Source: Nitrospirota bacterium
GTDB taxonomy: Bacteria; Nitrospirota; Thermodesulfovibrionia; Thermodesulfovibrionales; SM23-35
Length of the DNA stretch: 39,957 nucleotides
Assembly (NCBI GenBank): GCA_014859105.1
Contig: JACUUX010000023.1
Location: 1 to 39,957, forward strand
Direction: 5' to 3'
In this document: positions 1 to 39,957 of the stretch, in pieces
Layout of the letters: each line of letters opens with the position of its first letter
Position numbering within the stretch: the stretch's first letter is position 1
Translations under genes and position numbers: made by a program
Notes under the pieces: model-generated
What the model was told of the DNA's origin: nothing
The model's database searches: none
The model's input: only the letters and a program-made list of their open reading frames with translations

Positions 1-1615
1 GTTCCTCCGCCTCCACCTCATATTGAGAACGAAGCAGTTTGATCTGGGACTCGATAGCCTCCCGTTTGCTTTCAAGCTCACGCTGTTTCCGTCCTGTTTC
101 CTGCCGGCGCATGAGGGCCTCGGCCTTTTCCCTTTCCTCCTCGGCAACGCGCGCAGAGCCGGTCAGCACTTTGTCCTGCCCGAGATAAACGTCGCACACA
201 TCAATCCCCTCTTTTGTGAGCAGGAACTCTCGAATCTGGTTGGAATGGCCTATGCCTCGCGCCTTTAAGATGTACAAGCCGCGGTTGCGCTCTCCCCCTA
301 TTTCCATGTCTCTTAGTAGTATCAATGTATCCATCAGCGACGAAACGGCCAACGTTGTTTGTTCGATGTTTTCCTGATGGGACAAATTTGTAAATATGGT
401 CGTGACCAGCCTTATCTTGAGGTAATCTATAAGCCGGATCAGCATCGACTTCACTTCGTTTTCACTGCCGACTGAAATCATATTGGTTATCGGGTCGAAG
501 ATAACCACGCCTGGATTGAAACTGCTGACGAGATTATGTATCTGCACTAAGTGCATTTCGAGTCCGCTGAAGGTCGGGCGGGATGCCTGGATTTTCAGAA
601 GTCCCTTCTTTACCCATGGCTCCAGATTGATGTCTATCGACCGCATGTTGCGGATAATCTGGTTCTGCGATTCCTCGAAAGCGAGGTACAAACACCGCTC
701 GCCTCTGCGGCATACCGAGTCTGCAAATTTGCACGCTATGCTCGATTTCCCTGTACCGGCTGTGCCTGATATCAGGATACTGCTGCCACGGTAATAGCCT
801 TTTCCTTCGAGCATGGTATCCAGCCGTGGTATCCCGGTGGAGATCCTTTCGGACGAGACCTTGTGGGTAAGTTCAAGGGATGTGACCGGCAGGACCGAGA
901 AGCCCGTATTGTCGATCAGGAACGGATATTCATTCGTACCGTGGATCGATCCACGGTATTTCACTATTCTCATTCTCCGCGTTGCGACTTGTTCGGTTAA
1001 GTGATGGTCGAGGAATATGACACAGTCAGATACGTACTCTTCAAGACCGTGTCTGGTCATTAAGCCGGCGCCTTTTTCGCCTGTAATAATGGCAGTGAGG
1101 CCCTTTGATTTCAGCCAGCGAAAAAGCCTGCGGATCTCCGCCCTTAAGATACCTTCATTCGGCAGCGCGCCGAACAGAGACTCAATCGTGTCGAGCGCTA
1201 TCCGCTTTGCTCCGATTGAATCGACCATGTGTCCCAGCCTGACGAAGAGGCCCTCAAGGTTGTACTCGCCGGTCACCTCGATCTCGGAACGCTCGATATG
1301 TATGTAATCTACGATCATTTTCCTGCTGTTTGAGAGTTTGTTAAGGTCATACCCGAGGGAAGCAAAGTTCTTCACTAAGTCTTCGACAGGCTCCTCGAAA
1401 GACACGAATACACCGGGTTCGTTGAATTGTGTAGCGCCGTTTACGAGGAATTCCATGGCAAAGACAGTCTTACCGCATCCCGCAGCTCCTGCGATTAAAG
1501 TGGGTCTGCCTTTCGGAAGCCCTCCGCCTGTTACTTCATCAAGCCCCTGGATTCCCGTTAGCGATTTAATTAGTGTCGCGCCGGACAGATGCGTTTTACC
1601 TTTTATTTTAGCCAT
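1..1615 (-). CDS. KaiC-family double-domain ATPase (C-terminal end outside window)
   Basis: RecA-fold ATPase with two KaiC domains in tandem, of the circadian-clock/signalling KaiC family. The reading frame is open for 538 codons from ATG at 1615 and runs off the window. Walker A motifs are GAAGCGKT (residues 43-50) and GTAGTGKS (284-291). The paired catalytic glutamates of KaiC domains are seen as FEE at 73-75 and 313-315. In the second domain the segment matching the cyanobacterial S431/T432 autophosphorylation site reads VSSLMDT, so both phospho-positions are serine (425/426). After about residue 485 there is a charged coiled-coil-like tail, absent from clock KaiC. A strong ribosome site (AGGAGGGGGC) lies just upstream of the ATG. 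No KaiA or KaiB is seen nearby. The gene looks visibly richer in G+C than its right-hand neighbours. The family is certain; a clock role is not shown, and a signalling or stress role is more usual outside cyanobacteria. Confidence 0.93.
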   Translation of the reverse strand, partial: MAKIKGKTHLSGATLIKSLTGIQGLDEVTGGGLPKGRPTLIAGAAGCGKTVFAMEFLVNGATQFNEPGVFVSFEEPVEDLVKNFASLGYDLNKLSNSRKMIVDYIHIERSEIEVTGEYNLEGLFVRLGHMVDSIGAKRIALDTIESLFGALPNEGILRAEIRRLFRWLKSKGLTAIITGEKGAGLMTRHGLEEYVSDCVIFLDHHLTEQVATRRMRIVKYRGSIHGTNEYPFLIDNTGFSVLPVTSLELTHKVSSERISTGIPRLDTMLEGKGYYRGSSILISGTAGTGKSSIACKFADSVCRRGERCLYLAFEESQNQIIRNMRSIDINLEPWVKKGLLKIQASRPTFSGLEMHLVQIHNLVSSFNPGVVIFDPITNMISVGSENEVKSMLIRLIDYLKIRLVTTIFTNLSHQENIEQTTLAVSSLMDTLILLRDMEIGGERNRGLYILKARGIGHSNQIREFLLTKEGIDVCDVYLGQDKVLTGSARVAEEEREKAEALMRRQETGRKQRELESKREAIESQIKLLRSQYEVEAEE

Positions 1616-1765
1616 TCGGTTGCCCCCTCCTGTACGATATTAATAAAAATGATATTTTAATGTAATTTGTTCCTTTTTTGCATCACGGCCCCTCTTTGGC
1701 TGGTCAGTTCTATAGGGAGGAAAGATAGTCTGTTGACTCGGAGTTCCATGGTATGCTGGTCATAT

Positions 1766-1912
1766 TCATGACTGATAACGGGGTTCCGATATCTTCAGCG
1801 CCTCCTCTGCCTGCCTGCGACAGGGTTCTCTTGCTTGCCATTCTTTAAGAGGCTAATGCAGTTCTGCTAATCCATTTATAAGTTTCTCTTTTGTTTTGCC
1901 TTTATATTTCAT
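1766..1912 (-). pseudogene. Fossil N-terminus of a PAS sensor kinase
   Basis: On the minus strand, ATG at 1912 opens a frame starting MKYKGKTKEKLINGLAEL, closely like the usual start of PAS-domain histidine kinases (M-K-x-K-T-K-E-Q-L-I-N-E-L-x-E-L). A TAG follows at once. Read through in the same frame come QAEEALKISEPRY and then a TGA; that segment resembles the linker (R/Q-A-E-E-A-L-x-x-S-E-x-R-Y) that precedes a PAS domain. No PAS or kinase domain follows. I read this as the decayed 5' end of a lost sensor kinase. The rest of the 1616-2048 gap is AT-rich and I see no other gene in it. Confidence 0.5.
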
Positions 1913-2048
1913 GTCTTTTTTTATCAAAATATTGATTGTTTGTCATACGCATTGATTTTAGGAAGAATCTTTCGCCTCCCTGGAAACTGTGAGCCTTATT
2001 CCATCCAGCACAGCATTCTGAATCCTTAATCCTTTTAGGGAAATAAAA

Positions 2049-2456
2049 TTATAAGAAACGAAAGTTTCTCACAGCCGCTGAGATAACAAACACTCTCAAA
2101 TTGTTAGATTGTGGGTCCATGGGAGTCACGAAAAACCCAAGACGACTGGGGTCATAACCTATAGTTGAGCCAACTAACACTTCACCGTCAGTAAATGTCA
2201 CTTCGACTTTTCGACCAGGATATTGCTGACCTTCTGCAAAGTGTTTTATCTCATTGTACGCTGCGTTCCCCACAAAGTCCTTTACGAAAAATACTGACTT
2301 AAGCTCTTTTACGGAAACCTTTTCACCTTTATCTGTGGGTCGAGATTCACTGGACCGAACATGAAATATAGGCTTATTAGGAAAGAAATCATTTGTATAG
2401 CCCTTGATAAGTTTGCCATTAGCATACCGCATGATAACTTTTACTGGTTCCATCAT
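2049..2456 (-). CDS. Small conserved hypothetical protein
   Basis: A 135-residue soluble protein with no signal peptide or membrane segment. It starts MMEPVKVIMRYANGKLIKGY and contains the run FFPNKPIFHV and, near the middle, VFFVKDFVGN. I have seen this pattern in short uncharacterised proteins of sediment bacteria, often near PilZ or sensor proteins, but I cannot attach a function. The second half (KVEVTFTDGEVLVGSTIGYD) looks like a repeat of the first (KVIMRYANGKLIKGYTNDF), suggesting two copies of a small beta-rich unit. Either of the first two Met codons could be the start. It stands alone, between a fossil kinase start and a broken reading frame. Real gene likely; function unknown. Confidence 0.6.
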   Translation of the reverse strand: MMEPVKVIMRYANGKLIKGYTNDFFPNKPIFHVRSSESRPTDKGEKVSVKELKSVFFVKDFVGNAAYNEIKHFAEGQQYPGRKVEVTFTDGEVLVGSTIGYDPSRLGFFVTPMDPQSNNLRVFVISAAVRNFRFL

Positions 2457-2538
2457 CGTTCTACCCTATAACAGACAAACCTTCAGTGGAATACGTCCCA
2501 ATCTGCTGGAATGGTTTGCCTTCTGTTCCCCTCTTTCT

Positions 2539-2838
2539 TTATTCATCATTCATTTTGATATGGGATAATCTAAATCTTGCGGCTTTTATAATGATGGCAA
2601 TTTCTTTTTTATATAAGTCAGGTAAAGAATCCATTATTTCATCCAAATAATCTGTTGCCGTTATGAGTTGAGCTTTTGGTTTACTGTTCTGTTTAATTGG
2701 TTTTCAGAGTCACCATTATGATCAAAAAATACACCTCTAATGATTTGCAGATTCTCAAGAATTAAGTCTATAACACAATATTGATTAAAAGAAATGCTAG
2801 ATGATTGACTAACAAGTGATAGCAATAAACTGTCAATT
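2539..2838 (-). pseudogene. Frameshifted small reading frame of unknown origin
   Basis: Two overlapping minus-strand frames without good starts together look like one protein broken by a frameshift. The upstream frame, open from the end of the LuxR-type gene, includes LILENLQIIRGVFFDHNGD and stops at a TAA near 2668. The downstream frame includes TATDYLDEIMDSLPDLYKK and ends with TAA at 2539-2541. Both have protein-like composition, but I recognise neither. The shift would lie near 2680-2700. The alternative is chance open frames in AT-rich DNA. Confidence 0.25.
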
Positions 2839-4443
2839 TTAACTGAACGCTAAAAGGTAAGATTTGAGGTTTGTTTTTTTGTTCTTTAGTCCGAGTTTCC
2901 TTCTGATATTACCTCTGTGAAAGGCGATAGTTCTTTCGGATAAATTTAGCAATTCGCCGATCTCTTTATTCGTTTTGCCCTGCCGCAGAAGATTTGCTAT
3001 TTGAATCTCTGAGGGGGTAAAGTTTATATGCTTGGAGGATAACCTATGCGAAAATAATGAGGTAATGTCGTTCAGATTTGATTCCAGAATATTTACATGG
3101 GCCTTTTGTTGTTCATCTAATCGGCCTATTTTCAGTTTTTCTAAATAGGGAACAACCAATTCCTTTATGTTCAATAATATCTTATCTTCGAACTCTGTCT
3201 TATCTTCATCTCTTCTTTTCAGTAAGACTTTCAATGCTATATTTGCTTCTTCAAGGTTATGAGTTTTGATTTCCAATTCCCTTTCTTTTTTTCGCAGAGC
3301 CTCTTCTACTTTCTTGCGTTCGGTGACATCGCGAATATTACATTGTGCCAGCCTTGCCCTGTCGACCATATATATATCCGTGTCGATATATTGCCCGGAC
3401 TTGGTTTTTACCGGGACATCATCGTAATAAATAATGCCGTTCCTGTCCAATGTTTGCATTATCTTTTGAAAATCACCCATATCAAGCGAGACACCGATAT
3501 TCTGAAGCTTTTTTCCGATGCACTCCTCTTTGGAATAGCCCAACATCTCTGTGGCAGCTGGATTAGCATGGGTTATCTTCCCTTCGTGTTTTTCGAGAAG
3601 CAATATCCCGTCGTTTGCGGTCTCAAAAAGACGTCTGTAGCGCTCTTCAGACTCCTCTAATAAGCTTTCCAGTCGCCTGTGTTCAGTAATGTCGTTCCCG
3701 ATGCAAAGGATCTCTATAACCTTACCGTTCCCATCGCGAATAGCCTTGTTCGTCCAGGCCACCCATACCCGTTCACCGTTCCGTCGCATGTTTTCATTTT
3801 CGTTGTTGATATATTTCTCCGGATGTATTCCGATATCTTTAATCATGAAATCAAGGTCATGGCCCGAAGACTCTGTTTCCGGCAGGATAGTGCCCACAAC
3901 ACTACATCCGAGCATCTCTTCCTCGGTATAACCAAAGAACATCTGTGCAAACTCGTTGAAAAAAGTGACCTTTCCTTTCGGATCCATCCTTAAGATAATG
4001 CTGTTTGCATTCTCGACAAGCTCGCCATTTTTTGCCTCATTTGCCTCAAGCGCTTTTTCAACCTTTTTGCGCTCGCTTATATCTTCAATGGCAAGCAGTA
4101 TCATCTGCGTGCCGACATCTTTCCGATAGACCTGGCAGGCATTTAGGAGCATTGTTTTGTGGCCGATGGTGGGGAAACTATGCTCAACTTCGTAGTTATC
4201 AAACCGTTTGTGTGTTGGGAGAATGTCCTCAAGCAATGTCCTAAGCGCAGGGATGTCCCACTGTTTGTTGCCGACATCGAAGATGAGATGTCCGATGGTT
4301 TTTCCCTGCTCTACCTTGAAGATGTTATAGAAGCTCCGGTTGGCAGAGAGAATATTCAGGTTCGCATCCAGAACTAAAAGCGGTTCGCGGATCGTTTCGA
4401 CTATGTCTTCAATTCCAGGAAAATCATTGTTCTTCATAAGCAC
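2839..4443 (-). CDS. PAS-PAS-PAS-LuxR one-component transcription regulator
   Basis: Soluble sensor-regulator of about 534 residues. Three PAS domains lie at roughly 8-130, 145-260 and 270-390. The first ([20 protein letters not shown]) is of the type found in CheB/CheR-linked PAS proteins. Each ends in the usual D-I/V-S/T-E-R/H linker. A helical stretch of about 80 residues leads to a C-terminal LuxR/FixJ-type HTH ([20 protein letters not shown], then [20 protein letters not shown]). There is no kinase, receiver or membrane segment, so ligand sensing probably acts directly on DNA binding. Start choice: the frame is open back to 4797, but AGGAGGA sits six bases before GTG at 4443 (ATG 4437 follows two codons later), domain homology begins there, and the longer version would overlap the divergent gene. 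It may regulate the divergent secreted-protein and radical SAM genes. Confidence 0.85.
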
Positions 4444-4669
4444 TATGATCCTCCTCAGCTCATAGTATAGCAGGGGTACAGCATAATTCAACCCACCACG
4501 TGTACGTATTAAAAGACAATACTGTTTCGCTGATTTCTCATTGAAAGAGGGCAAGGCTGAGCCGGCGATTAAGCTCTTAATAAATCCCAAGAGGGCCGCA
4601 CTTCTGAGTGGGGACATGGTGTCAGGAAAATCATTGAGTGAGAAATTGCACACATCCTTGCTGCTGAAA

Positions 4670-4698
4670 TTGTCGGAACAGGCGGGGAGTGATAAAAT
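4670..4698 (+). promoter_or_regulatory. Predicted sigma-70 promoter for the 4722 gene
   Basis: TTGTCG (4670-4675) and TAAAAT (4693-4698) are separated by exactly 17 bases and lie just ahead of the ribosome site and ATG at 4722. It sits in the divergent region shared with the PAS-LuxR regulator. The 4444-4721 gap otherwise shows no gene. Confidence 0.45.
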
Positions 4699-4721
4699 AG
4701 CATAGAGGAGGAGATGACCAC

Positions 4722-5627
4722 ATGCTTGCGATTCGTGTTGTCTGTCTTTTCTTAATAATCCCATTCTTTTTATCTTTCCAATGGTGTGACATTTCATACG
4801 GTAATGAATCGTTACCTGCCGGACGTGGATCTCTTATCGATAAATACCATAAGATTGAAAAAGAACTGGAGAAAAGTACGCTCACTATCCCATTCTATGT
4901 AGAATCGTCCGTGAGTAAAAATGCCTCCCATGTCGATATCTACGGAACCATCAACTCTCCTTTCGGTCTTATAAAAAATGAGTTTCTGGTTCCGACCAAC
5001 TGGTGCGAGATTGTTTTGCCTCATCCTAATATAAGGGCATGTACTTATAAGAAAATGCATGATACATGGTTGCTCAATATCTATAACGTCAATAAATTCT
5101 CCAAACCTCTTGAGGATGCATATCAGATGAAATTCGTATACAGCGTAAGTGAACTGCAGCCCTTCTATTTTGATATCGCACTCACTGCACATAAGGGGCC
5201 CTCTCATACAAAGGATCACCAGTTCGGATTTGAGGCAACACCATTGGACGAAGGCAGGACATTTATTCATTTCCGTTATTCTTTTGGCTACAGTGCCTTG
5301 GGATATTTCCTTATGAAAATATTCGGCGGCGGTAAGGTCGGATTCAGTGTCATCGGCACGGATAGCGACGGTAATCCTGTTTATGCCGGTGGGTTAAGAG
5401 GCTCAGTCGAGCGTAATGTTATGCGCTATTATCTTGCAATTCTGGCGTACCTGGACACACTTAAGATTCCTGCTGAGCAACGATTTGAGAAACGGGTTAG
5501 TCAATGGTATGATTTGGCCGCTCTATACAAAAAACAACTTCTCGAAATGGAAGAGGAAGAATATCTTACTTACAAGAGACAGGACCGAAGAAGTCAGCAA
5601 CAACTCCAAAGTGATTTGAACAGATAA
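4722..5627 (+). CDS. Secreted/periplasmic protein, possible SRPBCC-like fold
   Basis: A 301-residue protein with a clear N-terminal signal segment (hydrophobic [14 protein letters not shown], likely cleavage near residue 28), so exported. The body has alternating beta-rich stretches. The run [20 protein letters not shown], then the glycine-rich [12 protein letters not shown], resembles lipid- or ligand-binding START/SRPBCC-type proteins, but this is only an impression. The C-terminus is a charged helix ([15 protein letters not shown]). A ribosome site (GAGGAGGAGA) precedes the ATG. It is the first gene after a predicted promoter and is followed 27 bases later by a radical SAM gene, probably in the same transcript. 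The regulator divergent from it is the obvious candidate controller. Function unknown. Confidence 0.7.
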
Positions 5628-5654
5628 GGACTTATGAATATAATTTTTTAGAAA

Positions 5655-7031
5655 ATGGTTATCAGAAGAGTTTCATTTATCGAAGCAGGCTCACCCGGCC
5701 TGCATATCTTCAGCAAGTTTCCCATACCGCGACTTGGCGCCGTGTTGCTTTCTACCATCCTCAGGGAAAGGGGATACGAAGTAAAGGCATTTATTGAGGA
5801 CATTGCCGAACCCGATTGGTCATTTATTGAGAGCTCTGACATCGTCTGCATCTCGACCATAACGTCCACAGCGATGAAGGCTTACGGAATGGGGGAACGG
5901 TTAAAGGCCCTGGGGATACCGGTGATTATGGGTGGAGCACATCCCACGTTTCTGCCCGATGAGTCCCTAAAATATGCCGACTTTGTCATACGGGGGGAAG
6001 GAGAGTATTCCCTTGTTGAACTGCTTGAGTACATGGAGAAAGGAACCCCGGCATTAACGGGTATCAAAGGGCTTTCGTACAGGGACAATGACGGGAGGAA
6101 TGTTCACAATCCCTCCAGAGAATTTATCGAAGACCTTGACAGCCTCCCCGAGCCTGACTTCTCCCTTGTTCATAAATGGAACCTATCAAATATCTATCCT
6201 GTTTTGACATCGAGGGGCTGTCCCTTTGACTGTAAGTTCTGCTCCGTCATCCAGATGTTCGGAAGGAGCTACCGTTTTAAATCCGTTGAGGCAACGCTGA
6301 AGGAATTAAAATATGTAGCATCAGTATCAAAAGCGACCAAGTTCATTGTTGACGATAACTTTACAGCTAACAAAAGGAGGACCAAAGAAATCCTCAGGGG
6401 AATGATCGTAGAGAGAATTAAGATGCGTTGGTCTGCCCAGGTTAGGACAGATGTTGCCAATGACCCTGAACTTCTCCGCCTGATGGCTGACTCTGGCTGC
6501 CATACTTTGTACATCGGCTTTGAATCCATCAATGCCGGGACGCTTGAAGCATATAATAAAAAACAGGGACTGGAGGATATCATTTCCTGCATCAGGACAG
6601 TCAAAGATCACGGTATTCACATCCACGGAATGTTCGTTCTGGGGGCGGACACCGACGATGTGGAGACTATCCGCGGGACTGCTGATTTTGCAACAGACCA
6701 TGGGATAGACACGGTGCAGTTCCTGATTCTTACGCCACTACCGGGAACACCGCTCTTTCACGATATGACGGAGAGCAGAAGACTGCTCCATACGGACTGG
6801 AGCAAATATGATGTCCAGCATGTGGTTTTCAAGCCCTGGCTCATGTCAGCGGCCACCCTTCAGATTGAGACCTTCAGGGCAATGGCTCGTTTTTATTCAT
6901 GGAGGTATATTCTCAGGCATCTGGCGAGATTTGACCTCCACTATGCAGCGATCGGAATTTTTGGGAAAACAGCCATTCATAAATCCCTGAAGGCATCTTC
7001 CACCTATCTGCAGGAAGCTAACGTACAATGA
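5655..7031 (+). CDS. B12-binding-type radical SAM protein (first copy)
   Basis: 458-residue enzyme with an N-terminal Rossmann-like cobalamin-binding-type domain (1-150; VIMGGAHPTFLPDE is typical) and a radical SAM domain whose [4Fe-4S] ligands are C189, C193 and C196 in SRGCPFDCKFC. Such proteins (BchE/HpnJ-like) perform radical methylations, cyclisations or oxidations on lipids, porphyrins or natural products. The B12 histidine motif D-x-H-x-x-G is not evident, which is common in this class. The substrate cannot be told from sequence. It lies 27 bases after the secreted-protein gene. A second, distinct B12-type radical SAM gene follows 0.9 kb downstream with the same architecture and similar C-terminal signatures (TPLPGTPLF here, TPYPGTKIY there). 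Confidence 0.88.
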   Translation: MVIRRVSFIEAGSPGLHIFSKFPIPRLGAVLLSTILRERGYEVKAFIEDIAEPDWSFIESSDIVCISTITSTAMKAYGMGERLKALGIPVIMGGAHPTFLPDESLKYADFVIRGEGEYSLVELLEYMEKGTPALTGIKGLSYRDNDGRNVHNPSREFIEDLDSLPEPDFSLVHKWNLSNIYPVLTSRGCPFDCKFCSVIQMFGRSYRFKSVEATLKELKYVASVSKATKFIVDDNFTANKRRTKEILRGMIVERIKMRWSAQVRTDVANDPELLRLMADSGCHTLYIGFESINAGTLEAYNKKQGLEDIISCIRTVKDHGIHIHGMFVLGADTDDVETIRGTADFATDHGIDTVQFLILTPLPGTPLFHDMTESRRLLHTDWSKYDVQHVVFKPWLMSAATLQIETFRAMARFYSWRYILRHLARFDLHYAAIGIFGKTAIHKSLKASSTYLQEANVQ

Positions 7032-7038
7032 AAATTCA

Positions 7039-7110
7039 TCACTCAACTTTTTTGAAGTCGATGAATTCCTGCGCCACATCTATATGGTTCATTTGTTCTT
7101 TTCTTATCAT
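7039..7110 (-). CDS. Possible 23-residue peptide or truncated gene start
   Basis: A very good ribosome site (GGAGGTGA, complement of 7118-7125) sits seven bases before ATG at 7110, opening a frame of only 23 codons (MIRKEQMNHIDVAQEFIDFK). The frame can be extended further upstream, but the ribosome site argues for this start. It could be a small protein or the left-over start of a deleted gene, a pattern seen elsewhere in this window. Confidence 0.3.
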   Translation of the reverse strand: MIRKEQMNHIDVAQEFIDFKKVE

Positions 7111-7336
7111 GGAATAGTCACCTCCAATAAAATTATTATAAATTTCAATGGTCATGCCATCCGTTAAAGGAAACAGTATATTAGTACTGGACAACATCAA
7201 GTCGAACCCGGAAACCATCTTCATCGGCAGGATATACCAGTGCGATACGTTAAGGTTTTAGACAGGAAGAACCCCGGGGACAGAAACTCATTCTTCACGC
7301 AAGACCGATCAAACCCTGTTTGGTCTATCTAAAAAA

Positions 7337-7483
7337 TTACTTTATCTTCCCTTTTACCGTCTTTATGGCTGGAAGTTTCGGGCCTTTATGCAGGGTTTTG
7401 CCACAGGTCGGGCATTTCGGGGGCAACAGCTTGAACGTTGCGTGGCAGCCTGGGCACTTGTAATCAACCTTCTTCTCTTTCAT
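7337..7483 (-). CDS. 48-residue zinc-ribbon protein
   Basis: A small gene on the minus strand with ATG at 7483 and TAA at 7337-7339. The protein starts MKEKKVDYKCPGCHATFKLL and goes on with CPTCGKTL, a two-knuckle C-x2-C...C-x2-C zinc ribbon (or rubredoxin-like knuckle), followed by a lysine-rich tail (KTVKGKIK). Ribosome site GGAGGAAAAGTC precedes the ATG. It lies alone between the two radical SAM genes on the opposite strand. Such mini zinc ribbons are often nucleic-acid or protein-binding; nothing more specific can be said. Confidence 0.75.
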   Translation of the reverse strand: MKEKKVDYKCPGCHATFKLLPPKCPTCGKTLHKGPKLPAIKTVKGKIK

Positions 7484-7733
7484 GACTTTTCCTCCGCATC
7501 CTTTTTAGTTCTCAGAATATTCATTTTCGGTAATAAAGTCAATAAAACGGAGAGTATTGACCCCCATACTGCGGAGTAAAAAAAACTCACCATGGAATAA
7601 AAACTTTTCGAGGCAAATATTACATGTGTATCTTTCTGCTTTGCGGTGTACATATAGATAGTGATTTTTGGAAGTCCTCACTTTCTTAAATAGTCAAAAT
7701 GGTGTAGATTATAACCAGTAATTCATAGGTGGA

Positions 7734-7799
7734 ATATCCGAAATACTTCGGATATAACCCCAAAAAATGGTGGGATAGACTAAATTATTCGTATAATTT
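7734..7799. other. Two adjacent perfect stem-loops in a gene-free stretch
   Basis: The gap 7484-7971 contains no gene I can support. It holds two perfect inverted repeats with four-base loops: ATATCCGAA/TTCGGATAT (7734-7742 and 7747-7755) and AAATTAT/ATAATTT (7782-7788 and 7793-7799). Neither is followed by a T-run, so they are not ordinary terminators. They lie about 170-240 bases ahead of the radical SAM gene at 7972 and may be operators or parts of a structured leader. Confidence 0.4.
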
Positions 7800-7971
7800 C
7801 GGAGTGAACGAGTTAGCTGAGAATTGTTTTGCTCTACGGGTACAACTTAAGTAAGGAATGACTTGTCGCGGTGGCTAAGTTCCGGTTCGTTAGGCACACA
7901 TTCATATACAGATACATCTTAGGTTTTTATGAAACTGCCTCCGAAGAATTACAAAGTAGAAAGGATCAAGC

Positions 7972-9306
7972 ATGAAGCTATTATTAGTTTCTCCTTGTCG
8001 GGATGAGCATCTCCGCTATCCGCATGCTCTTCGAATACCGCAGATTGCACTCAATATTATTGCATCCCTCACGCCATCACATTACGATGTAAAGATTGTT
8101 GAAGAGGAACTCGAGAAGGTCAATCTTGACGAGGAATGCGATATCGTTGGCATCAGCACAATGACTTCAAATGCTCCAAGAGCCTATCGGATGGCAGCGG
8201 AATTCAGAAAAAGAGGGAGAACCGTCGTGATAGGCGGCGTTCATCCGACTGTCCTACCCGAAGAAGCAATTCACTATACTGACGCCGTCGTGATTGGTGA
8301 GGCAGAGGACACATGGGGAACACTCATCGAGGATTTTGAGCATGGGAATCTGCAAAGGTTTTATGAATCGCATCAGCCTGATGTATCCCATTATCCACTG
8401 CCTCGCCGAGAACTCACACCAAAATCCAGTGGGATATTCAATGTGATGCCGATCGTTACGACGAGAGGTTGTCCGTATGATTGCGAGTTCTGTTGTGTGC
8501 CGAAATTCTTTGGAAGGAAACCTCGATCAGTTCCTGTGGAGAAAGTCGTCAGCGATATTGAGGCATCCAAAGGAAAGAAATTTCTATTCCTTGATGACAA
8601 TATCATTGGTAAGCCGAAATACGCAAAAGAACTTTTCAGGGCTCTTGAGCCGCTCAAGATACGCTGGGTTGGGCAGGCATCTATCTCGTTTGTGAACGAT
8701 ACTGAACTGATGAGACTTGCTGCTCAGAGCGGCTGTGTAGCTTTGTTCTTCGGATTAGAAACAGTTTCAACAAGCGCACTACAGCGGATGAGAAAATCCA
8801 TCAAACAACTCTCAGCGAACGAAGATGCAATCAAAAAAGTGAGAGAGTATGGAATCGTCTTTCATGCATCCATAGTGTTTGGCTTTGATGATGAAGATAA
8901 ATCCATATTTGAAGACACGTTAGAATTCTTAATGAGAAACAAAATCGCAACGGTTTCATTTAATGTCCTGACACCCTATCCTGGTACAAAGATTTATGAT
9001 AGGTTCAAAAAAGAAGGAAGGTTGCTCACGGAAGATTGGAAATACTATGACCACGGCACAGTCGTGTTCAAACCAAAAAACATGACGCCTCAAGAGCTAA
9101 TGGAAGGGCATCTATGGGTAAGAAGGGAATTCTATAAGATAAGTTCCATTGCAAAAAGGTTGAGCGGCGCCTTGTCGCACCCACTGCTTTATACGATGAT
9201 GAACTTTGGATATCGAAAGAACATAAAGGAGGACGTGAAAAAGTTAAGGAATGAGATAGGGAGATTGGAAAGAATGGCAAGAATAGTGTCAGACCTTGAA
9301 ATATGA
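7972..9306 (+). CDS. B12-binding-type radical SAM protein (second copy)
   Basis: 444-residue enzyme with the same plan as the first copy: N-terminal cobalamin-binding-type domain (1-150, with VVIGGVHPTVLPEEAI) and a radical SAM domain with C167, C171 and C174 in TRGCPYDCEFC. The protein ends in a helical, Lys/Arg-rich tail. Ribosome site AGAAAGGATC lies before the ATG. Oddity: the last residues (VSDLE) and stop codon are encoded by the left inverted repeat of a transposon remnant (9286-9625), so the native C-terminus was probably replaced by insertion; the core enzyme is intact. Substrate unknown. Sequence divergence from the first copy suggests different reactions rather than a recent duplication. 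Confidence 0.87.
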   Translation: MKLLLVSPCRDEHLRYPHALRIPQIALNIIASLTPSHYDVKIVEEELEKVNLDEECDIVGISTMTSNAPRAYRMAAEFRKRGRTVVIGGVHPTVLPEEAIHYTDAVVIGEAEDTWGTLIEDFEHGNLQRFYESHQPDVSHYPLPRRELTPKSSGIFNVMPIVTTRGCPYDCEFCCVPKFFGRKPRSVPVEKVVSDIEASKGKKFLFLDDNIIGKPKYAKELFRALEPLKIRWVGQASISFVNDTELMRLAAQSGCVALFFGLETVSTSALQRMRKSIKQLSANEDAIKKVREYGIVFHASIVFGFDDEDKSIFEDTLEFLMRNKIATVSFNVLTPYPGTKIYDRFKKEGRLLTEDWKYYDHGTVVFKPKNMTPQELMEGHLWVRREFYKISSIAKRLSGALSHPLLYTMMNFGYRKNIKEDVKKLRNEIGRLERMARIVSDLEI

Positions 9307-9625
9307 ATCAATTCCCCCTATAAGTTTTGATAATTGCTTGTTGTCTGCCATATCCTTCCTTAATCTGTCAGATGCCTTACTTACTGCACTGAAATGTATT
9401 CCCCCAAACAGCTTACCTATTTCCACATTGCTTAACCCCGAGTATCTCTGCATAAAATATATCGCTGCCTTCCTTGCTCTGTTGTCCTTCACGCCTTTCC
9501 TTTCTCTCATTTCCTCTGCTCGTTATATGATATAAAGCACCTGGAAATTCTATCCTCAAAGGTCTCCCCATATAGAATAATGTACACGAACCATTTCTTA
9601 TTTGTCAATGGTCAAGGTCTGACAC
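9286..9625. mobile_element. 340-bp MITE-like element: internally deleted REP-associated transposon
   Basis: The stretch is bounded by perfect 14-bp inverted repeats: GTGTCAGACCTTGA at 9286-9299 and its complement at 9612-9625. Inside, on the minus strand, are the first ~24 codons and last ~70 codons of a REP-associated tyrosine (Y1/IS200-like) transposase, with the catalytic middle lost. The left repeat encodes the transposase stop on one strand and the last residues of the neighbouring radical SAM protein on the other. No clear target-site duplication is seen. Confidence 0.7.
9289..9571 (-). pseudogene. REP-associated tyrosine transposase, middle deleted
   Basis: ATG at 9571 starts MGRPLRIEFPGALYHITSRG, followed by NERK, the classic N-terminus of Y1-type (RayT) transposases. 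The frame then breaks at about 9490-9505. From there another frame gives KAAIYFMQRYSGLSNVEIG and FGGIHFSAVSKASDRL, the DnaA/TrpR-like helix-turn-helix tail found at the C-terminus of this transposase group, ending FKV-stop at 9289. Full-length relatives are roughly 250-330 residues; the HUH and tyrosine catalytic motifs are all missing. It cannot be active itself, but could be moved in trans by an intact copy elsewhere. Confidence 0.85.
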
Positions 9626-9628
9626 CGG

Positions 9629-9716
9629 AATTCCCCCAATGCAGTTGCTTTCTTCATCTTATGTGGAGCTCCACATAAGATGAAGAAACACCTCGAATTA
9701 TCATGGTGGGGGAATT
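9629..9716. repeat. Perfect 40-bp palindrome inside outer inverted arms
   Basis: Positions 9649-9668 and 9669-9688 are exact reverse complements with no loop (centre GGAGCTCC), a 40-bp perfect palindrome. Outside it, AATTCCCCCA (9629-9638) and TGGGGGAATT (9707-9716) form a second pair of 10-bp arms. The palindrome can form a cruciform or a long hairpin in RNA. It begins just after the transposon remnant. There is no gene between 9626 and 9963. Confidence 0.8.
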
Positions 9717-9880
9717 GGTAGTTATCGGGAATTGAAATACTTGAGAATTACGTAGGAAAAGTTTTCAAAGTAAGAATTAGCCACTTCCCCCGATATACTG
9801 TCATTCTTGAATTACCTTGACTAATAGCTTAAGGACATGCTACTGTACTAACAAGATTTTAGAAGTTTTTGCGTTCACAG

Positions 9881-9916
9881 AAGGCCACAAAGACTTTTAG
9901 CTTTGTGGCCTTTTTT
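9881..9916 (+). terminator. Intrinsic terminator in the csp leader
   Basis: A 12-bp perfect stem (AAGGCCACAAAG, 9881-9892, with CTTTGTGGCCTT, 9901-9912), an 8-base loop and a run of T to 9916. It lies 47 bases before the cold-shock gene and no gene precedes it on this strand. A possible promoter (TTGACT at 9817-9822, TACTGT at 9841-9846) lies upstream, so it may end a ~60-nt leader RNA and act as an attenuator. CAGAAGG (9878-9884) can also pair with CCTTCTG (9924-9930) downstream of the T-run. Confidence 0.7.
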
Positions 9917-9963
9917 ATTGAGTCCTTCTGAGATTTTAATTTAAGGATAAGGAGGTAAACAAA

Positions 9964-10164
9964 ATGAAACAAGGAACTGTTAAGTGGTTCAACGACAGCA
10001 AAGGTTTTGGCTTCATTACTGCTGAAGACAACAGCGATTTTTTTGTACACCATACGTCTATTCAGGGCAGTGGCTTTAAAAGCCTTGCCGAAGGTGACAA
10101 TGTCAGCTTTGATACAGAACAAGGCCCGAAAGGTCTTAAGGCGATCAATGTGGTTAAACTCTAA
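9964..10164 (+). CDS. Cold-shock domain RNA chaperone
   Basis: 66-residue CspA-family protein, a single OB-fold that binds and melts single-stranded RNA/DNA. RNP1 (KGFGFI, residues 13-18) and RNP2 (DFFVHHTSI, from residue 25) are intact, and the length is standard. A strong ribosome site (AAGGAGG) lies before the ATG. It is preceded by a leader terminator and followed at once by a perfect 16-bp terminator hairpin, so it is probably a monocistronic, post-initiation-controlled gene. It heads a local group of RNA-binding proteins (RRM protein, S21, KhpA). Confidence 0.96.
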
Positions 10165-10170
10165 TTAATT

Positions 10171-10208
10171 GGATAAGGCCCCCTCCGCCGGAGGGGGCCT
10201 TATCCTTT
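10171..10208 (+). terminator. Strong intrinsic terminator after csp
   Basis: Perfect 16-bp stem (10171-10186 with 10190-10205; GGATAAGGCCCCCTCC on the left arm) with a 3-base loop GCC, followed by TTT. It directly follows the csp stop codon. The very GC-rich stem stands out in this AT-rich region. Confidence 0.85.
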
Positions 10209-10226
10209 GAGAGGAATGAGAGAAAC

Positions 10227-10595
10227 ATGAATAATAATAAGCACGCAGCAATGATGGAGAAAAAGCAGGAGATGATGCAGCAAAGACGTGAAGCAGGCTC
10301 TATAGCGACACACTTTCCTGAGGTTGCAAGCATCGACATGGATATGACATATAACCAGAAGGGGACAAAATCGATACGCCGCACCTTTCATTTCAGTCCC
10401 AGCAGCTATGCTTTTTTCATAGTGAATTGCTTAAGAAAAGACTGTGTTGATGGTGGATTTGATCTAACCCAGGTTATAACAACGATGATCAGAAACCACA
10501 GAGTGGAGGTAAAAGGAGTACTCAGCTGCAAAGGCACAGATTCCTCTACCAACCACTCGGATATTGTTTATGAAGTTTCCATACAATACACATAA
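10227..10595 (+). CDS. Conserved small hypothetical protein
   Basis: 122-residue soluble protein. The N-terminal ~25 residues are a charged, Met/Gln-rich helix. The remainder contains IDMDMTYNQKGTKSIRRTFH and FSPSSYAFFIVNCLRKDCVD, an aromatic and cysteine-bearing core ending in a beta-rich stretch (EVKGVLSCKGTD). I recall similar short proteins in sulfate- and metal-reducing bacteria but know no function. A GAGAGGA element is the likely ribosome site. It lies immediately after the csp terminator, between csp and the RRM/S21/KhpA genes, so a link with RNA metabolism or stress is possible but unproven. Confidence 0.65.
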   Translation: MNNNKHAAMMEKKQEMMQQRREAGSIATHFPEVASIDMDMTYNQKGTKSIRRTFHFSPSSYAFFIVNCLRKDCVDGGFDLTQVITTMIRNHRVEVKGVLSCKGTDSSTNHSDIVYEVSIQYT

Positions 10596-10960
10596 ATCGC
10601 TGCCCTTTAATCTTGCGATACATTTGAAATATAAGTATCTCTCACGTAGAATCAGCACCCAATGTGATTTTGGACGTATTCATTCCTAAAGTTGTCGTTT
10701 CAGGAATGACCTTCTGTTTAGCGCTCTATGCTTAAGTCGTTATTATCCCTGAAATAATATCAAAGGATTACAAGCTGTCATGTCTATAAAAAAAGAAATA
10801 TAAGATTAAAATAATATGTTATTCTTAATACAAGAGGAAAAGAAGAAATAGTCGAACAGGGACACTGATAAATAGATTTAATCTCGTAACGCTCACTTTT
10901 TAGCGGTTTCCCCAATTAACAGACATTTTATTTTGCTTTCATCTTTGAGAAAGGACTTTT
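10596..10960. other. Gene-free gap with one stem-loop
   Basis: I see no gene here. TCATTCCT (10680-10687) and AGGAATGA (10702-10709) form an 8-bp stem with a 14-base loop and no T-run. The right half is AT-rich and may hold the promoter for the 10961 gene, but no convincing -35/-10 pair stands out. Confidence 0.4.
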
Positions 10961-11245
10961 TTGCCACTTTATATAAGCAAATGCGCATATAAGAGTAAAG
11001 AGAATATAAACGTATATCATATGGGGAAATCTATCATTTTGCCTCATGTCCGTTATATAGATAATGGAGATCGTAAAGGCATGATGTTTCATTCTCAAGT
11101 TGTAAGCTCACAGGGACGTTGTTATACATTAGGATGTGATAAGATGGATGTTTCTGGTTTATGTGCGGGTCATAAGATGAGCAGGAGAGAGTTTTTGGAA
11201 AGATATTGTGGTGTAGAACCAGAAACAGGGACACACAAAGAATGA
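10961..11245 (+). CDS. Small Cys-containing hypothetical protein
   Basis: 94-residue protein read from TTG at 10961, with AAAGGA seven bases upstream; no better start is present upstream. An ATG at 11021 (MGKSIILPHVRY) is an alternative start lacking a ribosome site. The C-terminal half has CYTLGCDKMDVSGLCAGH followed by SRREFLERYCG. The three spaced cysteines plus histidine could bind metal, a zinc-finger-like pattern. It may be transcribed with the RRM protein gene 95 bases downstream. Function unknown. Confidence 0.45.
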   Translation: MPLYISKCAYKSKENINVYHMGKSIILPHVRYIDNGDRKGMMFHSQVVSSQGRCYTLGCDKMDVSGLCAGHKMSRREFLERYCGVEPETGTHKE

Positions 11246-11339
11246 GAAGGAGGTCTAATATTTATAACTAAGGATGTAAAAGTACTCATGGACACGATGA
11301 AAAGATCAGAGGTTTTACAAACGAAAAAGGAGATTAAAA

Positions 11340-11657
11340 ATGAGAAAAATGTATGTTGGAAATATTCCATACAATGCTACTGAAGAAGATTTAAGGGAAC
11401 TGTTTTCAGAATATGGTGAGATTGAATCATTAAAAATAATACAGGATCAATTCACAAACCGGTCTAAAGGATTTGGTTTTATTGAGATGGTAAATGAAGA
11501 AGATGCAAAAAAAGCGATTGCAACCCTTAATGGTAAAGATTTTATGGGGAAATCGCTTACAGTAGCCGAGGCGAGACCACAACAGAAACGGCAAGGCTTT
11601 AATAAAAGAAGTAGTGGATATGGTGGATCTGGGGGTACAGGGAGAGGCAGGAGATAG
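11340..11657 (+). CDS. RRM-domain RNA-binding protein
   Basis: 105-residue protein of the bacterial/cyanobacterial glycine-rich RRM type. A single RRM carries RNP2 (MYVGNI, 4-9) and RNP1 (KGFGFIEM, 43-50); a short basic and Gly-rich tail (GYGGSGGTGRGRR) follows, as in cold-inducible Rbp proteins. It binds single-stranded RNA; the tail may promote RNA annealing or condensation. A ribosome site (AAAAGGAGAT) precedes the ATG. Its stop codon is only four bases before the S21 start, so the two are almost certainly co-transcribed; in cyanobacteria rbp genes are also typically linked to rpsU. Confidence 0.95.
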   Translation: MRKMYVGNIPYNATEEDLRELFSEYGEIESLKIIQDQFTNRSKGFGFIEMVNEEDAKKAIATLNGKDFMGKSLTVAEARPQQKRQGFNKRSSGYGGSGGTGRGRR

Positions 11658-11661
11658 TCAT

Positions 11662-11856
11662 TTGGAGATTAAAGTCAATGAGAACAATGTCGAAGGAGCA
11701 CTGAAAGTCCTCAAGCGTAAAATACAAAAAGAAGGTCTTTTTAGAGAAATAAAACGAAGAAAATCTTATGAAAAGCCTTCTGAAAAGGCGAAACGCAAAC
11801 GAAGGGATGCAAAAAAGAGAAGGATAAAGGCTCTAAGATATAAGAAACGTACATAA
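11662..11856 (+). CDS. rpsU: 30S ribosomal protein S21
   Basis: 64-residue S21, the small-subunit protein near the anti-Shine-Dalgarno region of 16S rRNA. It has the family pattern LEIKVNENNVEGALKVLKRK, then the EGLFREIKRRKSYEKPS signature and a Lys/Arg-rich tail. Start choice: TTG at 11662 with AGGAG eight bases upstream gives the canonical N-terminus. An in-frame ATG at 11614 would add 16 residues lying inside the RRM gene and not belonging to S21. Directly downstream of and coupled to the RRM protein gene. Confidence 0.95.
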   Translation: MEIKVNENNVEGALKVLKRKIQKEGLFREIKRRKSYEKPSEKAKRKRRDAKKRRIKALRYKKRT

Positions 11857-11935
11857 ATTTAGATAAAATCACAGATTCCTGTAATTATTAATTATGGGCC
11901 TGTAAAAAACAGCCCAAATGCTTATGGAGGTGGAT

Positions 11936-12166
11936 ATGAAGACACTCGTTGAACTCATGGCGAAATCTCTGGTAGATAAACCGGAGGAGGTTATAGTTGC
12001 TGTGGCAGATGGAGAAAAAACCGCTATCTTTGAATTGCGTGTTGCCGCAAGTGATATTGGGAAGGTTATCGGAAAGCATGGGAAAACAGCACAGGCAATG
12101 AGAATAATAATGAGTGCTGTCGGTTCTAAGCTCAAAAAGCGTTGTGTCCTTGAAATCTTGGATTAG
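11936..12166 (+). CDS. khpA: KH-domain RNA-binding protein KhpA
   Basis: 76-residue protein consisting of one KH domain with the GxxG RNA-binding loop (IGKHGK, residues 45-50) in the family context GKVIGKHGKTAQAMR. KhpA partners KhpB/Jag in RNA binding linked to cell elongation and mRNA control in Gram-positive bacteria; in others it is usually next to rpsP or rimM. Here it follows rpsU after 79 bases, completing a csp/RRM/S21/KH group. Start choice: ATG at 11936 has GGAGGTGGAT directly upstream; an in-frame upstream start at 11918 would include the ribosome site itself. Confidence 0.92.
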   Translation: MKTLVELMAKSLVDKPEEVIVAVADGEKTAIFELRVAASDIGKVIGKHGKTAQAMRIIMSAVGSKLKKRCVLEILD

Positions 12167-12243
12167 ACTGAATAATGCCTAAGAACTGAATTTCAATATA
12201 TGCAATCTTTTAGTAACAAGAATAGGCTTTCAGGGAGGATGCC

Positions 12244-12330
12244 ATGAGGTTGTCAGGGAAGGCAGCAATAATCACAGGAGCGAACTTCATTGCAGACGGC
12301 GGGATGACAAGAAAGATGATATATTTATAG
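12244..12330 (+). pseudogene. SDR dehydrogenase reduced to its two ends (28 codons)
   Basis: A frame with a good ribosome site (GGGAGGATGCC) starts MRLSGKAAIITGA, the N-terminal NAD-binding strand of a short-chain dehydrogenase. It continues in frame as NFIADGGMTRKMIYL-stop, which matches the C-terminus of glucose-1-dehydrogenase-like SDRs (usually ...DGGMTRKMIY). About 220 residues, including the Ser-Tyr-Lys catalytic site, are missing between them. The junction lies after the ACAGGAGCG bases. It ends 13 bases from the convergent radical SAM gene stop. It cannot be an active SDR. Confidence 0.7.
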
Positions 12331-12342
12331 GGGAATGTTTTC

Positions 12343-13380
12343 TCAGTCTCCCAGATGCCGGTAGAATTCCTGCGGCTGGAGTTCCCTGAAGTCTCCGCTG
12401 AGGGCAAGGTGTTTTCTGATGTCCATGCAGAGATGGCATTTTGAGAAATAGCCTTCTTCCGGTTCTTCATAACCTGAGGACTTTGCAAATTCGAAAAGCC
12501 CTCTCATATTATTATCCATCAGTAATCCGAGGACAGGATAGCGTTCAGTATCTACACCCTCTTGCAGCAATCTGTCCAGTTCCCTGCAGTCCCCGAATGA
12601 TATACCGCCACAGAAACCGGGGATATAGTTACCATAGTTATCAAAATGGTTGTGCCAGCCGCGGAGGAATGGTGTCACACATTCCTGATTGAAGAATCGG
12701 TCAGCAGGATATTGACGGACACATTCTGTCAATATATCTTTAAGTCCGTAGGGGGCCCTTCCCATAATGAAAAATTCCACATTCCTGAGCAGGTCTTCCT
12801 TTTTTTCCAGTTTTTGATACTCCTCAAAGGGCACCCTGTCCTTGATGCCCAACTGAAGAAACCTTCTGTAATACTCAAGCTGGTAGACCATAGTGTTTCT
12901 GCCGAAGACATTGAGGCTTATGCGTATCGCCCTTTCTGTTCTCTCAAAGGGAACGTATTCCAGATAGAAGGGGTTGACTGAAATCATAATGCCCCTTAAT
13001 CCTTTTTTCTTGAGCAGTTTGAGTTTCTCTTTGACAGTTTCATCGTCCACAGCCCAGAAACAGTTTGTTTCGACAAAAGTGGAGGGGATCTTCAGCTTGT
13101 CGGCAATCTCCACTGCCTCACACAGCAAATCAAAATACAGGAATGGCTCTCCGCCGGTAAAATGGAGTCCGTGGCTCAGGCCTGTCGTTTTTGGTCCGTA
13201 GAGGCTCGACATAATCCTTCCTGAAAGCTGTTTTAGTATCTTCTCCAGGTCTTCTTCAGAAATAAGGTCTGCACTCCATTTCTGTGAGCAGGCATATATG
13301 CAATGCCTGCATTCAGCAGAGCATTTATAAGACAGTATCAGTCCTCCGGAAGTCGGCCTGGGTATCTTCTTCACTTGCAT
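12343..13380 (-). CDS. Radical SAM protein with SPASM-like C-terminal cysteines
   Basis: 345-residue radical SAM enzyme. C20, C24 and C27 (YKCSAECRHC) bind the catalytic [4Fe-4S] cluster; C31 follows closely. HFTGGEPFLYFDLL is the usual GGEP SAM-binding motif. The C-terminal part has further cysteines (NQECVTPFLRGWHNHFDNYG, FCGGISFGDC and KCHLCMDIR) arranged like a SPASM/twitch region that would hold an auxiliary cluster. Members of this class modify peptides or cofactors or anchor sulfatase-type oxidations; no substrate gene is obvious here. It stands alone, convergent with the fossil SDR. Upstream (13381-13644) is a short gap without a recognisable gene. Confidence 0.85.
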   Translation of the reverse strand: MQVKKIPRPTSGGLILSYKCSAECRHCIYACSQKWSADLISEEDLEKILKQLSGRIMSSLYGPKTTGLSHGLHFTGGEPFLYFDLLCEAVEIADKLKIPSTFVETNCFWAVDDETVKEKLKLLKKKGLRGIMISVNPFYLEYVPFERTERAIRISLNVFGRNTMVYQLEYYRRFLQLGIKDRVPFEEYQKLEKKEDLLRNVEFFIMGRAPYGLKDILTECVRQYPADRFFNQECVTPFLRGWHNHFDNYGNYIPGFCGGISFGDCRELDRLLQEGVDTERYPVLGLLMDNNMRGLFEFAKSSGYEEPEEGYFSKCHLCMDIRKHLALSGDFRELQPQEFYRHLGD

Positions 13381-13644
13381 GAAACTATTTTAGCCTCCAC
13401 TTTGCAATAATTCCAACCCTGAGCAGATTGCCGGACAATTTGTCCTGCGAATTTCGCATCACAATACTGTTCACTATGCTGTTGAAAAATTGGATGAATG
13501 CTGATAAGGTAAAAGCGTATGTCCAGGGGTATCAAGTATGATTTTGTTGTCGCGAAAACTCAAATTTCTTCAATCTTTTTCATGTAGTAATTATAGCGGA
13601 GATAGTTTTAAGTTTTATATTATATATCCGAAAGGAACTTCTTA

Positions 13645-14670
13645 TTGAAAGTCGCAAAGTTATACAGCTTTAATGATATAAGGATTGAGGATATGCCCAT
13701 TCCTGATATCGGCCCAAGGGAGGCTTTGATAAAAACAAGAGCATCGGGCATCTGCTCAGGCGATGTAATGCCATGGTATATAGAGAAAAAAGCTCCGCTT
13801 GTTTTAGGACATGAACCAGCCGGAGATATGGTCGAAGTGGGAAAGGAAGTATCATCCTTTAAAGCAGGTGAAAGGGTCTTTGTTCATCATCATGCACCAT
13901 GCTTTACTTGCAGGTATTGTAGAAAAGGTGATTATGTGCAATGTGATACATGGAAGAATACTAAGATAATCCCTGGAGGAATTTCTGAATACATCCTCAT
14001 CCCTGAAATAAATCTTGAAAAAGACACTTTGAATTTACCCGATAATTTGAGTTATGAAGACGGAACACTAGTTGAACCCGCTGCATGCGTTGTCAAAGCA
14101 CTAAAAAGGGCTCAAATAAGATCGGGTGATACTGTTCTTATCCTCGGGCTCGGTATCATGGGACAAATACATATCCTTCTTGCAAGAAAATATGGTGCAG
14201 AGAGAATCATCGGTGCTGATATGATTACTTTCAGGCTTAACAGGGCTATTGAATTTGGTGCTGATGAAGTGATTGATATCTCAAAAAATAATCTAATTGA
14301 TTCTTTAAAAGAACTGACTAACGGAGAAATGGCTGATGTTGTTATTGTTGGACCGAATAGTGTCGATGCAATGAAACAGGGTATTTCAGCAGCCGGAGCT
14401 GGTGGCAAGGTCGTATTTTTTACACCTGCCAGACCAGAGGAACAAGTTACTATTTCACCTAATGAAGTATATTTCAAGGATATAAATATTATTACAAGTT
14501 ACTCCTGCGGGCCAACAGATACAGCGGATGCACTAGAATTAATAGAAGAAGGGATCATAAGGGCTGAAAAATTAGTTACCCACAGATTCCCTATTGAAAA
14601 GACGTCAGAAGCATTCAGATTGACTGCAAAGGCAAGGGATTCATTAAAGAGTATAATTGTATTTGAATGA
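13645..14670 (+). CDS. Zinc-dependent alcohol/polyol dehydrogenase (MDR family)
   Basis: 341-residue medium-chain dehydrogenase, probably NAD(P)-dependent oxidation of a secondary alcohol, polyol or threonine-like substrate. Catalytic zinc residues C37 (GICSGDV) and H56-E57 (LGHEPAG) are present, and the structural zinc is held by C86, C89, C92 and C100 (CFTCRYCRKGDYVQC). The nucleotide-binding GLGIMG motif lies near residue 167. The start is TTG, with AAAGGAA eight bases upstream; the first residues (KVAKLYSFNDIRIEDMPIP) fit the family exactly. A TGTCATTC-type repeat and then a cupin gene follow. The substrate is not predictable. Confidence 0.9.
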   Translation: MKVAKLYSFNDIRIEDMPIPDIGPREALIKTRASGICSGDVMPWYIEKKAPLVLGHEPAGDMVEVGKEVSSFKAGERVFVHHHAPCFTCRYCRKGDYVQCDTWKNTKIIPGGISEYILIPEINLEKDTLNLPDNLSYEDGTLVEPAACVVKALKRAQIRSGDTVLILGLGIMGQIHILLARKYGAERIIGADMITFRLNRAIEFGADEVIDISKNNLIDSLKELTNGEMADVVIVGPNSVDAMKQGISAAGAGGKVVFFTPARPEEQVTISPNEVYFKDINIITSYSCGPTDTADALELIEEGIIRAEKLVTHRFPIEKTSEAFRLTAKARDSLKSIIVFE

Positions 14671-14757
14671 TTAATTTAGTAAGGTTTTCAAATACGCCAT
14701 CAAGTATTTTTAGGAATAGAGAATATTTGCAGTGTAAACATTGATCCTTTAAAGGTA

Positions 14758-14823
14758 TGTCATTCCGGCTTGCCCGGAATCTTTTTTTAATTCGAAAAGG
14801 ATTCTCGACAAGCGAGAATGACA
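14758..14823. repeat. Dispersed palindromic repeat, TGTCATTC...GAATGACA type
   Basis: TGTCATTC (14758-14765) and GAATGACA (14816-14823) bound a 66-bp unit containing two smaller hairpins (CATTCCGG/CCGGAAT and TTCTCG/CGAGAA). The same outer borders recur at 34619-34734, and partial forms lie near 33845 and 38240. Confidence 0.7.
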
Positions 14824-14837
14824 CATCAAGATAACTA

Positions 14838-15305
14838 ATGATGAAAAACACTTCCTCAACATGTGACTGGCAAAACAAGAAAAGAATCGTTAAGGAAGCA
14901 TATAAACATAATAAAAGTAACCTCTACAAACACAAAGCCAATTTTACATGGAAGGGGATTAAAAAGGAAAAATATAAAGTCTCCGGAAAAGATTGGGCTA
15001 ATATCATTCGGCAGACTTTAATTGGTAAACACGGTGAAACAACAAAAATTCATGTGAGGTATTTTGAAATCGCACCGGGAGGATACAGCAGTTATGAGAT
15101 TCATAGACATGAGCATGTCGTGATAGGCGTGAGAGGTAAAGGGGTTTGTATTATAGATAAAAGGAAATATAAAATTGACTTTCTCGATACATTATACATT
15201 GAGCCAAATGCACCTCACCAGCTAAGAAACCCTTATGATGAACCTTTCGGATTTCTCTGTATCGTCAATGCGAAAAGAGACAGGCCTAAAATTCTCGAAG
15301 TCTAA
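14838..15305 (+). CDS. Cupin-domain protein
   Basis: 155-residue protein with one small-barrel cupin domain in the C-terminal two thirds. Motif 1 is seen as HRHEHVVIGVRGKG and motif 2 as PNAPHQLRNPYDEPFGFLCI, giving metal ligands of the H-x-H...H type. The N-terminal ~50 residues are basic and helical (KKRIVKEAYKHNKSNLYKHK). ATG at 14838 lies 14 bases after the repeat; a weak ribosome site is the best available. It follows the alcohol dehydrogenase and precedes the kinase gene on the same strand. Cupins of this type act as isomerases, dioxygenases or ligand sensors; no choice can be made here. Confidence 0.8.
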   Translation: MMKNTSSTCDWQNKKRIVKEAYKHNKSNLYKHKANFTWKGIKKEKYKVSGKDWANIIRQTLIGKHGETTKIHVRYFEIAPGGYSSYEIHRHEHVVIGVRGKGVCIIDKRKYKIDFLDTLYIEPNAPHQLRNPYDEPFGFLCIVNAKRDRPKILEV

Positions 15306-15502
15306 TAGTGAACTATCTCCGTGATCTGTGAAAAACTTCACTAATACTTTTTGGAAGAATGATTTAGTTGTCATTTTTATAATCGCAATAATTTTCGGCT
15401 GAGCAGACAGCAATCATATACACTATTTTTAGTCAATTGAAAATTTGGCTTCTTATAACTTAAAATTATTTATATCATTCCTTCTAAGGTCGCAATATTT
15501 TA

Positions 15503-17059
15503 TTGATAGAGGATTTAAAATTGTCTATAGATGGACAGATAAAACAGGTAGCTCCCTCTCATACTCAATCATTTTGCTATTTACTCGAAATTCAATTACC
15601 ACAAGAACAGGTAAATCTCACTTTGATTTCTTCCCAACCTCAGGGAGAGCCATTTATTGAACATAAACCCTCATCCAGTTTACAATTCCATCTTTGTTCA
15701 GATCTCCTTAACCCTTTGCCTCAAGAGGTTGCATATCATTTCTTGCAACATATGACCTTCAGGCGCATAAAACAGGGTGAGCGACTTATCACGCAGGGAG
15801 AAAGGGGAAATTATTTTTATCTCATTCTTCAGGGCTCGTGCGCTGTCAATATTGAGAAAAATAACATGCTCTATAACAGGGGACAGCTAAGCGCAGGCGA
15901 TGTAGCAGGAGAGATAGCACTTTTTAGTGATGAGCTACAGAGAACTAATATAGATGCAGAAACCGATACTGACGTTCTGAGCATGAGCAGGGAAGAGTTT
16001 GAAATACTATCACGAGAAAACCCTGATCTCAGGAATTTCCTTTCTGCTGTAATCACTCACCGTTTAAGTGCGTCGAAGGTGGCTGAGGACAGAAAAATAG
16101 GCAAATATACAGTGACCGAAAAAATCAGCCATGGGGGCACCAGCATTATTTATAAAGGCATTCACACCCTGCTCAATATGGTTGTTGCCATTAAGATGTT
16201 GAGACATGAGATGGCTGCAGATCCGGATTTTCTCGAGATATTCCGAAATGAAGCAAAGACTATAGCGCAGTTAAATCATCCGAATATTGTCAAAGTATAC
16301 GATATTGAAGAGTTATATAACACGGTTTTCATCATCATGGAATACCTCGACGGGACACTTCTAAAAAACATGATAAGTGCTAAAAAGAAGCTATCCATAT
16401 CACAAATAGTGGACATCACTATGCAGGTATGTTACGGCCTCGAATACGCACACAATCATGGCATCATCCACCAGGATATCAATCCGCGAAATATCTTTAT
16501 TCAACCAGACGGGCAGGCAAGGATTATTGACTTTGGACTGGCCATCCAGCGTGGGGGTGTTGACAGCAATTTTCTTTTTCCTGGAACAATTTATTACATC
16601 CCTCCCGAACAACTCAAAGGAGATCCTGTAGATGAACGTGCAGATATCTATTCCCTCGGCATTACCGTCTACGAGATGATCACCGGTAAGAGGCCATTTT
16701 CTGGGTGCCATATGAAAACAATGGTAGACTGGCATCTGCGTGAAGATATTCCCGACACACGTGTAACAATTGAGGATTTACCTGATGAATTACACAATTT
16801 TCTGATGAGGACAATAAGGAAAGATCCTTCTGAACGATACAGGAATGTCACAGAAGCACTCAAAGAGCTTAATCCTATGGCAGAAAGGTTAGGAGTGAAA
16901 GCACAGCCACAATTCTGCAAGCAGAACAAAGTTCTGGGGATGTTTTTAGTATATCAGGAGGAACAACAAATAGCTTTAAAACGCTTCATCGAAGAGTTCA
17001 ATAAGAATGTGAATGGAACAGGGGCAGTACTGCGGATTACACACTTCGAAGATGTGTGA
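15503..17059 (+). CDS. Cyclic-nucleotide-binding Ser/Thr protein kinase
   Basis: 518-residue fusion. Residues ~65-190 form a cyclic-nucleotide-binding (Crp-type) domain, with the phosphate-binding region GDVAGEIALFSDELQRTN. Residues ~200-460 are a Hanks-type kinase: Gly loop SHGGTSIIYKG, Lys231 (VAIKML), Glu250, catalytic loop HQDINPRN (323-330), DFG 343-345 and PPEQ. The usual HRD arginine is Gln324, a non-RD kinase, while catalytic D325 and N330 remain, so activity is expected. There is no membrane segment; the C-terminal ~60 residues are unassigned. The domain order implies that a cyclic nucleotide (or another ligand) switches the kinase, as in eukaryotic PKG. The TTG start lacks a good ribosome site, so the true N-terminus is uncertain. 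It lies upstream of the HDAC/AKR set. Confidence 0.88.
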   Translation: MIEDLKLSIDGQIKQVAPSHTQSFCYLLEIQLPQEQVNLTLISSQPQGEPFIEHKPSSSLQFHLCSDLLNPLPQEVAYHFLQHMTFRRIKQGERLITQGERGNYFYLILQGSCAVNIEKNNMLYNRGQLSAGDVAGEIALFSDELQRTNIDAETDTDVLSMSREEFEILSRENPDLRNFLSAVITHRLSASKVAEDRKIGKYTVTEKISHGGTSIIYKGIHTLLNMVVAIKMLRHEMAADPDFLEIFRNEAKTIAQLNHPNIVKVYDIEELYNTVFIIMEYLDGTLLKNMISAKKKLSISQIVDITMQVCYGLEYAHNHGIIHQDINPRNIFIQPDGQARIIDFGLAIQRGGVDSNFLFPGTIYYIPPEQLKGDPVDERADIYSLGITVYEMITGKRPFSGCHMKTMVDWHLREDIPDTRVTIEDLPDELHNFLMRTIRKDPSERYRNVTEALKELNPMAERLGVKAQPQFCKQNKVLGMFLVYQEEQQIALKRFIEEFNKNVNGTGAVLRITHFEDV

Positions 17060-17238
17060 TCTGGGGCTTACACTTCTTAATCACTATGACCAGATCCTTC
17101 CACGTCACTTTTTCTAAAGGTCACGGCTTGCCTGATCAAAAATCCAGAGGAAGAATTTACCTCTTGATTAAAAAGAAAGGATTATAAGGTCTTTGAAATG
17201 ACCGATCAGGAAAAATCAAGAAACATAAAGCCTGACTG

Positions 17239-17267
17239 TAGAGATTATAGTAAAGATATTCTATAAT
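17239..17267 (+). promoter_or_regulatory. Predicted promoter for the deacetylase gene set
   Basis: TAGAGA (17239-17244) and a perfect TATAAT (17262-17267), spaced by 17 bases, lie about 65 bases ahead of the ATG at 17334. This would start a transcript covering the HDAC, AKR, YkgJ-like and NAPRTase genes. Confidence 0.4.
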
Positions 17268-17333
17268 TTTTTTATAAGCCTGACACACAAAAGACAGGTA
17301 ATAACTGCAATGCTTGTAAGATGGTATGTTTAA

Positions 17334-18479
17334 ATGAAAACAGCTTTTGTATATACAGAGGATTTTTCAAAATTCGACTATGGTTTAACCCATCCTTTAA
17401 AGTCCTTTAGACTAAAACTTACATATGAACTCATAAAATCCTGTGGGCTTCTCTCTCTACAAGATACGAAACTCATAGAACCAGAAATGGCAAACGAAGA
17501 AGATTTGTTGATGTTCCATGAGGAGGGCTATATTAACATTCTGAAGGCATTAAATAATGGGCGCATGATTCCTGTTGCTGAATTCTTTGGAATCGGTCCG
17601 GGAGATAATCCTGTCTTTCAAGGAATGTACGACTGGTCAAGGCTTGTTACAGGCGCATCATTAAAGGCAGCATCTCTGGTGGCATCCGGTGAAGTTGATA
17701 TCGCATTTAACATCTCAGGTGGTCTTCATCACGCAATGTCTAATTATGCGTCAGGATTCTGCTACATCAATGATCCGGTTATAGCTATCATGTCTCTTCT
17801 CAAAAAGGGATACAGGGTTGCTTATATTGATATTGATGCACATCATGGAGATGGGGTACAGAATGCCTTTTATAAGTCAAATAAGGTTCTTACCATATCC
17901 ATCCATGAGACTGGTAACATGCTTTTTCCGGGTACGGGTTTTGAAAATGAAACAGGTGAAGGTGATGGATCAGGATATTCCGTCAATATTCCTATGCCGT
18001 CCGGTTCTGATGATGCTCTCTTTATTTATGCATTTAATGAGATTGTTCCCCCGATTATCAAAAAATTTCAACCCGATATTGTCGTCAGCCAGCTCGGTAT
18101 TGATTCTTTTTATAATGATCCGCTTGCTCACCTTAATTACACGACGGTCGGTTTTTGTGAAGCAGTGAGGAAGATAAGAGAGATTTCACCAAAATGGGTA
18201 GCGTTGGGTGGTGGTGGATATAATATGGCTAATGTTGCGAGGGCATGGACACTTGCCTGGGTGATTATGAACGAGGTTGAAATTCCTGATGAAATTCCAG
18301 CCGAGTTTTTAGAGAAATATTCCCAATACGGGTTTCAGAACAAAGATATAAGGGATAAAGACTATGTGGAAAAACGGCTACAGAAAAGTGAAATGAGGCA
18401 AGAAGTCGAAATAGTGATAAGTTATATTAAGAAGAATGTCTTTCCAGAAAATGTAAGATCGAATAATGGAAAGGGTTAA
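17334..18479 (+). CDS. Histone-deacetylase/AcuC-family zinc amidohydrolase
   Basis: 381-residue arginase/deacetylase-fold enzyme that removes acetyl (or acyl) groups from lysine, polyamines or similar amides. All active-site residues are present: the His dyad H132-H133 (GGLHHAM), zinc ligands D168, H170 (DIDAHHGDGVQ) and D257 (GIDSFYND), and the transition-state Tyr296 (GGGGYN). Length and motifs fit the AcuC/class I-like branch better than the shorter acetylpolyamine amidohydrolases. The ribosome site is weak. Its last 14 bases overlap the aldo/keto reductase start, so the two are translationally coupled. AcuC classically reactivates acetyl-CoA synthetase; no acs gene is present here, so the partner is open. 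Confidence 0.93.
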   Translation: MKTAFVYTEDFSKFDYGLTHPLKSFRLKLTYELIKSCGLLSLQDTKLIEPEMANEEDLLMFHEEGYINILKALNNGRMIPVAEFFGIGPGDNPVFQGMYDWSRLVTGASLKAASLVASGEVDIAFNISGGLHHAMSNYASGFCYINDPVIAIMSLLKKGYRVAYIDIDAHHGDGVQNAFYKSNKVLTISIHETGNMLFPGTGFENETGEGDGSGYSVNIPMPSGSDDALFIYAFNEIVPPIIKKFQPDIVVSQLGIDSFYNDPLAHLNYTTVGFCEAVRKIREISPKWVALGGGGYNMANVARAWTLAWVIMNEVEIPDEIPAEFLEKYSQYGFQNKDIRDKDYVEKRLQKSEMRQEVEIVISYIKKNVFPENVRSNNGKG

Positions 18480-19344
18480 ACTTGGTAAAACAGGAATTGA
18501 AGTTTCGAAAATGGGAATAGGCACCGGCACTGCTCATCATTCGGGATGTTTTGCCCAGTCATTAATGGATATAAAAGACCTTGCCCGATTATTAATTTAT
18601 GCTTTTGACAGAGGCATAAATTTCTGGGATACAGCCTTTCAATACAGAACATATCTACATATCAGAGAAGCTTTAAAACAGGTAATCCGTTCAGAGATCG
18701 TGTTGTCAACAAAGTTCACAACAGCAGAAAAAAGTGAGACAATCAGGGATTTCGATTCTTCTCTCAAGGAACTTTGCATTGACTATTTCGATATATGCCT
18801 GATTCATGGTGTAAGGAAGGAATCAGAATTTAACAGAAGGTCGGGGGCATTTAGAGCATTACTTGAACTCAAAAGAGCAGGAAAAATCCGTGCGATAGGT
18901 TTATCATCACACGGCCTGGGCGCATTAAGGACTGCCCTCAAAATACCGGAAATTGATGTTGTATGGGCGCGGGTCAATTATGCAGGAATATACATGGATA
19001 CCCATAGACTGCCGCTTTACGATGAACTGGCAACGATACCATGGCTTAAAAGAGTTGTAAAACATCTTCCTGTGCGGTTTTTAGATATGATCCGTCCTAA
19101 ACCAGAGATACAGCGATTAACCCAACATGACCTTCAAAAGGTAGAGGATACCCTTCAAAAGATACATGCTCAAGCGAAAGGGATTGTTGGAATGAAAGTC
19201 CTGTTAGAGGGACATCTTGTAAAAGATGTGAGGAAAGCACTGGAATATGTGAGAAATCTTTCTTTTGTAGACGCATTCGTGGTCGGGATGATGAACATGA
19301 AAGAAGTCGAGGAAAATTGTAAAATTATAAATGGAGGTGCTTAA
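18466..19344 (+). CDS. Aldo/keto reductase family protein
   Basis: 292-residue (beta/alpha)8 oxidoreductase that reduces aldehydes or ketones with NAD(P)H. The catalytic tetrad is complete: D55 (FWDTA), Y60, K83 (STKFTT) and H114 (LIHGV). The N-terminus MERVKLGKTGIEVSKMGIGT is typical. The C-terminal part (MKVLLEGHLVKDVRKALEYV) resembles the branch often fused to ferredoxin domains, but no iron-sulfur domain is present here. The start overlaps the HDAC gene and the stop is three bases before the next start, so these genes act as an operon. The substrate is unknown; a link with the upstream deacetylase product is an inference from the overlap. Confidence 0.88.
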   Translation: MERVKLGKTGIEVSKMGIGTGTAHHSGCFAQSLMDIKDLARLLIYAFDRGINFWDTAFQYRTYLHIREALKQVIRSEIVLSTKFTTAEKSETIRDFDSSLKELCIDYFDICLIHGVRKESEFNRRSGAFRALLELKRAGKIRAIGLSSHGLGALRTALKIPEIDVVWARVNYAGIYMDTHRLPLYDELATIPWLKRVVKHLPVRFLDMIRPKPEIQRLTQHDLQKVEDTLQKIHAQAKGIVGMKVLLEGHLVKDVRKALEYVRNLSFVDAFVVGMMNMKEVEENCKIINGGA

Positions 19345-19347
19345 AGA

Positions 19348-20091
19348 GTGTCAGTAATGATCTCGACAATTATTATTAAAGAATTAGTTAAAAGTTCAGA
19401 ACATCAAATTAAAGAACTTGGGAAAATATATTCACTTATACCTGCAACCAGATGTAAACGAAGGGCCGAATGCTGCTCGTTATTGCCTGATGCGACTTTA
19501 CTTGAAGCCCTGTCAGCCTTGAAGTGTTTAATGACTTTTACAGTTAACAGGAGGATAAAGCTTCTGCAAAAAATAGCTTACTATTTCTTCATGAATCCTG
19601 TAGAGGTTGTATCATGTCCTTTTTTAGAGGATAATGATTGTCTGATATATAGCCATAGGTTTTTTGGCTGCCGTGCTTATGGCCTCTGGTCCGGAAAATA
19701 TTATGAGAATCTCTCTGGAAAAAGCCGCCACGCTAAGACCTTTATCCGTAAGCAATGGGGACGTTCAGGTATATCTCTGCCGACTGCAGTAATGGATTTT
19801 CATGTGCCATATTGTTCTAACGTGAAGGTTGGAAAAAATAAATTTATAGACGATCAAATGCTGCTGAACATATCTGACAGGATTGAGACGCTGTCACAAC
19901 ATTTCGGTCAGTGGGATCAGATGTTCAGACAGATGTATTTTTCAGACCTGAGTTTTCTCGTTGCATCGCTAATTTACGGGTTTCCTGAATCAGTCCGTCT
20001 GAAATTTACCATTGTCAGTGATGTTGTGAAAAGAGGCATCAGGGAAAAGCTTGATAAAACACTACTTGAAGCATATGATATTTTTTCATAG
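19348..20091 (+). CDS. YkgJ-like cysteine-cluster protein
   Basis: 247-residue protein with the cysteine pattern of the YkgJ/Fli-type putative metal-chelating family: C-x5-CC (CKRRAECC, residues ~36-43), then CPFLEDNDCLIYSHRFFGCR, where C-x7-C...C-R is typical. Eight or so helices follow. The start is GTG at 19348 with GGAGG ten bases upstream; an in-frame ATG nine bases later is an alternative. The gene begins three bases after the AKR stop. The family is thought to bind zinc or an iron-sulfur cluster and has no settled reaction. Its place between a reductase and NAPRTase suggests an accessory or redox role, by inference only. Confidence 0.7.
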   Translation: MSVMISTIIIKELVKSSEHQIKELGKIYSLIPATRCKRRAECCSLLPDATLLEALSALKCLMTFTVNRRIKLLQKIAYYFFMNPVEVVSCPFLEDNDCLIYSHRFFGCRAYGLWSGKYYENLSGKSRHAKTFIRKQWGRSGISLPTAVMDFHVPYCSNVKVGKNKFIDDQMLLNISDRIETLSQHFGQWDQMFRQMYFSDLSFLVASLIYGFPESVRLKFTIVSDVVKRGIREKLDKTLLEAYDIFS

Positions 20092-20140
20092 TTGTATTTG
20101 CTAAGGAGTTCTTAAGTAAGGCCGCAAAAGGAGGATGAGC

Positions 20141-21298
20141 ATGTTCCATACATCTGACCCCAAGGATATTATCGATGGAAAAATTACGGATGTATATTTT
20201 GAAAGGGCATTGAGGATACTCAGGGCTAAAGGGGTTAACCCTGTTGTGAAGGCGGAGTTTATAGCAAAGAATTTTCCCGGTGACTGGCCATGGGCTATAT
20301 TTGCGGGACTGGAAGAAGCAATGTATCTGATGAAACATCTGCCCGTTAAAGTCAGAGCAATGAGAGAAGGTACGGTTTTTTATCCCTATGAGCCTGTGAT
20401 AGAAATAGAAGGAAGGTATCAGGATTTCTGTGTGTACGAGACTGCAATTTTAGGTCTGATATGTCAGGCATCGGGTATTGCAACAAAGGCTGCAAGATTT
20501 AAGAAACTTTCGGGTGAAAAACTTATTATCAGTTTTGGGGCACGCAGGATGCACCCGATACTGGCACCAATGATTGAAAGGAATGCATATGTCGGCGGCT
20601 GTGATGGTGTCGCTGTTATAAAATCAGGCGAGTTAATAGGCGAGGATCCGATGGGCACGATGCCACATGCCCTAATCATATGCTTTGGGTCGACAGTTGA
20701 CGCCCTGAAAGCGTATGATGAGGTTATTGAGCCAAAATTAAAAAGGGTTGCACTTATAGATACATTCCTTGATGAGAAATTCGAGGTGCTTAACGTGGCA
20801 GAAGCAATTGGAAACAGACTTTTTGCAGTAAGGTTCGATACACCTTCTTCAAGGCGTGGTGATTTCTACAGGATACTTGAAGAATGCAGGTGGGAGCTGA
20901 ATCTGATGGGATATAGAAATATAAAATTTTTTGTAAGCGGAGGAATAAAGGAAGAGGATGTACCTGTTTTAAATCCCTTAGTCGATGGTTATGGCATTGG
21001 CACATCCATAAGCAATGCACCTGTTGTTGATTATGCCATGGATATCATGGAAGTAGATGGTAGACCTCTCGCTAAAAGGGGCAAGTGGTCGGGAAGCAAG
21101 AGAGTGCTTAGATGTCCGGAATGCAGTTCAAGAAAGATTGTCCCAAATAATAAAGAAAAACATATGTGCTCATGTGGAAAGAAATTTAAAGATATACTTA
21201 TTCCCGTTCTTGATACCGGGAAACTATTGATTAAGATGGAACTACCTTCTCAGCTCAGAAAATCGGTTCTTGAGAATATAAAGACTCTTCCCTTATGA
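20141..21298 (+). CDS. Nicotinate phosphoribosyltransferase, zinc-knuckle type
   Basis: 385-residue NAPRTase-family enzyme, which joins nicotinate (or a related base) to PRPP in NAD salvage. Family features include SFGARRMHP, GTMPHALI, the RFDTPSSRRGD segment and VSGGI near the phosphate site. The C-terminus carries a CPEC...CSC zinc knuckle (C325, C328, C343, C345), as in the archaeal Thermoplasma-type enzyme. Start choice: ATG at 20141 has GGAGG six bases upstream; the earlier in-frame ATG at 20135 abuts the ribosome site and is unlikely. It lies 49 bases after the YkgJ-like gene. A nearby stem-loop (21300-21329) may end the transcript. Confidence 0.9.
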   Translation: MFHTSDPKDIIDGKITDVYFERALRILRAKGVNPVVKAEFIAKNFPGDWPWAIFAGLEEAMYLMKHLPVKVRAMREGTVFYPYEPVIEIEGRYQDFCVYETAILGLICQASGIATKAARFKKLSGEKLIISFGARRMHPILAPMIERNAYVGGCDGVAVIKSGELIGEDPMGTMPHALIICFGSTVDALKAYDEVIEPKLKRVALIDTFLDEKFEVLNVAEAIGNRLFAVRFDTPSSRRGDFYRILEECRWELNLMGYRNIKFFVSGGIKEEDVPVLNPLVDGYGIGTSISNAPVVDYAMDIMEVDGRPLAKRGKWSGSKRVLRCPECSSRKIVPNNKEKHMCSCGKKFKDILIPVLDTGKLLIKMELPSQLRKSVLENIKTLPL

Positions 21299-21299
21299 A

Positions 21300-21329
21300 G
21301 GACTTATTAATAAGTTTACGAGTAAGTCC
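21300..21329 (+). terminator. Weak stem-loop after NAPRTase
   Basis: GGACTTA (21300-21306) pairs with TAAGTCC (21323-21329). CTTATTAATAAG inside it is also palindromic. There is no T-run, so termination is uncertain. Confidence 0.3.
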
Positions 21330-21367
21330 ACTTGTATGTCCCATAGATGCTGTCTAAATAAGAACAT

Positions 21368-22213
21368 ATGGCTTCCCTTTATATCTTACTTGCCATTTTT
21401 CTCTGGAGCTCTCTTGGTATCTTTGTGCGGCTGTCAGGCGTTTCTGTTCATGTGCTTATTTTCTATTCGTTTGCAGTCTCGGTATTTGTTCAGGCTATAA
21501 TTTTATCCCATAAGAAATACCGAAAAGAAATCCCGGATGTTAAAAAACTCAAGATTCCTGTAATACTCGGTTTTTTTTCACTCCTGAACACATCCACCTA
21601 TTTTTATGCTTTCAAGCACACCACAATAGCAAATGCAGTTCTGACACATTATACGGCACCTGTAATCGTTGCATTTCTTGCAGCCCTTTTTTTGAAAGAG
21701 ATAATAACAAAGAGGATCGTGATCTCAATAACTTTTGCTTCTGCAGGTTTATTGATAATGCTCAACGGATTTTCATTAGAAGGAGGACATACTGCGGGGA
21801 TTATAGCGGGTCTCCTTTCAGGGTTTGCATACGCAATAATAATTATCTTTATCAGAATTCATGCAAAAAACTTTAATCCCCTTGTACTTGCTTTTTTTAC
21901 AAATATTTCCATTCTGATATTTCTCGCGCCTTTTATAGGAGAGTTTCCTTTAAGGGCTTTATGGAGTTTTCTGGTAATGGGTATAGTTCATTCAACTATC
22001 GCCCCAATTCTATATTATAAAGGCCTCCAGAGTGTTACTGCCAATAAGGCTGCAATACTCGGTTATCTTGAGCCAGTATGTGCTGTTTTATTAGGTTTTG
22101 CTTTTTTAAAAGAAATACCGGGAATAAATTCAATTTTCGGGGGGCTTTTTATAATATTTTCGGGTTACATAACAATAAGAGAAAAAATACCTGAAAATAA
22201 TTTGCCCGGATAA
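21368..22213 (+). CDS. EamA/DMT-family transporter
   Basis: 281-residue integral membrane protein with about ten hydrophobic helices forming two EamA repeats (drug/metabolite transporter superfamily), e.g. LLAIFLWSSLGIFVRLSG at the N-terminus and the conserved GYLEPVCAVLLGFAFLKE in the second repeat. Such carriers export or take up amino acids, nucleobases or other metabolites. No clear ribosome site precedes the ATG. It lies 69 bases after the NAPRTase gene on the same strand, so it may move a precursor or product of that pathway; this is an inference. Convergent with the exporter operon that follows. Confidence 0.88.
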   Translation: MASLYILLAIFLWSSLGIFVRLSGVSVHVLIFYSFAVSVFVQAIILSHKKYRKEIPDVKKLKIPVILGFFSLLNTSTYFYAFKHTTIANAVLTHYTAPVIVAFLAALFLKEIITKRIVISITFASAGLLIMLNGFSLEGGHTAGIIAGLLSGFAYAIIIIFIRIHAKNFNPLVLAFFTNISILIFLAPFIGEFPLRALWSFLVMGIVHSTIAPILYYKGLQSVTANKAAILGYLEPVCAVLLGFAFLKEIPGINSIFGGLFIIFSGYITIREKIPENNLPG

Positions 22214-22289
22214 CGCATTTATAAATAAAAAGAGAGGGCATATGTGCATACGCCTGATATCAATTGCATTTTTCGGGCAAATCACTTTG

Positions 22290-23513
22290 CTATGCTCTTA
22301 TCACATCCACAGGTTGAATTCTTGTTGCTTTTTGAGATGGATATATTCCTGCAAGTATGCCAACGGAGACAGATGCAAAAAAGGCTAATATGTGTCCTGC
22401 AGGAGATAACGTGAATGGTAAATCCGCAAGCAAAAAAATAACAATTGTCGTTACAAAACTTATCATGACTCCTATAGTTCCGCCGCTGAATGATATAAAA
22501 GATGCCTCCATAAGGAACTGAAGGATGATGTCTCTTTTCCTCGAACCTATGGCTCTTCTGATGCCGATCTCAACCCTCCTTTCGTTCACGATGAGTATCA
22601 TTATTGAGAGGATGCCAATGCCTCCGATGAGGAATGCAATTACTGCCGAGATACCTCCAAGGACTTTAATCATGGACATTGCCTGTGTCTTAAGAGCCAT
22701 AACATCTTTCATGTCTATAACAGTAAAGTCGTCGTTTTGCCTGTTTTTAATTTTATGTCCCATACGCAATATCTCTTCTATTTCAGCTTTTGCCAGAGGA
22801 ATTGATGCTTCATCTATAACCTGAACAGAGATATTGTTTATGTAATCCTTATTTACAAATCTACGTTGATATGTATTCAACGGCAGGAAAATCTGGTTGT
22901 CCTGATTGGCGCCTGAAATATCAAAGCCTTTTTCTTCCATTATACCTATTATCTGGCAGGGGACTCTCGAGATGAGAATATATTTTCCAACAGGGTTGTC
23001 TCTATAAAAAAGTTTTTGAGCAACTTCGGTACCTATGACGGCAACCTTATTCAGATTTTTGTTATCGTTGTCTGTGATAAACCTGCCTTCCCGCACACGG
23101 AAATTTCTGATGTCTGTATAATTAGGCATAACTCCCACAACAAGGACTGAATTCAGGACTGTATTTCCATATCTCACAGGGAAACTTGTGTTCCCCGATG
23201 GTGATACATCTTTAATAAACCTCGACCCCTGTTTGATTGCCGCTGCATCACTTTCGTTAAGTGTGGTGGCTTCGCTCAACAACCTCGTGCCGGCACCGAC
23301 TGTCCTGACAATACCGCTTCTTACAATAAGGAGGTTTTCGCCGAAACTCTCGGCCTCTTTTGAAGTTTTCTTTGATAAAGAATCAGCGAGGTTTGATACG
23401 ACTATAAGCGAAAAAGTGCCGAGGAATACTCCGAGAACTGCAAGGGCGGTTCTCAGCTTGAAGTTTAATAAGGAACGCAGGGCGATTTTTAAATTTAAAA
23501 AAGCCCTTTTCAT
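22290..23513 (-). CDS. MacB/FtsX-type ABC transporter permease (second)
   Basis: 407-residue permease: N-terminal membrane helix (after LKIALRSLLNFKLRTALAVL), a large periplasmic MacB core domain (~50-270) and three C-terminal helices with the FtsX-type segment ERRVEIGIRRAIGSRKRDI. It has no nucleotide-binding domain. The start overlaps the preceding permease stop by four bases (ATGA), so the two are coupled. It is clearly homologous to, but different from, that permease, suggesting a heterodimeric transporter. Works with the upstream ATPase, adaptor and TolC-like protein in an outward-directed MacAB-type pump or in lipoprotein/peptide export. Confidence 0.92.
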   Translation of the reverse strand: MKRAFLNLKIALRSLLNFKLRTALAVLGVFLGTFSLIVVSNLADSLSKKTSKEAESFGENLLIVRSGIVRTVGAGTRLLSEATTLNESDAAAIKQGSRFIKDVSPSGNTSFPVRYGNTVLNSVLVVGVMPNYTDIRNFRVREGRFITDNDNKNLNKVAVIGTEVAQKLFYRDNPVGKYILISRVPCQIIGIMEEKGFDISGANQDNQIFLPLNTYQRRFVNKDYINNISVQVIDEASIPLAKAEIEEILRMGHKIKNRQNDDFTVIDMKDVMALKTQAMSMIKVLGGISAVIAFLIGGIGILSIMILIVNERRVEIGIRRAIGSRKRDIILQFLMEASFISFSGGTIGVMISFVTTIVIFLLADLPFTLSPAGHILAFFASVSVGILAGIYPSQKATRIQPVDVIRA

Positions 23514-24724
23514 CCTTTTATAGCCTCTATAGGTTTCAGATTAGCTGCCCTGTTGGCAGGCTGAAGACCGAAGACGATGCCGACAATCCATGAGAGGAGT
23601 AAGCCCGTGACGAATGCCTTCCATGAAAAATATATAGGAAACTGGGCTATCAGTATAAGAAGTTTTGAGGCAAGAAGTGCGAGTAAAAAACCTAAAAATC
23701 CGCCCAGAGTTGTAATTGTTACTGATTCCCCGAGAAACTGCATGAGGATATCTCTTTTTTTTGCTCCTGTTGCCCTTCTTATCCCTATCTCTGCAGTCCG
23801 CTCTTTGACGGAGAGCAGAAATAGGTTTGCAAGGACAAAGCCGGCAACAATGAGCGATATGATACCCGTAACACCGAGAAATGCAACAAGAGAACCGGTA
23901 AGGGCAACGAGGAATTGTATAACCTCTTTTGGGGAAACAATCGTGAAATCATCGGGCTCTTCCGGAGGAATCTTATGCCTCTTCCTGAGAAAAGACCCGA
24001 GTTCGTCTTTATAATGGTAAAGGTTTTCCTGATCATAAAACCTTATTCTGAAGGCTGAAACATATTTGGTTTCATTCTGGAGTTTCCTCATGAGCGTACT
24101 GATAGGGATGACAATCCTGTCATCGAGAGGTTCGCCTGCCGGGGTCGTGCCTCTTTCTGAAAGAACTCCGACTATCTGAACAGGTATCCTTCTTACAAGG
24201 ATATACTTTCCTACCGGGTCCTCATCTCCAAAAAGCTCTTTTGCCACAAATTGACCGATTAAACCTACATTCCTAAGTCCCTTCACATCCTCCTCTTTAA
24301 AATCAGAACCCTGAATAACAGGCCATGTCCACATGCGGCTGTAGTCGCTTGTTGAGCCTACTATCCGGGTTTGATATTTTTTATCCCTGTAGGAGACCGT
24401 GACATCACGCATTGTTGACATGGGCACTAAAAGATATGCGCTGTCAAAAGCCTCTTTTACCGCCTCGATATCGTCAAGGGTTATGGTTTTTTGTCTCTGT
24501 CCGACAGCTCTCGCTTCCTGACCTCCTCCGAATACAAGCAGCGAATCAGGGCCGAATCTTTCGACGATTTCGAATGCCTTTTTATATGCTCCCTCGGTAG
24601 CTGCAACAATAACGGTAATCGAAGCAATGCCAAGGGCAACACTTAGAAGACAGAAAAAAGTCCTTAACTTGAATGCTCTTACAGCCTTTATTGACTGCAG
24701 GATAATTTTAATCAGCCTTTCCAT
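23510..24724 (-). CDS. MacB/FtsX-type ABC transporter permease (first)
   Basis: 404-residue permease with the same plan as its neighbour: amphipathic start and helix 1 ([20 protein letters not shown]), periplasmic MacB core domain (~50-265), then three helices with [20 protein letters not shown]. The start lies two bases after the ATPase stop codon and its end overlaps the next permease start. Two different MacB-like permeases with one ATPase imply a 1+1 permease assembly on an ATPase homodimer. Confidence 0.92.
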
Positions 24725-24726
24725 TT

Positions 24727-25395
24727 CTATTCAACAATAACACCGTCTTTAATCTGTATAACCCTCTTTGCATATGAAGCAATATTAAGGTCATGGGTTA
24801 TTAGAATAAGGGTTTTGCCCCGCTCGTTCATTTTTGTCAGTAAACTCATAATTTCCTTAGCCGTGTTGCTGTCCAGCTGTCCTGTCGGTTCGTCAGTAAG
24901 GATCAGATCCGGATCATTGACAATCGCCCTTGCTATGGCAACACGCTGCTGTTCACCGCCTGAAAGTTGAGGCGGTTTGAATTTTATTCTTTCTTTCAGG
25001 CCAACAAGTTGCAAAATTTCGGTTGCATTTTTTTCAACATGGTCTTTTCTTCTTTCTATATATAGTGTCGGCAATAAGACATTTTCAAATACTGTAGCGT
25101 AAGGAAGAAGATAAAAATTTTGAAATACAAAACCGATATGTTCATTTCTTATTACAGACAATTCGTCATCTGAAAGATTTGAGACCTCCTTGCCGGCAAG
25201 AATATAGTGTCCTGAAGTGGGTACATCAAGACATCCGATAATATTCATCAGCGTGGTCTTTCCCGACCCCGAAGCTCCCATGATCGCAACAAATTCACCT
25301 TTTTCCACCAGGAGATCGATGCCTTTTAAAACTTCAACATCGATATCACCCATCCTGTATGTCTTTTTGATATTTTCCAGAATACATAAAGGCAT
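24727..25395 (-). CDS. ABC transporter ATPase, MacB/LolD type
   Basis: 222-residue nucleotide-binding subunit. Walker [10 protein letters not shown], signature [14 protein letters not shown], Walker [13 protein letters not shown] (usually GNLD) and switch His in LITHD are all present. It drives the two MacB-like permeases encoded immediately downstream. It starts 15 bases after the adaptor stop without a good ribosome site, so translation is probably coupled to the adaptor gene. The separate ATPase subunit makes this system LolCDE-like in layout, but the adaptor and TolC genes point to tripartite efflux. Confidence 0.95.
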
Positions 25396-25410
25396 GATAA
25401 ATGTACCGGT

Positions 25411-26598
25411 TCAATCCCTCGACTTTGGTGACACAGGCATTATTAACTTGGTAGCAAGAACATCACCATCATTAACGCCTGAGAGGATTTCTGTATAATC
25501 CTCTCCCCTTAAGCCTGTGATTAATTCGACTTTTTGAATTTTTTTAGGTTCGGCCACTTTGTAGGCAACCTGTTTACCCGCTTCATACTTTATGGCAGCA
25601 TTCGGTGCAATGAGGATATCTTTCCTTTCATCAAAGATTATTCTGATATGGGTTGTCATCTCTGGTCTCAGGAGTCCGGCATCCTCTTTCGAAACGTCTA
25701 CTATCGCAAGGTAATAAACGATATTTTCTTTTATAAGAGGCTGCGGATAAATCTTTTCGATACGTCCATGAAAGAATTTATCAGGAAATGTATCCACATA
25801 GTACTCAACCTGTTGCCCGATTTTGACCTTTCCGATATCGGTCTCATCAACATATGTCCACATCTCAAGAAGTGTAGGATCGAGGACGGTTACCAGATTT
25901 GCAACCTGAAGCCCTGCCACGATTGTTTCCCCCTCCTGAACCGTGACATCCGAGACCACACCATCGATGGGTGCATAAATCCTCGTGTATGTCAACCTTG
26001 TTTCTTCCTGTCTCAGCCGTGCGGTGATATCTTCTATATTTGCTCTTGCAATCTTCAGTTGTGTTTTATATTCATTCTGAAGCCTGTTTAAATTTGCCTC
26101 TGCTGCCTCAAACTGACTTTTAGCCCTGTCAACAGCATCTTTTGTTGTATATTCATGTTTAAGAAGCTCCTCTTCCCTATCATAATTTATCTTTGCGTAT
26201 TCAAAATTTGCCTTTGCCTCTCTAACCCTCTCAGGATAAGTCAGATCAATTTGTGAAAGAGTATTTTCAGCAGCAACAACTGAAGCTTTTTGCTGTTCAA
26301 TAGCTTTTCGGATTTCCCTGTCGTCAATCAGGGCTATAAGCTGACCTTTTTTAACCCCGTCTCCTATCTTAACTTTCATTTTATCGAGAGTGCCTGTTGC
26401 CCTTGTGCCGATCTTTACTTCAGCGCCGACCTGGGGTTTTATGATTCCTGTTTCGACAAGGATTCCCCTTATATTTCCCTTTTTAACCTCTGCTGTCTCC
26501 AGTATCTCTATTGATGGTTTGCTGATGAAATATTTATAAATAATAAAACTACCGAAGATGAGTATCATTGCTGCAATTACGGCCAAAATCTTTTTCAT
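25411..26598 (-). CDS. MacA-type periplasmic adaptor (HlyD/RND MFP family)
   Basis: 395-residue membrane-fusion protein with one N-terminal membrane anchor (AVIAAMILIFGSFIIYKYF) and no lipobox. Order: membrane-proximal strand, lipoyl half (GVKKGQLIALIDDREI), long alpha-helical hairpin (~100-190, VVAAENTLSQIDLTYPERVR onward), lipoyl return (YTRIYAPIDGVVSDVTVQEG) and beta-barrel domain. It bridges the inner-membrane permeases and the TolC-like channel. A ribosome site (AAGGGGA) precedes the ATG; the gene follows the TolC gene by ten bases. Confidence 0.93.
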   Translation of the reverse strand: MKKILAVIAAMILIFGSFIIYKYFISKPSIEILETAEVKKGNIRGILVETGIIKPQVGAEVKIGTRATGTLDKMKVKIGDGVKKGQLIALIDDREIRKAIEQQKASVVAAENTLSQIDLTYPERVREAKANFEYAKINYDREEELLKHEYTTKDAVDRAKSQFEAAEANLNRLQNEYKTQLKIARANIEDITARLRQEETRLTYTRIYAPIDGVVSDVTVQEGETIVAGLQVANLVTVLDPTLLEMWTYVDETDIGKVKIGQQVEYYVDTFPDKFFHGRIEKIYPQPLIKENIVYYLAIVDVSKEDAGLLRPEMTTHIRIIFDERKDILIAPNAAIKYEAGKQVAYKVAEPKKIQKVELITGLRGEDYTEILSGVNDGDVLATKLIMPVSPKSRD

Positions 26599-26608
26599 AA
26601 ATTTCCCC

Positions 26609-27886
26609 TTAATTCTTAACCTGAAACAGTTCTAGGCTTTTAACACCTGCAACTCTCTCAAGTAATGACTTTGATAAAATAATATTTAATCTTGAATTGA
26701 TAAGTTGTTCTCTTGCATTCGCCAGAAGGCTCTCTGCCTGGACGAGTGACAGGATATCAGCCTTCCCTACCTTATATTCCGCGAATGCCTCTGAATAGTT
26801 ATGTTCTGCCTGCTCGAGTTGCTGTTTTGCGACTGAAAGCTTGTTCAAAGCTGTGATGAAGTCCTCGTATGTCTTATAAACATCGAGTAATAGCTGCCTT
26901 TTAAGCTCGTCCAGGTTCTCAATCGAAACTTGTATTTCCATTTTTGAGGACCGGAGATTAAAGAATTTTCCGAGTTCAAATATATTCCATGTAGCTGCAA
27001 TAAAAGCTGTCTTTTCTTCAGAAAATGAACTTCTCAACGTATCCCCTCCTGTTTTTGTGTATGCTGCACCTACCGAAAATGCAGGGAAAAAGGAAGATAA
27101 AATAGCCGATTTATTATTTTCAGAAATCTTCAAGAAATCCTCTGCCTGTTTTATTTCCGGTCTTTGCAATGCAGCCTTTGAGATTCTTTCAATATCAGGA
27201 ACCGGGACTTCTAAATCAAGCCTTCCTTCGATAATGTAAGTGCTGTCAAGAGATTTTCCTATCAAAGAGTTAAGCTCAGACAACGCTTTGAGATGGTCAC
27301 CTTCCGCCTGTACTAAATTAAATTTTGCCTGCTCAAGCCTCACAGATGCATGGAGGACATCCGAAAGTTTTGCAACGCCAAATTTGTATCTTCCATCTGC
27401 AACTTCAAAGTCCTTCTGTGCATCCCGGAGCTGTATCTTTCTGTGTTCTATAGTTTCTCTCATTGCAATTGCAGTATAATAGGCAAGCTTTACCTCGAAT
27501 TCAAGGTCAAGAAGGCTTCTCCTGAGGTCTTCTTTGCTGATATCAAGATTCAGTCTCGCAATATTTCTGTTCGCCTTTCTGTTACCCCAATCAAAAAGGT
27601 TGTAAGACAATGTAAGGTCATGAATTCTTGTGTTATATTCATTCGATGAAGTGAAGAGTCGCTGATAATATGCTGATGCATCAAGTCTTGGAAGATAAGG
27701 GGATAAAGAGGCATTGTAAAGTGCTTCTGTGGATTTTACCCTGAGATGGGATGCCTTATAAGATGGAAGGGTTTCCTTTGCAAGTGAAATAGCTTCATCG
27801 AGTGTCAATGAATAAGAGGGTTGTACAGCAAAATTTAATAAAACGGCAATAAAAAATAATTTAATTTTTACAGGGAAAAACCTCAT
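26609..27886 (-). CDS. TolC-family outer-membrane efflux protein
   Basis: 425-residue protein with signal peptide (LFFIAVLLNFAVQPSYS) and two long helical repeats typical of TolC/OEP proteins (LTLDEAISLAKETLPSYKAS in the first, PDIERISKAALQRPEIKQAE at the start of the second). It forms the trimeric outer-membrane exit duct, indicating a two-membrane cell. It is the first gene of the exporter operon (TolC-MacA-ATPase-permease-permease). AAAGGAG precedes the ATG. The upstream 169-bp inverted-repeat element ends 38 bases before the start codon and could affect its promoter. Confidence 0.93.
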   Translation of the reverse strand: MRFFPVKIKLFFIAVLLNFAVQPSYSLTLDEAISLAKETLPSYKASHLRVKSTEALYNASLSPYLPRLDASAYYQRLFTSSNEYNTRIHDLTLSYNLFDWGNRKANRNIARLNLDISKEDLRRSLLDLEFEVKLAYYTAIAMRETIEHRKIQLRDAQKDFEVADGRYKFGVAKLSDVLHASVRLEQAKFNLVQAEGDHLKALSELNSLIGKSLDSTYIIEGRLDLEVPVPDIERISKAALQRPEIKQAEDFLKISENNKSAILSSFFPAFSVGAAYTKTGGDTLRSSFSEEKTAFIAATWNIFELGKFFNLRSSKMEIQVSIENLDELKRQLLLDVYKTYEDFITALNKLSVAKQQLEQAEHNYSEAFAEYKVGKADILSLVQAESLLANAREQLINSRLNIILSKSLLERVAGVKSLELFQVKN

Positions 27887-27924
27887 AGAAACTCCTTTAA
27901 CATTTTTATCCTATTGATAATATC

Positions 27925-28093
27925 TTAACCTAAATTGAGCGATTTATTATCTCATAATGCCGCTGAGACAGGCGAGACGCCTGTCCTACGGGTTTGAAGA
28001 TTCCACCTTTTTTGAAGATTGTACCTTTTTTCAAGTAGGACAGGCGTCTCGGCTGTCCTTGATTTGTCAAAAGAATCGCTCAATTTAGGTTAA
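27925..28093. mobile_element. 169-bp MITE-like inverted-repeat element
   Basis: Perfect 20-bp terminal inverted repeats (TTAACCTAAATTGAGCGATT at 27925-27944; complement at 28074-28093). Inside are inner arms GACAGGCG...GTCCTAC (27967-27989) and their near-perfect complement (28035-28057, one mismatch), and between these an 18-bp tandem duplication (27993-28010 and 28011-28028, two mismatches). No coding capacity. The whole folds into one long hairpin. It lies between the TolC operon and the PPDK-like gene, near both promoters. Confidence 0.75.
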
Positions 28094-28126
28094 AATTATT
28101 TTAATACCGAATCAGCATTAGTATTG

Positions 28127-28201
28127 TCATTGCGATCACCCAAAGAGTGCATGGCAAGCCCGCTGTGCTTTTAAGATTGCTTCGGCTTCGCCTCGCAATG
28201 A
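28127..28201. repeat. TCATTGCGA-type palindromic repeat
   Basis: TCATTGCGA (28127-28135) and TCGCAATGA (28193-28201) bound a 75-bp unit; near the right end GATTGCTTCGGCTTCGCCTC resembles a widely dispersed bacterial repeat (GATTGCTTCG...CGCAATGAC). Non-coding. Confidence 0.65.
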
Positions 28202-28288
28202 AAACTTTTTATCAGCAATTTACGAATAACTCAAAAAACTTACATACAATAATGTTTCTATTATATAATGAAAAAAAAGGATTTCAAA

Positions 28289-31200
28289 ATGGCACAGAAT
28301 ACACAAATAACCCAACTGTCAAATTACGAAGTTTTAAAAGAGGTGGTTAAAAATTATCCGGGGCTTTTGAGTGCTTCAGAATCTCTGGTATCTGAATTAA
28401 GGCGTTATCCCAAAAACTGGGAATTTATTATAAGGGAAATTCGTAATTATTCTCTGAAAAATTTCTATTTATATGAACGCCATGAAAAGATAATAGATGT
28501 AATCAAGGCTATCACGGATGTATTTTTAGAAGCCATAAACGCTCCTGATAACTTTACACAACAGGCTGCCATTGACGGTCTTTTGTTCTATTTAGAAAAA
28601 ATTCTGATCGACGGGAATAATGACGTTGGTAAATATGCATCGGTATTTAATGAATGCTTTATAAAACTTAGCAGGTTAACCGACGAAAAATTTATCCTGC
28701 TTGTTAAAAATCCTCACCAGCTTAAAAAATTAGGCCAGATATTAATTGAAAGATTACCCTCTGATTTTGACATCGCAGAGTTCAATCAACTTCTTTTAAG
28801 GTTTTTCCTGAAATCTTATGAATATTTTCTATCCGGATATGATCCCTTAAACTGGTTTACACAGACAAAGGATTACACGCTAAGCAAAGACGAATATAAA
28901 ACTTTAGAGGAGTTACTGTATCTTGTATCGCATACAAACCTTAAAGAATTAATTCTACACTTGAACAATATCAAGAAATTTCAAGATCAGGTCCTTCTTT
29001 TAAGAGAGCTTTTAAGTATGCCCGGATATATTCAGTTAGTCAGATATTATGAAGATATCGTAAACAAGTTAATTAAAACGGATGATAAGAATAGAAACCT
29101 GAAGATAAAAATAAATTATCTTCTTAAAATTATGGATACCGAAGCTCTTTCCGGTATTCATGAAAATACCTTAAGGGAAATTAACCGTACAGTTTCAAAC
29201 ATCATAAAAATTGAGAGGCCTGAACAAATAAAGGTAATACTTTCAGATACTTTTAAAATTTTTGAAGAAGCCTTCAGAGAATATCCTGAAACGGTTTTGT
29301 ATTGCATACAGAGTATAGGAAACGAGATATATGGTACAAATGACAGCAAACTTGTTGAATGGTTTATTCAGAGGGTAATTTCTATTGGTTTTCAGTATCC
29401 TGAGATAAAAGGGACTACCGACGAATGGCAGGTCAAATCCAACCGGGCGCATTTAAAAAATATCCGCATGTGGCTCGAATTAATAGAAAACAATCCTAAA
29501 TGGTCTAAATCTCTAATGTCCGCTCTGATTATTAATCTCAGATTGTGCGGAGTACATATAAACGACACCGACGTTTTCCAGAAGGACATAACCAAACTCC
29601 TTAACAGCGATATCAAACCCGTCTACCACCTGGTTAAGATGACGGCAAAACTATTCCCTGTTTACTTCAACGAAATCGGAGCTGAAGGCGAATTGAGGGA
29701 GGTCTCAACCGAAATAGACGAGATTACAGGCAGGGCTGATATTCTTGTGCATTTTTTACGTAAACAGAGTCATGTCGAAAGTAGCGCACGCGTCGTTGAT
29801 TTTATTGAAGAGGCATTCCGTTTCTGGTTGACAAAAGACAAAACCTGTTTGAAAGAATATTTGCCTGAAGATATTTATGACCGAATAAGCACATCAGGCC
29901 GTTATATTGATGAACTGAATATTATCTTCAATTCAATTTTTAAAGAAAAAGGAATACGGAATGTAACCGACCTTTCCCGGCTGACAGATGACGTGATACA
30001 TACACTGACTGAAGATATTCCCCACATTTCAGAAATAGAGAAGAAAAGGTCTTATTTAGCTATCAAATTCTACCAATTGCTCTACAAGAAATATAAACTT
30101 GACCCGCAGGGTATCAAAGAATATTTAAAATATGCCCAGAGCCTGGGGCTTCCAAATACCGACTCCTTAATTTCTGTCTTATATAGAGGCACCATTTATC
30201 AGAAGCTCGAAGGTACTCTGGAATATCTGCAGAAATTGGAGGATACAATCATTTCTCCCGAGCACTATGAACCTATAGAAAATATATTCCGTAAAAGACA
30301 CATAGCAGCAGGGATACCTTCAATATATGGAGTATATCATGAAAGGAAATTCGATGCTCTTGCATTAACCTTCCGCCTGGAAAACCTGGTCAATATACTC
30401 TTTGAAGAACTCATAACCTCACTCAATCTCAAATTTATTACAAGGGCTACTCTTTTCGAGATAGAAAAATACGCGAACTTATTCTACAGGGCTTTGCATC
30501 TTGACGGCATCTCTTCAAACAGGCTCGAAAATACTCTGGAACTGCTAGCCGTTTCGCTTGAGGTGAGAAGATTCTCATTCTCACAGTATGTTGACATATT
30601 CAGTGGATTTTCAGAAGCAGTACAGGATATCCTTAATACATACTACAGCGGTGTTTTCAAAAGCAATCTTAAAAATATAATCCTGCAGGCAGTTACTGAA
30701 AACATAATACCAAAATATCTCGAAAAAAGCAGGTCACAGAGTGAATTCGAGTTAATAAACAAGATATCCGAACAGTTTTTAAGGGAGACTGTTTCGAGCT
30801 CATTTGGACTCCAGCAACTGGATAATTTTATAAGCAGAATTTTAAAAACACTGTTCGAACAGGGTGAGGGCCTGGACGTGAAGACCCTGGATCTATTAAT
30901 GAGCTACGACCCTAAAAAGGCATTATCAAGTATTTATTCTCCCAACAATGCCACTAATGACAGGATCCATTTAGGCATTAAAGGATATAATCTTATAAAA
31001 CTGGCATCCCTGGGGATATCCGTACCCCCGGGATTTATTATAACCACTGAAGTATTCCGATGTGCTAAAGCTATAAATAGATTCAGGCATGTAAGGGAAC
31101 ATCTCGAAGAAGGGATTAAAGAACATCTTTCTGAACTTGAAAAACTCACAGGCAAAAGATTCGGCGACCCTGAAAATCCCCTGCTTGTATCTGTCAGAAG

Positions 31201-32455
31201 TGGTGGAGCAATCTCGATGCCTGGCATGATGATATCTTTCTTAAACGTAGGAATTACCGAGTCCGTTGTCGAAGGCTTAATAAAACAAACCGGTAAACCA
31301 TGGTTTGTATGGGATTGTTACAGGCGCTTTTTACAGTGCTGGGGTATGTCTTACGGCATGGAGAGGGACAATTTTGATGCTATTATCAATTCTTACAAGA
31401 TAAAATACAAGGTGCCAAGGAAAATTATGTTTACACCCGAGCAGATGAAAGAGCTTGCATTTGCATATAGAAATACCATCAAAGATCATGGATTAGAAAT
31501 CATCGATGACCCCAAAACGCAGCTTCAGGTATCAATCGCTCAGGTCTTTGAATCCTGGTTTTCCAGAAAAGCACAGGTATACCGCAAGATAATGGGTATT
31601 TCTGAAAACTGGGGCACAGCTGTAATTGTCCAGGCAATGGTTTATGGTAATTTAGATACAAATTCAGGAACCGGGGTTCTTTTCACACGTAATCCTCAGG
31701 AGGCAGGAGATAAAGTAATGTTATGGGGCGATTTTGCCACAGGAGCACAGGGAGAGGATATTGTTTCAGGACTTGTAATGACGCTGCCAATATCGAACGA
31801 GCAGAAACCAATAGAAGACAGGGCATATGAAATTTCATTCGAGGATGCCTTTCCTGAATTATATGATGAGATGCTCGGCATAGCCAAGCATCTCATATAT
31901 TCAGAGAGATGGGGTGCACAGGAAATCGAATTCACATTCGAAGGTAAAGACAAAAACGAACTTTATATATTACAGGCTCGTGATATGGCTGTGACAAGAA
32001 AAGAAAGTTTTGCTACATTTGTTCCTTCCGGGAAGCTTTCATCCAGCTATTTATCGAGAGGTATCGGCATTGGTGGCGGTGCAATCAGCGGAAGAGTTGT
32101 TTTTGATTTAGACGATATACAGAATTTCAGGCAAAAGGACCCCTCTACACAGCTAATATTGATTAGATCAGATACTGTTCCTGACGATATAACGCATATT
32201 TCTGCAGCAGATGGACTTCTAACTGCCCGGGGTGGATCAACATCTCATGCTGCCATCATTGCTAACCGTCTTGGAAAAACATGTGTTGTAGGGTGCAATA
32301 AATTATTAGTATGGGAAAATGAAAAAAAATGTAAGCTTAACAGGCGTATAATAAAAGTGGGTGATTTCCTGAGTATTGATGGACGTAATGGAGCCGTCTA
32401 CACGGGTAAACATAAATTAGAGCTTGTGAGGGCTGAAATGCAAACCGATTTATAA
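28289..32455 (+). CDS. Giant PPDK-like phosphotransferase lacking the PEP-binding barrel
   Basis: 1388-residue protein. Residues ~900-1260 match the ATP-binding domain of pyruvate phosphate dikinase/PEP synthase (IKGYNLIKLASLGISVPPGF, SVRSGGAISMPGMM, GTGVLFTRNPQEA). Next comes the swivelling phosphohistidine domain, with catalytic His in TARGGSTSHAAI near 1319. The protein then ends about 70 residues later, so the C-terminal TIM barrel that binds PEP/pyruvate is absent. The first ~900 residues are helix-rich, Leu/Lys/Glu-rich, with no signal peptide or recognised domain. By analogy with glucan dikinases and rifampin phosphotransferase, it may split ATP to a phospho-His and pass the beta-phosphate to a non-pyruvate acceptor chosen by the N-terminal part. 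Start choice: ATG 28289 has AAGGA seven bases upstream; ATG 28268 overlaps a TATAAT. GAPDH-like gene follows 50 bases later. Confidence 0.88.
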   Translation: MAQNTQITQLSNYEVLKEVVKNYPGLLSASESLVSELRRYPKNWEFIIREIRNYSLKNFYLYERHEKIIDVIKAITDVFLEAINAPDNFTQQAAIDGLLFYLEKILIDGNNDVGKYASVFNECFIKLSRLTDEKFILLVKNPHQLKKLGQILIERLPSDFDIAEFNQLLLRFFLKSYEYFLSGYDPLNWFTQTKDYTLSKDEYKTLEELLYLVSHTNLKELILHLNNIKKFQDQVLLLRELLSMPGYIQLVRYYEDIVNKLIKTDDKNRNLKIKINYLLKIMDTEALSGIHENTLREINRTVSNIIKIERPEQIKVILSDTFKIFEEAFREYPETVLYCIQSIGNEIYGTNDSKLVEWFIQRVISIGFQYPEIKGTTDEWQVKSNRAHLKNIRMWLELIENNPKWSKSLMSALIINLRLCGVHINDTDVFQKDITKLLNSDIKPVYHLVKMTAKLFPVYFNEIGAEGELREVSTEIDEITGRADILVHFLRKQSHVESSARVVDFIEEAFRFWLTKDKTCLKEYLPEDIYDRISTSGRYIDELNIIFNSIFKEKGIRNVTDLSRLTDDVIHTLTEDIPHISEIEKKRSYLAIKFYQLLYKKYKLDPQGIKEYLKYAQSLGLPNTDSLISVLYRGTIYQKLEGTLEYLQKLEDTIISPEHYEPIENIFRKRHIAAGIPSIYGVYHERKFDALALTFRLENLVNILFEELITSLNLKFITRATLFEIEKYANLFYRALHLDGISSNRLENTLELLAVSLEVRRFSFSQYVDIFSGFSEAVQDILNTYYSGVFKSNLKNIILQAVTENIIPKYLEKSRSQSEFELINKISEQFLRETVSSSFGLQQLDNFISRILKTLFEQGEGLDVKTLDLLMSYDPKKALSSIYSPNNATNDRIHLGIKGYNLIKLASLGISVPPGFIITTEVFRCAKAINRFRHVREHLEEGIKEHLSELEKLTGKRFGDPENPLLVSVRSGGAISMPGMMISFLNVGITESVVEGLIKQTGKPWFVWDCYRRFLQCWGMSYGMERDNFDAIINSYKIKYKVPRKIMFTPEQMKELAFAYRNTIKDHGLEIIDDPKTQLQVSIAQVFESWFSRKAQVYRKIMGISENWGTAVIVQAMVYGNLDTNSGTGVLFTRNPQEAGDKVMLWGDFATGAQGEDIVSGLVMTLPISNEQKPIEDRAYEISFEDAFPELYDEMLGIAKHLIYSERWGAQEIEFTFEGKDKNELYILQARDMAVTRKESFATFVPSGKLSSSYLSRGIGIGGGAISGRVVFDLDDIQNFRQKDPSTQLILIRSDTVPDDITHISAADGLLTARGGSTSHAAIIANRLGKTCVVGCNKLLVWENEKKCKLNRRIIKVGDFLSIDGRNGAVYTGKHKLELVRAEMQTDL

Positions 32456-32505
32456 GCCTTTTGAGATATAATATATAAAATTTTTTGTTAAAGGGGATAA
32501 AAGCG

Positions 32506-33780
32506 ATGGAAAAGAAAAGAATAAAAACTATTTCAAACAGTAAACCCGTCCTCGGCATAAACGGTCTCGGAAGAATTGGTAAATTAACACTCTGGAATCA
32601 TATCGGCAGAAAATTCTTTTCTGAGATTGTCGTAAACATCGGCAGAAAGGCTGGAACCAAACTCGAGGACATAGCCCTTTATATAGAAAAGGATTCTACA
32701 TATGGCCTATTACATAGATATCTCCATGGATACAAAACACAGAGATTATTCGATAATCTAAACGAAGAAAAAGGTACAACGACAATAGATGGGGTGCCGG
32801 TAACCATTCTCAGGGAAACGCGTAACCCGGCAAATATCCCATGGAGGGAATACGGCGTGAAAGTTGTTGTTGAGGCTACCGGAAAATTTACAAATCCAAC
32901 TGCTCCAGTCAATTCAAAAGACGGCTCTGTACGAGGTCACCTTGAGGCTGGAGCAGAGAAAGTCATAGTCTCTGCGCCTTTCAAGGTTAAAGAAAAAGAT
33001 ATTTCTCTGCCCAAAGATATCGTAACTATAGTAACGGGAATTAATGAACAGGAATATGACCACACCAGACATCATATTATTTCCGGGGCATCCTGTACCA
33101 CAACTTGTCTTGCACATATGGTTAAACCTCTTCTTGATTATTTCGGCTCCGAAAAGATAATCAGTGCTTCAATGGACACAGTTCATGCTGCCACCGGAAC
33201 TCAAGCGGTACTGGACAGACTACCTAAGGCAGGTGCAACAGATCTGAGGAAAACAAGGAGTGTAATGAATAATATAATCCTTACAACTACCGGTGCTGCT
33301 AAAACCCTGGGGCTGGTTATCCCTGAAATGAACAAAATAGGCTTCATGGCAGAATCAGTGCGTGTTCCAATTTCTACCGGTTCACTCATCATTCTTGCAG
33401 TTACCCTTTATGATGAGCCGGATAAGGCTCCTGTTAATAGAAACATTATAAATAACATATATCGTGAAGCTGCACAGAGGGAAAAGAGAGGATACATCAA
33501 ATATACTGATGAGCAGAATGTATCCTCGGATCTAATCGGATTATATGGCCCTGCCACAATTATTGAAGGACATGAAACACATACAAGAACTGCCAATATA
33601 TCTCTGAACATAAGAAAATTGTATAAAATACCACGTGAAGCAGCAGCATCTGTCCCGGAGAATATAGAGATTCCCATCACTAATGCAGCCATATATGGAT
33701 GGTATGACAACGAACTCGGAAGCTACACCAACATTCTGGGTGACCTTACAGTAAAGATAGCATCAATGGTTTATCAGTAA
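32506..33780 (+). CDS. Divergent, long GAPDH-family dehydrogenase
   Basis: 424 residues against ~335 for ordinary glyceraldehyde-3-phosphate dehydrogenase. NAD-binding start GINGLGRIGKLTLWNHIGR, active-site block SGASCTTTCLAH (canonical SNASCTTNCLAP, so the Cys is kept but two Asn positions and the Pro differ), His partner in DTVHAATG, and C-terminal WYDNELGSYTN are recognisable. Extra residues lie at the N-terminus and after the first strand (VNIGRKAGTKLEDIALYIEK). It probably oxidises an aldehyde phosphate, but a changed substrate or cofactor is likely. Start choice: ATG 32506 has AAAGGGGA eight bases upstream; a TTG at 32485 is less likely. It follows the PPDK-like gene on the same strand, probably co-transcribed. 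Confidence 0.85.
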   Translation: MEKKRIKTISNSKPVLGINGLGRIGKLTLWNHIGRKFFSEIVVNIGRKAGTKLEDIALYIEKDSTYGLLHRYLHGYKTQRLFDNLNEEKGTTTIDGVPVTILRETRNPANIPWREYGVKVVVEATGKFTNPTAPVNSKDGSVRGHLEAGAEKVIVSAPFKVKEKDISLPKDIVTIVTGINEQEYDHTRHHIISGASCTTTCLAHMVKPLLDYFGSEKIISASMDTVHAATGTQAVLDRLPKAGATDLRKTRSVMNNIILTTTGAAKTLGLVIPEMNKIGFMAESVRVPISTGSLIILAVTLYDEPDKAPVNRNIINNIYREAAQREKRGYIKYTDEQNVSSDLIGLYGPATIIEGHETHTRTANISLNIRKLYKIPREAAASVPENIEIPITNAAIYGWYDNELGSYTNILGDLTVKIASMVYQ

Positions 33781-33892
33781 ATTCATAAGTTATAAATTCT
33801 AATTCTATAATTCCCTGCGGTACTGCCACAGCATATTACCTTAGTGTCATTCCCGCCTGCCAGGCTGTTGCGGTTTCTGGGTATTAATAAAC

Positions 33893-33922
33893 TTAACATG
33901 AGCCACTCGATCGAATTATACT
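33893..33922 (+). promoter_or_regulatory. Predicted promoter for queE
   Basis: TTAACA (33893-33898) and TATACT (33917-33922), spaced by 18 bases, lie 34 bases before the ATG at 33957. Each hexamer matches the sigma-70 consensus at five of six positions. Confidence 0.5.
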
Positions 33923-33956
33923 ATACCAACAAATAATTCGAGGAGAGCAAATACAG

Positions 33957-34592
33957 ATGAAGGTATGTGAGATCTTTACAAGTATACAGGGAGAGTCAAG
34001 TTATGCTGGCATACCATGTACATTCATTAGGCTAACCGGCTGTAATCTGAAATGTTCCTATTGTGATACCACATATGCTTATTATGAAGGAAGAGATTTA
34101 ACAGAAGAGGACATCCTGAGTGAAGTAAAAAGCGCCGGAATAAGACTTGTTGAGATTACAGGAGGCGAGCCCCTTCTGCAAAAAGAGGTCTTTCATCTTA
34201 TAGAAAGATTAATTGAAGACGGATATAAGGTATTGATAGAAACGAACGGGTCACTGAGCATAAAAGAAATAGATAAAAGGTCGGTTGTTATACTCGATAT
34301 TAAAACCCCGGGAAGCGGGATGAGTGGAAAGATGGATCTGTCTAACATTGATATTATAAAGAGTAATGATGAGATAAAATTTGTCATCACAAATAGGCAG
34401 GATTATGAGTGGTCGAAAGGATTAATTTTTAGATATAGTTTAATAAACAGGTGTCACGTCCTTCTTTCTCCAGCCTATGGAATTTTAGCACCTGAAACTC
34501 TTGCAGAGTGGATGATTGAGGATAGGTTGCATGCGAGGCTAAATCTCCAGCTCCATAAGTATATCTTTGGTTCTGAAAGGAGAGGGGTATGA
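33957..34592 (+). CDS. queE: 7-carboxy-7-deazaguanine synthase QueE
   Basis: 211-residue radical SAM enzyme that contracts the ring of carboxytetrahydropterin to 7-carboxy-7-deazaguanine in queuosine synthesis. The first residues (MKVCEIFTSIQGESSYAGIP) and the cluster motif C29-x3-C33-x2-C36 (GCNLKCSYCDT) are diagnostic; ITGGEPLLQ is the SAM-binding GGE motif. Ribosome site GAGGAGAG precedes the ATG. No queC, queD or queF lies in the window. A palindromic repeat follows, then the decayed glucan phosphorylase. Confidence 0.93.
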   Translation: MKVCEIFTSIQGESSYAGIPCTFIRLTGCNLKCSYCDTTYAYYEGRDLTEEDILSEVKSAGIRLVEITGGEPLLQKEVFHLIERLIEDGYKVLIETNGSLSIKEIDKRSVVILDIKTPGSGMSGKMDLSNIDIIKSNDEIKFVITNRQDYEWSKGLIFRYSLINRCHVLLSPAYGILAPETLAEWMIEDRLHARLNLQLHKYIFGSERRGV

Positions 34593-34618
34593 TTATTAAG
34601 AAGAAGAAAAGACTTAGA

Positions 34619-34734
34619 TGTCATTCCAGCTTGGAACGTTGATTATTCAATCTACGTTCCTTGTCTGGAATCTTTCTTTAATCGAATACAGTAGAAAGTA
34701 TAAAAAGAAGGATTCAGGACAGGCCAGAATGACA
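34619..34734. repeat. Dispersed palindromic repeat, TGTCATTC...GAATGACA type
   Basis: TGTCATTC (34619-34626) and GAATGACA (34727-34734) bound a 116-bp unit. Inside, GGAACGTTGATT and AATCTACGTTCC nearly pair, and CCAG/CTGG blocks sit near the ends. Same borders as the copy at 14758-14823. Confidence 0.7.
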
Positions 34735-34753
34735 AATAAATGATTGGAAAACT

Positions 34754-35234
34754 ATGAAAGAGAGATTCACGAATATACCGGAGAGATTGGCGGATCTTGT
34801 GGATCTCGCGAATAACCTATGGTGGAGCTGGCATCCTGCAGCCAGGATGCTGTTTAACTGGAGTTGATGTGTGGCTTAACAATCCAATTCCACAAATGGA
34901 GGCCAGCGGGACAAGTGGAATGAAGGCATCATTAAACGGTGTGCCACACCTCAGTATTCTCGACGGCTGGTGGATAGAGGGATATAATGGGAAAAATGGA
35001 TGGGCTTTTGAAGGAAAAGGTGATGACAGCGATGCAGAGGCTATTTATAATTTCATAGAGAGAGAAATAATACCTTTATATTACAGGGTTAACGAATCAG
35101 GTATTCCTGTAGAATGGGTTAAAGTCATGAAAGAAGCTGTAAAGAGCACCGGTGCCATGTTCAGTACCAGAAGAATGGTAAAAGAATATGTTCTCAAATT
35201 CTATCAAAAAGCGATTAAAAAGGAGGAGGTATGA
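34754..35234 (+). pseudogene. Alpha-glucan phosphorylase reduced to its two ends
   Basis: ATG at 34754 begins MKERFTNIPERLADLVDLAN, then NLWWSWHPAARMLFNW, the characteristic N-terminus of bacterial GT35 glucan phosphorylases, and stops at TGA 34865. Directly at this point, in another frame, the C-terminal part continues: VDVWLNNPIPQMEASGTSGM, then NGVPHLSILDGWWIEGYNG, which carries part of the PLP/phosphate-site region, and ends at 35234. Several hundred residues between, with most of the active site including the PLP-lysine region, are gone, and the junction is out of frame. The intact tail overlaps the UspA start by four bases, so the operon tail may still be translated. Confidence 0.85.
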
Positions 35235-35677
35235 TTTCAAAGGTTCTTGTCCCGACAGATGGGTCAAAGCAAGCAATGAAGTCTGTCGAATATTCAGTAA
35301 ATCTTGCTAAAAACTTGAGTGCAACATTAACTTTATTGAGTGTAATAGATAAAAGTGCATTTATTTTAAAGACTGTTCCCTCGGTGCCGGAAACACCGAG
35401 CCTGATGGAACCGATGGAGGATTATTTAAGACGGGCTGCCGAAGCTTATCTCGGGAAAGCTGAAGAGTTATGCAGGAAACAACAGGTTAAATATGAAAGG
35501 GTTATAAGGACGGGGCATCCTGTAGAGGAAATTATAAAAGAGGCCAAAAAATCGAAGGTTGATTTGATCGTGATAGGCTCACACGGTAAAAGCGCTTTAA
35601 AGGCCGCTGTTATAGGAAGTGTGACATTTGGTGTGATAAATAAAGATTCGAAAATCCCGGTGTTAGTAGTCAGATAA
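35231..35677 (+). CDS. Universal stress protein (UspA family)
   Basis: 148-residue UspA-fold protein starting MISKVLVPTDGSKQAMKSVE, with the ATP-binding signature G-x2-G-x9-G-S seen as GSHGKSALKAAVIGS near the C-terminus, so probably an ATP-binding UspA. Known role of the family: survival under stress or energy limitation. AAGGAGGAGGT lies directly before the ATG, which overlaps the stop of the decayed glucan phosphorylase (ATGA). It is followed by a promoter for ilvC. Confidence 0.93.
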   Translation: MISKVLVPTDGSKQAMKSVEYSVNLAKNLSATLTLLSVIDKSAFILKTVPSVPETPSLMEPMEDYLRRAAEAYLGKAEELCRKQQVKYERVIRTGHPVEEIIKEAKKSKVDLIVIGSHGKSALKAAVIGSVTFGVINKDSKIPVLVVR

Positions 35678-35693
35678 AGGTTAGTTGTGTGAA

Positions 35694-35722
35694 TAGAAAA
35701 AAAGTGCATGTTGTAATATAAT
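35694..35722 (+). promoter_or_regulatory. Predicted promoter for ilvC-psd
   Basis: TAGAAA (35694-35699), a 17-base spacer and a perfect TATAAT (35717-35722), 37 bases before the ilvC ATG. The short leader leaves no room for a classical attenuator peptide. Confidence 0.5.
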
Positions 35723-35735
35723 ACGCAATTGTTAA

Positions 35736-37441
<1,706 letters not shown>

Positions 37442-37521
37442 AAAAGCGAAATGACATAATAATGGCATACAAAATTGCTAATACGACACAATGATATGAA
37501 TTGAGAAAGGGAGGAGTCATT

Positions 37522-38184
37522 ATGAACAAGGAAATTAGAGGGGCTATTCTGCAGCGGGACAAGCAGACATACGCAATTGTGCCGAGAATTCCTATGGGCA
37601 TATTAACCCCGGAGATTCTGGAGAAACTCGCTGATGTTGCAAGAAGATATAAAGTAAGGATTATAAAGATAACATCCGGGCAGCGTATTGCACTTGTAGG
37701 GTTTCAGCCAGAGGATATCGAAAAGGTATGGAAGGAACTTGATATAGAGGTTGGCCCTGCAGAAGGATTATGCGTTCACTATGTGCAGGCGTGTCCAGGA
37801 ACAGAGACGTGCAAGTTCGGTCAGGGTGATTCACTTGGTCTTGCTGCAAAGATAGAAAAAATGTATGTCGGCAAGGAGAATACCGTGCCTGCAAAAACGA
37901 AATTCGGGATTTCAGGTTGCAAGCTGAATTGTGCAGAAAGCTATTTGAGAGACTTCGGCGCTTTTTGTGCACCCGATGGCTGGACGGTTGTAGTCGGAGG
38001 TAATTCAGGCGGAAGACCCCGCATCGGGAATGTTGTTGCTGAAAAACTGAACGATGATGAAGCATTTAAATTAATGGAGAAATGCCTTGATTACTATGCG
38101 AAGACGGCAAAGCCGAGGGAACGGATACCAAGATTCATCGATCGTATAGGGATAGAAGCGTTCAAAAAAGCAGTACTTGCATAA
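37522..38184 (+). CDS. Small siroheme sulfite/nitrite reductase-like protein
   Basis: 220-residue protein with the siroheme-[4Fe-4S] binding pattern C91-x5-C97 (ACPGTETC) and C133-x3-C137 (SGCKLNCAES) and the N-terminal ferredoxin-like half (ITSGQRIALVGFQPEDIEKV). Size and layout match the single-domain low-spin assimilatory-type sulfite reductase of Desulfovibrio vulgaris (about 220 residues), not the ~400-residue dissimilatory subunits. It may reduce sulfite to sulfide. Start choice: ATG 37522 has GGGAGGAG upstream; a TTG 21 bases earlier would precede the ribosome site. It is last in the ilvC-psd strand group. Confidence 0.9.
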   Translation: MNKEIRGAILQRDKQTYAIVPRIPMGILTPEILEKLADVARRYKVRIIKITSGQRIALVGFQPEDIEKVWKELDIEVGPAEGLCVHYVQACPGTETCKFGQGDSLGLAAKIEKMYVGKENTVPAKTKFGISGCKLNCAESYLRDFGAFCAPDGWTVVVGGNSGGRPRIGNVVAEKLNDDEAFKLMEKCLDYYAKTAKPRERIPRFIDRIGIEAFKKAVLA

Positions 38185-38241
38185 ACGGAATTCTCATTCA
38201 CCTTTTGAGTTGTATTTTATTAAAGATTCCATATTTCTGTC

Positions 38242-38262
38242 ATTCCGCACTTGATGCGGAAT
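38242..38262. repeat. Palindromic repeat fragment (GTCATTCCGCA type)
   Basis: ATTCCGCA (38242-38249) and TGCGGAAT (38255-38262) form a perfect 8-bp stem with a 5-base loop, preceded by CTGTC as in the other TGTCATTC-type repeats. The rest of 38185-38340 is AT-rich with small hairpins (for example TCTAATATTAGA) and no gene. Confidence 0.6.
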
Positions 38263-38340
38263 CCAGTCTTTTCTCATTTTCTGGATTATTGCTTTCTCGT
38301 AAATCTAATATTAGATCAATTTTTACGAAAGAACTTTCGA

Positions 38341-38445
38341 TCATTTATCTAAAGGACTCCTTACACTCAGGATGTTTTTTGTAGCCACATGTGTGTAAAT
38401 CCTCGTGGTGTGGAGGTTCTTGTATCCGTTCAACTCACGGATTCT
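38341..38445 (-). pseudogene. C-terminal scrap of a second tyrosine recombinase
   Basis: Minus-strand frame ending TGA at 38341-38343 reads [20 protein letters not shown] and then TKNILSVRSPLDK-stop. This lines up with the IntI C-terminus just upstream ([20 protein letters not shown], then SPLDAL), including the nucleophile Tyr in IYTHV. It starts at the very end of the intact integrase gene, overlapping its last codons in another frame. Nothing of the rest of the protein is left. Confidence 0.75.
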
Positions 38446-39800
38446 GTCCGGTTATCGTATAGTGCATCCAGGGGACTTTGAGGAGCATTTGTCATATCAC
38501 GCAGGACATGGGTGTAGATCATCGTAGTCTCAACATTCTTATGCCCGAGCAGCTCTTGAATCTCTCTGAGGTTAACGCCCTTCATTAAAAGATGAGTGGC
38601 GAAACTGTGCCGCAATGTATGAACTGTTGCATGCTTCACTATCCCTGCCTGCCGCAAAGCATCTCTGATCGCAAGTTGAATAGATTTATCGCTGATATGG
38701 TGTCGTCCAACTTTACCGCTTCTTGGATCTACAGATGGTTTGGATGATGGGAAAACATATTGCCAGTGCCATTCTTTAGCGGCATTAGGATATTTCCGCT
38801 CAAGCGCATCAGGCAGATAAACGGCTCCATGTCCTGAGGCAAGGTCTTTATCGTGAAGCGCTTTGACTGCTTTTAAATGCTCTTTTAAACGCTCCTTGAC
38901 CGCTGCCGGAAGCATCGTAGAACGGTCTTTATCACCTTTGCTACTGCGTATGTAAATTGTGTTTACATCAAAATCAATGTCATGCACACGTAACCGTGCA
39001 AGCTCCATAAGACGAAGTCCAGCGCCGTAAAGCAGTTCTGCAATTAGGAGATTAGTCCCGTTCATATGACTTAGCAATTTTTTGACCTCTTCTATAGTAA
39101 GGACAACAGGGAGTTTTTGTCCCCGCTTTGCTCTAACAGTATCGCCGAGATCGCCAATCTCTTTGCCAAGCACATGCCGGAAAAGAAATAAAATAGCGTT
39201 AAATGCCTGATTTTGCGTGGATGAAGAAACTCTCTGTTTGAGCGCAAGATAGCTCAGGAAGTTTTTGAAGTCAACAGAAGACAAATCTTCAACTTTTTTA
39301 TTCTCTGACGCAAGGGCATAAGAAAAGAAACGTTCAACCCACTGAAGGTATGTTCTCTCAGTGCTGTAAGAATAATGCTTCAATCTTATTAAGCGCTGCA
39401 TCTCCTTCAACGTGCCGTATACATCCGCAATCTTGAGAACGCCTCCCGTCTGTATATCGCTTTTACCGAGAAAATTGAAAAAATATAGAACAATTGCGTC
39501 ATTAGCCTGTCTCGGCTGCCAATCAAGAGTTCGCTTGTCCAGCCGCAAGGTCTCAATAAACTCCTGCACAATTGTTTCATTATATTCAGTAGCAGGGTAC
39601 TCATGCCTTCGGGCAAATCCTAAAAAACGGCTTACCCAGTAAGCAAGAAACGGTACATTTTTTTCAGGAGCAAGCTTTCTTTCTATAAGGAACTTTTGAA
39701 ATTCAGGAAGGATATTTTTGTTAGCATCTGACAATTTTGCCACATTTTCAGCCATTTCGTTTTTTATACATAATATCATAAAATACGAAAAAGTGAACAT
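38430..39800 (-). CDS. Integron-type tyrosine recombinase (IntI family)
   Basis: 456-residue site-specific recombinase. Catalytic residues are R263 ([12 protein letters not shown]), K288, H394 and R397 ([13 protein letters not shown]), H420 (LLGHKN) and Y429 (IYTHV). The insert [20 protein letters not shown] (329-348) is the extra helix region that marks integron integrases and folds attC hairpins. A SAM-like core-binding domain lies at ~130-215. Before it is ~125 residues more than in class 1 IntI, including a second SAM-like segment ([26 protein letters not shown]). The start is unsure: ATG 39800 or ATG 39755, neither with a ribosome site. In integrons the cassettes lie upstream of intI, i.e. 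beyond the right edge here. Confidence 0.9.
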
Positions 39801-39957
39801 ATCATTTAATTGATTTTTATGATATTTTTCTATTTTAAAAATCTTCCGGATTTGCTATATTTTAAACAGTTTTAGGGAAATACGACAGTTCGTATAGTAA
39901 TTGTTAAGCGGAAAAATTATAACAAAGTGAAATCAGCAGGTATCTGCGATATGTGTG
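39801..39957. promoter_or_regulatory. Possible attI / integrase promoter region
   Basis: Upstream of the integrase start. GTTAAGC at 39903-39909 fits the recombination core G-T-T-R-R-R-Y, and a short inverted pair ATACGA/TCGTAT (39880-39885, 39890-39895) lies just before it, as integrase-binding sites often do. No attC can be judged because the sequence ends. Confidence 0.35.

Follow-up and report, generated by a model that had tools for sequence, protein, structure and literature searches.

The window, the whole stretch of 39,957 nucleotides analysed here, holds at positions 9286 to 9625 what is most probably (about 0.88) an internally deleted TIRYT/TIRtron that inserted at the 3' end of a radical SAM gene, either as an element of ~1 kb or as an already deleted copy. 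In brief, the parent would have been a TIRYT element, a Y1/HUH transposase gene with a short terminal inverted repeat on either side, inserted with the transposase gene pointing towards the radical SAM gene. A single deletion would have taken ~690 bp, the catalytic motifs among them, leaving 24 codons from the N-terminus and 68 from the C-terminus in different frames. As these motifs are gone and the remnants are out of frame, no transposase is made from the window copy. Since neither end is damaged, the copy could in principle be mobilised in trans by a full-length relative present in the same cell. We infer that transposition is of the single-strand, HUH type, which would fit the target-site data: no duplication of fixed length was found among 29 pairs of ends, with at least 3 nt in 3 of them against 0.7 expected.

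Structure of the element

The left terminal inverted repeat, GTGTCAGACCTTGA, lies at 9286 to 9299 on the plus strand, on the 3' side of the transposase, and is placed as in the full-length elements of loci L116, L118, L122 and L126. The right repeat (9612 to 9625, minus strand) lies on the 5' side of the transposase and is a perfect inverted copy of the left. An inverted-repeat scan of the window gave two arms of 14 nt each, 100% complementary and 312 nt apart, in agreement with the perfect 14-bp terminal repeats described in the initial annotation.

Two pieces of a transposase are encoded between the repeats on the minus strand. Codons 1 to 24, MGRPLRIEFPGALYHITSRGNERK, are found by translating 9571 to 9500. 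The last 68 codons and a TGA stop occupy 9495 to 9289, which translates as GVKDN...DSYFKV-stop; this is a DnaA-C-like helix-turn-helix tail, and its stop lies within the terminal repeat. It matches PF08299 with 25.2 bits (E 1.7e-5), below the cut-off of 31.5. The initial annotation had put the remnants at the first ~24 and the last ~70 codons, close to what we found. The deletion joint is at 9496 to 9499 (minus strand). The two pieces stand in different frames with these 4 nt between them, so there is no fusion protein. Positions 1-213 and 215-340 of the window element align to positions 1-213 and 901-1025 of the L116 element (1025 bp). Relative to L116, one block of ~690 bp is absent from the window copy, and the catalytic HUH and tyrosine motifs lie within the missing part.

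Two features lie to the right of the element. A perfect 40-bp palindrome (20-bp arms, no loop, no T-run) is found 23 bp from it at 9649 to 9688, and has weak partial matches only elsewhere in the genome. Further on, 9964 to 10164 looks by eye like a cold-shock-like protein gene preceded by a good ribosome-binding site; upstream, at 9881 to 9912, is a 12-bp inverted repeat.

Relatives in the genome, the order and the phylum

The initial annotation proposed a search of the genome for other copies of the ends and for a full-length transposase, and both were found. The 3.16-Mb genome has three exact matches to the 14-mer of the left end; the window element accounts for two of these, and the reversed control gave none; TGTCAGRYCTTGA occurs at 13 places, against 0 for its control. 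A solo end at C24:645 is near-identical to the right repeat (27 bp, 96%).

The full-length relative in the same genome, on contig C120, encodes a protein of 332 aa with NHYH and YIHLNP, and its stop lies within the end. The element is bounded by GTGTCAGGTCTTGA at 132 to 145 and an inverted copy at 1194 to 1207. These ends contain GGTC, not GACC, and no full-length partner with the GACC form was found among the contigs searched. The protein passes PF01797 (54.3 bits, cut-off 23), falls just under NF047646 (77.8 bits against 80) and is under the 31.5 of PF08299 (24.1 bits, E 3.6e-5). A full-length IS200-type transposase on contig C138 (L001) was rejected by eye as the parent, as it has no RAYT-type start and no such ends.

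The internal sequence of the window element has no second copy in its own genome, and 60 further genomes of the order gave partial matches only when searched for the same deleted form. The description of the element as MITE-like holds for its structure, with inverted ends and no functional transposase; as the internal sequence is single in the genome, we use the term for the shape of the window copy, without implying mobility.

Copies of the ends are present across the order and the phylum. Among 176 genomes of the order, 35 carry GTGTCAGRYCTTGA, with 92 places in all (its control has 4 places, each in a different genome), and 28 carry the sister form GGGGTCAGRYCTTGA (sister end GGGGTCAG), with 122 places (control 0). 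In the phylum, GKGTCAGGTCTTGA was matched in 48 of 198 genomes and its control in 3. Relatives of the 68-aa tail were found in 14 of 121 genomes, its own genome counted.

Some further arrangements were observed. Four contigs break within element ends: C28:4-55 (L010), C79:42850-42901 (L009), C29:1-391 (L003) and C54:54999-55114 (L125), two with 3'-type and two with 5'-type ends. This is as expected from near-identical full-length copies that were not assembled, and suggests that such copies exist. At L009:1453-1555 two 3'-type ends lie in direct orientation, 50 bp apart, within AGTAGTAG-like repeats. The solo repeat GTGTCAGGTCTTGACGGGCTGTTGCCCAAA, with the same outer end and a different inner hairpin, is found at six places (L060, L067, L071, L072, L078 and L131) in five genomes from four families of the order.

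From full elements to palindromes

In the loci that were retrieved we counted 29 different complete elements, of which 8 measure 929-1076 bp and 21 measure 79-340 bp. The 8 full-length elements, one of them in the window's own genome, have transposase frames of 283-339 aa (stop to stop). All 8 have inverted ends. The initial annotation had considered such ends unusual for Y1 transposons, a claim we do not uphold; they are also the rule for TIRYTs in the available text of Di Nocera et al. 2013 (PMC3733652). NHYH and FQ are present in all 8. The tyrosine motif, Y[IV]HLNP or YIELNP by pattern match alone, is found in 3 of the 8 and is deleted in the window.

For at least six of the shorter elements (the window element and those in L282, L290, L297, L298 and L306), the similarity to full-length elements extends past the repeats at both ends. 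The window element shows this with L116, L118 and L122, and is an internal-deletion derivative of a transposase of the REP-associated type, as had been proposed. A derivative of 175-176 bp is found at three places in genome G078 with differing flanks, which indicates that such derivatives can multiply. Further pairs, hand-picked from the phylum list, are all short, 18 of 18 being 48-75 bp long and mostly near-perfect palindromes. An identical 55-bp pair is present in L333, L336 and L343, again with differing flanks. A Y1 transposase match is present in 9 of 11 genomes rich in derivatives and absent from the other two, G077 and G182.

Palindromes of 48-75 bp with GGGTCAGGTCTTGA form populations in G223 and G219 (loci L332-L345 for these two), G182 and G213, and the Y1 transposase match in G223 is broken only. 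G078 has 13 Y1 transposase matches (C99, C139, C57, C191 and others), many with long open frames, beside several deletion derivatives.

Origin of the shortened copy

One course would be decay in place, with a full-length TIRtron inserting here, losing its middle later and never moving in the shortened form. We give this slightly better than even odds. The copy is single in the genome. Its C-terminal remnant has kept an open frame of 68 codons and shares 50-65% identity with the closest relatives, which points to a deletion that may be recent. On the other side, short derivatives elsewhere have multiplied, both the 175-176 bp form at its three places in G078 and the 55-bp pair of L333, L336 and L343.

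Alternatively, a full-length TIRYT may have moved the deleted copy in trans, so that it arrived already short; we regard this as tentative, clearly below even odds. The perfection of both ends and the presence of a full-length relative in the genome argue for it, as do the ends at which contigs C28, C79, C29 and C54 stop, suggesting further unassembled copies. However, we found no second copy and no empty site, and the resident full-length element on C120 has GGTC, not GACC, in its ends.

We think it very improbable that the remnant was kept for a function, its open C-terminal frame (ATG in MRERKGVKDN..) giving a DnaA-C-like DNA-binding peptide that blocks element ends: the 68-codon frame is intact and a promoter-like TTGACA-18-TACATT, a consensus match only, lies upstream at 9579 to 9608 (minus strand) and is directed into the remnant, but such matches are not above shuffles (2 against a mean of 1.3) and no second genome showed a short form preserved in this way.

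The radical SAM gene and the shared stop

The host gene encodes a B12-binding/radical SAM protein of 444 aa at 7972 to 9306 on the plus strand, and its last 6 codons and stop (9286 to 9306) lie inside the element. The left repeat reads as VSDLEI-stop on the plus strand, which ends the radical SAM protein, and as FKV-stop outward on the minus strand, which ends the transposase. The initial annotation had recognised this coding on both strands, with the host end given as VSDLE, and had seen that the element supplies the host's stop codon; the last six codons come with it. The outward stop closes the transposase (..AAGGTCTGA), and a transposase stop TGA inside the repeat is also found in the full-length GTGTCAG-type elements of L118, L122 and L126. 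Inward from the left end of the window copy, host frames are stopped in two of three frames within 21 nt. As the end carries stops both ways, a host gene invaded at its tail often retains a stop.

The nearest radical SAM relative, in L150, is 91% identical in protein and 92.6% identical in DNA over 8218 to 9245. It has neither the element nor VSDLEI and terminates in ..NFRTIEERGLT-stop, so that the outcome named in the initial annotation as a refutation, an orthologue sharing the C-terminus but not the element, was not encountered. The homology stops at 9245, 41 bp ahead of the repeat, and unrelated DNA follows; thus insertion alone is not demonstrable as the maker of the new tail, and no clean empty site was found through this orthologue. 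In more distant orthologues the tails past about residue 428 vary freely. This fits the proposal that the insertion did little harm, the free tail being the only part to change, and we infer that it was tolerated for this reason, but a clean pre-insertion site was not found.

That VSDLEI is the native C-terminus and the repeat match a coincidence is highly unlikely: VSDLE does arise by chance in unrelated genes, with L079, L080 and L082 carrying the GACC 14-mer inside an apparently longer gene, but the closest orthologue ends differently, VSDLEI is absent from all the orthologues aligned, and the repeat belongs to a paired element with transposase remnants.

Ends at the 3' ends of host genes

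For each end we took the stop of the nearest co-directional frame of at least 70 codons and compared its position with 200 random positions per locus. The GTGTCAG set comprises 86 ends out of the 92 places, those too close to a locus edge being left out, and the GGGGTCAG set 88 ends from 70 loci. With frames called mechanically, of which some may be spurious, and a random control that takes no account of how ends may avoid gene interiors, 21 of the 174 ends contain a host-frame stop, against 5.3 expected.

The two sets behave alike. In the GTGTCAG set the stop falls 1-40 nt inside the end in 10 of 86 (2.6 expected, P 3e-4) and at -30 to +40 in 20 of 86 (4.5 expected, P 2e-8). The corresponding counts for the GGGGTCAG set are 11 of 88 (2.7 expected, P 9e-5) and 21 of 88 (4.7 expected, P 7e-9). 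Seven 14-mer matches (L065, L066, L079, L080, L082, L245 and L246) were judged to be chance matches in genes; they are retained in the 86 and excluded from a recount with n=79, which left the counts unchanged, and from the flank composition. Ends in gene interiors are depleted, with 11 of 86 and 5 of 88 where ~20 were expected for each.

Leaving out the window's own, 20 frames stop inside an end, and 10 of the 19 scanned have a Pfam domain. In 9 of these 10 the last domain lacks no more than five profile positions, the exception being SIR2_2 in L064, which indicates that most of the ten hosts are whole proteins whose tails were rewritten. In the 15 bases preceding the ends the purine content is 0.62-0.69, compared to ~0.51 further out, which may reflect target choice or the coding strand.

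On balance we lean towards the view that the one end GKGTCAGGTCTTGA unites a phylum-wide continuum, from autonomous TIRYTs of 0.9-1.1 kb through deleted pairs of 79-340 bp to near-perfect palindromes of 48-75 bp. REP-like hairpins would then arise by successive deletion of TIRYTs, in a subclass in which no REPs were found, and the end would act as a portable cassette of stop codons, through which copies can persist in the tails of host genes. Taken alone, the window copy is an ordinary decayed mobile element. With the full series from element to hairpin, the question of how REP-like repeats arise can be tested within one family, and the enrichment of ends at gene tails shows that the C-termini of ordinary enzymes can be rewritten by the end of a mobile element.

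Comparison with known systems

Classical IS200/IS605 elements have subterminal hairpins at both ends. The ends of the window copy lack such folding, the DNA folds of its two 40-nt ends being no better than shuffles (z 0.28 and -0.54), and this identity was rejected.

Judged by its sequence, the family fits TIRYT/TIRtron and TnpAY1 subclass 2.1, with the window copy as a predicted deleted member. In the available text of Di Nocera et al. 2013 (PMC3733652), TIRYT genes are flanked by inverted repeats, some overlapping a gene 3' end; some of the repeats are dimeric and repeated, and several share GGGGWSAS. Our family has in common with these a Y1 transposase gene between terminal inverted repeats, not GTAG hairpins, repeats that may overlap gene 3' ends, and solo and dimeric repeats. 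The sister end GGGGTCAG fits GGGGWSAS, while the window end AGTGTCAG / GGTGTCAG (GTGTCAG) misses it by one or two bases; the motif is common to some TIRs only in that source and thus not strictly defining. The window copy itself is internally deleted and without catalytic HUH and tyrosine motifs, and is therefore a derivative and not an active TIRYT member.

In the parts of Quentin et al. 2018 (PMC6006769) available, most TIRYTs are assigned to TnpAY1 subclass 2.1, which is Bertels group 1 and has a tail of the Bac_DnaA_C or HTH type. Of the motifs of this subclass, NHYH and FQ are present in all 8 full-length elements of our family, and the pattern for Y[IV]HLNP / YIELNP matched in 3 of them. 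The family also has a Bac_DnaA_C-like C-terminal tail, both PF08299 matches to this tail being under the curated cut-off. In these parts, no REPs are reported for subclass 2.1 and further analysis is called for; here, in contrast, several genomes have short pairs and near-perfect palindromes made of the ends. The family thus bears on a published open question, whether Bac_DnaA_C-tailed Y1 transposases also feed short-repeat populations.

REPINs, or REP doublets (Bertels and Rainey 2011, PMC3116915), are likewise short inverted pairs of transposase ends scattered in genomes, but there is no GTAG here, and the window copy is single and retains transposase remnants. With MITEs it shares inverted ends and the lack of a functional transposase. 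The available definition (PMC3733652) is 70-300 bp with TIRs of 15-30 bp and no coding capacity, whereas the window copy has 340 bp, 14-bp ends and a single copy.

REP termini that supply host stop codons have been reported before, and the window copy adds one more case to a kind of element that is known but little studied. The exact end sequence GTGTCAGGTCTTGA was not found in the literature searched, which included a minority of subscription papers. Relative to the literature examined, the end sequence, its spread in the phylum and the size series down to hairpins are new.

Follow-up and report, generated by a model that had tools for sequence, protein, structure and literature searches.

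A PPDK-like dikinase without a PEP/pyruvate barrel is inherited together with a GAPDH-like gene in Nitrospirota

The window analysed here is the whole of a 39,957-nucleotide stretch (contig JACUUX010000023.1) of the Nitrospirota bacterium assembly GCA_014859105.1. Its forward strand carries a long gene for a PPDK-like protein, hereafter the dikinase, followed 50 bases downstream by a gene for a GAPDH-like protein and then by the remnant of a glucan phosphorylase gene (Table 1). The longest open reading frame of the dikinase (28268..32455) holds 1395 codons, and conservation of such a frame across several families is far beyond what chance would produce. Translation probably starts at the ATG at 28289, as an earlier sequence-only reading of this DNA had it, giving 1388 rather than 1395 residues; we favour this start because AAGGA lies just upstream of it, with nothing similar ahead of 28268. 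Residue numbers in this text count from 28268, and 7 is to be deducted for the start at 28289. Orthologues were found in 43 of the 296 Nitrospirota genomes sampled. They fall into a core form, present in 30 genomes, and a distant form, and residue conservation was read from an alignment of 26 core and nine distant members. Searches of plasmids and viral contigs for carriers of the dikinase returned no match, nor did a PADLOC search for anti-phage defence.

Table 1. Features of the dikinase locus (positions in the window)
Feature	Position	Strand	Basis
PPDK-like dikinase without PEP/pyruvate barrel (probable start)	28289..32455	+	ORF; Pfam, NCBIfam and PDB matches; orthologues
N-terminal region, predicted helical, residues up to 892, no known family	28289..30943	+	no Pfam, NCBIfam or PDB match; AF2 model
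N-terminal conserved block 1, residues 341-515	29288..29812	+	alignment of core and distant members
N-terminal conserved block 2, residues 646-745	30203..30502	+	alignment of core and distant members
PPDK-type ATP-grasp domain, residues 893-1250 (K905, R977, E1221, Q1236, R1238)	30944..32017	+	phmmer, Pfam, residue alignment, tree
Phosphohistidine swivel domain, residues 1251-1395 (GGSTSH with H1327, codon 32246-32248)	32018..32452	+	phmmer, Pfam, residue alignment
Dedicated GAPDH-like dehydrogenase (putative), 424 aa	32506..33780	+	50 bases downstream of dikinase; linkage and co-occurrence
Glucan phosphorylase remnant with internal deletion, probably outside the system	34754..35219	+	codon comparison with GlgP

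The sequence-only reading described a PPDK-like enzyme with intact ATP-binding and phospho-His domains, no barrel and some 900 unexplained N-terminal residues, and domain searches bore this out. A phmmer alignment pairs residues 898-1381 with residues 14-508 of C. symbiosum PPDK (E 3.5e-87). Above the Pfam cut-offs, PPDK_N matches three stretches, with the strongest hit at 944-1170 (E 4e-33), and the PEP-utilizers mobile domain matches residues 1296-1375 (E 5e-18). NCBIfam scores the protein at 408 bits as PPDK-type (TIGR01828, under its cut-off of 843) against 95 bits as PpsA-type, and it is 36% identical to the PPDK of its own genome. In a phylogeny of the ATP-grasp domain the dikinase groups with PPDK, its closest relative, on a branch with 100/100 support away from PpsA. 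Residues K905, R977, E1221, Q1236, R1238, T1325 and H1327 correspond to K22, R92, E323, Q335, R337, T453 and H455 of PPDK. All seven are invariant across the 26 core members; in the nine distant members the exceptions are R1238 (Lys in three) and T1325 (Ala in one), and the catalytic H1327 is invariant in both sets. With no ATP-site residue of the window's own dikinase lost on alignment, the first half-reactions of the PPDK family would appear possible.

The match to PPDK stops short of the barrel, since it covers only residues 14-508 of the C. symbiosum enzyme. Pfam finds no PEP-utilizers_C match in the dikinase, which ends after the His domain. A barrel encoded separately and acting in complex with this protein, the alternative named in the sequence-only reading, is rejected: in the source genome, a draft, PEP-utilizers_C is matched only by a complete ordinary PPDK, by two PpsA and by what is left of a decayed PpsA, and none of these is an intact barrel gene standing alone.

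Searches of Pfam, NCBIfam and the PDB gave no significant match to residues 1-892. Two blocks within this region are as well conserved as the catalytic domains. Mean identity to the core members is 65% for block 1 and 63% for block 2, compared with 64-65% for the ATP-grasp domain and 64% for the His domain, and the corresponding values for the distant members are 30%, 34%, 31% and 33%. Across the 35 sequences the blocks share some 20 charged or polar positions that never vary. The invariant residues include H395, D433, R477, T481, D484, D491, R498, K499 and H502 in block 1 and S663, E671, K676, R677, H678, S685, G688, Y690, E692 and K694 in block 2, the latter around the motif RKRHIAAGIPSxYGxYHExKFDAL. 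Residues 1-340, by comparison, are peculiar to the core form, with 13% identity to the distant ones. Because of this conservation and these invariant residues, the N-terminus is most likely an acceptor-binding module, which strengthens the earlier suggestion that it might receive the phosphoryl group. Structure prediction agreed with the helical character proposed for the region, giving an all-helical AF2 model with zero strand, at low confidence (pLDDT 62.6, pTM 0.38, from a shallow alignment of five sequences; pLDDT 54.4 in a second model from a shallow alignment). Fold searches returned nothing beyond generic helical matches. When a HEAT/ARM-type solenoid was considered, a low-confidence model matched karyopherins and similar proteins with Z-scores no higher than 9.7, across 243 residues with an rmsd of 11 Å.

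The GAPDH-like gene, which the sequence-only reading had listed as a neighbour, is real and proved a near-obligate partner of the dikinase. Translation more probably begins at ATG 32506, which AAAGGGG precedes, than at TTG 32485. The encoded protein belongs to a distinct subfamily, set apart by identity (at least 55%, against at most 48% for ordinary GAPDHs). This subfamily occurs in 31 of the 296 genomes, comprising every one of the 30 that carry the core dikinase and one more (Fisher test, 3e-40, which ignores the kinship of the genomes). Out of sample, it was present in 36 of 37 core-form genomes and in none of 16 genomes with the distant form alone or neither form; in the single miss, G408, the dikinase gene runs into a contig end. 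In all 25 loci measured the two genes lie together on one strand, with gaps of -68 to 230 bases by mechanical starts, while the other neighbours vary between loci. In G154 and G244 they are unlinked, yet both are retained. Divergence of the two proteins is correlated (r 0.90; Mantel 0/5000, with shared ancestry remaining in the value). A divergent second PGK of the source genome (C112) was considered as a third partner and rejected, as it does not co-occur with the pair. G232 has the GAPDH-like gene and no dikinase, an observation that counts against a two-gene system.

Like a Type I GAPDH, the partner keeps SCTT with the catalytic Cys, the catalytic His, the TGA of TTGAAK, the Arg of VRVP and WYDNE, including the phosphate-site residues. 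It differs from that type in family-specific insertions in several loops, in its membership of a subfamily tied to the dikinase, and in the Asp that binds the adenosine ribose of NAD, which is replaced in the aligned members beside a 4-residue insertion; from the sequence we infer that it may prefer NADP. NCBIfam GAPDH-I scores it at 317.7 bits, below the curated cut-off of 367.2.

The dikinase shares with PPDK the order of ATP-grasp and swivel phosphohistidine domains and the same ATP-site and His residues, but it lacks the C-terminal PEP/pyruvate barrel, carries ~890 extra N-terminal residues and has its GAPDH-like partner. It differs from PpsA in its ATP-grasp type and, again, in the absent barrel. 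GWD is also large, with a long N-terminal part, a phosphohistidine and an ATP-binding domain and no PEP barrel; its His domain precedes the ATP-grasp domain and it has starch-binding modules. In the dikinase, by contrast, ATP-grasp precedes His, and Pfam finds no carbohydrate-binding module. RPH combines an ATP-grasp domain of the dikinase family with a swivel His and places a non-PEP acceptor domain between them (PMC4844700), whereas in HpeHI, CreHI and PpsAB the acceptor domain sits on a separate chain together with the His. In RPH and the two-component small-molecule dikinases the His travels between two remote sites (PMC4844700, PMC12167813). The ATP-grasp domains of all four are PEP-synthase-like and that of the dikinase is PPDK-like; the order in RPH is ATP-grasp, acceptor, His, and here it is N-terminal region, ATP-grasp, His, with an acceptor candidate that is N-terminal and helical, unlike those of RPH and the two-component enzymes. 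The earlier comparison with GWD and Rph as relatives lacking the barrel holds for the mechanism and does not extend to the order of the domains; the ATP-grasp domain here sides with PPDK and not with PpsA.

The nearly exceptionless joint inheritance of the two genes suggests that their products probably form a metabolic enzyme pair, and a literature search found no description of it. We think it rather likely that this is a two-gene system, in which a swivelling-phosphohistidine dikinase works with a dehydrogenase dedicated to its product or precursor. We infer that the ATP-grasp domain would phosphorylate H1327 and that the swivel domain would carry the phosphoryl group to the helical N-terminal domain in place of a barrel. 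There a small anionic metabolite, bound through the invariant Arg, Lys and His residues of the two blocks, would accept the group or donate it, and the GAPDH-like protein would act in sequence. In the most economical version the dikinase would make or consume an acyl phosphate, and the GAPDH-like enzyme would reduce or form this compound, the candidates being 3-phosphoglycerate/1,3-bisphosphoglycerate or a similar phospho-sugar acid. This identity of the acceptor is a guess that we consider less likely than not. Its fullest form is a doubtful proposition: a phosphohistidine 'phosphoglycerate dikinase', derived from PPDK and equipped with a new helical acceptor domain, which would convert a phospho-sugar acid into its acyl phosphate or back, spending or gaining ATP/AMP (+PPi), and would be firmly coupled to a private GAPDH. 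The source genome also has an ordinary GAPDH adjoining PGK and further copies of both, and a plain 3PG/GAP role would therefore be redundant.

The partner might instead be regulatory, an NAD(P)H or triose phosphate sensor or a phosphorylation target that controls a dikinase whose acceptor is unrelated to GAPDH chemistry. Distant dikinases have the same N-terminal blocks and no GAPDH-like partner, so this protein is not needed for dikinase chemistry as such, a point that also tells against the two-gene reading; the lost ribose-site Asp, insertions that could serve as docking loops and the core-specific residues 1-340 also fit. A pure sensor, however, would need none of the GAPDH catalytic and phosphate-site residues, all of which are kept, and both genes persist where they are unlinked. 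We regard this explanation as unlikely.

The pair could also run toward ATP, with an acyl phosphate from the GAPDH-like enzyme passing its phosphoryl group through the N-terminal domain to H1327 and the PPDK-type ATP-grasp domain forming ATP from AMP and PPi, which sulfate activation yields in these organisms. The ATP-grasp domain is PPDK-type rather than PpsA-type, and AprA (APS reductase) scores above the curated cut-off in 30 of 30 carriers of the first sample; in the window's family 16 of 17 carriers have AprA and three non-carriers lack it, but this contrast is confounded by completeness and relatedness. AprA occurs in most genomes of the class with or without the pair, and some carriers lack it, including G329 (91% complete), so that as a strict correlate of the pair it was set aside as suggestive. 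The direction of a reversible enzyme, moreover, is not readable from sequence, and we consider the salvage direction quite unlikely to be the function.

The decayed glucan phosphorylase noted nearby is likewise real; what remains encodes only residues 1-35 and 578-699 of a 701-aa GlgP, which points to one internal deletion. A gene or remnant of this kind lies close by in six loci, all of one family, and intact copies (701-709 aa) accompany the pair in other members of that family, the window's own, and nowhere else; in G232 a GlgC-like gene is found next to the GAPDH-like one. These neighbours would suit a dikinase acting on glucan or another polysaccharide, in function a bacterial counterpart of GWD. 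The glucan phosphorylase is, however, missing beside the pair in other families, Pfam detects no carbohydrate-binding module in this protein or in any of 34 relatives, and the domain order is unlike that of GWD, which makes this role highly improbable. Of the two acceptors originally suggested, the polysaccharide thus loses ground, and the sugar phosphate gains because the GAPDH-like gene is a near-obligate partner. That the protein is a degenerate or misassembled PPDK, a functionless fusion, would account for the missing barrel but is scarcely credible, being contradicted by an architecture and invariant catalytic residues conserved in dozens of genomes and by the complete ordinary PPDK in the same genome.

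Dikinases with unknown acceptors have been called a large unexplored group (PMC4844700). The family described here adds a new acceptor-domain architecture, and a private GAPDH that is almost always present provides a clue to the substrate. If the two proteins act in sequence, they would catalyse an undescribed reaction of central carbon metabolism in Nitrospirota. Many of these Nitrospirota are dissimilatory sulfur organisms by AprA, and their carbon flux may, if the proposal is true, be tied to AMP and pyrophosphate. A phosphoglycerate dikinase, if real, would give these bacteria, alongside PGK/GAPDH, a second way of connecting phosphoglycerate with triose phosphate, one linked to AMP/PPi.

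The dikinase gene lies in an open frame of 1395 codons, from the first of which residues are numbered here; translation more likely begins at the ATG at 28289, which is preceded by AAGGA. Residues 898-1381 align with residues 14-508 of PPDK (E 3.5e-87) and contain both the PPDK_N and the PEP-utilizers mobile domains, and the protein ends just where PPDK continues into its PEP/pyruvate barrel. Dikinase residues K905, R977, E1221, Q1236, R1238, T1325 and H1327 correspond to PPDK K22, R92, E323, Q335, R337, T453 and H455. All seven are invariant across 26 relatives of the core form, the orthologue group to which the window protein belongs, and are kept in nine relatives of a second, distant form except for R1238 (Lys in three) and T1325 (Ala in one).

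The sequence-only reading had proposed a barrel-less PPDK-like enzyme with a polysaccharide or sugar-phosphate acceptor. The first part stands, as the alignment stops before the barrel and the ATP-site and His residues are kept; the polysaccharide link finds little support. The only sign of such an acceptor is the nearby glucan phosphorylase gene, which is limited to one family and, as that reading had recognized, decayed in the window. The decay is a single internal deletion, and intact copies lie close to the pair (the dikinase gene and the GAPDH-like gene directly downstream) in related genomes (loci L074, L075, L077 and L078). The missing barrel rules out PPDK itself, and domain order rules out both RPH and GWD.

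A barrel encoded by a separate gene was also considered. The window's own genome (G000) carries barrels in one ordinary PPDK and two PpsA genes, and a search of that draft genome found no intact free-standing barrel gene. A decayed PpsA remnant consists of pieces 88% and 74% identical to the intact PpsA on contig C102. Three more proteins of this genome (850-868 aa) match PPDK_N and lack the PEP-utilizers_C barrel; their positions are tabulated. These other barrel-less dikinase-like proteins differ in their accessory domains.

Coordinates of the dikinase gene and other features (C, contig; L, locus)
Feature	Genome	Position	Detail
Dikinase open frame	G000	window 28268-32455	
GAPDH-like gene	G000	window 32506-33780	directly downstream of dikinase
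Glucan phosphorylase remnant	G000	window 34754-35219	codons 1-35 run directly into codons 578-699 (full-length protein, 701 aa)
PPDK_N match, barrel-less	G000	C48 77249-78169	L066
PPDK_N match, barrel-less	G000	C148 66951-67865	L067
PPDK_N match, barrel-less	G000	C5 8377-9513	L068
PpsA remnant	G000	C119 6254-6648	L070
Divergent phosphoglycerate kinase	G000	C112 9743-11044	L096 7744-9045
GAPDH-like gene	G232	C74 66085-67284	L092 6086-7285

Residues 1-892 had no match in Pfam, NCBIfam or the PDB, whether queried singly or as a profile, weak matches under cut-off being disregarded. One of 35 N-terminal sequences (alignment A2) matches an NMT1-like solute-binding domain (E 8e-15) absent from the others, possibly a fusion or misread start. 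AF2 models were all-helical and of low confidence (pLDDT 62.6 and 54.4), and fold searches with them returned only generic helical and solenoid matches. More informative is the alignment, in which two N-terminal blocks, residues 341-515 and 646-745, are conserved at the level of the catalytic domains in both forms. Mean identity of the window protein to 25 core relatives is 65% and 63% for the blocks and 64% for both the ATP-grasp and His domains; against the distant form the respective values are 30%, 34%, 31% and 33%. The invariant residues of the N-terminal region (H395, D433, R477, T481, D484, D491, R498, K499, H502, K608, Y609, S663, E671, K676, R677, H678, S685, Y690, E692 and K694) suggest a domain that binds an anionic compound or acts on it catalytically.

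The N-terminal query matched in 43 of 296 Nitrospirota genomes, 30 with the core form (complete members about 1360-1430 aa) and 13 with the distant form (complete members about 1400-1510 aa, 25-31% identical). A profile search found 94 of 298 relatives, with both forms in some genomes. No match was seen outside the phylum, the systematic search covering Nitrospirota alone. Core, distant, PPDK and PpsA proteins each form one group in a tree built from their ATP-grasp and His domains; core and distant share a branch (support 94/86, not starred) adjoining PPDK and far from PpsA. G344 (56% complete) has two copies of the pair, on C5 and C8 (L115 and L114), possibly reflecting a mixed bin.

The GAPDH-like gene is the sole neighbour of the core-form dikinase that recurs across families; every other neighbour varies. 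It lies on the same strand beside the dikinase gene in 25/25 measured loci, with gaps of -68 to 230 bases (mechanical starts). Among the same 296 genomes, 31 have a match of at least 55% identity, ordinary GAPDHs reaching at most 48%. All 30 core-form genomes are among them, and the remaining one is G232, which alone has the gene with neither form of dikinase; there the GAPDH-like gene adjoins a GlgC-like gene and is without the C-terminal insertion. Both genes are at contig ends in G140 and truly unlinked in G154 and G244. In an out-of-sample test on 53 further genomes, 36 of the 37 carrying the core form had the GAPDH-like gene, in several cases as contig-end fragments; none of the 14 with the distant form only and neither of the two with no form had it. 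The exception is G408, where the dikinase gene runs into a contig end. Sequence distances of the dikinase and of the GAPDH-like protein are correlated (r 0.90), much of which common ancestry by itself would yield. The near-obligate GAPDH-like partner of the dikinase is our main new finding.

In the GAPDH-like protein both catalytic residues, Cys (SCTT) and His, are retained, together with TGA of TTGAAK, the VRVP Arg and WYDNE. The protein's NAD-ribose-binding Asp is replaced, it has several loop insertions, and its NCBIfam GAPDH-I score of 317.7 is under the cut-off of 367.2. A divergent second phosphoglycerate kinase is also encoded in the genome, and 46 of 296 Nitrospirota genomes have it at 70-90% conservation; as it has no tie to the pair, we rejected it as a member of this system.

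In PPDK and RPH the swivelling His domain moves between two remote sites (PMC4844700, PMC12167813). By analogy, ATP would most likely phosphorylate H1327, and the His domain would most likely deliver this phosphate to the N-terminal helical domain. A small anionic metabolite tied to GAPDH chemistry is the probable acceptor; the simplest version, a guess, would be an acyl phosphate common to both enzymes. With its PPDK-type ATP-grasp, the dikinase could run in an AMP/PPi-linked direction. Pair carriers mostly have APS reductase, as does most of the class. Because ordinary GAPDH and PGK are also present, making a plain GAPDH/PGK role redundant, the pair would serve a special substrate, direction or condition.
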